NCBI GenBank assembly: GCA_025354605.1
Contig: JANXMN010000469.1
Location: 1-49,690 of the forward strand
Direction: 5' to 3'
DNA: 49,690 bases
Origin: Hymenobacter sp.
GTDB lineage: Bacteria > Bacteroidota > Bacteroidia > Cytophagales > Hymenobacteraceae
In this document: positions 1 to 49,690 of the stretch, one piece after another
Position numbering within the stretch: position 1 is the first letter of the stretch
How the letters are laid out: every line of letters starts with the position of its first letter
Notes under the pieces: model-generated
Database searches by the model: none
What the model was told of the DNA's origin: nothing
Seen by the model: the letters and a program-made list of their open reading frames with translations, nothing else
Translations under genes and position numbers: made by a program

Positions 1-3000
1 CCCGATGACGAAGCCGGCGGCGAGCTGCCCGCCCTCGAAGCCTATTCCAGCGCCCACCCGCCCGCCCCGCCCACCGAAGCCGAGCGCCGGGCCCAGCTCA
101 CCGACAACCGGCTCCAGACCGCCGAAACGCGGGTGCGCCTCGAAACCCGCCTGCTGAACACCTTCTACACGGCCCGCACCAGCCTCGAGGAAACCGGCGT
201 CAACATCCTCTACCTGGCCCTGGGCCGGCTGAGCTGGTACGAAGCCGAGAGCAGCGCCGAGCCCCGGCACGCCCCGCTGGTGCTGGTGCCCGTGGCCCTG
301 GAGCGCGGCCCCGGCCCCGAGCGGTTCAAGCTTGCCTACACCGGGGCCGAGGTCGAGGGCAACCTCAGCCTGCAAGCCCGCCTCAAGGCTGATTTCGGCA
401 TCGCCCTGCCCCTGCCCGACTTCGACGAGCAGCCGCTGGCCGCCTACCTGGCCGCCGTGCGCGCCGCCGTGGCCAGCCAGCCGCGCTGGGCCGTGGAAGC
501 TGACTGCATTACGCTGGGCTTCTTCTCCTTCAGCAAGCTGCTGCTGTACCGCGACCTCGACCCGGCCCAGTGGCCCGCCACGGCCGAGGGCGCGTCGGGG
601 CTGCTGGCACACCCGGCTATCGGGGCGCTGCTGGGCAATGCAACCGGCTTTCCGGATGCTGCCCCCAGCGTGGGCGAAGGTGCTTTTCTCGACACCGAAA
701 GCCCGGCCGCCGACCTGCATCAGGTGCTCGATGCCGACTCGTCGCAGCTGCTGGCGCTGCTGGCCGTGCAGGAGGGCCGCAACCTGGTGGTGCAGGGGCC
801 GCCGGGCACGGGCAAGTCCCAAACCATTGCCAACCTGCTGGCCGAGGCCATCGGAGCGGGCAAAAAGGTGCTGTTCGTAGCCGAGAAAATGGCGGCCCTC
901 GAAGTAGTGAAGCGCCGCCTCGACGCCCTGGGCCTGGGCGCGGCCTGCCTGGAGCTGCACAGCCACAAGGCCAACAAAAAAGCCGTGCTGGCCGACCTGC
1001 GCCACACCCTGGCCCTGGGCCGCCCCACCCCCGCTCCCGCCGCGGCCGACCAGGCGCAGCAGCTCCCCGCCTACCGCCAGGCCCTGAACGACTACGCCCA
1101 CGCCGTGAATGCGCCCCTGGCCCGCAGCCGCCGCACGGCCCAGCAAGTGGCCGGCGAGCTGCTGCGCCTGCGCGCAGAAACCGGCCCACTGGTGCTGCCC
1201 CGCCTGCCCTTCGCCGACCTGCCCACCTGGACCGATGCCGACGCCGCCCACGCCGAAGCCCTGGCCAACCGCCTGCAGGCCACCCTGCAAAAAACCGGCG
1301 TGCCGCAACACCTGCTCTTCCGGGGCAGCGAGCTGACCGTGCTGCTGCCCCCGGAGCAGGCCGCGCTGCCCACGCTGCTTGAAGAAGCCCAGGCCGCCGT
1401 GGCGCGGCTGCAGGCCACCGCCGAAGCCCTGGCCCGTCCCTTCAGCCTGCCCGTGCCAGCTGACCGCGCCGCCGCTGAGGCCCTGCTGCCCGCCGTGCGC
1501 CACGCCGCGCTGGCCCCACCCCTGCCCACCCTCGCCGTGGCCGGCCCCTGGGCCGCCGAGGCTGGCCGGATTGACGAAGCGCTGCGGGCCGGCCCGGCCT
1601 GGCTGGCCTTGCGCCAGCGCTTCGATGGCCTGCTGCTGCCCGATGCCTGGGAAGCCCGCATGCTACCCGAGCGCGCCACTTTGCTGGCCGTCGGCGACAA
1701 GTGGTGGAAGCTGCTCAGCGGCGAATACCGCCGCGCCCGCCTGCGCCTGCAAAGCCTGTGGCGCACCCCGCTGCCCGCCGACAACGCCCCGCTGGTGGCC
1801 GCCATCGAAGCCATCCACGAAGCCACCCGCCTGGCCCGCGCCATTGCCGAGGCGGGGCCCCAGCTGGCCCCACTTTTCGGCTCCGGCTGGCAGGGCCTGC
1901 GCTCCGACTGGCCCACCGTGCGCCGCCAGGCCGACTACCTCGTTCTTACCCACCAACGCATTGCCCGCCACGAGCTGCCGCCCGAGCTGCTGGAGCATCT
2001 GCAACGGCTGGCCACTGGCAGGGGCAGCCTTCCAATAGCAGATAATGAGCATTCGGTACCTGGCGAGCGGCTGGCTCCTCTTGCCGCCGGAGAGGGGCCG
2101 GGGGTGGGGGCTCTCGAAAACGCCCTGGCCCGGCACCGCGCCGCGCTGCAGGCGCTTGTTGAAGCGCTGCACCTCAACGAAGCCCGCCGCTTCGGCTCCG
2201 AGGGACGGTTGCAGTTTCAGCCCTTCATCGCGCAGCAGGCCACGCTGGCGGCCTGGCGGGCCGGCCTGGACGCCCTGGCCGCCACCATCGAATGGAACAA
2301 CGCGGCGGCCGCAACCCGGGCCGGGCACCGTCCCGAGCTGCTGCCCCTGGCCGAAAGCTGGCCTGAAGCGGCCCGGCACCTGGCAGCGGCCGTGCGCCAG
2401 ACCTGGCTGGAATTCCTGCAAAAAACCGCCTTCGACACGTATCTCGCCCTGCGCCGCTTCGAGCGGTCCGGGCACGAGGAGCTGGCCGCCCACTTCCGCC
2501 GCGCCGACCAGGCTGCCCTGCTGCACCACCGCGTCCGGGCCATGCAGCGGCACTACGAGCAGCTGCCCAACCCGCAGGCGCCGGGGCAGCTGTTGATAAT
2601 CAAAAGAGAGCTGGCCAAGAAGGCCCGCCACCTCCCGCTGCGCCGGCTGATGCAGGAGGCTGGGCGGGCCGTGCAGGCCATCAAGCCGGTGTTTATGATG
2701 TCGCCGCTGTCGGTGGCCGCCTACCTGCCGCCGGGAGCGGTGGAGTTCGATTTGGTGGTGTTTGATGAGGCCAGCCAGGTGCGGCCCGTGGAGGCGTTGG
2801 GAGCCATTGCGCGCGGCCGCCAGCTGGTAGTGGTCGGCGACTCGCAGCAGCTGCCGCCCACCAGCTTCTTCGACGCGCTACTCAGCCCCGACGAGGCCGA
2901 CGACGACAGCGTGACCGCTGATATCCCGAGCATTCTGGAGCTGTGCCGCGCCCGCCAGATGCCCGAGCGCCAGCTGCGCTGGCACTACCGCTCGCGCCAC

Positions 3001-4800
3001 GAGTCGCTGATTGCGCCCTCCAACCACCTGTTCTACGACGACCGGCTGGTGGTTTTCCCCAGTCCCGGCGCGGCGGGCCAGCTGGGCCTGCACTACCACC
3101 ACCTGCCCGAAGCGTACTACGAGCGCGGCAGCACCCGCACCAACCCCGCCGAAGCGGCCGCCGTGGCCGAGGCCGTGCTGCACCACGCCCGCCATAGCCC
3201 GCAGCGCACGCTGGGCGTGGTGGCCTTCAGCATGGCGCAGCGCGAAGCCATCGAGGAAGCACTGGAAATGCGTCGCCGGCAGCACCCCGAAACAGAGGTG
3301 TTTTTCAACCGCCACCCGCACGAGCCTTTCTTCATCAAGAACCTCGAAAACGTGCAGGGCGACGAGCGCGACGTTGTTTTCATCAGCCTGGGCTACGGCC
3401 GCACCCGCGAAGGCTCCCTCGCCATGAGCTTCGGCCCGCTGAACGGCGACGGAGGCGAGCGCCGCCTCAACGTGCTCATTACCCGCGCCCGGCAGCGCTG
3501 CGAGGTCTTCACCAACCTCACCGCCGACGACCTTGACCTGAGCCGCACCACATCCAAAGGCGTCGCTGCTCTCAAAGCCTTCCTCAAATACGCCCAACAC
3601 GGCCGCCGGCACCAGAGCGCCGACCCCGCCCGCCCGGCCGACTCACCGTTCGAGGAAGCGGTGTTCGGGGCGCTTACGGCGCGGGGCTACCAGCTGCGCC
3701 CGCAGGTGGGCAGCCCGGGCTTTTATCTTGATTTGGCGGTGATTGACCCTGAGCAGCCCGGCCGCTACGTGCTGGGCATCGAGTGCGACGGGGCCATGTA
3801 CCACGCCGCCCGCTCGGCCCGCGACCGCGACCGCCTGCGCCAGCAGGTGCTCGAAGCCGTGGGCTGGCGCCTGCACCGCATCTGGAGCACCGACTGGTTC
3901 CGCGACCCGGCCGCCGAAACCGACCGCGCCGTGGCCGCCATCGAAGCCGCTATTGCCGCCACCCGCCGCCACCCCGCCCGCTCCGAATCAGCCGAATCGG
4001 GAACTCTGGCGGATGCTTTTAACAACTCTGCCGCTGCTGAAGTGCGGGCCGCTGGCGCAACCCAAACAAGCCAGGCTGCTGGCCCCAGCCAGCCCGGCAG
4101 GCCAAGCCCAGAAGCGCCGAACCGGCCCGCTGTTCAAATAGCGCAATCTGCTGAAACCGATGAATCTGCTGCTGCTGCCGCAACGACAGAACCTGCTGGT
4201 GGCACCACTCCCGGCCTGCCCCGCGAGCCGGCCGCGGCCGCCCGCCCCATTGCCGTGCCCTACCAGCTGGCCCAGCTGCCGCGCAGCATCACGCAGAAGG
4301 CCCTGCACCAGCACCCTACCGGCCGCCTGGCCGCCTGGGTGGCCGAGGTGGTGGCCGTGGAAAGCCCCGTGCACGCCGATGAAGTAACCCGCCGCCTGGC
4401 CCTGGCCGCCGGGGCCACGCAGGTGGGCGCGCGCATCCGCGCCAGCGTGGTGGCGGCCATCCGGCTGGCCGGGCAACAGGGCAGCATCCGCCTGCAAGGC
4501 GACTTCCTCTGGACCCCGGTGATGCCCGCCACCGCCGCCCCAGTGCGCGACCGCAGCCAGTTGCCCAGCGCCTCGCGCCGCCTCGCCTTGGTAGCCCCCG
4601 AAGAGCTGGCCGCAGCCGTGCGCGCCGTGGTGCGCGACAGTTTCTCGCTGCCCCGCGAGGCCATTCTGCTACCGGCCGGCCGCCTGCTGGGTTTCGCCCG
4701 CCCCGGCGACGAGCAGCGCCTGCTGCTGGCCGCTACCGTGGCACGCCTACTGAGCGCAGGGGTGCTAAAGGAGCTGAACGGCGCAATCATGCTGGCTTGA
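1..4800 (+). CDS. DUF4011 / SF1 helicase / nuclease-domain / DUF3320 protein (5' end cut off)
   Basis: The reading frame is open from base 1, so the start lies upstream; the GTG at 133 is internal. In order: a DUF4011-like N-terminal region (about 190-330, ILYLALG then WYE and APLVLVPV), helicase motif I GPPGTGKS (about 797-820), a long helical insert, a DEAD-like box FDEASQ with GDSQQLPPT (about 2760-2860), helicase motifs near the end of domain 2 including QGDERDVVFIS and LNVLITRARQR (about 3355-3500), a Vsr/MTES_1575-like nuclease fold with IECDGAMYH (about 3775-3900), a variable Ala/Pro-rich linker, and a DUF3320-like C-terminus (about 4255-4510). The family is predicted to couple ATP-driven nucleic-acid translocation to cleavage. 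A role in defence or repair is inference. The RAYT gene follows closely. A repeat-derived stretch is inserted in frame near 2012-2115. Confidence 0.88.
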   Translation, partial: PDDEAGGELPALEAYSSAHPPAPPTEAERRAQLTDNRLQTAETRVRLETRLLNTFYTARTSLEETGVNILYLALGRLSWYEAESSAEPRHAPLVLVPVALERGPGPERFKLAYTGAEVEGNLSLQARLKADFGIALPLPDFDEQPLAAYLAAVRAAVASQPRWAVEADCITLGFFSFSKLLLYRDLDPAQWPATAEGASGLLAHPAIGALLGNATGFPDAAPSVGEGAFLDTESPAADLHQVLDADSSQLLALLAVQEGRNLVVQGPPGTGKSQTIANLLAEAIGAGKKVLFVAEKMAALEVVKRRLDALGLGAACLELHSHKANKKAVLADLRHTLALGRPTPAPAAADQAQQLPAYRQALNDYAHAVNAPLARSRRTAQQVAGELLRLRAETGPLVLPRLPFADLPTWTDADAAHAEALANRLQATLQKTGVPQHLLFRGSELTVLLPPEQAALPTLLEEAQAAVARLQATAEALARPFSLPVPADRAAAEALLPAVRHAALAPPLPTLAVAGPWAAEAGRIDEALRAGPAWLALRQRFDGLLLPDAWEARMLPERATLLAVGDKWWKLLSGEYRRARLRLQSLWRTPLPADNAPLVAAIEAIHEATRLARAIAEAGPQLAPLFGSGWQGLRSDWPTVRRQADYLVLTHQRIARHELPPELLEHLQRLATGRGSLPIADNEHSVPGERLAPLAAGEGPGVGALENALARHRAALQALVEALHLNEARRFGSEGRLQFQPFIAQQATLAAWRAGLDALAATIEWNNAAAATRAGHRPELLPLAESWPEAARHLAAAVRQTWLEFLQKTAFDTYLALRRFERSGHEELAAHFRRADQAALLHHRVRAMQRHYEQLPNPQAPGQLLIIKRELAKKARHLPLRRLMQEAGRAVQAIKPVFMMSPLSVAAYLPPGAVEFDLVVFDEASQVRPVEALGAIARGRQLVVVGDSQQLPPTSFFDALLSPDEADDDSVTADIPSILELCRARQMPERQLRWHYRSRHESLIAPSNHLFYDDRLVVFPSPGAAGQLGLHYHHLPEAYYERGSTRTNPAEAAAVAEAVLHHARHSPQRTLGVVAFSMAQREAIEEALEMRRRQHPETEVFFNRHPHEPFFIKNLENVQGDERDVVFISLGYGRTREGSLAMSFGPLNGDGGERRLNVLITRARQRCEVFTNLTADDLDLSRTTSKGVAALKAFLKYAQHGRRHQSADPARPADSPFEEAVFGALTARGYQLRPQVGSPGFYLDLAVIDPEQPGRYVLGIECDGAMYHAARSARDRDRLRQQVLEAVGWRLHRIWSTDWFRDPAAETDRAVAAIEAAIAATRRHPARSESAESGTLADAFNNSAAAEVRAAGATQTSQAAGPSQPGRPSPEAPNRPAVQIAQSAETDESAAAAATTEPAGGTTPGLPREPAAAARPIAVPYQLAQLPRSITQKALHQHPTGRLAAWVAEVVAVESPVHADEVTRRLALAAGATQVGARIRASVVAAIRLAGQQGSIRLQGDFLWTPVMPATAAPVRDRSQLPSASRRLALVAPEELAAAVRAVVRDSFSLPREAILLPAGRLLGFARPGDEQRLLLAATVARLLSAGVLKELNGAIMLA
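2012..2115 (+). repeat. Repeat-like in-frame insertion inside the helicase gene
   Basis: Between two helical stretches the protein changes to a low-complexity segment containing LAPLAAGEGPGVG. The DNA carries a short palindrome, cctcttgccgccggagagg, followed by a G-rich run, ggggccgggggtggggg. This resembles a dispersed repeat (ctctcc..ggagagg plus a G-rich tail) that I remember from intergenic DNA of many Bacteroidota. The frame stays open across it. Boundaries are approximate. Confidence 0.45.
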
Positions 4801-4876
4801 GCTGCCGTTGCACGAGGCCAGGGCGCATATTTGCGTCGCTACCCCACCAAATCCCTCCGCCAAATTCATCTGCCTC

Positions 4877-5419
4877 GTGATTAGCCTGATTACTTTCCGC
4901 CTGCACGGCACCATCCCCGCTGCCACCGGCCGCGAGCTGAAGGCCGAATTACGCCGCGCCCAGGAAGCCGGCACCGAGCACCGTCGCGCCCAGAAACAGT
5001 TTTTCGCCCGCTTCGATGCCGTGCTCGACCGCGCCCCCATCGGCCCGCAATATCTCGAAAACGAGAAAATGGCCGAGGTAGTCGCCGGCGAAATCTCCAT
5101 GCTGGAAGAAACCGGCTTCATCGTCCGCGGCTTCGCGATTCTGCCCAACCACGCCCACCTCGTGCTGGAGCTGCCCGACGACAGCCGCCTGTCATTCGCC
5201 AAAGCCATCGACCTGCTGCACCTGCGCACCGGCACCACCTGCCGCCGCCTGGTGCGCCCCAAGCTCCCACCCGAGGCGGAGTTCTGGCAAGTCGGCTGGT
5301 TCGAATACGAAGTGCAGGATGAGGCCGAGCTGGCCCGGCTGCTGGCCTACGTGCGCGGCAATGCTCGCGCCGCCGGGTTGCCAGCGCGCTTCCAGGAGTG
5401 GCCCTACGTGGATGATTGA
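4877..5419 (+). CDS. RAYT-like (REP-associated tyrosine transposase), HUH nuclease family
   Basis: About 180 residues, the usual size for small Y1/RAYT proteins. Hallmarks: a start-proximal FRLHGTIP strand, the HUH motif in LPNHAHLVLELP (5141-5176; histidines at 5150 and 5156), then FWQVGWFEYEV and LLAYVRGNARAAGL ending in EWPY. The last part corresponds to the family's WQ..y..h.IR and YI..NPvkAGLv..W.ypS pattern, so the Tyr at 5348-5350 is the likely nucleophile. The usual NP is replaced by NA. GTG 4877 is chosen because conserved sequence begins there; the frame extends back to a TTG at 4808. Known RAYTs cut and join REP hairpins in single-stranded DNA. A 100-bp palindrome begins 43 bp downstream. 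No flanking insertion-sequence ends were seen, as expected for a domesticated RAYT. Confidence 0.78.
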   Translation: MISLITFRLHGTIPAATGRELKAELRRAQEAGTEHRRAQKQFFARFDAVLDRAPIGPQYLENEKMAEVVAGEISMLEETGFIVRGFAILPNHAHLVLELPDDSRLSFAKAIDLLHLRTGTTCRRLVRPKLPPEAEFWQVGWFEYEVQDEAELARLLAYVRGNARAAGLPARFQEWPYVDD

Positions 5420-5462
5420 ATGGGTGAGTGAGTGAATAAGCAGACGAAACCCACGGCGCATC

Positions 5463-5562
5463 TGTCAGCCTGAGCTTGCGAAGGACCTTAGCACGTTCGC
5501 GCCGTTTAGATTACCGCGAACTGTTCTTCGGTCATTAGGTCCTTCGCAAGCTCAGGCTGACA
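5463..5562. repeat. Long palindrome, 26-bp perfect arms, beside the RAYT gene
   Basis: Arms 5463-5488 (tgtcagcctgagcttgcgaa...) and 5537-5562 are exact reverse complements over 26 bp. The loop holds a second 7-bp stem, gttcgcg/cgcgaac (5494-5500 and 5515-5521). It lies between the RAYT and LpxR genes. Its end resembles the GTCATGCTGAGC ends of palindromes elsewhere in the window. Confidence 0.9.
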
Positions 5563-5621
5563 ACACCTTTCCCAGCAGGCTTCAATCCCTACTGCCTGCC
5601 AGCGCGTAACTCCGGCCACTT

Positions 5622-6602
5622 ATGCGCCTGCCGACACTTTTGTTTCTGAGCTTCGCTGCTCTCATCAGCCGCGCCGCGCCTGCGCCGGCCGATTCGCTGC
5701 GGCCCCTCAGCCGCGACCGGCTGCTGCGCTACAGCTACGCCAACGACCTGTTCTTTCGCACCGACTACTACTTCACCCAGGGCATGACCCTGACGCTGGT
5801 GCACCCGGCCCTGGCGCGGCTGCCGGCACGGCCCCTGCTGGCGGCCGGCCCGCGCGGCAGCACCCAGCACTTCGGCCTCACGCTGCGCTACGACGGCTTC
5901 ACGCCTCTGCGCATTCAGGACGATTTTATTCGCGTTGGTGACCGGCCCTACGCGGCTTACCTGTACGCCTCCCTTTTCCGCGTCAGCAGCCAGCCCGCCC
6001 TGCATTTCCGCCTGACCACGGCGCTCGAAATCGGCTTCATCGGCCCGGCGGCCGGAGGGAAGGAATTGCAGACGGCCATCCACCGCGTCACGGGCAACGC
6101 GGAGCCGCGCGGCTGGGATTACCAGCTGCGCAACGCGCCTATCATCGGCTACCGGATTGAATGCGAAAAGCAGCTGGCCGCTGCGCCCGGCCGCTTTGAG
6201 CTGCTGGGACAAGCCGAAGCATCGCTGAGCACGCTCTACACCTATGCCGGCACCGGCCTGCACCTGCGCGCCGGGCAGCTAAAGCCGTATTTCACCGATT
6301 TAGGTCTATCGAAATCAACGAGCCCGGACTGGCGGGAGAACTGGCAGCTTTACGGTCAGGCCATGTTGGAAGCGCGCCTCATCGGCTACGATGCCACGCT
6401 ACAAGGCAGCCTTTTCCGCGCCGACGACCCGTACACGCTGCCGGCGGGCGACGTGCGCCGGGCCGTGTTGCGCGGCTCCGGCGGCCTGGTGCTGGCGCAC
6501 GGGTCGCTGCGCTTCGAAGCGACCGCGACGTGGGTTTCCCCAGAGTTTACCGGAGGCCGCCCGCACCGCTGGGGCCAACTGGCCCTGACCCAGGCGTTTT
6601 GA
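5622..6602 (+). CDS. LpxR-like lipid A deacylase family outer-membrane protein (DUF2219)
   Basis: 326 residues with an N-terminal signal peptide (LLFLSFAALISRAAPAPA). The first strand YANDLFFRTDYYFTQGMTL matches the LpxR pattern of an ND pair followed by a tDryYTnG-like stretch. DRPYAAYLY and a His in TAIHRVTGNAEPRGWDYQ match further conserved blocks; N41, D42 and H154 would be the catalytic-site residues. The C-terminus ends in Phe, as in beta-barrel proteins. Known LpxR is a 12-strand barrel that removes the 3'-acyloxyacyl group of lipid A in the outer leaflet. That activity here is inferred. The gene stands alone and faces the EamA transporter gene. Confidence 0.8.
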   Translation: MRLPTLLFLSFAALISRAAPAPADSLRPLSRDRLLRYSYANDLFFRTDYYFTQGMTLTLVHPALARLPARPLLAAGPRGSTQHFGLTLRYDGFTPLRIQDDFIRVGDRPYAAYLYASLFRVSSQPALHFRLTTALEIGFIGPAAGGKELQTAIHRVTGNAEPRGWDYQLRNAPIIGYRIECEKQLAAAPGRFELLGQAEASLSTLYTYAGTGLHLRAGQLKPYFTDLGLSKSTSPDWRENWQLYGQAMLEARLIGYDATLQGSLFRADDPYTLPAGDVRRAVLRGSGGLVLAHGSLRFEATATWVSPEFTGGRPHRWGQLALTQAF

Positions 6603-6709
6603 CGCTTCGCTTAATGAAGAATGAAGAATGAGGAATTAGAAGTTGGGCTGATTCGCCAGTAACAATTCCTCATTCCTCATTCTTCATTCCTCATTAAGCC
6701 GAAGGCGTC
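6601..6709. repeat. Inverted repeat built on attcctc/attcttc heptamers between convergent genes
   Basis: The left arm (6601-6637) contains aatgaagaatgaagaatgag; the right arm (6664-6709) contains attcctcattcctcattc and its flank. Complementarity extends into the flanks (gacgcttcgcttaatga against tcattaagccgaaggcgtc). The right arm has about four 7-bp units. It fills the whole space between the two stop codons and could act as a two-way terminator. The same heptamer occurs inside metH. Confidence 0.8.
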
Positions 6710-7777
6710 CTACTTCGCCCGGTGAATAATCAGCACGCCGGCCAGAATAACTACCATGCCGGTGAAGTGCCAGATGTTGAAGGCCTCGCCATCGAGCGCG
6801 CCCCAGGCCAGCGCCACGATGGGAATAAGGTAGGTGCTGGAGGAGGCAAAAAGCGCCGTGGATTGCTGAATGAGGCGGTTGAAGAGCACCATCGCCACGG
6901 CCGTGCTCATGGTGGCCAGCAGCGCGATGTAGCCGAAGGCAACCCAGGCACCCGGCTGCGTCGCTAGCTTGTGCAGGAAGTCAGTAGCCAGCAGCAAGTA
7001 GGCCAGTGCCGGCCCGCCAATGAGCATGAGCAGCACCGAGGTGACGGCCACCGGTGTCATGTTGTTGAGCTTGTGCTTGATGACGTTCACGCTCAAGCCG
7101 TAGCCGATGGTGGCCACCAGAATGTACAGGCCGTACCAGGCGTTGCCCTCGCCGGTGGGCGTGGCATCGCCGCCGCTGCCGCCCAGCTGCAGCATCAGCA
7201 CCGTGCCCACCAGGCCCAGCGCGATGCCCAGCACCCGCAGGCCCGTGAGCCGCTGCCCGAACAGCAGCGCGCCCACCAGCAGCGTGAACACCGCCGTGAG
7301 GGCATTGAGCACGCCCGCCAGCCCCGAGGCCAGCCGGGTTTCGGCGTAGGCGAACAGGAAGGCCGGAATCAGCGTGCCGACCACCCCGCTCAGGGCCAAC
7401 CACTTGAACCGGCTGCGCTCGACGCTGCCCACGTGGCGCAGGGCAAAGGGCAGCAGCAGCAGCGCCGCCACGCTCACCCGAATGGCTCCCAGCTCCATCG
7501 CCGAGAACACCAGCAGGCCCTTCTTCATCAGAATAAACGAGGTACCCCAGATGCAGGCCAGCGTAATGAGCAGCAGCCAGGCCATGGGCGTGGTAGCGGC
7601 CGGCCGGCCTGCCGCAGGCGCTGCTCCAGCCACGGTTGCCTCCATTGCCTGGAGCGAAGCAGACTCGTCGGCGGCCCCCGGCGTGGTTTTATTGGCCGGT
7701 TTGGCCGGGGCCGAAGCAACCGGCGCGGCGGGCGAAACGAGTGAAGAATTGGTACCGGGTGGGGTGTTGGCAAGCAT
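6710..7777 (-). CDS. EamA/DMT-family membrane transporter
   Basis: Two tandem EamA repeats give about ten membrane segments, beginning at MAWLLLITLACIWGTSFILM (about residue 65), with the typical W-G-T-S-F-I signature of the first helix. Family members export metabolites or amino acids; the substrate cannot be told. The first 64 residues are Ala/Pro/Thr-rich and not part of the fold. A TACCTTTG box lies only 4 nt before the ATG at 7777, so the true start may be further in (for example near residue 45 or 65), or the message is leaderless. The gene is divergent from hemA. Confidence 0.85.
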   Translation of the reverse strand: MLANTPPGTNSSLVSPAAPVASAPAKPANKTTPGAADESASLQAMEATVAGAAPAAGRPAATTPMAWLLLITLACIWGTSFILMKKGLLVFSAMELGAIRVSVAALLLLPFALRHVGSVERSRFKWLALSGVVGTLIPAFLFAYAETRLASGLAGVLNALTAVFTLLVGALLFGQRLTGLRVLGIALGLVGTVLMLQLGGSGGDATPTGEGNAWYGLYILVATIGYGLSVNVIKHKLNNMTPVAVTSVLLMLIGGPALAYLLLATDFLHKLATQPGAWVAFGYIALLATMSTAVAMVLFNRLIQQSTALFASSSTYLIPIVALAWGALDGEAFNIWHFTGMVVILAGVLIIHRAK

Positions 7778-7781
7778 CCGG

Positions 7782-7789
7782 CAAAGGTA
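7782..7789 (-). promoter_or_regulatory. Candidate -7 box for the EamA gene
   Basis: Minus-strand TACCTTTG matches the Bacteroidota TAnnTTTG element. No clear -33 TTTG is present. It sits 4 nt upstream of the annotated ATG, which bears on start choice. Confidence 0.4.
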
Positions 7790-7848
7790 CGGGTGCCGCT
7801 CCGGCAGCTTTGTGCCCGGCGGCTCGAACTACTCAATCGGGTTAGCGG

Positions 7849-7880
7849 TTTCCAACTTGCCGAATCCTGCCGTAATTTTG
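7849..7880 (+). promoter_or_regulatory. Candidate promoter of hemA
   Basis: TTTC at 7849-7852, a 20-nt spacer, then TAATTTTG at 7873-7880: an exact TAnnTTTG -7 element with a near-consensus -33. It lies 27 nt before the hemA ATG at 7908. Confidence 0.6.
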
Positions 7881-7907
7881 TCGTCCGGTTTCGTACCGAA
7901 TCCATTT

Positions 7908-9179
7908 ATGTCGCATCCGTTCAAGGCTGTCAGCCTCTCGTTTAAGAAAGCTCCGCTTGCCATCCGGGAGCTGCTCTCGCTGGATGAGGCCGCCTGCCGC
8001 CGCTTCCTGCATACGCTGCACAATGAGTTGGGCCTGAATGACCTGCTCGTGCTGAGCACCTGCAACCGCACCGAGGTGTACTACGCCGCCGACGACGACC
8101 GCAGCCGCGATATTATCCTGGCCCTGGGCCACTTGAAAGACCGCGCCGATATCGGCCAGTTCCTGCCCTATTTCGACCTGCTGCCCGACGCCGACGCGGC
8201 CGTGCAGCACCTCTTCGAAGTAGCCATGGGCCTCGACGCCCAAGTGGTGGGCGACCTGCAAATCAGCAACCAGGTGAAAACCGCCTACCAGTGGGCCGCC
8301 GATGCCGACGCGGCCGGCCCTTTCCTGCACCGCCTGCTGCACACGGTTTTCTTCACCAACAAGCGCGTGCAAACCGAAACCAGCTTCCGCGACGGCGCCG
8401 CTTCGGTAAGCTACGCCGCCCTGGAGCTGGTAGAAGAGCTGACCGCCGACGTGGCCAACCCCAAAGTGCTGGTGGTAGGCTTGGGCGAAATCGGAGCCGA
8501 CGTGTGCCGCCACCTAGCCGCCAGCAAGCAGTTTGGCGAAGTAATACTTTGTAACCGCACCCGCGCCAAGGCCGAGGAGCTGGCCACCGAGTGCGGCATG
8601 AGCATCGTAGACTTTGAAAACCTCGTGCCCGCCCTCAAGGAGGCCGACGTCGTTATCTCCTCGATAAACCGGGCCGAGCCCTTCTTCACTAAAGAGCTGG
8701 CCGAGCACCTCGATGTGCTCAGCTTCAAGTTTTTCATCGACTTGAGCGTGCCCCGCAGCATTGCCCCCGATATGGAGCAGGTGCCCGGCGTGCTGGTGTA
8801 CAACATCGACGCCATTCAGAGCAAGGCTTCGGCCGCGCTGCAAGCCCGCCTGGCCGCCGTGCCGCAGGTGCGCGCCATCATCGCCGAAAGCATTGCCGGC
8901 CTGCAGGAATGGAGCAAGGAAATGCTGGTGTCGCCCCTCATCCAGCGTATGAAGGCCAGCCTGGAGCACTTGCGCCAGGAAGAGCTGGACCGCTACCAGA
9001 AAAAAGCTACCCCCGCCGAAAGCAAGCTCCTCGACGAAGCAACCCGCTCGCTGATGCAGAAGATTCTCAAGCAGCACGTGCTCCAGCTCAAAGCCGCCTG
9101 CAAGCGCGACGACGGCGGCCAACTGGTAGAGCTGCTGGGCGAGCTGTTCGATTTGGAGAAGACGGGGGAGACTGTTTAA
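7908..9179 (+). CDS. hemA: Glutamyl-tRNA reductase
   Basis: 423 residues, the usual size. It reduces glutamyl-tRNA(Glu) with NADPH to glutamate-1-semialdehyde, the first step of C5-pathway tetrapyrrole synthesis. The catalytic Cys is C52 in LVLSTCNRTEVYY. The region GLDAQVVGDLQISNQVK corresponds to the family's G(L)DSmvlGExQIlgQvK block with several changes. A Rossmann motif, VLVVGLGEIGADVCRHL, marks the NADPH domain, and a helical dimerisation tail closes the protein. ATG 7908 is chosen because conservation starts at MSHPFKAVSLSFKKAPLAIRE and a good promoter lies just upstream. Demand for tetrapyrrole is general; the nearby gene encoding an iron-sulfur/Mo enzyme is not evidence of a link. 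Confidence 0.95.
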   Translation: MSHPFKAVSLSFKKAPLAIRELLSLDEAACRRFLHTLHNELGLNDLLVLSTCNRTEVYYAADDDRSRDIILALGHLKDRADIGQFLPYFDLLPDADAAVQHLFEVAMGLDAQVVGDLQISNQVKTAYQWAADADAAGPFLHRLLHTVFFTNKRVQTETSFRDGAASVSYAALELVEELTADVANPKVLVVGLGEIGADVCRHLAASKQFGEVILCNRTRAKAEELATECGMSIVDFENLVPALKEADVVISSINRAEPFFTKELAEHLDVLSFKFFIDLSVPRSIAPDMEQVPGVLVYNIDAIQSKASAALQARLAAVPQVRAIIAESIAGLQEWSKEMLVSPLIQRMKASLEHLRQEELDRYQKKATPAESKLLDEATRSLMQKILKQHVLQLKAACKRDDGGQLVELLGELFDLEKTGETV

Positions 9180-9185
9180 TCCGCC

Positions 9186-9393
9186 TGTCATTGCGAGTGG
9201 AGCGCAGCGGAACGCGGCAATCCTTCCTCTCTCAGCGACTAACCTAATAATGTGACAAGCCTTTATTAACAGAAAGTCCCGACCCTGAGATAGGGTCGGG
9301 ACTTTCCGGTCTTAGATAATTTCCACATCTCAAGGGCTTTCCGCATTGAGAGGAAGGATTGCCACGTTGCGCTGCGCTCCACTCGCAATGACA
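9186..9393. repeat. 208-bp inverted repeat with 46-bp arms, enclosing a terminator
   Basis: Left arm 9186-9231 (tgtcattgcgagtggagcgc...) and right arm 9348-9393 are reverse complements over 46 bp with two mismatches. The TGTCATTGCGAG end is typical of a dispersed repeat I recall from many genomes. It sits between convergent hemA and the molybdoenzyme gene, and its loop contains the perfect 14-bp terminator hairpin at 9273-9305. Confidence 0.9.
9273..9305. terminator. Two-way intrinsic terminator between hemA and the molybdoenzyme gene
   Basis: Perfect 14-bp stem aaagtcccgaccct / agggtcgggacttt with loop gagat. A-run and T-run flanks allow function on both strands, fitting the convergent genes. 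Confidence 0.75.
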
Positions 9394-9401
9394 GACAGTC
9401 C

Positions 9402-11987
<2,586 letters not shown>

Positions 11988-12127
11988 TTCTAATTATGCG
12001 TTTTGAATTATAAATTATGAGTGTGGTAGGCGGAATGCGCTGTTCAGGCTGAAGTAGAAGGACTGAGCGATGGGGGGACCAGTGTGGTATTCCCAATTCA
12101 TAACTCGTAATTCCTAACTCATAATTA
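11988..12127. repeat. AT-rich imperfect inverted repeat before the molybdoenzyme gene
   Basis: aattataaattatgag-type sequence at 11991-12021 is partly reverse complementary to 12095-12127 (ctcgtaattcctaactcataatt). It begins four bases upstream of the molybdoenzyme ATG and fills most of the gap to the DUF7009 gene. It is similar in style to the AT-rich elements before moaE, moaC and moeA. Confidence 0.65.
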
Positions 12128-12132
12128 GAAAG

Positions 12133-12480
12133 CTAGTGGCGGCAGTCGAGGTCCTTCTCAATCAGAATATGCAGGTGCTGATTATCGGCCAGGGGCAGGC
12201 GGTGCGAAAAACCATTTTGGTCGGTTTCGACCCAGACACGGGCCAGGGCAAAGGGCACTAGCACAGTGAGCGCGCCCGGCTCGTAGTGCACCTGCACGGG
12301 TTCCGCGTCGGGAAGCGTTTGAGCGGGTTCGGAGCCGCGTTCCAGCGCGTAGGTGAGGCGTTGCGCGGGACCAAGGCCGAAGTGCACCGCGCCTTCCACG
12401 CGGCCTGCCGTGGCAAATTCATCCAGTTCGCCCTGGGAAAGGCGCAGGCGCAGGGTATCGTCTTCGATGCGGAGCTTCAT
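12133..12480 (-). CDS. DUF7009-like small protein between fdhD and the molybdoenzyme gene
   Basis: 115 residues starting MKLRIEDDTLRLRLSQGELDE and ending with an acidic-basic tail containing a single Cys (DLDCRH). The alternating pattern LTVLVPFALARVWVETD suggests a small beta-rich protein without a signal peptide or membrane segment. I recognise the opening as DUF7009-like from memory; no function is known to me. Lying between fdhD and a Moco enzyme gene on the same strand, it is a candidate accessory factor for that enzyme, by context only. Confidence 0.65.
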   Translation of the reverse strand: MKLRIEDDTLRLRLSQGELDEFATAGRVEGAVHFGLGPAQRLTYALERGSEPAQTLPDAEPVQVHYEPGALTVLVPFALARVWVETDQNGFSHRLPLADNQHLHILIEKDLDCRH

Positions 12481-12591
12481 AGGTGAAAGTTAAACGGGCG
12501 GGCGGGTTAGGCGTTGCCAAACTATAGCTGTTGAGCAAGTTTGTTTTTGACGGCGCGCGGCCAACTTCTGCGTCCTCCGCGGGCTAAGTCG

Positions 12592-13461
12592 TCAGGCTAC
12601 CACCCGCCAGCCGTGGCTATAGATGTTGAACCGCTCGTTGCGCACGAAGCCCAGCACCGTCATGCCGAAGCTCTCGGCCGCCTGCACGGCCAGGCTGCTC
12701 GGCGCGCCCACCGCAGCCAACACGCCGATGCCGGCGGCGGCGGCCTTCTGCACCAGCTCGAAGCTAGCCCGGCCGCTCACTAGCAGCACGTGCTGGTGCA
12801 GCGGCAGCCAGCCGGCCAGCAGCGCAGCGCCGATGACCTTGTCGAGCGCATTGTGGCGGCCCACATCTTCGCGCAGCAGCAGCAGCTCGCCCTCGGGCGA
12901 AAACAGCGCCGAGGCGTGCTGCCCACCCGTTTGCTCGAAGCCGGCTTGGGCAGCGCGCAGCTTGTCGGGCAGCTGATGCACCGTGGCGTAGCGCAGGCGC
13001 GGGCCGTCGGCCGGCAGCACCGGACAGCTGGCCGTGCGCACGGCGTCAATACTGGTTTTGCCGCACACCCCGCAACTGGAGCTGGTGTAGAAATGGCGCT
13101 CCATGGCGGCGAAATCGACTTTTACATGGGCAGCCAGCTCAGCCCGTACCACGTTGCCGGCTTCCTCGTCCTTCTGCACGTCGGGGCAGGGAATGATGCC
13201 CAGCAAGTCATCCTTGCCTTGAATGATGCCCTCGGTGAGCAGGAAGCCGGCGGCCAGCTCCTCGTCGTGGCCGGGCGTGCGCATCGTCACGGACAGGGTA
13301 CGGTGCCGGCGCTGGCTTTCGATTTCATAGCCCACCCGGATTTCGAGCGGCTCCTCGGCGGCGAGCTGGTCGGAGGCGGGCACGGCCGGGCCGGAACCGC
13401 TCACTTTTTGGATGCGGGCGAACTCGTAGCTGGCGGCGGGCAATAGGTTGGCAGACTGCAT
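12592..13461 (-). CDS. fdhD: Formate dehydrogenase accessory sulfurtransferase FdhD
   Basis: 289 residues from ATG 13461; the frame extends upstream to a TTG at 13503 without conserved sequence. The mobile-loop cysteines are C130 and C133 in SSSCGVCGK. REDVGRHNALDKVIG, LLVSGRASFELVQKAAAAG and a GAPSSLAV loop are typical FdhD blocks. FdhD passes sulfur from IscS to the molybdenum cofactor to form the sulfido ligand needed by formate dehydrogenases; it acts in the cytosol. Its position upstream of the YdeP/FdhF-like enzyme gene fits maturation of that enzyme. Confidence 0.94.
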   Translation of the reverse strand: MQSANLLPAASYEFARIQKVSGSGPAVPASDQLAAEEPLEIRVGYEIESQRRHRTLSVTMRTPGHDEELAAGFLLTEGIIQGKDDLLGIIPCPDVQKDEEAGNVVRAELAAHVKVDFAAMERHFYTSSSCGVCGKTSIDAVRTASCPVLPADGPRLRYATVHQLPDKLRAAQAGFEQTGGQHASALFSPEGELLLLREDVGRHNALDKVIGAALLAGWLPLHQHVLLVSGRASFELVQKAAAAGIGVLAAVGAPSSLAVQAAESFGMTVLGFVRNERFNIYSHGWRVVA

Positions 13462-13509
13462 CAGGGGCGGGAAAGTGGAGGCCGACAAAGAACCGACCGA
13501 CAAATCAAC

Positions 13510-13541
13510 TTTGAATATCTTTCAAATAAACAGTACATTGG
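13510..13541 (+). promoter_or_regulatory. Bacteroidota-type promoter for the ECF sigma operon
   Basis: TTTG at 13510-13513, a 20-nt spacer, then TACATTGG at 13534-13541, close to TAnnTTTG. It lies in the AT-rich divergent space between fdhD and the sigma gene and about 100 nt upstream of the ATG. Confidence 0.5.
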
Positions 13542-13641
13542 ACAGCGGGTTTCGCGGCCCGGCCGCTTTGGCCTCGCCCGAAATGTTCCGTTTGCAGCTC
13601 ACTCCGCCCGGCAATGCCGCCGGCTCACTCACTCGGTTTCG

Positions 13642-14256
13642 ATGCGCGTGCTGCCCCTGCCGCTTTTGCTCCCCGCCAGCCCGCTGCCCCTTGCGGACCG
13701 CGACGACGCGGCCCTGCTGCGCGCGCTGTCGCTGGACGACGAGGCGGCCTTCGCGGTCATCTACGACCGGTACTGGAATGCCCTGCACGCGCACGCCGGC
13801 CGCAAGCTGGGCTGCCCGTACGAGGCCGAGGAAATCGTGCAGGACCTGTTCGTGGCCCTCTGGCACAAGCGCCACTCGGCTGATATTCAGCAGCTGAAGT
13901 CCTATCTATTCACGGCCCTCAAATACCGCCTCATCGACTGCATTCGGGCCCGCATGGTGCGCCAGGCCCACGCCGCCATACCGCCCCCCGCCGCCCACCA
14001 CGGCACCGAAGAAACCGTGGCTGCCGCCGACCTGCACGCCGCCCTCGATGCCAGCGTGCGCCACCTGCCCGCCCACGCCCGGGAGGTGTTTCGCCTCAGC
14101 CGACTTGAGCACCGCTCGGTGCCAGAAATCGCCGCCCAACTGCAGGTTTCGCCCAAAACCGTGGAGTACCACCTGTCCCATTCGCTGAAATTGCTGCGCG
14201 GCTACCTGCGCGAGTTTTTGCTGGGGCTGCTGCTGCTGGCGAGCTTCGGGGCGTAG
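13642..14256 (+). CDS. ECF sigma factor, FecI-like
   Basis: 204 residues. Region 2 spans about residues 25-95 (DDEAAFAVIYDRYWNALHAHA, EAEEIVQDLFVALW) and region 4 about 135-190 with a helix-turn-helix in SVPEIAAQLQVSPKTVEYHL. It directs RNA polymerase to a small regulon. The C-terminus is unusually hydrophobic (FLLGLLLLASF). A FecR-like anti-sigma gene follows after 218 bp and then a TonB receptor gene, the standard Bacteroidota cell-surface signalling cassette. The first 18 residues are Pro/Leu-rich and may not all be translated. Confidence 0.92.
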   Translation: MRVLPLPLLLPASPLPLADRDDAALLRALSLDDEAAFAVIYDRYWNALHAHAGRKLGCPYEAEEIVQDLFVALWHKRHSADIQQLKSYLFTALKYRLIDCIRARMVRQAHAAIPPPAAHHGTEETVAAADLHAALDASVRHLPAHAREVFRLSRLEHRSVPEIAAQLQVSPKTVEYHLSHSLKLLRGYLREFLLGLLLLASFGA

Positions 14257-14474
14257 TGAGATTGAATATGTATGGGTAGGAGCCAGCAAGTGACCAGCCC
14301 GTCAGGTGGGGTTTTCCTGAAGCAATTGCGAGGTTTGCAGACATGTCTGCTTTCATTTATCACCGCAAAGTGAGTAAGCACTTACCCTTACTCTAAAAAT
14401 ATATTGTCCCGTCGCCAGGGTCATACGGGAGCAGGCCGACTTACAGGAAAAGCCCCCACCTGGGCGGCCCCTGC

Positions 14475-15515
14475 ATGAAGCCCTCCTACTTCGCCAACTT
14501 ACTCAAGCGCTATCTCGACCACGACACCACCGAAGGCGAAGCCTGGACCGTGGACCAGTGGTATGAGGCTCGCGACATGCCCCGGCCCGCCCTCACGCCG
14601 GCCGAGCAGGCAGCTGCGAAGGCGCGGGGCTGGGAGCAGATTCGGCGGCGCACCCGGCCGCAGCGGCCAGCGCAGCCGCAGTACCGGGCCGGCATGCGTT
14701 GGGCAGCGGCGGCCGCCGTACTGCTGAGCCTGGGACTGGGCGCGGTGCGGCAGGGCTTGTTCACACTGCCGCCGGCCGCCACCGCCACGCAAGCCACGCC
14801 CGTCACACCCACTGCTGGCCAGCTCACCATTGCCCTCGCGGCCGATGGCACTCTCTTGGCCCGGAACCCAGCGCGCCACCCGCTGCCCCTGGCGCTGGCC
14901 GATGGCAGCACCGTGACGCTGGAGCCCGGCGCGCAACTGCGCTACCCGGCCCGCTTCAGCGGTGCGCGGCGGGTGGTGCAGCTGGAAGGCGAGGCCTTTT
15001 TTGAGGTTTTCCACGATGCCGGCCACCCATTCCGGGTGCTGACGGATAAACTGGAAACGACGGTGCTGGGCACCAGCTTCCGGGTACGGGCGGTGCCAGG
15101 AGCGGCAGCGGCCACGGTGCAGGTGCGCACCGGTAGCGTGCAGGTGCAGGCCCGCGCCGGCCAGCCCCAGCCCGCCGGAACCGCCGTGGTGCTGCGCCCC
15201 AATCAGGAAGTAACCTACACGCCCGCCGCACCCGCTCTGCGGCCGGTGCTGGTAGCCCGGCCGGCCCTGCTGGTGCCCCAGCCGCTGGTTTTCGACGAGC
15301 GGCCGGTGACGGAGGTATTGCGCAGCCTGGAGGCTGGCTACGGCGTGCGCATCGGCTACGACGGGGCGGCCCTGGCGGGCTGCACCGTAAGCCTGCGCTT
15401 CGGCCCCGAAAACCTGTTCGGGAAGCTCGATTTGCTGTGCCACGTACTGGGGGCCAGCTACGAGCGCACCGACGATGGCCTGATTTTCCGCAGCACCGGC
15501 TGCCAGAGCGAATAG
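14475..15515 (+). CDS. FecR-family anti-sigma / sigma regulator with DUF4974
   Basis: 346 residues: a cytoplasmic N-terminus that would bind the sigma factor (1-73, containing WEQIRRRTRP), one membrane helix (about 74-95, MRWAAAAAVLLSLGLGAVRQG), a FecR domain with LADGSTVTLEPGAQLRYPARF and VQLEGEAFFEVFHDAGHPF, and a C-terminal DUF4974-like secretin/STN fold (about 270-340). It relays the state of the TonB receptor to the ECF sigma factor. The gap of 63 bp to the receptor gene suggests co-transcription. Confidence 0.93.
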   Translation: MKPSYFANLLKRYLDHDTTEGEAWTVDQWYEARDMPRPALTPAEQAAAKARGWEQIRRRTRPQRPAQPQYRAGMRWAAAAAVLLSLGLGAVRQGLFTLPPAATATQATPVTPTAGQLTIALAADGTLLARNPARHPLPLALADGSTVTLEPGAQLRYPARFSGARRVVQLEGEAFFEVFHDAGHPFRVLTDKLETTVLGTSFRVRAVPGAAAATVQVRTGSVQVQARAGQPQPAGTAVVLRPNQEVTYTPAAPALRPVLVARPALLVPQPLVFDERPVTEVLRSLEAGYGVRIGYDGAALAGCTVSLRFGPENLFGKLDLLCHVLGASYERTDDGLIFRSTGCQSE

Positions 15516-15578
15516 CTTCCACTTTCAACCGCATTTCACTCTGTTTTCAAGCTAATTCCCAACTTTTTCCTTTTCGCT

Positions 15579-18500
15579 ATGACGAACTTCCTCCGTTTCA
15601 GTGGTGCGGCTGCGCGGCCTACGGCTGCGGCTTTGCTGGCGGCGCTGCTGCTGGCCCAGCCCGGCCAGGCCGCCCCCGCCCCCGCCACCGCCCCAGTGCC
15701 GGTGCTGGCGGCTACCCCCGACGTGCTGAGCCGCCCCGTGACACTGCGCCTCGACGGGCAGCCCATGAAAACAGTGCTGGCCAGCATCGAAAGCCAGGTA
15801 AACACTCACTTCCTGTACAGCCAGCAGCTGATTGGGGCCGGCCGGCGGGTGAGCGTGGCCGCCGCCAACCAGCCGCTGAGCGAGGTATTGCAGTCGCTGC
15901 TGCTGCCCTTGGGCATTCAATATGAAGTGGTGGGGAGCGGCATTCTGCTGGTCCCGGCGGCCACCGGGGTGCGTGCGGGCATCCCCGTTAAAGGGCGCAT
16001 CGTGGATGAAACCGGAGCCGGCATGCCCGGCGTGACGGTGCTGGAGCAGGGCACTACCAACGGCACCGGCACCGACAACGACGGCCGCTTCACGCTAAGC
16101 GTGCAGCCAGGGGCTACGCTGGTGATTTCGGCCGTGGGCTACAAAACCCAGACGCTGCCCGTGGGCGAGCGCACCACATTCGACGTGCGCCTGGCCGCCA
16201 GCGCCACCGACCTGAGCGACGTGGTGGTGGTGGGCTCGCGCGGCCTGCCCCGCACCGACGTGGAGCGCCCCATGCCCGTGGACGTGCTCAACGCTAAAGA
16301 ATTGCAGCTGACGGGCCAGACCGACCTGGGCCAGCAGGTGCAGTTCAACTCACCCTCGTTCAACTCGGCCAAAACCGGCGTGAACGGCGTGGCCAACTAC
16401 GCCGACCCGGCCACCCTGCGCGGCCTCTCGCCCGACCAGGTGCTGGTGCTCGTGGACGGCAAGCGCCGCCATCAGTTTTCGGCCCTGAACCTGAACGTGA
16501 CCGTGGGCGCGGGCACCGTGGTGACGGATTTGAACGCCATCCCGTCGCTGGCCATCGAGCGCATCGAAGTGCTGCGCGACGGCGCGGCGGCCCAGTACGG
16601 CTCCGATGCCATTGCCGGCGTCATCAACCTGGGCCTGAATAAAAGCACCGGCGTGGCAACGGCCAAGGTGCAGTATGGTGTGACCAAAGAAGGCGACGGG
16701 GCACAGTACCTGGCCGGGGCCAACTACGGCATCAAGCTGGGCAAGGAAAACCCCGGCTACCTCAACTTCACCCTGCAATACCAGCACCAGGGCCAGACCA
16801 ACCGCTCCGACAACTACCGCGGCGGCATCTACACGGCATTTCCGGCCCTGAACTCGGCTAACCCTACGCCTACTGATGCCCAGATTAAGACCGAAAACGA
16901 TGCCCGCGCCAAAGGCGGTGTGTACCCCTCGGTGGGCACGCCGTTTAAGGTCGGCGCGTACGGCAGCAACCGGGCCGATATCTACCAGGGCTTTTATAAC
17001 CTGAGCGTGCCGCTGGGGGCTTCGAAGTGGAGCATCTACAGCTTCGGCGGCTACTCGCGCAAGGACATTCTGGCCTACGGTTTCTTCCGAAACGCGCAGC
17101 CAAACAACGTCAACTACAGCCCCGTGCAGCCCAACGGCTACCTGCCCGACCTGCCCGGCCGCTCCGACGACTATTCGACCGTAGTGGGCGTGAACCGCAA
17201 GCTGGCCGGCGGCTGGAACCTTGATTTCAGCACCGGCTACGGCTACAACTACCTTGATTTGTTCGTGAATAAGTCGGCCAACCCTTCGATGGGCGCAGCC
17301 TCGCCCACCGACTTTTACGTGGGCCGCAGCGCTTTCGGGCAGAGCACGAGCGAGGTGAACGTGAGCCATAACTACACCGACTTGCTCGGCACAAAGTCGT
17401 TCAACGTGGCCTTCGGCGCGCAGTACCGCGTCGACCAGTTCATTCTGAAGCAGGGCAGCCCGGAGTCGTACCTCGTGGGGCCGTTTGCGCTGGCGGCCCC
17501 GGCCACGCCCACCTCGCCGGCCCGCACGGCCAAGGCACCCGGTTCGAGCGGCCGTCCCGGCATTGCGCCCGACGATGAAACCAACGCCACCCGCAGCAAC
17601 GTGGGGGTGTATGTCGACCTCGAAAGCGACATCACCACCCGCCTGCTGCTCACCACGGCCCTGCGCTACGAAAACTACTCCGATTTCGGCAGCAACGTTT
17701 CGGGCAAGTTCGCCGGTCGCTTCAAGGTGACGGAAGGAATTTCGCTGCGCGGCTCCATCAACCGGGGCTTCCGCGCGCCCTCGCTCCAGCAAACATTCAA
17801 CAGCGTGTCGACTTCGACCGTGCAGGGCGGCGCCATTGTGCAGACCAAGCAGTTGCGCAACAACGACGCCCGCCTGATTCCGCTGGGCGTGGCCGCCCCG
17901 AAGGCCGAAACCTCGTGGAACTACAGCGCCGGCGTGGCCGCTCAGCTAGGCGAGCACGTGCTCTTCACGGCCGATGCCTACCAGATTGACATCACCGACC
18001 GCATCATCGACAGCGAGCGCCTGATTAAGAGCAGCATCAAGGCCCTACAAACGCCGGACTTCGCCAACATCAGCGAAATCCGCTTCTTCACCAACGCTAT
18101 CGATACCCGCACCAAGGGCGTGGATGTGGTGGCGACCTACAAAACCGATTTCAGCGAGCGCAGCCGCCTCAGCGCCAGCCTGGCCCTCACCGTCAACCAG
18201 ACCAAGATTGTGCGCACCAGCGACACGCCCGCCCAGCTGCAGGCCGGCACTGCCACCCGCATTCTGCTGATTGACACCGTGAGCATTGCGCTGATTGAGC
18301 GCGCCCAGCCCCGCCAGAAAGTGCTGGCCTCGCTCACCTACACCTGGGATAAGTTCAGCATCACGCCCCGCGCCTCGTACTTCGGCTCGGTGGTGGCCTA
18401 CGAAAAACCCACCGCCACGACTGCCATCCCCAATCCCCCGCACATCAGCCAGACCTTCGCCGGCAAAACCCTGATTGACCTGGCCCTGGTGTACACGCCG

Positions 18501-18677
18501 GCCCGGCTGCTCTCGCTCACGGTGGGTGGCAACAACCTCTTCAACGTGTACCCCGACAAGGTGGACGCGACCCGTTTCGGCAGCTACTCCAACGGCGAGA
18601 TTCCCTACACCCGCAACGCCGCGCAGTTCGGCTTCAACGGGGCCTACTACTATGCCAATGCCACGCTGACGTTTTAG
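15579..18677 (+). CDS. TonB-dependent receptor with STN signalling domain and CarboxypepD-like repeat
   Basis: 1032 residues. Signal peptide (AALLAALLLAQPGQA), STN domain (about 45-130, VTLRLDGQPMKTVLASIE), carboxypeptidase-regulatory-like domain (about 135-210, VKGRIVDETGAGMPGVTV), plug (about 215-350, VLVLVDGKRRHQ and RIEVLRDGAAAQYGSDAIAGVINL), then a 22-strand barrel ending in YYANATLTF. The STN domain is the part that signals to FecR in this receptor class. No SusD-like gene follows, so polysaccharide uptake by a SusCD pair is unlikely. An iron chelate or other small ligand is possible, but the substrate cannot be read from the sequence. Confidence 0.93.
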   Translation: MTNFLRFSGAAARPTAAALLAALLLAQPGQAAPAPATAPVPVLAATPDVLSRPVTLRLDGQPMKTVLASIESQVNTHFLYSQQLIGAGRRVSVAAANQPLSEVLQSLLLPLGIQYEVVGSGILLVPAATGVRAGIPVKGRIVDETGAGMPGVTVLEQGTTNGTGTDNDGRFTLSVQPGATLVISAVGYKTQTLPVGERTTFDVRLAASATDLSDVVVVGSRGLPRTDVERPMPVDVLNAKELQLTGQTDLGQQVQFNSPSFNSAKTGVNGVANYADPATLRGLSPDQVLVLVDGKRRHQFSALNLNVTVGAGTVVTDLNAIPSLAIERIEVLRDGAAAQYGSDAIAGVINLGLNKSTGVATAKVQYGVTKEGDGAQYLAGANYGIKLGKENPGYLNFTLQYQHQGQTNRSDNYRGGIYTAFPALNSANPTPTDAQIKTENDARAKGGVYPSVGTPFKVGAYGSNRADIYQGFYNLSVPLGASKWSIYSFGGYSRKDILAYGFFRNAQPNNVNYSPVQPNGYLPDLPGRSDDYSTVVGVNRKLAGGWNLDFSTGYGYNYLDLFVNKSANPSMGAASPTDFYVGRSAFGQSTSEVNVSHNYTDLLGTKSFNVAFGAQYRVDQFILKQGSPESYLVGPFALAAPATPTSPARTAKAPGSSGRPGIAPDDETNATRSNVGVYVDLESDITTRLLLTTALRYENYSDFGSNVSGKFAGRFKVTEGISLRGSINRGFRAPSLQQTFNSVSTSTVQGGAIVQTKQLRNNDARLIPLGVAAPKAETSWNYSAGVAAQLGEHVLFTADAYQIDITDRIIDSERLIKSSIKALQTPDFANISEIRFFTNAIDTRTKGVDVVATYKTDFSERSRLSASLALTVNQTKIVRTSDTPAQLQAGTATRILLIDTVSIALIERAQPRQKVLASLTYTWDKFSITPRASYFGSVVAYEKPTATTAIPNPPHISQTFAGKTLIDLALVYTPARLLSLTVGGNNLFNVYPDKVDATRFGSYSNGEIPYTRNAAQFGFNGAYYYANATLTF

Positions 18678-18705
18678 GGTTTTGGCAGGTGAATGAAGGT
18701 GAAAC

Positions 18706-18833
18706 AGAACGTCATGCTGAGCTTGTCGAAGCATCTCGCGTGCCACCACTAACCAATGAGGTAACAACGATTGAGATTAGTGCAGCACGCGAGATGCTTC
18801 GGCTACGCGGACGCCAGATGAGCATGACGTTCT
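18706..18833. repeat. Dispersed palindrome, GTCATGCTGAGC class (copy 1)
   Basis: Left end agaacgtcatgctgagcttg (18706 onward) continues into cgaagcatctcgcgtgc. The right arm 18785-18833 begins gcacgcgagatgcttcggct and ends agcatgacgttct. The right arm has about 11 extra bases (containing gacgccagatg), so pairing is interrupted. It fills the gap between the receptor and AEC genes. Confidence 0.88.
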
Positions 18834-18860
18834 GCTAGTTCCATTTCACCCGCCCAATCC

Positions 18861-19769
18861 ATGACCAACCTCGCGCTGCTGCTCTTGTGCCTGGGCCTGG
18901 GTGCCGCCCTGCGCCACGGGCAGCTGCTGCCGGCCAACGCGGCGGGCGTGCTCAACCAGCTGCTGGTGCTGGTGCTGCTGCCGGCCCTCACGTTTCTGCA
19001 CCTGGCCGAGGCGCGGCCCGAAGCCCGCATGCTGCTGCCCATGCTCATGCCCTGGCTGATTTTCGGGGCGGGCTGGGTGTTTTTCGCGGCGCTGGGACGG
19101 CGGCTGGGGCTGGCGCGCGGCACCATCGGCGCGCTCATTCTCACGGGCGGCATCAGCAGCGTGTCGTTTGTCGGGTTTCCGATTTTTGAAATGCTGTACG
19201 GGGCCGAAGGGCTGGCCCTGGGGCTGGTGATGAGCCTGGCCGGCTCCATCCTGGTGAGCGTGACGCTGGGCGTGGTGGTGGGCTCGTGGTACGGCGCGGC
19301 GCGGCCCACCTGGCGCGGCATGCTGGGCAACGTGCTGCGGTTTCCGCCCTTTCTGGCCTTTGTGGCGGCGCTGGCGGCGCACGCGGTGGGCGGCTACCGG
19401 CATCCGGCGCTGCTGCGCGGCGTGCTGGAGCGCCTGAGCGCGCCGTACCCGGTGATTGCGCTGCTCTCGGTTGGCCTGCAGCTGCAGTGGCGAGTGCCGG
19501 CCGGCCGCGCCCGACTGCTGGCCCTGGGCCTGAGCTACAAGCTGCTGCTGGCCCCATTGCTGATAGCGGCAGTGTACGTGGGCCTGCTGCATCAGCACGG
19601 GCCGGCCACCACGGTTTGCATCCTGGGCGCGGCCATCGGGCCGATGAACACGGCCGCCGTCATCGCCGACCGCTACGGCCTCGACCCACCCCTGGCCGCC
19701 CAGATGGTGGGGCTGGGCATTCCGCTCTCGCTGCCGCTGCTAGCCCTGCTGGCTTGGGCGCTGCGGTGA
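18861..19769 (+). CDS. AEC-family (auxin efflux carrier type) membrane transporter
   Basis: 302 residues forming about ten helices in two halves of five. The half-repeat signature N-x-x-x-P of the family is represented by AANAAGVLNQLLVLVLLPALTF near the start, and AAIGPMNTAAVIADRYGLDP near the end fits the P-x-x-N/T crossover of the second half. Bacterial members carry malate, malonate or other organic acids; the plant name does not imply auxin here. It is followed on the same strand by a DctA-like dicarboxylate carrier, but a 223-bp gap holding a palindrome separates them. Confidence 0.85.
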   Translation: MTNLALLLLCLGLGAALRHGQLLPANAAGVLNQLLVLVLLPALTFLHLAEARPEARMLLPMLMPWLIFGAGWVFFAALGRRLGLARGTIGALILTGGISSVSFVGFPIFEMLYGAEGLALGLVMSLAGSILVSVTLGVVVGSWYGAARPTWRGMLGNVLRFPPFLAFVAALAAHAVGGYRHPALLRGVLERLSAPYPVIALLSVGLQLQWRVPAGRARLLALGLSYKLLLAPLLIAAVYVGLLHQHGPATTVCILGAAIGPMNTAAVIADRYGLDPPLAAQMVGLGIPLSLPLLALLAWALR

Positions 19770-19786
19770 ATGCGTGAAGAAATGAA

Positions 19787-19931
19787 TAAAAAGAACGTCA
19801 TGCCGAGCGCAGCGCAGCGAAGCCGATGTATCTCGCTTGCCGCCGCTAATCCTTTTGTTTGCGATTGAATCACTACCCCACGCGAGATGCCTCGGCTCCG
19901 CTATGCTGCGCTCGGCATGACGTTCTTTTTA
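19787..19931. repeat. Dispersed palindrome, GTCATGCCGAGC class (copy 2)
   Basis: Left arm 19787-19836 (taaaaagaacgtcatgccga...) pairs with right arm 19882-19931 (gcgagatgcctcggctccgc... ending gacgttcttttta), with small internal differences. The A-run and T-run ends would make an RNA of it look like an intrinsic terminator on either strand. Confidence 0.88.
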
Positions 19932-19992
19932 TTTCCCTTTTCCCTCCCTCCTACCGCCACCTCCTCCTACCTCAACAACCGCTCCTCTCGCC

Positions 19993-21306
19993 ATGAAAGT
20001 CAAAAAAATTGCCCAAAACCTGACCTTATGGGTGCTGCTGGCCATCGTGGCCGGGGCGCTGCTGGGCCATTTCCAGCCAGCCACGGCCGTGCGGATGGAG
20101 CCGCTGGGCAAGCGCTTCATCGACGTGGTGAAGCTGTTTATCAACCCCATCATCTTCCTTACCATCACGCTCGGCATCAGCACGATGGGCGATTTGAAGA
20201 AGGTAGGGCGCATTGGCGGCAAGGCCCTGCTCTACTTTGAGATTGTGACGACGCTGGCCCTGCTCATCGGGGTGGGGGTGGCGGCGCTGGTGCGGCCGGG
20301 AGCGGGCGTGAGCACCGGCCGGCTCGACATGGGCAAGGTGGGCGAGTTCACCAAGCGGGCCGGCGAGTTTTCGTGGGGTCACTTTCTGGCCGACAACCTC
20401 ACCCTGCAGGTGCTCATTGTGGCCATCATCCTGGGCATTGGGCTGAGCAAGTACGCCGGCCGCCGGCCCATCATCCACTTCCTCAAGGAGTGCTCGCGCT
20501 ACGTGTTCCGGGGCCTGCACCTGGTAATGCTGCTGGCCCCCATCGGCGCGTTCGGGGGCATGGCCTTCACCATCGGCAAGTACGGCATTGCCACGCTGCT
20601 GCCCCTAGGCAAGCTGATGGTGACGGTGTACCTGACCATGGCCGTATTCATTTTTCTGGTGCTGGGAGCCATTCTGCGCTATTGCAGTATCGGCATGTGG
20701 GCGTTTCTGAAATACATCAAGGCCGAGCTGCTGATTGTGCTGGGCACCTCATCGTCGGAAGCCGGCCTGCCGGGCCTCATGGAAAAGCTCGAACGCATGG
20801 GCTGCGCCCAGCCGGTAGTGGGGCTGGTGGTGCCCACGGGCTACTCCTTCAACCTCGACGGCACCACCATCTACCTCTCGCTTTCGACGCTGTTTCTGGC
20901 CCAGGTGTTCCACGTCGACCTCACGTTTGGCCAGATTCTCACGATGATGGGCATCCTGATGGTGACCAGCAAGGGCGCGGCCGGCGTGGCGGGCAGCGGC
21001 TTCGTGGTGCTCGCCAGCACGCTCACGGCCATGAAGGTGATTCCGGTGGAGGGCTTGGCCCTGCTGCTGGGCGTCGACCGGTTTATGTCGGAAGCCCGCT
21101 CCATCACCAACTTCATCGGCAACGGGGTAGCCACCATCTTCTTGGCCGATAACGAAGGCGCCCTCGACCACGAAATGGCCGCCGATGCGCTGGGAAGGCG
21201 CCTGAAGCCGCTGCGCTTCCGCAAGGGCTACACCAGCGGCGAGTACCTGGGCGAAGCGGCCGAACAAGCCAGCGAGGTGGCCCGCCTGCTGAAAAACAAA
21301 AAGTAA
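19993..21306 (+). CDS. dctA: DctA-like cation:dicarboxylate symporter (SDF family)
   Basis: 437 residues, matching C4-dicarboxylate carriers (about 430). Conserved blocks: FINPIIFLTITLGISTMGDLKK, LGTSSSEAGLPGLMEKLERMG (hairpin 1 serine-rich motif), GYSFNLDGTTIYLS, TSKGAAGVAGSGF (hairpin 2) and DRFMSEARSITNFIGN. These fit uptake of succinate, fumarate or malate with protons or sodium across the inner membrane. Glutamate carriers share the fold; the SSSEAGLP form favours DctA. ATG 19993 gives a normal N-terminus. Confidence 0.88.
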   Translation: MKVKKIAQNLTLWVLLAIVAGALLGHFQPATAVRMEPLGKRFIDVVKLFINPIIFLTITLGISTMGDLKKVGRIGGKALLYFEIVTTLALLIGVGVAALVRPGAGVSTGRLDMGKVGEFTKRAGEFSWGHFLADNLTLQVLIVAIILGIGLSKYAGRRPIIHFLKECSRYVFRGLHLVMLLAPIGAFGGMAFTIGKYGIATLLPLGKLMVTVYLTMAVFIFLVLGAILRYCSIGMWAFLKYIKAELLIVLGTSSSEAGLPGLMEKLERMGCAQPVVGLVVPTGYSFNLDGTTIYLSLSTLFLAQVFHVDLTFGQILTMMGILMVTSKGAAGVAGSGFVVLASTLTAMKVIPVEGLALLLGVDRFMSEARSITNFIGNGVATIFLADNEGALDHEMAADALGRRLKPLRFRKGYTSGEYLGEAAEQASEVARLLKNKK

Positions 21307-21336
21307 TAGTTTGTCTTGAGCAGCAAGCGCCGTAGC

Positions 21337-21482
21337 CCGCAGCCTTTGCTGCGGCCCACCGCGCCGATACCCTGAGCTACTTCCGACGCGGGCCGCAGCC
21401 TTTGCTGCGGCCCACCGCGCCGATACCCGGAAATGAAATACCGCTCGGCACTGGCCGCAGCAAAGGCGGCGGCCCACCGCGC
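21337..21482 (+). repeat. Two identical 36-bp direct repeats plus a diverged third copy
   Basis: 21337-21372 and 21393-21428 are identical (ccgcagcctttgctgcggcc...gataccc); each contains the hairpin ccgcagc/gctgcgg. A third copy at 21455-21482 shares ccgcagc and gcggcccaccgcgc, but its 7-base centre is aaaggcg instead of ctttgct. The tract fills the dctA-to-molybdate-carrier gap and reaches almost to the next start codon. Confidence 0.88.
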
Positions 21483-21502
21483 GCATGCGACCTTTGCGCC
21501 CT

Positions 21503-22675
21503 ATGCAACTGCCAACACTCCCCGCCCCCGGCCGGCCGCCCCTGCGCTTCGACCGCAACGAGCTGGCCGGCGCGTTTGGCGACCTCGGCACCGACCTGCC
21601 GCTGCTCATTGGCGTCATCGCCGCCTCGGGTATCGACAGCGCCTCGGTGCTCATTTTGTTCGGGCTGATGCAGGTGTTTTCGGGGCTGTGGTACCGGCTG
21701 CCCATGCCGGTGCAGCCGCTCAAGGCCTTCGCGGCGCTGGTGATTGCCCAGAAGCTGCCGGGGCGCGTCATCTTCGGCGGGGGGCTGGCCATTGGGGTCA
21801 GCATGTTTTTCCTGTCCGTCACCGGGCTGATTGATGCGCTGGCGCGGCTGGTGCCCAAGCCGGTGGTGCGCGGCATTCAGTTCGGGCTGGCTTTGCAGCT
21901 GGCCACGCTGGCCCTCACCAAGTACGTGGGGGCCGACGGCGCGGCCGGCTACGCCCTGGCAGCGGCGGCCTTCACCGTGACGGTGGTGCTGTTTGGCAAC
22001 CGCCGCTGGCCGGCCGCGCTGCTGGTCATTGCCCTGGGCATGGCTTACGGGCTGCTTTTCAAGCTCGACCTGGCCACCGCCCAAAAGGCCGTGGGCCTGC
22101 GCCTGCCCACCTGGCACCTGCCCCAAACGGCCGACATCCTCACCGGCGCGCTGCTGCTGGCGCTGCCCCAGATTCCGCTGTCGCTGGGCAACTCCATTCT
22201 GGCTACCCGGCAGGTAGCGCAGGACTTATTCCCCGAGCGCGCCCCGCTCACGGTGCGCCGCATCAGCTTCACCTACGCCCTGATGAACCTGGTGAACCCC
22301 TTCTTCGGCGGGTTCCCGGTGTGCCACGGCTCGGGCGGCATGGTGGGGCACTACGCTTTCGGGGCGCGCACGGGGGGCTCGGCAGTGCTCTACGGCCTGC
22401 TTTTTCTGGTAATGGGCCTGTTCTTCAGCCCCGGCTTTGCCGACGTGGTGCAGATTTTTCCGCTGCCGGTGCTGGGCGTGCTGCTGCTGTTCGAGGCGCT
22501 GTCGCTGGCCACGCTGCTGCGCGACGTGAGTGGCAGCCGTAGCGATTTATTGGTGGCGCTGCTGGTGGGCCTGCTCTGCGCGGGGCTACCGTATGGGTAT
22601 TTGGTGGGCCTAGTGATGGGCACGGCCATTTACTACGCCATGCAGCGCGGCTGGGTGGGGCTGGGAAAGCACTAG
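21503..22675 (+). CDS. MOT1-type molybdate (sulfate-permease-like) transporter
   Basis: 390 residues, about ten to twelve membrane helices. The signatures ELAGAFGDLGTDLPLLIG, MPVQPLKAFAA, QIPLSLGNSILATRQ and GFPVCHGSGGMVGHYAFGARTGGS are those of the MOT1 group, whose plant and algal members take up molybdate at nanomolar level. Bacterial members are less well studied, so specificity is inferred. The same window carries most Moco genes and a Moco enzyme gene, which supports molybdate. ATG 21503 follows a cctttgc motif; ATG 21485 (six codons earlier) is an alternative. Confidence 0.85.
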   Translation: MQLPTLPAPGRPPLRFDRNELAGAFGDLGTDLPLLIGVIAASGIDSASVLILFGLMQVFSGLWYRLPMPVQPLKAFAALVIAQKLPGRVIFGGGLAIGVSMFFLSVTGLIDALARLVPKPVVRGIQFGLALQLATLALTKYVGADGAAGYALAAAAFTVTVVLFGNRRWPAALLVIALGMAYGLLFKLDLATAQKAVGLRLPTWHLPQTADILTGALLLALPQIPLSLGNSILATRQVAQDLFPERAPLTVRRISFTYALMNLVNPFFGGFPVCHGSGGMVGHYAFGARTGGSAVLYGLLFLVMGLFFSPGFADVVQIFPLPVLGVLLLFEALSLATLLRDVSGSRSDLLVALLVGLLCAGLPYGYLVGLVMGTAIYYAMQRGWVGLGKH

Positions 22676-22689
22676 CGCATATCTAGTAT

Positions 22690-22720
22690 GCCGGCCACGG
22701 GTAACCGGTTGCGGGCCGGC
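22690..22720. terminator. Possible hairpin between convergent genes
   Basis: Perfect 7-bp stem gccggcc (22690-22696) / ggccggc (22714-22720) in the 62-bp gap between the molybdate carrier and the leucine-rich-repeat gene. No T-run follows, so terminator function is uncertain. Confidence 0.35.
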
Positions 22721-22737
22721 GTACGGGCAGGTGCAGG

Positions 22738-24003
22738 CTAGGGCAGCAGCTTTTTTACCTGCGGAAACCTTCGTTTATTCACCCGGGCGGTGTCGATGGC
22801 ATTGTATTGCAGGTCTAACTCCTCCAATCCCTTCAGCTGGTAGAGCTCGTCGGTCAGCAGCGCAATGGTGCCATTGTCGCGCAGGCTAAGCGAGCGGAGC
22901 TGCTTCAGGACCTTAAGTGCCGAAATATCCCGCAACTGATTGCGGCGCGGGTTGTTCCAGAAGCCATCCAGATTCAGCACCCGCAGCTCCGTCAGTTGCT
23001 GAATCTGACGGGGAATGGTGCGCAGGTTGGCGTTGCTGAGTGACAGCTCTTGCAAGCCAGTGAGCTCATTCACTACCATTGGATAATGGGTGAGGTGATT
23101 GGTGCCCAGGTTTAGCACCTTCAGCTGTTTCAGCCCTAAAATGCTGGCCGGAATGCTGTCCAGCTGATTATATTCCAGGCTCAGTTCACGCAGGCTATCC
23201 AGTGCCAACAGCTGCACCGGAAAAGTGGTCAGGTGATTAGACCCCAAATTCAGCTTTTTCAGTCGCTTCAACTTTTCAAAGCCCGGCGGCAACGCGGCCA
23301 GGTCACTCAAATGCAGGTTCAGTTCTTCCAGATTCCGCAGCTCGCCTAGGCGGCGGTACAGGGTGTCGGGGCCGCTACCACGTCCATTGCGGTGCTCGTA
23401 ATCGATGGCATAAGTTACTAAATCCAACGACCTAACCCGGGCAGGTTCCTTTAACGCCTGCCGCAGGTCGTTGTACTTGCCGTGGTGGTCGATATAGTGC
23501 CGCTGAAAATACGTTGGGTCGTTGCGGAAGAACACCGTATTGGCCAACAGTATCTTACTTTGACCCTTTCGGTCGATATAGCGCAGGTTCAGCCGTAGCC
23601 GCTGGCCCCGGGCCGTCGAAGCCAGACGGGTAATGGTGCCGCTAATCGCCTGCGACACTTCAAAATACCAGGTAGCCTGCGCGTACGTGGAAACAAAGAT
23701 TCCCGGCTGCGGAATGGCTACCTCCCGGCCAATCGGTAAGGCATCGAGCCGACGAACCCGAATGTATACGTTCTCGGCAAACCAGTTATCGCTGTGATGC
23801 GGCCGGTCGGAATACCGCTCATAGGCCAGGAGCAGATACCGCCCCGTATCTATTTCGGTACCGCCCACCAGGTAGGCATGGGCGAGGGCCGTGGCCGATA
23901 TTCGGTGGTAGCGAGCGCCGCTCAGCCGCCGCAGCTGCTGGCACGCGGGTAAAAGAAGGCCCAGACCCAGCGCGTAGAAAACCAACCAAAAACAGACTCG
24001 CAT
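22738..24003 (-). CDS. Leucine-rich-repeat lipoprotein
   Basis: 421 residues. The N-terminus MRVCFWLVFYALGLGLLLPAC has a hydrophobic core ending in a Cys, so a lipoprotein is likely (the LPAC box is not ideal). Residues 35-215 form an unrecognised domain rich in Arg and Tyr. From about 218 to 415 come about eight leucine-rich repeats of the pattern LrxLxLxxNxLxxiPxxi, for example LKKLNLGSNHLTTFPVQLLAL. Such repeats bind proteins; the partner is unknown. The gene starts 29 bp after the SDR gene on the same strand and could be read through from it. Its base composition looks less GC-rich than the neighbours, a hint of separate origin. Confidence 0.85.
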   Translation of the reverse strand: MRVCFWLVFYALGLGLLLPACQQLRRLSGARYHRISATALAHAYLVGGTEIDTGRYLLLAYERYSDRPHHSDNWFAENVYIRVRRLDALPIGREVAIPQPGIFVSTYAQATWYFEVSQAISGTITRLASTARGQRLRLNLRYIDRKGQSKILLANTVFFRNDPTYFQRHYIDHHGKYNDLRQALKEPARVRSLDLVTYAIDYEHRNGRGSGPDTLYRRLGELRNLEELNLHLSDLAALPPGFEKLKRLKKLNLGSNHLTTFPVQLLALDSLRELSLEYNQLDSIPASILGLKQLKVLNLGTNHLTHYPMVVNELTGLQELSLSNANLRTIPRQIQQLTELRVLNLDGFWNNPRRNQLRDISALKVLKQLRSLSLRDNGTIALLTDELYQLKGLEELDLQYNAIDTARVNKRRFPQVKKLLP

Positions 24004-24032
24004 GGGCTAGTGCCGACTAAAATTCCGTCAAG

Positions 24033-24824
24033 CTACAGCAGCGACCGAATCCAGCCGCCATCGACTGGCACGGAGGTACCGGTGATGTAGCTGGCCCGCT
24101 CCGAGCACAGAAACGCCGCCAGCGCCGCGAACTCGCGCGGCTCGCCCAGCCGGCGCATCGGAATCTCCTGCTCCCAGCGCGCCGTAGCCTCCGCGGCCGA
24201 AATGCCCTCGCGGCTGGCCGTGGCCTTGGCCAGGCCCACCACCCGCTCGGTGCGGGTGTAGCCGGGCAGAATATTGTTCACGGTGATGCCCTGCGCGGCT
24301 ACCTCCGTGGCCAGGGTGCGGGCCATGCCCGTCACGGCGGCGCGTAGGCTGTTCGAAAGCATCAGGTTGGCCACCGGCTGCTTCACTGAGATGGACGTAA
24401 TGTTGAGAATACGGCCCCAGCCGCGCGCCTGCATGCCGGGCAGCACGGCGCGGGTCAGCTCCACCACGCTCGTGAGCAGCAGTTGGGTGGCGGCCGCCCA
24501 TTGGCCGGCGTCGAGCGTGGCGAAGGTGCCGGCGGGTGGGCCACCGGCGTTGGTCACCAGAATATCGATGCGGCCGAAGCGGGCCAGCCCGGCGGCTACC
24601 AGCCGGGTTACGGCGGGCGGGTCGGCCACGTCGGTGGCCAGGCCCAGCACGGGTGTGCCGTAGGCGGCGGCAATAGCGGCGCAGGTTTCCTGCAGAGCCG
24701 CGTCGTGGCGGGCGCAGAGAATGAGCGACGCGCCTTCGGCGGCCAGCTCTTCGGCCACGGCGCGGCCCAGGCCCTGGCTGGCGGCGGCCACCAGGGCTAC
24801 TTTTCCTTTCAGTCCGAGGTCCAT
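24033..24824 (-). CDS. SDR-family protein lacking the usual catalytic YxxxK
   Basis: 263 residues with a Rossmann opening GKVALVAAASQGLGRAVAEEL (an alanine-rich variant of TGxxxGxG) and the NAG motif in ILVTNAGGPPAG. The catalytic region reads NITSISVKQPVANLMLSNSL, then RAAVTG: the Ser is present, but the expected Y-x-x-x-K is absent (Leu/Ser and Arg at those places). PVDGGW near the end is normal. The protein may bind NAD(P) without ordinary dehydrogenase chemistry, or use another residue. It follows the cupin gene by 7 bp, which points to an operon. Confidence 0.88.
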   Translation of the reverse strand: MDLGLKGKVALVAAASQGLGRAVAEELAAEGASLILCARHDAALQETCAAIAAAYGTPVLGLATDVADPPAVTRLVAAGLARFGRIDILVTNAGGPPAGTFATLDAGQWAAATQLLLTSVVELTRAVLPGMQARGWGRILNITSISVKQPVANLMLSNSLRAAVTGMARTLATEVAAQGITVNNILPGYTRTERVVGLAKATASREGISAAEATARWEQEIPMRRLGEPREFAALAAFLCSERASYITGTSVPVDGGWIRSLL

Positions 24825-24831
24825 GGCCGGG

Positions 24832-25209
24832 CTATTTCAGGCGCAGGTAGTCGTCCGACTTGTCGAGCCAGTCCTGGCGGGGCGGGCTGAAAATGTCTAC
24901 GTCGAGCGTGTCTTCGATGGCCTCGGCCTTGTGCCAAACATTGGACGGGATGTGCAGCACCTCGCCCACGCCCACCACGATGGGCTCGGCATCCTCCGAG
25001 CCAATCCAGAAGCGCAGCGCGCCTTCCAGGATGTAGGTAATCTGCTCGTTGTGGTGCTGGTGCAGGGGCACGATTGCCCCTTTTTTCAGGTAAACATGGG
25101 CCAGCATCATCTTCTCGCCGGTAATGAGGCGGCGCGAAAGCTGGTCGCTTACCTGTTCCTGGGGCATGTCGGCCCAGGTGTATTTGGTGGCGGTTGTGGG
25201 GTTGTCCAT
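24832..25209 (-). CDS. Small cupin-domain protein
   Basis: 125 residues from ATG 25209 (the frame extends upstream into the repeat). The metal-binding cupin motif 1 is PLHQHHNEQITYILEGALRFWIG (His, His and Glu ligands) and motif 2 is PSNVWHKAEAIEDTLDVDIF with the final His. It is a one-domain beta-barrel that binds a metal and a small acid or sugar derivative; the substrate is unknown. It is the first gene of a probable pair with the SDR gene 7 bp downstream. Confidence 0.88.
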   Translation of the reverse strand: MDNPTTATKYTWADMPQEQVSDQLSRRLITGEKMMLAHVYLKKGAIVPLHQHHNEQITYILEGALRFWIGSEDAEPIVVGVGEVLHIPSNVWHKAEAIEDTLDVDIFSPPRQDWLDKSDDYLRLK

Positions 25210-25240
25210 CAGGCGGGTTTTAGGTTGTGGAACGACAATT

Positions 25241-25347
25241 AGAACGTCATGCTGAACGCAGTGAAGCATCTCTACCTCAATACTAACCCAAATGTTAGGA
25301 TTACTTGCGCGGTAGAGATGCTTCGACTTCGCTCAGCATGACGTCCT
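25241..25347. repeat. Dispersed palindrome, GTCATGCTGAGC class (copy 3)
   Basis: Left arm 25241-25276 (agaacgtcatgctgaacgca...) pairs with right arm 25311-25347 (ggtagagatgcttcgacttc...) with a few mismatches. The loop contains a second short stem, taaccc-aaatgtta. It lies between the cupin gene and the end of the MFS gene. Confidence 0.87.
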
Positions 25348-25400
25348 TTTACCCTGTCCCTTCCCCCCTTATTCCCTGGCACCTCTCCCCTATCCCCTAA

Positions 25401-26562
25401 TCACACCCGCACCCGGCTGCCCACGGCGCTCACGGCCAGCCCCATTACGGCAATCAGCCCGAACGACACGCGCAGGCTGCTGGCCCCGGCTACGAAGCCA
25501 ATGAACGGCGGCCCCAGCAGGAAGCCGGCAAACCCGATGGTGGAAACCGCCGCCAACGCCATGCCCGCCGACATGTGCGTGGACCGGCCCGCCGCCGAGT
25601 ACACCAGCGGCACCACCGCCGAGGTGCCGAAACCCACCAGTAGAAAGCCCAGCAGCGCCGTAGGCAGCGTGGGCAGCGCCACCGCCACCGCTAGCCCCAT
25701 GGCCGTTGCCAGCCCGCTGAGCTGGATAACGCGCCGCGCCCCCAGCCGATGCGCCAGCCAGTCGGCCCCGAAGCGGCCCAGCGCCATCGTGCTCATAAAG
25801 GCCGTGTAGCCCGCGCCCACCCAGTTTTTATCGGCCAGCACCACCTTCTTGAAATACACCCCGCTCCAGTCGAACATGGCCCCCTCGCAGATGAGCGCGC
25901 AGAAGGCCAGCGCGCCCAGCCCCAGCAGCTCGCGGTCGGGCTTCACAAAAAGAGGCTGATTGGGGTCCACGCCCGCGTCTGCGCGCACCGTGGCGCCCGC
26001 GCTCACTGCCAGCCCGGCCAGGATAAACGCCGCGATGAACAGAAAATGCAGGCCCGGCGGCACCGCGTGCCCAATCATGAGCGAGCCGATGGCCGCCGCC
26101 ACGAAGCCCGCCAAGCTCCAGAGGCCATGAAACGAGGCCATAATGGGCTTGGGCTTGTAGAGCCGCTCCACCCCCACGGCCTGGGTGTTCACGGCAATAT
26201 TGGTGAGGTTGCCCCCCCATACCAAACAACGCCAGGCAGGGCAGCAGCTGCCACAGGCTGCCGGCCCAGCCCAGCCCCAGCAGGGCCGTGACGTAGAACC
26301 CCACGCTCCACAGCACCACCCGGCGGCTGCCCAAGCGGGCCACCAGCCAGCCCGCCAGCGGCAGCGACACCAGCTGCCCCACCGGAACCACCAGCAGCAC
26401 GGCGCCCAGCCCGACCTCCGAAATGCCCATGCGCTGCTGCACGCTCGGAATGCGCGAAGCCCAGCTGGCAAAGCACAGCCCCAGCAAGAAAAACAGCGCC
26501 CCCACCGCCAAGCGGTGCGTACGGCGCGCTGCCGGCCGGGCCGGATTAGCAGATGAACTCAT
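25401..26562 (-). pseudogene. MFS transporter gene with a frameshift at a G7 run
   Basis: Two overlapping frames together encode one normal 12-helix MFS protein of about 386 residues. The N-terminal part runs from ATG 26562 (MSSSANPARP...) to LPCLALFGMGG. The C-terminal part continues with NLTNIAVNTQAVGVERLYKP and ends at 25401. They join at a run of seven C on the plus strand (26212-26218, seven G in the coding strand); six would keep the frame. The protein resembles the sugar/drug MFS group with ASFHGLWSLAGF. It may be a decayed gene, a slippage-controlled gene or a sequencing error. Confidence 0.85.
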
Positions 26563-26646
26563 GCGCAAGCGGAGCCGCGTCGGGCGCGGTCATAGTCAGC
26601 CGCAAGTACGGGCCAAACCCGCTCCCATCATCGACCAGGCAGTCGG

Positions 26647-29505
26647 CTAATCGGCCAGGTCCAGGGTAATTCGTTCGCTCACCCCGTGGAGCAGCCCCGT
26701 CACGGCCTCCACCAACGGCAGCACCGCACTGGCCTCGAAGGGGCCGGGCCATTTGTCGAGCACCTCTACGGGAGGCAGAATATGCAGCGCGCGCAGATGC
26801 ACCAAACTGGGCCGCAGCGTGTGGGCCGTGGCCCGCAGCAGCTTCACGTCGGCTTCCCGCACGGCGTGGGCAAACCCAACAATGGCCTCCTGGCAGCTTT
26901 CCACGAAGGTTTCCAGCATGAATTTTACGAAGTCGAGGTCGCCTTGGCCCACGAGCAGCAGCTCATCGGTTTGGTATAGCGGCGGAACGCCCACCGCGGC
27001 CTCGGGCTCCGCCGCCGCGCCGGCCCCGGCGGCTTCCGGCTCGCCTTCGGCCGCGCGCAGTAGCCATTTGCTCACCTTGCGCAGCAGCTCTTCTTCCTTG
27101 AAGGGTTTGGTCAGGTAGTCGCTCATGCCGGCGGCCAGGCATTTTTCGCGCTCGCCATTGATGGCATTGGCCGTGAGCGCCACGATGGGCGTGGCCAGGC
27201 CCAGCTGCTGGCGCAGCAGCGTAGTCGCCACGTAGCCGTCCATCACCGGCATCTGAATATCCATCAGAATCAGGTCGAAATCGAAGCGATGGGCCAGGTC
27301 CAGGGCCATCGCCCCGTGCTCAGCTTCGGTCACGTCCATTCCGGCGTGGTTCAAAAAGGTCTTGGCAATTTGCCGGTTGAAGCGGTTGTCTTCTACCAGC
27401 AGCACGCGCTTGCCGCGCAGCTCGCGGCGCTGGGGGCTGTCGGCGGCCAGCACTTCCTTGGGCCGCAAATCGGCGGGGTCACCCACGGGCAGCGACAGCA
27501 CGAAGCGCATCATCGTGCCCATATCCTTCACGCTCTCGGCCTGCAGGTCGCCGCCCATTAGCTTCAGCAGGTTGCGGCTGATGCTCAGACCCAGGCCCGT
27601 ACCGCCGTACTTGCGCGTCACCGACGAGTCTTCCTGGCTGAACTCCTGAAACAGCCGCTCCACAAACTCCGGCTCGATGCCGATGCCGGTATCCGACACC
27701 CGAAACTCAATGGCGGCCCGCCCGTCAGCCGCCGTGCTCACCAAGTCGCAGGTCACCGTCACGCGGCCACTCTCGGTGAATTTAATGGCGTTGCCGGCCA
27801 GGTTGAGCAGCACCTGCCGCACGCGGTAGGGGTCGCCGATGAGCACGCGCGGCACCGTGGGCGCTACCCGGGCCACTAGCATCAGCCCCTTTTCCTCGGC
27901 TTTGTACTGCAGGGTCTGCTCCACTTCGGCCAGCACGTGGGCGGGCGTGAAGCCCACGCTTTCGAGTGCCATCTTGCCGGCTTCGAGCTTGCTCAAATCC
28001 AGGATGTCGTTGATAATGACCAGCAGGTGCTCGGCCGAGGTGGTAATGGCCTGGCGGTAGCTGTCCTGGTCGGGGGCCAGGGCGGTTTTGGCCAGCAGCT
28101 GGCTCATGCCCAGAATGGCATTCATGGGCGTGCGGATTTCGTGGCTCATGTTGGCCAGAAACAGCTCCCGGGCCCGCACCGCCGACTCGGCTGCCAGCTT
28201 GGCGTGGCGCAGCTGCCGCTCGGTGTTCACCCGGTCGGTAATATCGAGGCCGTAGGCCACAATCATCTGGGGCGAGCCGTCGGGGTTGAACACGGGCTGC
28301 AGGCAGCGTAGCTGGTGCACCATGCCCTCGGGCCGGTCGAAGGTTTCATCGAACGTCACCAGGGTGCGCGACTCGTACGCCTGGTTGATGTAGCGCTGGC
28401 GCCCTTCGGCAAGCGACATGGAGTGGCCGTACTGCCGGCAATAGTCGAAGTTGTCTTTGCCAATGACCCAGGCGCGCTTGGCGGCATCTTTAATGCCCGT
28501 CGCATTCACGAACAGATAGCGTCCGGCCTCGTCGAATACGCCGATATCGCAGGGAATACGGTCGAGCACATGCTCGTAGAAGGTCCGCTGCTCGGCCAGC
28601 TTTTCTTCGGCCTGCCGGCGCTTGGTGATGTTGGTGCCGGTCCCCACCATCATTTGCAGGGAACCGTCGGCGGCAAACACGGGCACAAACTGCCGACGCA
28701 TCTGCTGCGGCCCATTAGCTGAGGGCAATGTTTCTTCCCAAATGGTTTCGCCGCCGGATTCTACTGCTTCCTGAAAAACTTTGCGCCGCGCAGCCGCTAG
28801 CTCCAGAGGTCGCCCGCGATAGGCACAGTATTCAAAATCGTCCTTACCGATAATCCACTCCCGTAACGCGGGGTCGCTAAAGCAAAGGGCATTCACGAAA
28901 AGGTAGCGATGGTTCGCATCGAAAATCACCACTTCCACCTTCAGCTGGTTGAGGGCCGTGATGAAAAAAGCCTGCTGGTCGACCAATAACTGCTCCCGGG
29001 CGGCGGCCTGGCGCTGCGCGGTCACGTCGCGAAACAGCAGCTGGTGGCTCAGCGCCTCATCAGCGGGCACTACGTAGCGGCATTCGAGGATGCGGCCATC
29101 AGCCAGCGTGAAATCTTCGATGGAGCTGCCGGCTCCGGCCCGGCGGCGAGCCTGCGTCCGGGCCAGAAACCCGGCCGGCTCCCGAAAGCAGGACTGCAAG
29201 ACCACCGCCACATCCGGGGCAGCATGATGAAAACCGGGGTCCGCCGTGAGTCCGAAAAGGTCGCGGCAATGCTGGTTGCTGGCCAGCGCCTGCCCTTGCG
29301 CGGTGGTCAGCAGCACGGCATCACCGGTGGCCTGCATCAGGGCGGCAAACCGCGCCTGGTGCGCCCGGTTCCCGGCCTGAGCCAGCGCGAGGGCATGCCG
29401 CAGGTCGGCTAGCTGTTCGGCCTCAGACTGGTCGTCCCGGCTGGCATGTGGCAGGTCCGGCGCGGCCAAATCAGTAGAATGATAATTATTGTAAAAAACG
29501 ACCAT
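26647..29505 (-). CDS. Hybrid sensor histidine kinase: PAS x3, HisKA, HATPase, REC, HPt
   Basis: 952 residues with no membrane segment seen, so probably cytosolic. Three PAS-like domains (about 45-165, 175-295, 305-430); the second and third are near-duplicates with RYLFVNA and W-[IV]-I-G-K-D-[DN]-F-[ED]-Y-C. Then HisKA with [20 protein letters not shown], the ATPase domain ([28 protein letters not shown]), a receiver with the Asp in [14 protein letters not shown], and a C-terminal HPt-like domain with [13 protein letters not shown]. This is a complete internal phosphorelay that would pass phosphate to a separate response regulator. None is adjacent. The ligand of the PAS domains is unknown. 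Confidence 0.93.
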
Positions 29506-29797
29506 AATCTAAATAATGGTAACGGAACAGGATTAGCAAATATACAGGAATAATTTAAGTTAACATGCTAGTATTCTATCTATTAATTTATCTGCTAATG
29601 CAATTTATTCCGAAATAATTACAAACAGATGCCGTCTCACTAATATAACCAAGCCAATATATCACCCCGCATTATAGTTCCATCCCAATCGGTTATAGCC
29701 GGTGCATTGGCTTATGCTCGCCTGGCAGCAGGTGGCCTGGTACTGAACGCTGCTCAACCCGTTAGATGCAGCCCAGTAGCGGCCCCGGCCCGGGAAA
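29506..29797. other. AT-rich gap upstream of the kinase gene
   Basis: Nearly 300 bp without a convincing gene, much richer in A and T than the flanks between about 29510 and 29700. It holds a TATATTTG box (29537-29544, minus strand), a fit to the Bacteroidota -7 element 31 nt before the kinase ATG. Nothing else was recognised. Confidence 0.6.
29537..29544 (-). promoter_or_regulatory. Candidate -7 box of the hybrid kinase gene
   Basis: TATATTTG on the minus strand matches TAnnTTTG exactly, 31 nt before the ATG at 29505. The -33 side has TTAACTT rather than TTTG. Confidence 0.5.
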
Positions 29798-30592
29798 TTA
29801 ATGGAGTACTTCAGCCAGCGCACGTTGGTAGTCCGGGTTGTCGGTCATGCCGTTGTGGCCCGCTCCGGGCAGCACAATCAATTGGTCGCCGGGCTTGAGC
29901 AACTCCTTGAGCCGCCGCGATGACGCCACGGGGATAACCGCGTCGTGGTCGCCGTGGAACAGTACGATGGGCGCGCCAACGCTGGTTATCAGCTCGTTGG
30001 TGGGCATGGGGTAGCGCAGCACGAAACTCGGCACCCATGGAAAATTTCGCGCCGCCATGTCGCGCATGCTGAAGTAGGGAGCCTGCAGAATCAGTCGGCG
30101 CGGGTGGTGGCGGACGGCCAGCCAGGTGGCCGGGCCGGTACCCAACGAGTAGCCCAGCACCACGGTGCGGCTTTCGGGATAGGTCGTTAGCAGCTGCTGG
30201 TACACATTGTCCACGTCTTCGAGCATACGGGCCTGGCCGTCGATGCGGCCGCCGCTTTTGCCGTAGCCCCGGTAGTCGAGCATGAACACGTCGTAGCCCA
30301 GTGCCGTGTAGGTGGCTGCGGCCGCGCCCCAGGTATCGAGCGCGCCGCCGTTGCCGTGCAGGTAGAATAGCAGCCCCTTCGACTCGGCCGCTTTGAACAG
30401 CAGCCCGTGCAGGCGTGTGCCGTCGGAGGCGGTGTACCAGCGCTCCTCCACCGGCCCGGGAAAGTGAAACGGGTAGTCGGCCGGCAGCCGCGTGGGCGCG
30501 AATAGCAGGCTTTCCTGCTTGAAATACAGCCCGGCACAGAGCAGCACGTACAGCCCGGCCAGTATTCCGACGATGATGCCAACAACTTTCAT
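29798..30592 (-). CDS. Membrane-anchored alpha/beta hydrolase (BEM46/ABHD13-like)
   Basis: 264 residues. One N-terminal membrane helix (VVGIIVGILAGLYVLLCAGLYF) anchors the protein. The hydrolase fold shows the oxyanion region FYLHGNGG, the nucleophile Ser in VVLGYSLGTGPA, the acid in FHGDHDAVIP and the His in PGAGHNGM, a complete triad. Related proteins are serine hydrolases of uncertain substrate in the inner membrane. It lies 60 bp after moaA on the same strand and may be read through from it, without an obvious link to Moco. Confidence 0.9.
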   Translation of the reverse strand: MKVVGIIVGILAGLYVLLCAGLYFKQESLLFAPTRLPADYPFHFPGPVEERWYTASDGTRLHGLLFKAAESKGLLFYLHGNGGALDTWGAAAATYTALGYDVFMLDYRGYGKSGGRIDGQARMLEDVDNVYQQLLTTYPESRTVVLGYSLGTGPATWLAVRHHPRRLILQAPYFSMRDMAARNFPWVPSFVLRYPMPTNELITSVGAPIVLFHGDHDAVIPVASSRRLKELLKPGDQLIVLPGAGHNGMTDNPDYQRALAEVLH

Positions 30593-30652
30593 AAGCAGCG
30601 CGGCGCGGGCAACCGGGCCGCGCCGGCCGCAAGATAGGCCGGCCTTCTGCCG

Positions 30653-31699
30653 TTACCCGCCTATCGTGGCCATGCTCTCGAAGCTGAGCTGGTGCAGGGG
30701 CCGCTGCCGCTCGGCCTCGAAACCGTTGGCCGCCCGGTTGCGGAAAGCAGCCGCCAGCGCCGCCACAATTTCCGCGTCGGAAGCGCCGCCGCGCAGCAGG
30801 GCGCGGGTATCGAGCACGCCCTGGTCGTAGAGGCAGGTTTTGAGGCCACCCTCGGCCGTGAGGCGCAGGCGGTTGCAGGTACCGCAGAAGGTGCGCGAGT
30901 AGGCCGCGATGATGCCCACCGTGCCCCGGTGCCCGGCAATGCGGTACTCGGAGGCCGTGGCCCCGGCCGGCGTAACCAGTGGCGTGAGCGCCCCGAAATG
31001 CGCCTCCAGATGCTGGCGAATCCGCAAATGGTGCCAGGGCAGCGAGGCCGGGCCGGCCGCGTGGCTGCCGCCGTTGAAGGGCATTTCCTCGATGAAGCGC
31101 ACGTCGACGGGCAGGTCGCGGCTGAGGGCGGCCAGCGGCACCAAGTCGTCGATGTTGCGGCCGTCCATCACCACGGCGTTTATTTTCACCTGAATACCGG
31201 CAGCCAGCAGGGCATGAAACGTTTCGAGCACCCGTGGCAGCTCGTCGCGCCGCGTGATTTCGAAGAACCGCGCCCGGTCAAGCGTATCGAGGCTGAGGTT
31301 GACGGCCTTTACCCCCAGTCGGGCCAGGGCAGGCACGTGAGGCGCGGTAAGCACGCCGTTGGTGGTCAGGCTGATATCATCGAGCCCCGGCAGCTGGGCC
31401 AGCCGCTCCATGAAGGGTACCAGGTCGCGCCGCACGAAGGGCTCGCCGCCCGTCAGGCGCACTTTGCGCACGCCCAGGCCGGCTAGCAGGCCGGTCAGGC
31501 GCAGCATCTCTTCGTAGCTCAGCAGCTCGTACTTCGGCATGTACTGGATGCCTTCTTCGGGCATGCAGTAAAAGCAGCGTAGGTTGCAGCGGTCTGTCAC
31601 GGCCAGGCGCAGGTACTCCAGCGGCCGGCCGTGCTGGTCGTAGAGCGGGGCAATGGCCGCGGGAGGCACTGAAGAAGCAGGAGGAAGCACGTTTATCAC
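30653..31699 (-). CDS. moaA: GTP 3',8-cyclase MoaA
   Basis: Radical-SAM enzyme that starts molybdenum cofactor synthesis by converting GTP to 3',8-cyclo-GTP. The N-terminal cluster ligands are DRCNLRCFYCMPEEG (about residues 36-50). KVRLTGGEPFVRRDL binds SAM, and the C-terminal cluster uses FCGTCNRLRLTAEGGLKTCLY. The C-terminus ends in Gly-Gly, which MoaA needs. No ATG precedes the first cysteine motif; GTG 31699 is used, with TTG 31702 and GTG 31690 or 31669 as alternatives. It is divergent from moaD, with 114 bp between. Confidence 0.95.
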   Translation of the reverse strand: MINVLPPASSVPPAAIAPLYDQHGRPLEYLRLAVTDRCNLRCFYCMPEEGIQYMPKYELLSYEEMLRLTGLLAGLGVRKVRLTGGEPFVRRDLVPFMERLAQLPGLDDISLTTNGVLTAPHVPALARLGVKAVNLSLDTLDRARFFEITRRDELPRVLETFHALLAAGIQVKINAVVMDGRNIDDLVPLAALSRDLPVDVRFIEEMPFNGGSHAAGPASLPWHHLRIRQHLEAHFGALTPLVTPAGATASEYRIAGHRGTVGIIAAYSRTFCGTCNRLRLTAEGGLKTCLYDQGVLDTRALLRGGASDAEIVAALAAAFRNRAANGFEAERQRPLHQLSFESMATIGG

Positions 31700-31813
31700 C
31701 AATTTTGCCGGGCTGTACGCAAGACGGCCGGCTGCCGATAACCCCGGCGGCGGAATCGGTGTTCAAAAGCTCACCGCTCAGCAGTTTCATTCCCGGTTGT
31801 TACGCCGAAAGAT

Positions 31814-32056
31814 ATGTCCTTAAAAATTACCCTCTTCGGCATCACCCGCGACATCGTGGGCACCTCCGTCATCGAGCTACCCGCCCCTGCCCCCACCACC
31901 GTGGCCGAGCTGCTGGCCGAAATGCGCCGTCAGTATCCCGCCCTGGGCGAGCTGCGCAGCTGCGCTGTGGCCGTCAACAACGAGTACGCCGGCCCCGAGC
32001 AGGCCCTGCACACGGTGGATGAAATTGCCCTTATCCCACCCGTTGCCGGCGGCTGA
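31814..32056 (+). CDS. moaD: Molybdopterin synthase small subunit MoaD
   Basis: 80 residues, ubiquitin-like fold, ending in PPVAGG. The C-terminal glycine is adenylated (by MoeB) and carries the thiocarboxylate sulfur. In the heterotetramer with MoaE it turns cyclic pyranopterin monophosphate into molybdopterin. VTLFGI-type first strand (KITLFGITRDIVG) and IALIPPVAGG are typical. moaE follows on the same strand after 113 bp, a gap filled by an AT-rich palindrome. No moeB is visible in the window. Confidence 0.93.
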   Translation: MSLKITLFGITRDIVGTSVIELPAPAPTTVAELLAEMRRQYPALGELRSCAVAVNNEYAGPEQALHTVDEIALIPPVAGG

Positions 32057-32062
32057 TTCTTC

Positions 32063-32169
32063 AATGACCAATGAACAATTATCAATGAGCAACTAACCCT
32101 AGTCGCCTCATTAGTAATTGCTCATTGGTAATTGTTCATTGTTAATTGGTAATTGTTAATTGTTAATTG
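32063..32169. repeat. AT-rich inverted repeat between moaD and moaE
   Basis: Left arm 32063-32093 (aatgaccaatgaacaattat...) pairs with right arm 32117-32147 with about four mismatches. After it come further units of gttaattg up to the moaE ATG at 32170, so repeat sequence occupies the normal ribosome-binding position. Confidence 0.8.
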
Positions 32170-32592
32170 ATGAGTCCCCACCTCTCCATTACCGACCAGC
32201 CCATCGATGTGGCCGCCACCCTGGCGGCCGTGCAAACCGATGCGGCCGGCGCGGTTAATGCCTTTATCGGCATGGTGCGCAACCAATCGGGCGGCCGGCC
32301 GGTGCGCCGCCTGCATTACGAATCGTACGACAGCATGGCCCTCACGCAGCTGGGCCACGTGGTGAGCCAGGCCTACGAAAAGTGGCCCATGCTGCAAGAG
32401 GTGGCCGTGGTGCATCGCAAAGGCACCTTGAAGCTCGGCGATGTGGCCGTGGTAGTGGCTGTGGCCACGCCGCACCGCGCCGAGAGCTTCGCCGCCTGCC
32501 AGTTCATCATCGACACGCTCAAGCAGGTGGTCACCATTTGGAAACGCGAGGAATATGAGGACGGGACGGAATGGGTGGCCGCGCATCCGTAG
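32170..32592 (+). CDS. moaE: Molybdopterin synthase catalytic subunit MoaE
   Basis: 140 residues from ATG 32170; a TTG one codon earlier is not needed. Family blocks: GAVNAFIGMVRNQSGGRPVRRLHYESYDSMA, VAVVHRKGTLKLGDVAVVVAVATPHR (with the binding Arg and Lys), and FIIDTLKQVVTIWKREEYEDG with the catalytic Lys pair. It works with MoaD to insert two sulfurs into the pterin. A mobA gene ends convergent with it 28 bp downstream. Confidence 0.95.
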   Translation: MSPHLSITDQPIDVAATLAAVQTDAAGAVNAFIGMVRNQSGGRPVRRLHYESYDSMALTQLGHVVSQAYEKWPMLQEVAVVHRKGTLKLGDVAVVVAVATPHRAESFAACQFIIDTLKQVVTIWKREEYEDGTEWVAAHP

Positions 32593-32620
32593 CTTGTTGG
32601 CAAGCATGCAAAAGCCCGGC

Positions 32621-33808
32621 TCAGGGCCGCAGCTCCTGCTCGGCCGCGGCGCGCTCCTCGGGCGTGTTCACGTTGCGCAATTCGTCCGGCAGCGGCGGGG
32701 CCAGCAGCTCAATGTCGGAGTTGATGAGGGCCTTGCGCGGGCAGGAGTAGCCCAGGCTCAGAAACCGCAGCAGCTGCCCGTAGCTGCGCGGCTCCCAGAT
32801 GCTGACCAGCGGCTCCGGAAACGCATCCCAGGGGCTGCGGAAGGAGGTAGCCATGCGGGCCGGCTGGCGGTTCGCCACCAAATGTTCCAGCGTGGCGCGG
32901 CTGAGGAAGGGCAGGTCACAGGCCAGCACCAGCCAGGCCGCGTTAGGGTCGGCCTGCAGCGCCGACAGAATTCCTCCCAGCGGCCCCAGGCCCAGAAAAG
33001 TATCGGGCAGCGCCGTGAGACCGGCGGGCAGTGCCGCCGCCTGCTCGGGCCGGACGGAAACGCGCACGTCGGGGCAAAACTCAGCTAGCAGCGCGGCCGT
33101 GTGCTGGCGCTGGTCGAGGCCGTGGTAGTGGAGCGCGCCCTTGTCGGTTTGCATGCGTTCGCTGCGGCCACCGGCCAGCACCAGCCCGCGTAGCACCGGC
33201 ACTGCCGCCGCGTACCACTGCCGGATGAAAGCCGCGATGCCGGCCACGTCGGCCAAGGGCAGCACGGGCGGCAACGGGGTCGCCCGCAAATGCGCCAGCA
33301 GCCCGGCCGGCAGTTCAGTTTGCCCCTCGGCCAGCAGCACCAGCCGCACGTCGGTAAGGCGGTCGAGCTTCTTATCAAGCGCCTTGCGCGGGTCGACAAT
33401 GACGACCTGCTGGCGGGCGCGGAAATGGTTGCCGTTCACCAGCACTACGCTTTCGTGGGCCAGCAGCTCGGGCTGCGAGAACTTATCCAGCACCCGCGTC
33501 AGGTTGAGCTGGCGGTAAGTGATTTTATCAACCAGCTCGGCTGAAAGTCCGTTTTCGGCCACATAGGGCACCGGCCTGGGCAGGGTAGCAGCAGTATCTT
33601 CCGCATCGCCGGCGGCGTGGTCGGCATCCACGTAGGCTACGCGCAGGGCCGGTGCCAGCAGCGGCAGCAGGCGGGCCACCAGCGTCTGAATGTCGCCGCA
33701 GGGCGCGCCCAGAATGGCCAGCTCTGTTCGGCCGAATTCGCCCATGTCGGGCCGGGCCAGGGCGGCGTGTTTGGCCCGCTTTACGGTTGCGTTTGGTAGA
33801 CTATCCAT
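32621..33808 (-). CDS. mobA: MobA guanylyltransferase fused to a degenerate MobB-like domain
   Basis: 395 residues, about twice the size of MobA alone. The C-terminal 200 residues are MobA: GLVLAGGRSERMQTDKGAL, GPLGGILSAL and ACDLPFL. They attach GMP (or CMP) to molybdopterin to make the dinucleotide cofactor. The N-terminal 200 residues look like the P-loop fold of MobB (AILGAPCGDIQTLVARLLPLL, VVLVNGNHF), but the GKT of the P-loop is missing, so GTP hydrolysis there is unlikely. It starts 8 bp after moaC on the same strand, so the two are probably one transcript. A MocA-type cytidylyltransferase role cannot be excluded. Confidence 0.85.
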   Translation of the reverse strand: MDSLPNATVKRAKHAALARPDMGEFGRTELAILGAPCGDIQTLVARLLPLLAPALRVAYVDADHAAGDAEDTAATLPRPVPYVAENGLSAELVDKITYRQLNLTRVLDKFSQPELLAHESVVLVNGNHFRARQQVVIVDPRKALDKKLDRLTDVRLVLLAEGQTELPAGLLAHLRATPLPPVLPLADVAGIAAFIRQWYAAAVPVLRGLVLAGGRSERMQTDKGALHYHGLDQRQHTAALLAEFCPDVRVSVRPEQAAALPAGLTALPDTFLGLGPLGGILSALQADPNAAWLVLACDLPFLSRATLEHLVANRQPARMATSFRSPWDAFPEPLVSIWEPRSYGQLLRFLSLGYSCPRKALINSDIELLAPPLPDELRNVNTPEERAAAEQELRP

Positions 33809-33816
33809 GTCGGAAT

Positions 33817-34302
<486 letters not shown>

Positions 34303-34512
34303 TTAACAATTATCATTTAACATTTAACAACCCAGACGCATTTGAGTACCAATGAACCAGACAGATGAACGGTCAGTCGAACTTGGGCTCGGAAAGCCTT
34401 GCAAAGTTACCCGTGCTACTGGAAGGGGGTTGCGTTTGTGCCCGGTGCACGCGGTAATGCGCCAGCGTACGAGGTCAACCGCGACAACGGCTTGTTAAAT
34501 GATAATTGTTAA
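34303..34512. repeat. Divergent moaC/moeA region with identical 19-nt start-proximal blocks
   Basis: The block GTTAAATGATAATTGTTAA stands directly before both ATG codons: on the minus strand at 34303-34321 (moaC) and on the plus strand at 34494-34512 (moeA). Identity runs on through ATGA. The whole unit is a 20-bp perfect inverted repeat with GC-rich DNA between. No classical Shine-Dalgarno is seen before either gene. Confidence 0.92.
34402..34409 (-). promoter_or_regulatory. Candidate -7 box for moaC
   Basis: TAACTTTG on the minus strand is an exact TAnnTTTG match, about 100 nt upstream of the moaC ATG. The -33 region has no clear TTTG. Confidence 0.45.
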
Positions 34513-35757
34513 ATGATAACACCCGCCGAAGCCACTGCCCGCGTGCTGGCCACCGCCCACCCCCTGCCGCCCGAAGCCCTGCCCCTGCCCCGCGCTGCCG
34601 GCCGCATCCTGGCCGAAACCCTAGTGGCCGACCGCGACTTCCCGCCCTTCAACCGCGTGGCCATGGATGGCATTGCCCTGGCCTACGCCAGCTGGGCCGG
34701 CGGCCAGACGGAGTTCGTGCTGCAGCACACGCAGTATGCCGGCGAGCCCACCCGCCCGCTGCTCGACCCGCGCCAGGCCGTGGAGGTGATGACCGGCGCG
34801 GTGCTGCCCCCCGGTACCGATGTGGTGGTGCGCTACGAGGATATTCTGCTGCATGATAATCGCGCCACCGTGCAGATTCCCCCCCCGGCCGCGCCCGGTG
34901 TCAACATCCACCACCGGGCCGCCGACCGCCGCGCCGGCGACTCAGTGCTACCGGCCGGCACCCGCCTGGGCCCCGCCGAGCTGGCCGTGGCCGCCACCGT
35001 GGGCGCGGCCGAAATAATCGTGACCCGCGCCCCGCGCGTAGCCGTGGTGAGCACCGGCGATGAGTTGGTGGGCATCGGCGAAACGCCCCTAGCACATCAG
35101 ATTCGACGTTCCAACGTGTATGCGCTGCAGGCGCTGCTCACCCAGGCGGGGGCCGATGCCTCGCTGTTTCACCTCTCCGACAACGTGGCGGAGCTGCGCG
35201 CCGGCCTCACCAATATTCTGGTCGCCGGCTTCGATGCCGTGGTGCTGAGCGGGGCCGTGAGCAAGGGGCGCGCCGACCACCTGCCCGGCCTGCTGCGCGA
35301 GCTGTACGTCGAGGAAATATTCCACGAAGTGCAGCAGCGGCCTGGCAAGCCGCTGTGGTTTGGGGCGCGGCCCGACGGGCCGGTGGTGTTTGGGCTGCCG
35401 GGCAACCCGGTGTCTACGTTCATCACGGCCTGCCGCTACGTGCGGCCCTGGCTGCGCGCCGTGCAGCAGCCCGTCGATGCCGCAGCAACGGCCGCAGCTT
35501 CCGGGCCGCCAATGGCAGTATTTGCGGGGCCGCAGCCGGCCGTGCTCACGGTGGATATGCAGTTTAAGCCTACGCTCACCCACTTCGTGCCCGTACGCCT
35601 GACCGTGGACGCCGAAGGCCGCCGCCTGGCCACGCCCCTGCGCGTGGGCGGCTCAGGCGATATGCTGGGGCTGGTCGGGGCCGAGGCTTTTCTGGAGCTG
35701 CCGCCCGAGCCGGTCGTATTCGCGGCAGGTTCGGCGTGGCCCGCCTGGGCACTGTAA
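34513..35757 (+). CDS. moeA: Molybdopterin molybdotransferase MoeA
   Basis: 414 residues. It inserts molybdate into adenylylated molybdopterin in the last step of Moco synthesis. Domains in order: MoeA N-terminal with FNRVAMDGIAL and VMTGAVLPPGTDVVVRYED; the MoCF-binding domain (about 175-320) with VAVVSTGDELVGIGE, SGAVSKGRADHLPGLL and FGLPGNPVSTFI; and the small C-terminal domain. The usual GGVSxGxxD motif reads SGAVSKGRAD, a mild variant. It is divergent from moaC. No separate mog/moaB is seen, so the adenylylation step must be encoded elsewhere. Confidence 0.95.
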   Translation: MITPAEATARVLATAHPLPPEALPLPRAAGRILAETLVADRDFPPFNRVAMDGIALAYASWAGGQTEFVLQHTQYAGEPTRPLLDPRQAVEVMTGAVLPPGTDVVVRYEDILLHDNRATVQIPPPAAPGVNIHHRAADRRAGDSVLPAGTRLGPAELAVAATVGAAEIIVTRAPRVAVVSTGDELVGIGETPLAHQIRRSNVYALQALLTQAGADASLFHLSDNVAELRAGLTNILVAGFDAVVLSGAVSKGRADHLPGLLRELYVEEIFHEVQQRPGKPLWFGARPDGPVVFGLPGNPVSTFITACRYVRPWLRAVQQPVDAAATAAASGPPMAVFAGPQPAVLTVDMQFKPTLTHFVPVRLTVDAEGRRLATPLRVGGSGDMLGLVGAEAFLELPPEPVVFAAGSAWPAWAL

Positions 35758-35830
35758 CAAGTAGATAAACAGCGTTTAATGGCGAATTATCAATGTCACT
35801 TCAGCCCGTCAATTGCTGATGCTGCCTGAT

Positions 35831-36424
35831 TTAGGCCACTGCGTGGATTTGCCGGATGGCTTCGCGAGCGGTGCCGATGGGCTGCTTGCCCCACAGGTTG
35901 AGCTGGTCGGCACTGACAACCTCCACATCAGTAATGCCCACGAAGCCCAGCAGCTGGCGCAGGTAGGGCGTGGCTAGGTCGTGGGGGCTGCCGACCTCCA
36001 CGCCACCCGAGGTCACGACGAGGTAAGCCTTTTTATCGTGCAGCAGGCCTTCGGCGCCGGCGGCCGAAAACGAGAATGTGAGACCGGCGCGGGCAATTAA
36101 ATCGACCCAAGCCTTGAGCGAGGCCGGAATGCCGAAGTTGTAAATTGGCGCGCCGATGATAACAATATCGGCGGCTTGCAGCTCCTGCACCAGCAAGTCG
36201 GACAGCAGTAACGATTCCGCTTGCTCGGACGACCGCATGGCAGCCGGCGTGTAAAAGCCGGCAATCATCAGGTCGTTGACGCAGGGCAGGCCCGCGGCTA
36301 CGTCGCGGTAGTTGAATTGCAGGTTGGGGTGTTTGGTGCGCAGTTCGCTCACCAGCTCAATCACCAGCTTCCGGCTCACCGAAAGCTCCTTGCGTCCACT
36401 GGAATTGATTACAAGCACATTCAT
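35831..36424 (-). CDS. azoR: FMN-dependent NADH-azoreductase / quinone reductase (AzoR-like)
   Basis: 197 residues from ATG 36424; the frame extends further up but conservation begins at MNVLVINSSGRKELSVSRKL. Flavodoxin-like fold with the AzoR signatures GAPIYNFGIPASLKAWVDLIARAGLTF and VVTSGGVEVGSP. It reduces quinones and azo compounds with NADH using FMN, a cytosolic detoxification role. It is convergent with moeA and divergent from metH. The short start-proximal DNA is AT-rich. Confidence 0.9.
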   Translation of the reverse strand: MNVLVINSSGRKELSVSRKLVIELVSELRTKHPNLQFNYRDVAAGLPCVNDLMIAGFYTPAAMRSSEQAESLLLSDLLVQELQAADIVIIGAPIYNFGIPASLKAWVDLIARAGLTFSFSAAGAEGLLHDKKAYLVVTSGGVEVGSPHDLATPYLRQLLGFVGITDVEVVSADQLNLWGKQPIGTAREAIRQIHAVA

Positions 36425-36542
36425 GGGGAAGCCGTTTAAGGTTAAGGCGACTAATTTACGATAAATATTCAATAAATAATATATTTGTTGCGCCGCTTTT
36501 GCTGCCTCCGCGAACCACAGCGCGACAAGTAGCCTCGCGTTG

Positions 36543-36550
36543 TATCTTCG
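36543..36550 (+). promoter_or_regulatory. Candidate -7 box of the metH riboswitch transcript
   Basis: TATCTTCG is one base from TAnnTTTG. It lies 11 bp before the first riboswitch stem, the right place for transcription to begin. No clear -33 element is seen. Confidence 0.5.
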
Positions 36551-36561
36551 CCCTACGCTGC

Positions 36562-36705
36562 TATCCAGAAAGACCGAGGGAACGGGCCCGATGACGTCTT
36601 GGCAACCTACCGCGAGTAGGTGCCAACTCCCGTTTCACCGCGTTTTTTGGTGAAAGAAGATGACAGCCGGAACCGCACGCCTGCGCGCGGGTTTCTTTCT
36701 GGATA
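36562..36705 (+). ncRNA. SAM-I (S-box) riboswitch upstream of metH
   Basis: Closing helix P1: tatccagaaag (36562-36572) with ctttctggata (36695-36705). The conserved core follows: gagggaacgggcccgatga, then ttggcaacct, ggtgccaactcccg, a tttcacc/ggtgaaa hairpin and gaagatgacagccgg. The ligand is S-adenosylmethionine. P1 ends 33 nt before the metH ATG and no T-rich terminator hairpin lies between, so control at translation initiation seems more likely than attenuation. Confidence 0.93.
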
Positions 36706-36738
36706 CGTGCTGATACGCCGCTATTCATCCCGAGAGAA

Positions 36739-40563
<3,825 letters not shown>

Positions 40564-40567
40564 TGTA

Positions 40568-40655
40568 CGTGGACTCTGCGAGTCCGCGCGTGAACGACGC
40601 CGCCCCGAATCTATCGACTACTAACGCCTCTACGCGCGGACTCGCAGAGTCCACG
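40568..40655. repeat. 24-bp perfect inverted repeat between metH and metF
   Basis: Arms 40568-40591 (cgtggactctgcgagtccgc...) and 40632-40655 are exact reverse complements over 24 bp; each arm is itself a small hairpin (ggact/agtcc). The right arm ends 8 bp before the metF ATG and so lies over the ribosome-binding position. Confidence 0.9.
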
Positions 40656-40663
40656 CTACTTCT

Positions 40664-41620
40664 ATGAAAGTTACCGACCACCTCGCCAACGCCAACGGCA
40701 AAACCCTCTTTTCCTTCGAGGTGCTGCCGCCCAAAAAGGGCGAGAACATCCATACGCTGTTTTCGAATATCGAGCCGCTGATGGAATTCAAGCCGCCGTT
40801 TATCGACGTGACTTACCACCGCGAGGAGTACGTGTACCGCCACCACCCCAACGGCCTGCTCGAAAAGAAAACCGTGCGCCGCCGTCCCGGCACGGTAGGC
40901 ATCTGCGCAGCCATCAAAAACCGCTTCGATGTGGACACCGTGCCCCACCTCATCTGCGGCGGCTTCACGAAGGAGGAAACCGAGAACGCGCTGATTGACC
41001 TGCACTTCCTGGGCATCGACTCAGTACTGGCCCTGCGCGGCGACCCCATCAAAAGCGAGGGCCACTTCAAGCCCGAGCTCGACGGCCACGCCTACGCCTG
41101 CGACCTCATCGGCCAGGTGGCCAACCTCAACAAGGGCGAGTACCTCGACGAGGAGCAGGACGACACTTGGGCCACCAACTTTTGCATCGGCACGGCCGGC
41201 TACCCCGAAAAGCACTTCGAAGCCCCGAACCTGGGCTCCGATATGCGTTTTCTGAAGCACAAGGTCGACCGCGGGGCCGAATACATCGTGACGCAGATGT
41301 TCTTCGACAATGAGGAGTTTTTCAAGTTCGAGCGCAGCTGCCGCGAGGCCGGCATCACTGTGCCCATCATCCCGGGGCTGAAGCCACTCACCACCAAAAG
41401 CCAGCTCACCATGCTGCCCCGGGCATTTTTCCTCAACATTCCGGAAGTACTGGCCGAGGCCATCAGCCAGTGCCGCGACAACGAGGCGGCCCGCGCCATC
41501 GGCATCGAGTGGTGCCTGAACCAGAGCCGCGAGCTGATGGCCCACGGCGTGCCCTGCCTGCACTACTACAGCATGGGCAAGTCGGAAAGCATCCGGCGGG
41601 TGGCGGCCGAGTTGTTCTAA
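40664..41620 (+). CDS. metF: 5,10-methylenetetrahydrofolate reductase MetF
   Basis: 318 residues, TIM-barrel flavoprotein. It reduces methylene-THF to methyl-THF, the methyl donor for MetH just upstream. Conserved: FSFEVLPPKKGENI (catalytic Glu), FIDVTYHREE, LALRGDPIK, FCIGTAGYPEKH, GAEYIVTQMFFDNEEFFKF and PIIPGLKPL. The 100-bp gap to metH holds a perfect palindrome, but the same strand and the shared pathway suggest joint control by the S-box. A clear terminator follows. Confidence 0.95.
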   Translation: MKVTDHLANANGKTLFSFEVLPPKKGENIHTLFSNIEPLMEFKPPFIDVTYHREEYVYRHHPNGLLEKKTVRRRPGTVGICAAIKNRFDVDTVPHLICGGFTKEETENALIDLHFLGIDSVLALRGDPIKSEGHFKPELDGHAYACDLIGQVANLNKGEYLDEEQDDTWATNFCIGTAGYPEKHFEAPNLGSDMRFLKHKVDRGAEYIVTQMFFDNEEFFKFERSCREAGITVPIIPGLKPLTTKSQLTMLPRAFFLNIPEVLAEAISQCRDNEAARAIGIEWCLNQSRELMAHGVPCLHYYSMGKSESIRRVAAELF

Positions 41621-41646
41621 GTAGTGCGTCTATTGCCCCTCATTTC

Positions 41647-41675
41647 AGCCCCGGCCACTTTGGTCGGGGCTTTTT
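41647..41675 (+). terminator. Intrinsic terminator after metF
   Basis: Stem agccccggcca / tggtcggggct around loop ctt (one G-T pair), followed directly by a T-run, 27 bp after the metF stop codon. Confidence 0.9.
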
Positions 41676-42196
41676 GCTGGCGCTTTTCCGGGTTTGGCAT
41701 GAGACGGCAGGCCCGCCGCCATTGCCTCCGGCAGAGGCCCCACACAGGCCACCCTGGTTTTGAGAATTCTGACAGAAATCCAATAACATTGGCTAAGAAG
41801 GCACCTGCCAGACATGCGCAAACGTATTCTCAGGGCATTTTATTAAGGCCGAGGAGTGAGGAAGGTGAAGGGGCAAAAAAATTTGCATGCTTATAAGGAA
41901 TATGACTTTTCGAATTGAAACTATCAAATCCGGAATTTGAGTCACGTTCCGACTGGATTGAAGCCTGCCGTATTTTCCAAGGTGGAATCATTCTTACTGC
42001 GTTGGTCTTTCAGGCATTTATGTTCGTACATCAAACAAACTAAGCAATATATCGCCTGATTATTTTTTCGCTGAAATCAACAAAAAAATATGCAGTCGTT
42101 TGAAAAAAAATAGAACATTTCAGTATCTTTCGAATCCACAAACGTTTGCGAATCGACGGACAAGCCGCTACCCACCCTCAACCCACCCGCTATACT
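41676..42196 (+). other. AT-richer gap between metF and the TonB-C gene
   Basis: About 520 bp with no firm gene. From about 41860 on it is clearly richer in A and T than the flanks. A frame from TTG 41915 to 42043 could encode 42 residues with a hydrophobic core (IILTALVFQAFMFV) but has no ATG; it may be a gene remnant. The promoter of the next gene is at 42099-42131. Confidence 0.6.
42099..42131 (+). promoter_or_regulatory. Bacteroidota-type promoter of the TonB-C gene
   Basis: TTTG at 42099-42102, a 21-nt spacer with an A8 run, then TATCTTTC at 42124-42131 (one change from TAnnTTTG). The ATG is 65 nt further on. This is the best two-part promoter match in the window. Confidence 0.7.
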
Positions 42197-42775
42197 ATGA
42201 AAAATTATATTTACTCTCTGATTATTTTATTGATTGCCTGGGGTACGGCCCCGGCCCAAGCCCAGAAGATGCGCACCACCAAATGGGAAAGCGGCATGAT
42301 GGAAAAGCGGCAGAAAATAGGCGTATGGGAATACTACGGCATTACCCCTTCGAAGGAGATGGTAGTAGTGCAGCGCTACGACCATACGAACAAACAGCTC
42401 GTGTTCTTTCGCCCGTCGGGTGACCTTGTGTTCAATACCGAAACCACCCCCGGCGAATGGAAGCGGCGCACCGTGGACCGCCCCCCGCTCTTTATCGGGG
42501 GCGACGCGGCCCTGGCTTCCTACACCATGCAGCTGCAATACCCGGAGGAAGCGCAGGAAAGAAACATCCAGGGCAAAGTGGTGATTAGCTTCACGGTGGA
42601 TACCGAGGGCCGAGCTACAGGCCACCGCGTGCTGCGCGGTATTGGCGGAGGCTGCGACCAGGAAGCCCTGCGCGTGGCCAAAACCATCCCCAATGAGTGG
42701 ATACCGGCCCAGATTGCCGGCCAGAATGTAGCGGCTGAATACGAGCTGCCGCTAACCTTTCGACTGGCGCAGTAG
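42197..42775 (+). CDS. Secreted protein with TonB C-terminal domain
   Basis: 192 residues from ATG 42197: signal peptide (YSLIILLIAWGTAPAQAQ), a short middle domain with repeated W and Y residues (KIGVWEYYGI, similar to MORN-like 'variant' repeats of Bacteroidota), and a TonB-C fold from about residue 110 (YPEEAQERNIQGKVVISFTVDTEGRATGHRVLRGIGGGCDQEAL). No N-terminal transmembrane anchor or proline-rich stalk is present. It is therefore a periplasmic TonB-C protein rather than a standard energy transducer, and its partner is unknown. Confidence 0.85.
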   Translation: MKNYIYSLIILLIAWGTAPAQAQKMRTTKWESGMMEKRQKIGVWEYYGITPSKEMVVVQRYDHTNKQLVFFRPSGDLVFNTETTPGEWKRRTVDRPPLFIGGDAALASYTMQLQYPEEAQERNIQGKVVISFTVDTEGRATGHRVLRGIGGGCDQEALRVAKTIPNEWIPAQIAGQNVAAEYELPLTFRLAQ

Positions 42776-42832
42776 TAGAGGGCTGCAAAGAACCGGGGGC
42801 CGACCTTTGCGGCCGCTTAACTTCTGCAAGCC

Positions 42833-43408
42833 ATGATGACAAAAACCCTGAATTTCGGCCGGCCGGCGGGCCGCCTCCTGCTGGGAGCCGGCCTGCTGGC
42901 CGCGCTGCTCTTAACCGGTTGCGACTCGACCCCGCGCGAACGGCAGGACGCCGCCCGCGAGGCCGGCCATGAGCTTGACACCCTGGCCCGCACTGCCGCC
43001 CGCAAGCTGGCCACCGTGGGCAAAGCCACGGCCCGCTACGACGAAGCCAACCGTGCCCGCCGCGCCCGGCCCCTCGACCCGCGCCAGCAAATGGCTATGG
43101 AAGCCAAGCTGCTCGGCCCCTACAACGGCCAGATTAATTCCCTTACCCCGCAGGACCTGCCGGCCGCCTACGGCCAGCTCGTGCGCGAAACCCGCGCCCA
43201 GCGCGCCGCCTGGACCGACCGCGACTGGGACTACGCCCGCGCCGTGTACCAGCGCCTGAACGACCAGCTGAAGCAGGTGCGCCTGGACCTGCCGGCCCGC
43301 GACGAAGTGCGGGTGCGCGCCCGCCAGGCCGAGTTCGTGGGCCTGCAGGCCGGCCACGCGGCCCAGGGTATCAAGGCGGCTACCAAGGCACCGCCGGCGG
43401 GCCGCTAA
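42833..43408 (+). CDS. Small helical lipoprotein, function unknown
   Basis: 191 residues. The signal sequence ends in a good lipobox, LLLTGC, so the protein is lipid-anchored. The mature part is rich in Ala, Arg, Gln and Glu with long predicted helices (heptad-like RERQDAAREAGHELDTLARTAARKL) and no cysteine beyond the anchor. I do not recognise the family with confidence. A second ATG at 42836 is an alternative start. It lies 26 bp before the DUF2007 gene and may be in one transcript with it. Confidence 0.75.
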   Translation: MMTKTLNFGRPAGRLLLGAGLLAALLLTGCDSTPRERQDAAREAGHELDTLARTAARKLATVGKATARYDEANRARRARPLDPRQQMAMEAKLLGPYNGQINSLTPQDLPAAYGQLVRETRAQRAAWTDRDWDYARAVYQRLNDQLKQVRLDLPARDEVRVRARQAEFVGLQAGHAAQGIKAATKAPPAGR

Positions 43409-43434
43409 GGTTCCCTCCTCCTTCTCCACCCGGC

Positions 43435-43875
43435 ATGGCAGGTCCCGACTCCGTTGTGTTTCTCGAATCGTACTACGAGCCAATGGCGGCCAACGTGGCC
43501 CGCACCCGGCTGGAGGCGGCGGGTATTCCGTGCTTTCTGAGCAACGAGAACCTGGTGTCTATCATGCCGCTTTACAGTCCTATTACCGGGGGGGTGCGGC
43601 TGCACGTGCGTCGGCGCGATGCGGAAGCCGCCCTCGCCATTCTGCAAACCGAAGCCCTGCCGCCGGCTACCGGCCCCGACTTGGCTTCATTCGCGGCCGA
43701 CGCGCCCGACCCCGTTACGCCGCGCTGCCCGCGCTGCGGGTCGTCGGATGTGGCCTGGGGAGCGGCCACGCGCAATACCTACGGGTTCTGGGAGTCGATG
43801 CTGTCGATACTGCTGCGGTATCCGGTGCGGGGCCGGCGCTACCATTGCTTTCATTGCGGGAATGAGTTTAAGTAG
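43435..43875 (+). CDS. DUF2007 domain protein with C-terminal zinc ribbon
   Basis: 146 residues. The N-terminal half (SVVFLESYYEPMAANVARTRLEAAGIPCFLSNENL, then GGVRLHVRRRDAEAALAIL) is DUF2007, a ferredoxin-like fold called a putative signal-transducing domain. The C-terminal half has paired cysteines, RCPRCGSSDVAW and HCFHCGNEF, that would bind one zinc. A Trp/Leu-rich stretch between them (FWESMLSILLRYPV) may touch a membrane. The role is unknown. Confidence 0.85.
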   Translation: MAGPDSVVFLESYYEPMAANVARTRLEAAGIPCFLSNENLVSIMPLYSPITGGVRLHVRRRDAEAALAILQTEALPPATGPDLASFAADAPDPVTPRCPRCGSSDVAWGAATRNTYGFWESMLSILLRYPVRGRRYHCFHCGNEFK

Positions 43876-44030
43876 CGTTGGGATTCCGGTGACGACTGCC
43901 CGGGAAGTCTGGCCACTTTATCCTGAACGTCCTGTTTCGGCGGGCGTCCGCTTATCGGAGCAAGACGTTCTGCGGGCTTCCTCCAATAGCCTTTATACCA
44001 AACGCCACCGAACTGACGTTGCTGCCTGTG

Positions 44031-45224
44031 ATGCACCGCTTTTCTTTTCTTACTGCGGATAGACTGCGGCCGCAGCTGGTGCAGCTGGCGCTGGCCCTGC
44101 TTCCGGTAGCGGCGGCCCACGCCCAGGCCCGGCCGGCCGGCGACGGCCTGCGGGCTGAATACTACGACGGGATGAACTTCGACCGACTGGTGCTGCGCCG
44201 CTCCGATGCGACCATTGCTTTCGATTGGCACCACGCCCCGCCGGGCCGGGGACTGCCGGCCGAATACTTCTCGGTACGCTGGACGGGCTGGCTGGTACCG
44301 CCGGTGAGCGGGCGCTACATCTTCCGGGCGACGGTGGACGACGGCATGCGCATCTGGCTGAACAACCAGCTGATTCTGGATGAGTGGCGGCCGCAGCCGG
44401 TACGCACCTTTAGCACCACCGCGAACCTGCACGCCGGGCAGGCCTACGAGTTGCGGGTCGATTACTTTCAGGAAATTCTCGACACTCGTGCCCAGCTGGT
44501 ATGGGAGCGGCCCGACGTAGTGCGCCAGCCACCAGCCGCCTCGTGGCGCAACCTGTGGGGGCTGACGGCCACCACCCCGCCACCCGACGAGCCGATTGCC
44601 ATGCGCTACCTGTTCAGCCGCAACCCCCGGCCGGCACCCGCCGCCAGTGCGGCCCCCAAGCCGCTGGCCGCCGAAGCACGACCGCCACTGCCCAAACCCT
44701 CGCCGGCCCCGCCCGCACCGGGTTTTACCACTGGCCGAACGCTACAGCTAAGCGCCGGCCGGCGAACGGCAGCAGTCCCGCCCACGGTGCTGGCTTTGGT
44801 TCCCGTTTCACCGGCTTCGCCCGTGCGCCCCGCCGCGCCTTCCGTTGCGAGGAATGACACCGCCCGGCTGGCCCGGCTGGCGGTGGGCGAAACAGTGACA
44901 TTGCCGGACCTGTTTTTCGAGCAGGGCCAGGCCCGGCTGCTGCCGGCTACCCGCACCGCGCTCGACAAACTAGCCGCCGTACTGAGCGCGCGGCCGGGGC
45001 TACGCTTCGAAGTGCAGGGCCATACCGACAACGTGGGCAGCGCCGAGTTGAACCGCCAGCTCTCGCAGCAACGGGCCGAAACTGTGTGCCTCTATCTCAG
45101 CAGGCATGGTGTGGGCACGGCTCAGCTTCAGCCGCTGGGCTACGGCGGCAGCCAGCCCGTGGCCGACAACGCCGACCCGGCCCAGCGCCCCCGCAACCGC
45201 CGGGTAGTGCTGCGCCGCCTGTAG
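44031..45224 (+). CDS. PA14-OmpA fusion outer-membrane protein
   Basis: 397 residues from ATG 44031 (a TTG four codons earlier is in frame). Signal peptide ending ALLPVAAAHAQA; PA14 domain (about 40-165: GLRAEYYDGMNFDRLV, SGRYIFRATVDDGMRIWLNNQLI, YELRVDYFQE); a proline/alanine-rich linker (about 190-280); OmpA C-terminal domain (about 285-397) with FEVQGHTDNVGSAELNRQLSQQRA and RNRRVVLRRL. The OmpA part would bind peptidoglycan and the PA14 part a carbohydrate, facing opposite ends. No beta-barrel is seen, so it is periplasmic or surface-linked. The exact sugar is unknown. Confidence 0.9.
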   Translation: MHRFSFLTADRLRPQLVQLALALLPVAAAHAQARPAGDGLRAEYYDGMNFDRLVLRRSDATIAFDWHHAPPGRGLPAEYFSVRWTGWLVPPVSGRYIFRATVDDGMRIWLNNQLILDEWRPQPVRTFSTTANLHAGQAYELRVDYFQEILDTRAQLVWERPDVVRQPPAASWRNLWGLTATTPPPDEPIAMRYLFSRNPRPAPAASAAPKPLAAEARPPLPKPSPAPPAPGFTTGRTLQLSAGRRTAAVPPTVLALVPVSPASPVRPAAPSVARNDTARLARLAVGETVTLPDLFFEQGQARLLPATRTALDKLAAVLSARPGLRFEVQGHTDNVGSAELNRQLSQQRAETVCLYLSRHGVGTAQLQPLGYGGSQPVADNADPAQRPRNRRVVLRRL

Positions 45225-45311
45225 CATCCGGAGCATTTCAACGGTGGACGGCATTGGCCGGCGCTGGCATTTTCGCGTAAGGAATGCCCCACACCTAACG
45301 CTCCTGCTGCC

Positions 45312-46292
45312 ATGCCCCCCAAGAAAACTGTACCCGCCCAACCCGCCGCCCCGAAACTCGCCGCGAAAGCCGCTGCCGCCCCCAAAACGGCTGCGGTTGC
45401 GAAGGCCACGCCCGCCAAAGCGCCGCGCCGCCCCACGGCCCACGATATGAAAGCAGCTGCCCAGAAGCTGCCCTACCCGGCCAAGCAGGCCGACATGAAG
45501 CTGCAGCCGCAGTCGACGCTGAGCAGCTACCGCGCCGCTGGCAAGCTGCTGGGCAAAGTTGCCCTCATCACCGGGGCCGACTCGGGCATCGGGCGGGCCG
45601 TGGCCGTGGCCTTCGCCAAGGAAGGCGCCGATGTGGCCATCGTGTTCAACGAAAACGTGGGCGATGCCGACAAGACCCGGCAGCTGGTGGAAGCCGAAAA
45701 GCGCAAGTGTCTGGTGCTGCAAATGGACGTGCGCGACCCCGAGCAGTGCAAGCAGGCCGTGCGCCGCACCCGCGCCGAGCTAGGTGGGCTGAACATTCTG
45801 GTGAACAACGCCGCCTTCCAGATGAGCCAGGAGAAGTTCGAGGACATTCCGGAGGAGCAGATTCGGCGCACCTTCGACACCAACATTCTGGGCTATATCT
45901 GGATGGCGCAGGCCGCGATTCCGCACTTGAAAAAGGACGACTGCATCATCAATACGGGCAGTATCGTGGGCATCACGGGCATTCCGATTCTGGTGGATTA
46001 CGCCTGCTCGAAGGCCGGTATTCACGCCCTCACCAAGTCGCTGGCGCTGTACCTGGGCGAGCGCGGCATTCGGGTGAACTGCGTGGTGCCGGGGCCGGTC
46101 TGGACGCCCAACATTCCCGGCACCATGCCGCGCGCGGAAATTGCCAAGTTCGGCCACGAGGTGGCCCTCAAGCGCCCCGGGCAACCCGAAGAGATGGCTC
46201 CGGCCTACGTGCTGCTGGCCTCGCAGGACGGCTCGTTCATGACCGGCAGCCTCGTGCACGTGACGGGCGGAAAGCTCAGTAGCGACGAGTAG
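45312..46292 (+). CDS. SDR oxidoreductase (YhdF-like) with H1-like basic tail
   Basis: 326 residues. From about residue 80 a complete classical SDR: GKVALITGADSGIGRAVAVAF, NILVNNAAFQM, the catalytic Ser (GSIVGITG) and Tyr-Lys in YACSKAGIHAL, and a substrate loop NCVVPGPVWTPNI. It matches the glucose-dehydrogenase-like YhdF/YdaD group often linked to stress. The first 60 residues are rich in Ala, Pro and Lys (KAAAAPKTAAVAKATPAKAP), resembling histone H1-type tails. ATG 45312 is the only clear early start. The substrate is unknown. Confidence 0.9.
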   Translation: MPPKKTVPAQPAAPKLAAKAAAAPKTAAVAKATPAKAPRRPTAHDMKAAAQKLPYPAKQADMKLQPQSTLSSYRAAGKLLGKVALITGADSGIGRAVAVAFAKEGADVAIVFNENVGDADKTRQLVEAEKRKCLVLQMDVRDPEQCKQAVRRTRAELGGLNILVNNAAFQMSQEKFEDIPEEQIRRTFDTNILGYIWMAQAAIPHLKKDDCIINTGSIVGITGIPILVDYACSKAGIHALTKSLALYLGERGIRVNCVVPGPVWTPNIPGTMPRAEIAKFGHEVALKRPGQPEEMAPAYVLLASQDGSFMTGSLVHVTGGKLSSDE

Positions 46293-46323
46293 CCAGTGGG
46301 TTTCAGGGTTTCAATTTGAATAA

Positions 46324-46425
46324 CATGCCGAGCGTAGCTGAGGCATCTCGCGGGGGGAAGTAATGAACGTTGTCGAACGATTGAATTACTTCTGCACGCG
46401 AGCTGCCTCGGCTACGCTCGGCATG
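46324..46425. repeat. Dispersed palindrome, CATGCCGAGC class (copy 4)
   Basis: Left arm 46324-46352 pairs with right arm 46397-46425 over 29 bp with two mismatches; an inner stem gaagtaat/attacttc continues the pairing. The right end reads gcatgacgttctttttt, as in copy 2. It lies downstream of the SDR gene and may end its transcript. The rest of the 298-bp gap holds nothing recognised. Confidence 0.88.
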
Positions 46426-46590
46426 ACGTTCTTTTTTCGGGTCTTTTCCTATGGCCCGGGCTTAGCTATAGCTGATTAGCAAAGTTTTGGGCAACGGCTT
46501 AGTCAATCTGAAAAAAAGCCCGTTACCTTTCCACTCGCGGTTTTTGCCAGGCAGCGGCACTCCACTCATCTCAATTCCCACTCCTCGTTT

Positions 46591-48006
46591 ATGGCCGACA
46601 ACTCCTCCTCATTGCTCGACCGCAGCCGCACCGTTGCGGGGCCGGGTTACAACCGCTGGCTGGTGCCGCCGGCGGCCCTGGCCATTCACCTGGCCATTGG
46701 GCAGGCCTATGCGTTTAGCGTGTTTAATAAACCGCTGGGCTCGCTCATCAGCGGCGATGCCGACCATCCGGCGGCCGGCGACTGGACGCTGGCTCAGATT
46801 GGCCTCACGTTTTCCATCGGTATTGTCCTGCTGGGCTTGTCGGCGGCCATTTTTGGGAAGTGGCTGGAGCGCGTTGGGCCGCGCAAGGCCATGCTGGCCT
46901 CGTCGCTCTGCTTTGGGGGGGGCTTTCTTATTGCCTCGCTCGGAGTGAGCTTGCACAACATCTGGATAGTGTATTTCGGCTATGGCTTTGTGGGCGGCAT
47001 TGGGCTGGGCATTGGCTACATTTCGCCGGTGAGCACGCTCATCAAGTGGTTTCCCGACCGCAAGGGCGTAGCAACGGGCATGGCCATTATGGGTTTTGGC
47101 GGCGGAGCCATGATTGGCTCGCCGCTGGCCACCAACCTGATGGCGCACTTCAAAGCCTCGGCACCCCAGGGCGTGGCCCCCACGTTTATTGTGATGGGCA
47201 TTATTTACCTGCTGTTTATGCAGTTTGGGGTCTGGACCATCCGGGTACCGGCCGACAACTGGAAGCCCGCCGGCTACGAACCTGGCGAGGAGCACAGCGC
47301 CCTCATTACGACAGGCAATGTATCGGCCGATAACGCCATCAAAACGCCACAGTTCTGGCTGCTGTGGGTGGTGCTGCTCTGCAACGTAACGGCGGGAATT
47401 GGGGTGCTGGAAACGGCTTCGCCGCTTATTCAGTCCGTTATCAAGGGGACGGCAAAGGGCCAGGGCATGACCGAGGCGGCGCTGGTAGCGGCGGGGGCCG
47501 GGTTTGTGGGCCTGCTCAGCTTGTTTAACCTGCTAGGCCGCTTTTTCTGGTCGTCGGCTTCCGATAAGCTGGGCCGTAAAGTCACATATGCCATCTATTT
47601 TGGCCTGGGAATCCTGCTCTACGCCGCGGCCCCCACGCTCAGCCACAATGCGCAACTGGCGCTGTTTGTGGTGGTGTGCTGCGTAATTATCAGCATGTAC
47701 GGCGGTGGCTTCGCCACAGTCCCGGCCTATTTATCCGACCTGTTCGGCAAGTACCAAGTGGGCGCTATTCACGGCCGGCTGCTCACGGCCTGGAGCACGG
47801 CGGCCATCGTGGGCCACCTCATTGTGAGCACGCTTACTGAGCATGCCAAAGCCTCGGGCCTGAAGGGTGCGGCCACTTATCAGCCCGTCTTCTACACCAT
47901 GGCGGGGTTGCTGGTAGTGGGCCTGCTGGCCGACTTGGCCGTAACGGCCGTGAACGAAAAATATCAGGAAAAAGGCCCTGTCACCATTCAGCCTGGTGCG
48001 CACTAG
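46591..48006 (+). CDS. OFA-family (oxalate/formate/lactate) MFS transporter
   Basis: 471 residues, 12 helices. Family blocks: GYNRWLVPPAALAIHLAIGQAYAFSVFNKPL, GPRKAMLASSLCFGGGFLIASLG, GIGYISPVSTLIKWFPDRKGVATG and GRFFWSSASDKLGRKVTYAI. The group includes oxalate:formate antiporters and lactate carriers; the substrate here is open. A 48-residue one-helix protein is encoded 33 bp downstream, as in other loci with this carrier type. The window also carries AEC and DctA organic-acid carriers, but far away. Confidence 0.9.
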   Translation: MADNSSSLLDRSRTVAGPGYNRWLVPPAALAIHLAIGQAYAFSVFNKPLGSLISGDADHPAAGDWTLAQIGLTFSIGIVLLGLSAAIFGKWLERVGPRKAMLASSLCFGGGFLIASLGVSLHNIWIVYFGYGFVGGIGLGIGYISPVSTLIKWFPDRKGVATGMAIMGFGGGAMIGSPLATNLMAHFKASAPQGVAPTFIVMGIIYLLFMQFGVWTIRVPADNWKPAGYEPGEEHSALITTGNVSADNAIKTPQFWLLWVVLLCNVTAGIGVLETASPLIQSVIKGTAKGQGMTEAALVAAGAGFVGLLSLFNLLGRFFWSSASDKLGRKVTYAIYFGLGILLYAAAPTLSHNAQLALFVVVCCVIISMYGGGFATVPAYLSDLFGKYQVGAIHGRLLTAWSTAAIVGHLIVSTLTEHAKASGLKGAATYQPVFYTMAGLLVVGLLADLAVTAVNEKYQEKGPVTIQPGAH

Positions 48007-48039
48007 GCGCGGGCTTTCACTTTCTAATTTGACTTCGAT

Positions 48040-48186
48040 ATGAATCCGCAACCCAATTCTTCGGCTTCCTCCGCGGCCGACACCGGCACGGGCGGCTCGG
48101 CCGTGCTGGCCTGGCTGTTTGTAGGCATTCCCCTAGCCTGGGGCGTGTCGCAGACGTTCATCAAGGCGCTGACGCTGTTCAAATAA
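48040..48186 (+). CDS. 48-residue one-helix companion of the OFA carrier
   Basis: ATG 48040 to TAA 48186. A Ser/Ala-rich start (MNPQPNSSASSAADTGTG) leads into one membrane helix, VLAWLFVGIPLAWGVSQTFI, with a short basic end (KALTLFK). It lies 33 bp after the carrier and before a strong terminator. Similar tiny proteins annotated as 'MFS transporter small subunit' are known beside OFA carriers. Its role as an assembly or activity partner is inferred. Confidence 0.75.
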   Translation: MNPQPNSSASSAADTGTGGSAVLAWLFVGIPLAWGVSQTFIKALTLFK

Positions 48187-48215
48187 GCGCCGTTGTCTTT
48201 TAGCAGTTTGGCGAA

Positions 48216-48245
48216 AGCAGCCGGCCCGAGGCCGGCTGCTTTTTT
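48216..48245 (+). terminator. Intrinsic terminator after the OFA carrier operon
   Basis: Perfect 11-bp stem agcagccggcc / ggccggctgct with loop cga, followed by a run of T. It ends the carrier and small-protein transcript 30 bp after the stop codon. Confidence 0.93.
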
Positions 48246-48277
48246 GTAGCCCCGCCCTTGCTCTTACCTTCCCCCCC

Positions 48278-49690
48278 ATGAAAAAGCTGCTTCTCCTTGC
48301 CCTGCTCACGCTGCTGGCGGCCGCCGCTGCGCCACCCAACACTTCCGTGCAACCGGTACGGCAGTTCCGGCAGGCGCACGAGCGGGAGCTGCTGGCCGAG
48401 TTCGAGCAGCTGGTCGCCATCCCCAACGTGGCGGCCGATACGAACGGGCTGCGGCGCACGGCGCGGTTTATTCAGGACATGATGCGGCGGCGCGGCATTG
48501 CCACCGAGCTGCTGGCGGCCCCCACGCCGGGCGTGCCGCCGGTGGTGTTTGGCGAAGTGCGGGTGCCGGGTGCTACCCGCACGGTCATTCTCTACGCGCA
48601 CTACGACGGGCAGCCCGTGAACCCAGCCCAGTGGCGCGAGGGCCTGCAGCCCTTCCGGCCGCAGCTGACCACCGGCCCGCTCGACCGTGGCGGGCAGCTG
48701 GCCGCGCTGCCGCCCGCCGGCCAGCCGCTCAACCCCGACTGGCGCCTCTACGCCCGCAGCGCCTCCGACGACAAGGCAGGCGTGATGGCCATTCTGACCG
48801 GTTACGAGGGCCTGACGGCCAGCAAGCTGCGGCCGAAGGTGAACGTGAAGTTTTTCTTTGAGGGCGAGGAGGAGAAGGGCTCGCCGCACCTAGCCGAGAT
48901 TCTGGCCCGGCACAAGGCCCGGCTGGCCTCCGACGTGTGGGTGATTTGCGATGGGCCGGTGCACCAGTCGGGCCGCAAGCAGGTGGTGTTTGGGGCGCGG
49001 GGCGACGTGAACATGCGCCTGACGGTGTACGGCCCGCGCCGGCCGCTGCACAGCGGGCACTACGGCAACTGGGCTCCCAACCCTGGCCTGGCCCTGGCCC
49101 GCCTGCTGGCCTCGATGGAAGACAGCACCGGCCGGGTGCGCGTGGCCGGTTTCTACGACGATGTGACGCCGCTGAGCCCAGCCGAGAAAGCCGCCCTGGC
49201 CCAAGTGCCCAACCTCGACGAAACCATCCGGCAGGAGCTGGGCTTCGCGCGGCCCTACGGCGCGGGCCAGTCGCTGGTGGAGCTGCTCAACCAGCCCTCA
49301 CTCAATATCAACGGGATGCAGAGCGCCAACGTGGGCGCGGCGGCGGCCAATGTGATTCCGACCACCGCCGCGGCCGTGCTTGATTTGCGCCTCGTGCCCG
49401 GCAACGACGCCCAACGCCAGGTGCAGAAAGTGGTGCGTCACATCGAAGCGCAGGGCTACCACGTGCTCAGCGCCGAGCCCACCGAGGCGGAGCGCGCCCA
49501 GTACCCGCTGCTGGTAAAAGTCCAGGCCGAGCCCGGCTACAACGCCCAGCGCACCCGCCTCGACTTGCCCATTGCCCGCCAGATTATCGCCGCCGTGCAA
49601 ACCACCGTGGCCGAGCCCGTGGTGGTGCTGCCCACCATGGGCGGCAGCTTGCCGCTGTATGTATTTGAGCAACAACTACAAGCTCAGACC
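48278..49690 (+). CDS. M20-family metallopeptidase, secreted (3' end cut off)
   Basis: 471 residues are present and the frame is still open at the window end. N-terminal signal peptide (MKKLLLLALLTLLAAAAAP). Metal-site motifs of M20 peptidases: VILYAHYDGQPV (His and Asp), ASDDKAGVMAIL (bridging Asp), FEGEEEKGSPHL (catalytic Glu and metal Glu), VICDGPV (Asp) and a dimerisation-domain HSGHYGNWAPNP. These hydrolyse dipeptides or remove amino-acyl groups using two zinc ions. The signal places it in the periplasm or outside. The ATG at 48278 follows a CCCCCCC run, 33 bp after the terminator. Confidence 0.9.
   Translation, partial: MKKLLLLALLTLLAAAAAPPNTSVQPVRQFRQAHERELLAEFEQLVAIPNVAADTNGLRRTARFIQDMMRRRGIATELLAAPTPGVPPVVFGEVRVPGATRTVILYAHYDGQPVNPAQWREGLQPFRPQLTTGPLDRGGQLAALPPAGQPLNPDWRLYARSASDDKAGVMAILTGYEGLTASKLRPKVNVKFFFEGEEEKGSPHLAEILARHKARLASDVWVICDGPVHQSGRKQVVFGARGDVNMRLTVYGPRRPLHSGHYGNWAPNPGLALARLLASMEDSTGRVRVAGFYDDVTPLSPAEKAALAQVPNLDETIRQELGFARPYGAGQSLVELLNQPSLNINGMQSANVGAAAANVIPTTAAAVLDLRLVPGNDAQRQVQKVVRHIEAQGYHVLSAEPTEAERAQYPLLVKVQAEPGYNAQRTRLDLPIARQIIAAVQTTVAEPVVVLPTMGGSLPLYVFEQQLQAQT

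What the first reader, a model, noticed from the sequence alone, without database searches (positions are those of the whole stretch)
4877..5562. RAYT transposase beside a long palindrome in a palindrome-rich region
Sequence shows an HUH/Y1 RAYT-like gene with a 26-bp perfect palindrome 43 bp downstream. RAYTs are known to move REP hairpins in other bacteria, usually from beside their own gene. Here the ends of the adjacent palindrome (tgtcagcctgagcttg) resemble the ends of several other palindromes in the window. That this protein spreads those elements in a Hymenobacter-like genome is inference, but it would be a larger-stem REP-like system than the short enterobacterial REPs.
Basis: partly seen in the sequence, partly recalled or inferred. 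Interest (0 to 1): 0.68.

Follow-up and report, generated by a model that had tools for sequence, protein, structure and literature searches.

The report
Altered transposase linked to CGTC-tagged repeats
A single-copy transposase-like gene in Hymenobacter has lost residues that its relatives use to read the usual REP tag, and genomes that keep the gene tend to carry nearly twice as many copies of a different, CGTC-tagged repeat family for which no mover is known.

Summary
The gene and palindrome are real and correctly placed, but two readings change. (1) The palindrome is a head-to-head pair of short TGTC-tagged repeats of the CGTC REP superfamily described in 2013, said to "apparently lack a dedicated transposase"; it is not a larger-stem REP. 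(2) Adjacency is weak evidence. The gene is a fixed syntenic locus, and a CGTC repeat follows it in 11 of 52 cases against 72 of 671 other genes.

The stronger evidence is comparative. In 73 genomes on an rpoB-rpoC tree, CGTC copy number is about 1.8-fold higher where this gene is intact (PGLS p=4.9e-6). A 30-40% paralogue (p=0.91) and a patchy neighbour gene (p=0.89) show no such link; the paralogue instead predicts GTAG repeats. The window-type proteins keep the HUH and Tyr residues but not the His and Arg that contact the GTAG tag, except one orthologue that has the Arg.

Against: GTAG repeats are also higher in paired comparisons, gene-less genomes still hold 70-373 CGTC units, and nothing is experimental. 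Best reading: a re-specified RAYT-like enzyme that spreads or maintains CGTC repeats (about 0.5).

The parts
4877..5419 (+). RAYT-related Y1 (HUH) transposase-like gene, GTG start, 180 aa; H92-A-H94, catalytic-type Y158, N-terminal T6
   Evidence: residues conserved in all 63 distinct orthologous sequences examined; AlphaFold model mean pLDDT 76.6, best solved-structure match 4er8 (E. coli TnpA_REP bound to a REP hairpin), Z 9.5, rmsd 3.0, 120 residues aligned
5463..5562 (.). Head-to-head pair of TGTC-tagged CGTC-superfamily REP units, arms 5463-5488 and 5537-5562 (26 bp, 100% complementary, 48 nt apart)
   Evidence: 18 units of this type in the genome, two of them these
9185..9394 (.). Head-to-head pair of TGTC-tagged repeats with ATTGC stem, 47-nt arms
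18705..18834 (.). CGTC-tagged pair (CGTCATGCTGAGC ... partner arm with CGTCATGCTCATC)
19785..19933 (.). CGTC-tagged pair with GTCATGCCGAGC ends, 55-nt arms
25241..25347 (.). CGTC-tagged pair (GTCATGCTGAAC / GTCATGCTGAGC)
46324..46427 (.). CGTC-superfamily pair, right arm with GTCATGCCGAGC, left arm lacking the GT of the tag

Best explanation
The gene encodes an active-looking HUH/Y1 transposase that descends from the RAYT stock. In the ancestor shared by Hymenobacter and a sister genus it became a fixed single-copy gene, kept the catalytic HUH and Tyr, and changed the surface that in E. coli TnpA_REP reads the GTAG tag. It now acts, in trans, on short hairpin repeats with an unpaired CGTC or TGTC tag, cutting and re-joining single-stranded copies and so helping to spread or maintain head-to-head pairs across the genome. 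Shown here: the family, conserved catalytic residues, loss of tag-contact residues, membership of the repeats in the CGTC superfamily, and a phylogenetically controlled link between intact gene and repeat number. Inferred: binding, cleavage and movement.
For: (a) Copy number: log count of YGTCATNCNGAGC sites against intact gene (48 of 73 genomes intact, 4 broken, 21 without) on an rpoB-rpoC tree: b=0.57, p=4.9e-6; with paralogue in the model p=1.2e-5 and the paralogue p=0.91; with paralogue and GTAG count p=1.3e-4. The second CGTC class (TGTCATTGCGAG) also tracks the gene, p=0.0046, and not the paralogue, p=0.40. Controls: neighbour gene LpxR p=0.89; 0 of 5000 Brownian simulations and 0 of 3000 random patchy traits reach the observed t. 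Independent pairs: higher in 14 of 18, median 1.84-fold, p=0.0028. (b) Dissociation: GTAG repeat count tracks the paralogue (p=3.6e-4; 17 of 22 pairs); with CGTC count in the model the window gene has no effect on GTAG (p=0.58). (c) Residues: E. coli W94, Q95, E100, H101, R104 are listed as GTAG contacts (PMC6006769 section 14); mapped through the 4er8 alignment, the H101 position is L/Y/V in 63 of 63 distinct orthologues and R104 is not R in 63 of 63, while paralogues keep H in 40 of 40 and R in 39 of 40. (d) Repeats: base before GTC is C 95, T 46, G 8, A 2 in 151 units, and inner stem positions covary (144 of 151 Watson-Crick, 65 expected; 135 of 151, 91 expected).
Against: GTAG repeats are also more numerous where this gene is intact in the paired test (14 of 18, 2.07-fold, p=0.003) and weakly in PGLS (p=0.03), which fits a shared background cause. 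Genomes without the gene still hold 70-373 CGTC units, and two family members of a third genus hold 42 and 109 with no hit to this protein. Dimer fraction does not fall without the gene (p=0.15), against a simple decay prediction. Adjacency is near background. The gene is not bracketed by REPs as RAYT genes are. One orthologue (L032) has R at the R104 position. Single units fold weakly as DNA. No biochemical data.
Confidence: 0.5

Rival explanations
1. Shared background: some lineages tolerate or purge small repeats in general. They lose this gene and repeats of all kinds together, and CGTC repeats are moved by another enzyme.
For: In independent pairs GTAG repeats are also higher with the intact gene (14 of 18, p=0.003); CGTC and GTAG counts correlate (Spearman 0.32) and each remains a predictor of the other; CGTC repeats persist without the gene and are published from organisms of other phyla (PMC3733652).
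Against: The paralogue, equally patchy (35 of 73 genomes), predicts GTAG and not CGTC; LpxR predicts neither; the window gene's effect on GTAG vanishes once CGTC count is included, whereas its effect on CGTC survives inclusion of GTAG.
Confidence: 0.3
2. The protein is a domesticated nuclease with a non-REP role; the downstream gap is simply a good site for hairpins (terminators or REP landing spots), and the copy-number link is secondary.
For: The locus is syntenic (cluster of same neighbours in 40 and 41 of 52 loci) and different species carry quite different palindromes, or none, just after the gene: CGTC pairs, GTAG-type hairpins (L071, L074, L079, L080) and simple AT-rich palindromes. Orientation-matched counts are near background for convergent gaps. 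RAYT-type classes without REPs exist (subclasses 2.1 and 2.3; PMC6006769 passages).
Against: It gives no reason for the phylogenetically controlled link with CGTC count or for the full conservation of HUH and Tyr beside loss of tag-contact residues.
Confidence: 0.2

Closest known systems
RAYT / TnpA_REP (for example E. coli TnpA_REP, PDB 4er8)
   Same: HUH and Tyr catalytic residues, N-terminal Thr, fold (best VIA match 4er8, Z 9.5), single copy, REP-rich genome
   Different: NP(L/V)(R/K)xG motif absent; positions equal to H101 and (all but one sequence) R104 replaced; not bracketed by two REPs; co-varies in copy number with CGTC rather than GTAG repeats
GTAG-flanked RAYT paralogue in the same genomes (28-40% identity)
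   Same: Same fold family and catalytic residues
   Different: Paralogue keeps D-H-x-x-R and NP motif; 20 of 40 have a GTAGCGCG-type hairpin within 400 bp (one of these by a loose filter), 13 of 40 on both sides, and 1 of 40 a CGTC match
CGTC REP superfamily (Di Nocera, De Gregorio, Rocco 2013, PMC3733652)
   Same: CGTC/TGTC tag, AT at the stem base, covarying short stem, short tail, mostly head-to-head pairs
   Different: Published as apparently lacking a dedicated transposase; here a candidate is proposed for one clade. Window's own unit has AG instead of AT at the stem base
TnpA_Y1 subclass 2.6 (Bacteroidetes; PMC6006769)
   Same: Bacteroidetes, about 180 aa, no GTAG consensus in its flanks, tag-contact region not conserved
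   Different: Published Y motif YIH[QN]NP and median HUH-Y distance 82; here YVRGNA or YLxxHP types and 66. Member sequences could not be compared (supplements not readable here)

Membership tests
RAYT | HUH motif and catalytic Tyr | tested here: met
   H92, H94, Y158 in 63 of 63 distinct orthologues
RAYT | Conserved N-terminal Thr (PMC2817692 passages) | tested here: met
   T6 in 63 of 63
RAYT | NP(L/V)(R/K)xG motif after the Tyr (PMC2817692 passages) | tested here: not met
   Window has NARAAG; N162 N in 25 of 63 and P at 163 in 23 of 63; alignment
[quoted passage not shown]
   CGTC match within 400 bp in 14 of 52 named or window loci, mostly one pair on the downstream side
RAYT | Curated family score | tested here: not met
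   NF047646 51.8 bits, cut-off 80; PF01797 18 bits, cut-off 23
GTAG-reading TnpA_REP | Residues equivalent to E. coli H101 and R104 | tested here: not met
   0 of 63 and 0 of 63; L032, outside that set, has R at the second site
CGTC REP superfamily | Unpaired CGTC or TGTC tag | tested here: met
   C 95, T 46, G 8, A 2 before GTC in 151 units; CGTC+TGTC 84 against AGTC+GGTC 8 noncoding AT-stem units; window unit has TGTC
CGTC REP superfamily | AT at first two stem positions and covarying short stem | tested here: met
   Family level: (144 of 151 and 135 of 151 Watson-Crick). Window's own unit: AG, and alone it folds no better than shuffles, so a drifted copy
CGTC REP superfamily | Head-to-head dimers predominant | tested here: met
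   Median about 0.6 of units in dimers by pattern
IS200/IS605 insertion sequence | Multiple near-identical mobile copies | tested here: not met
   One orthologue per genome at 50% identity or more in the listing; conserved neighbourhood
TnpA_Y1 subclass 2.6 | Y motif YIH[QN]NP and median HUH-Y spacing 82 | tested here: not met
   YVRGNA, spacing 66; published values

The most novel reading that the evidence does not exclude
This is the first candidate for a dedicated enzyme of a CGTC-tagged REP family: a RAYT lineage that switched its tag from GTAG to CGTC/TGTC by replacing the contact residues, while a GTAG-reading paralogue lives on in many of the same genomes.
Probability: 0.38. Interest if true: 0.75.

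Novelty: new variant of a known kind. Interest (0 to 1): 0.58.

Why it matters
CGTC-tagged repeats occur in at least five phyla and were left without a known transposase in 2013 (PMC3733652). A paralogue pair in one genus, one keeping GTAG contacts and flanks and the other not, would make the question testable and would show how the tag specificity of REP transposases can change. My searches for a later link between RAYTs and CGTC repeats listed none; they cover open-licence PMC papers only, and the main RAYT survey (PMC5581495) was not held.

Tried and rejected
Larger-stem REP: rejected, the long stem is two REP units folded together.

Adjacency as proof: rejected. CGTC within 150 bp downstream 11 of 52 against 72 of 671 (p=0.038), upstream 2 of 52 against 49 of 671; by gap type. 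Genes were called by my own ORF script, not a trained gene finder.

Decay of dimers to singles in gene-less genomes: not seen (p=0.15).

General RAYT number as driver: NF047646 match count predicts CGTC count alone (p=6.6e-4), but those counts include the window-type gene; in the joint model the window gene has p=0.0006, NF count 0.037, paralogue 0.18. Genera g3, g4 and g6 mostly have several NF047646 matches and mostly 0-5 CGTC sites, with exceptions up to 48.

Wider search: 33 of 241 genomes of the order match profile A1 at E 1e-8 or better; I examined 16 of the matches outside the family, and these have D at the E100 position 16 of 16, H, R or N at H101, and R or K at R104, with NP in 16 of 16. 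A separate set of 16 top NF047646 matches differs at these sites too; I did not study its repeats.

A tree of 141 sequences places all 69 window-type rows in one clade, support 0.77, so the root side is not firm. Structure search rows for Thg1-like proteins score as high as IS608 ones; I take the match to 4er8 together with the sequence evidence. G000 is not in the regression because rpoB was not found. The intact, broken and absent labels, and the paralogue label, are mine, set by hand from the list.

Full report
What is there. A 180-aa open frame at 4877-5419 (+) is followed after 43 bp by a 100-nt palindrome with perfect 26-bp arms. The protein matches the REP transposase model NF047646 at E 7.9e-14, below its curated cut-off, and Y1_Tnp weakly. 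An AlphaFold model from 21 orthologues (mean pLDDT 76.6) aligns best with E. coli TnpA_REP bound to a REP hairpin, 4er8, Z 9.5, rmsd 3.0, 120 residues; Thg1-like structures score about as high, so the sequence evidence carries the assignment.

What the palindrome is. It is two copies of TGTCAGCCTGAGCTTGCGAAGGACCT head to head. Variants of this unit are abundant: 382 YGTCATNCNGAGC sites in the window's genome against 5 reversed controls. In the loci examined, 151 units show C or T before GTC in 141, AT at the stem base and covarying inner stem positions: 144 of 151 Watson-Crick where 65 would be expected from independent columns, and 135 of 151 where 91 would. These are the marks of the CGTC REP superfamily of PMC3733652 (I saw parts 1 and 2 of the text and passages), including change of the tag to TGTC, AT at the stem base, tails and head-to-head dimers. 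That paper reports CGTC repeats in Bacteroidetes and says that they apparently lack a dedicated transposase. The window's own unit has AG in place of AT and does not fold alone.

The gene family. A protein search matched 59 of 150 genomes of the family at E 1e-6 or better, in 2 of 6 genera. Two groups appear: orthologues at 50% identity or more, and paralogues at about 28-40%. A profile scan of public genomes gave 52 loci, 51 of them Hymenobacter or Hymenobacteraceae and one Opitutales at 28%. The orthologue sits in a conserved neighbourhood: same downstream neighbour cluster in 41 and same upstream cluster in 40 of 52 loci. What follows the gene differs by species: CGTC pairs, GTAG-type hairpins, simple AT-rich palindromes, or nothing. 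CGTC units lie within 150 bp downstream in 11 of 52, against 72 of 671 other genes. With gap orientation matched it is 6 of 21 against 19 of 89 for convergent gaps and 5 of 15 against 31 of 282 for tandem gaps. So adjacency alone says little.

Tag-contact residues. PMC6006769 (section 14) lists W94, Q95, E100, H101 and R104 as GTAG contacts in E. coli; PMC8266576 passages name Q95, D100 and R104 as relatively conserved across two groups. Through the 4er8 alignment, W94 and mostly Q95 are kept here, E100 is mostly E or D, H101 is L, Y or V in 63 of 63 distinct sequences and R104 is not R in 63 of 63. One further orthologue, L032, does have R. In the paralogues the same sites read D 40 of 40, H 40 of 40 and R 39 of 40. 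The catalytic residues are kept in both groups (one paralogue has P at the first His). In 16 matches outside the family, contact residues and the NP motif are mostly canonical.

Flanks of the paralogue. By script, 20 of 40 have a GTAGCGCG-type hairpin within 400 bp (L248 by a loose filter), 13 on both sides, and 1 a CGTC match. Among 52 window-type loci, 14 have a CGTC match and 1 (L080) GTAGCGCG hairpins on both sides; among 20 further fetched orthologues, some from the same genomes, 5 and 0.

Copy number. On an rpoB-rpoC tree of 76 genomes, 73 genomes of the two genera with the gene were used: 48 intact, 4 broken, 21 without. In the main genus the median count of CGTC sites is 387 with (41 genomes) and 171 without (20); broken ones have 499, 135, 326 and 107. 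The paralogue has no effect on CGTC (p=0.91) but predicts GTAG (p=3.6e-4), for which the window gene has p=0.03. With each repeat class as covariate the window gene keeps its effect on CGTC (p=1.3e-4) and loses that on GTAG (p=0.58). LpxR, a patchy neighbour, has p=0.89; 0 of 5000 Brownian simulations and 0 of 3000 random traits reach the observed t. In 18 independent pairs CGTC is higher in 14 (1.84-fold, p=0.0028), but GTAG is also higher in 14 (2.07-fold, p=0.003); for the paralogue it is 10 of 22 for CGTC and 17 of 22 for GTAG. The nearest-neighbour comparison gives lower counts in 19 of 25 genomes without an intact gene. Dimer fraction does not differ (p=0.15).

Reading. The dissociation between two related transposases and two repeat classes, and the matching change at the contact residues, favour direct action of the window-type protein on CGTC repeats. 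The paired GTAG result, the many CGTC units in gene-less genomes and the absence of any experiment keep this near even odds. It cannot be the mover of CGTC repeats in general, since it was found almost only in Hymenobacter and one sister genus, whereas CGTC repeats are published from five phyla. By the published criteria it is RAYT-related but fails two defining features (NP motif, bracketing REPs), so I do not file it as a RAYT proper.

Noticed in passing
window 6609-6699, 11987-12131, 32062-32148; also after the gene in L046, L052, L054, L056: Palindromes built of near-simple AT-rich words (such as AATGAAGAATGAGGAATT) recur in gaps of several Hymenobacter species; no family or mover is known to me.
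   Followed up: no
window 21327-21482 and 40568-40655: G+C-rich inverted repeats; the first includes GTAG followed by a hairpin, so GTAG-type REPs may be present beside the CGTC ones.
   Followed up: no
L214-L250 (paralogue loci): Textbook GTAG-flanked RAYT genes in Hymenobacter, with GTAGCGCG hairpins on both sides in 13 of 40.
   Followed up: partly
L044, L082 and genomes G041, G134, G074, G118: Broken or partial copies of the window-type gene, showing repeated loss.
   Followed up: partly
window 133-4800: Large helicase-nuclease-like protein with DUF4011, AAA and MTES_1575 domains, just upstream of the gene.
   Followed up: no
G080 locus L080: The one window-type orthologue with GTAGCGCG hairpins on both sides, and not in the usual neighbourhood.
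   Followed up: no
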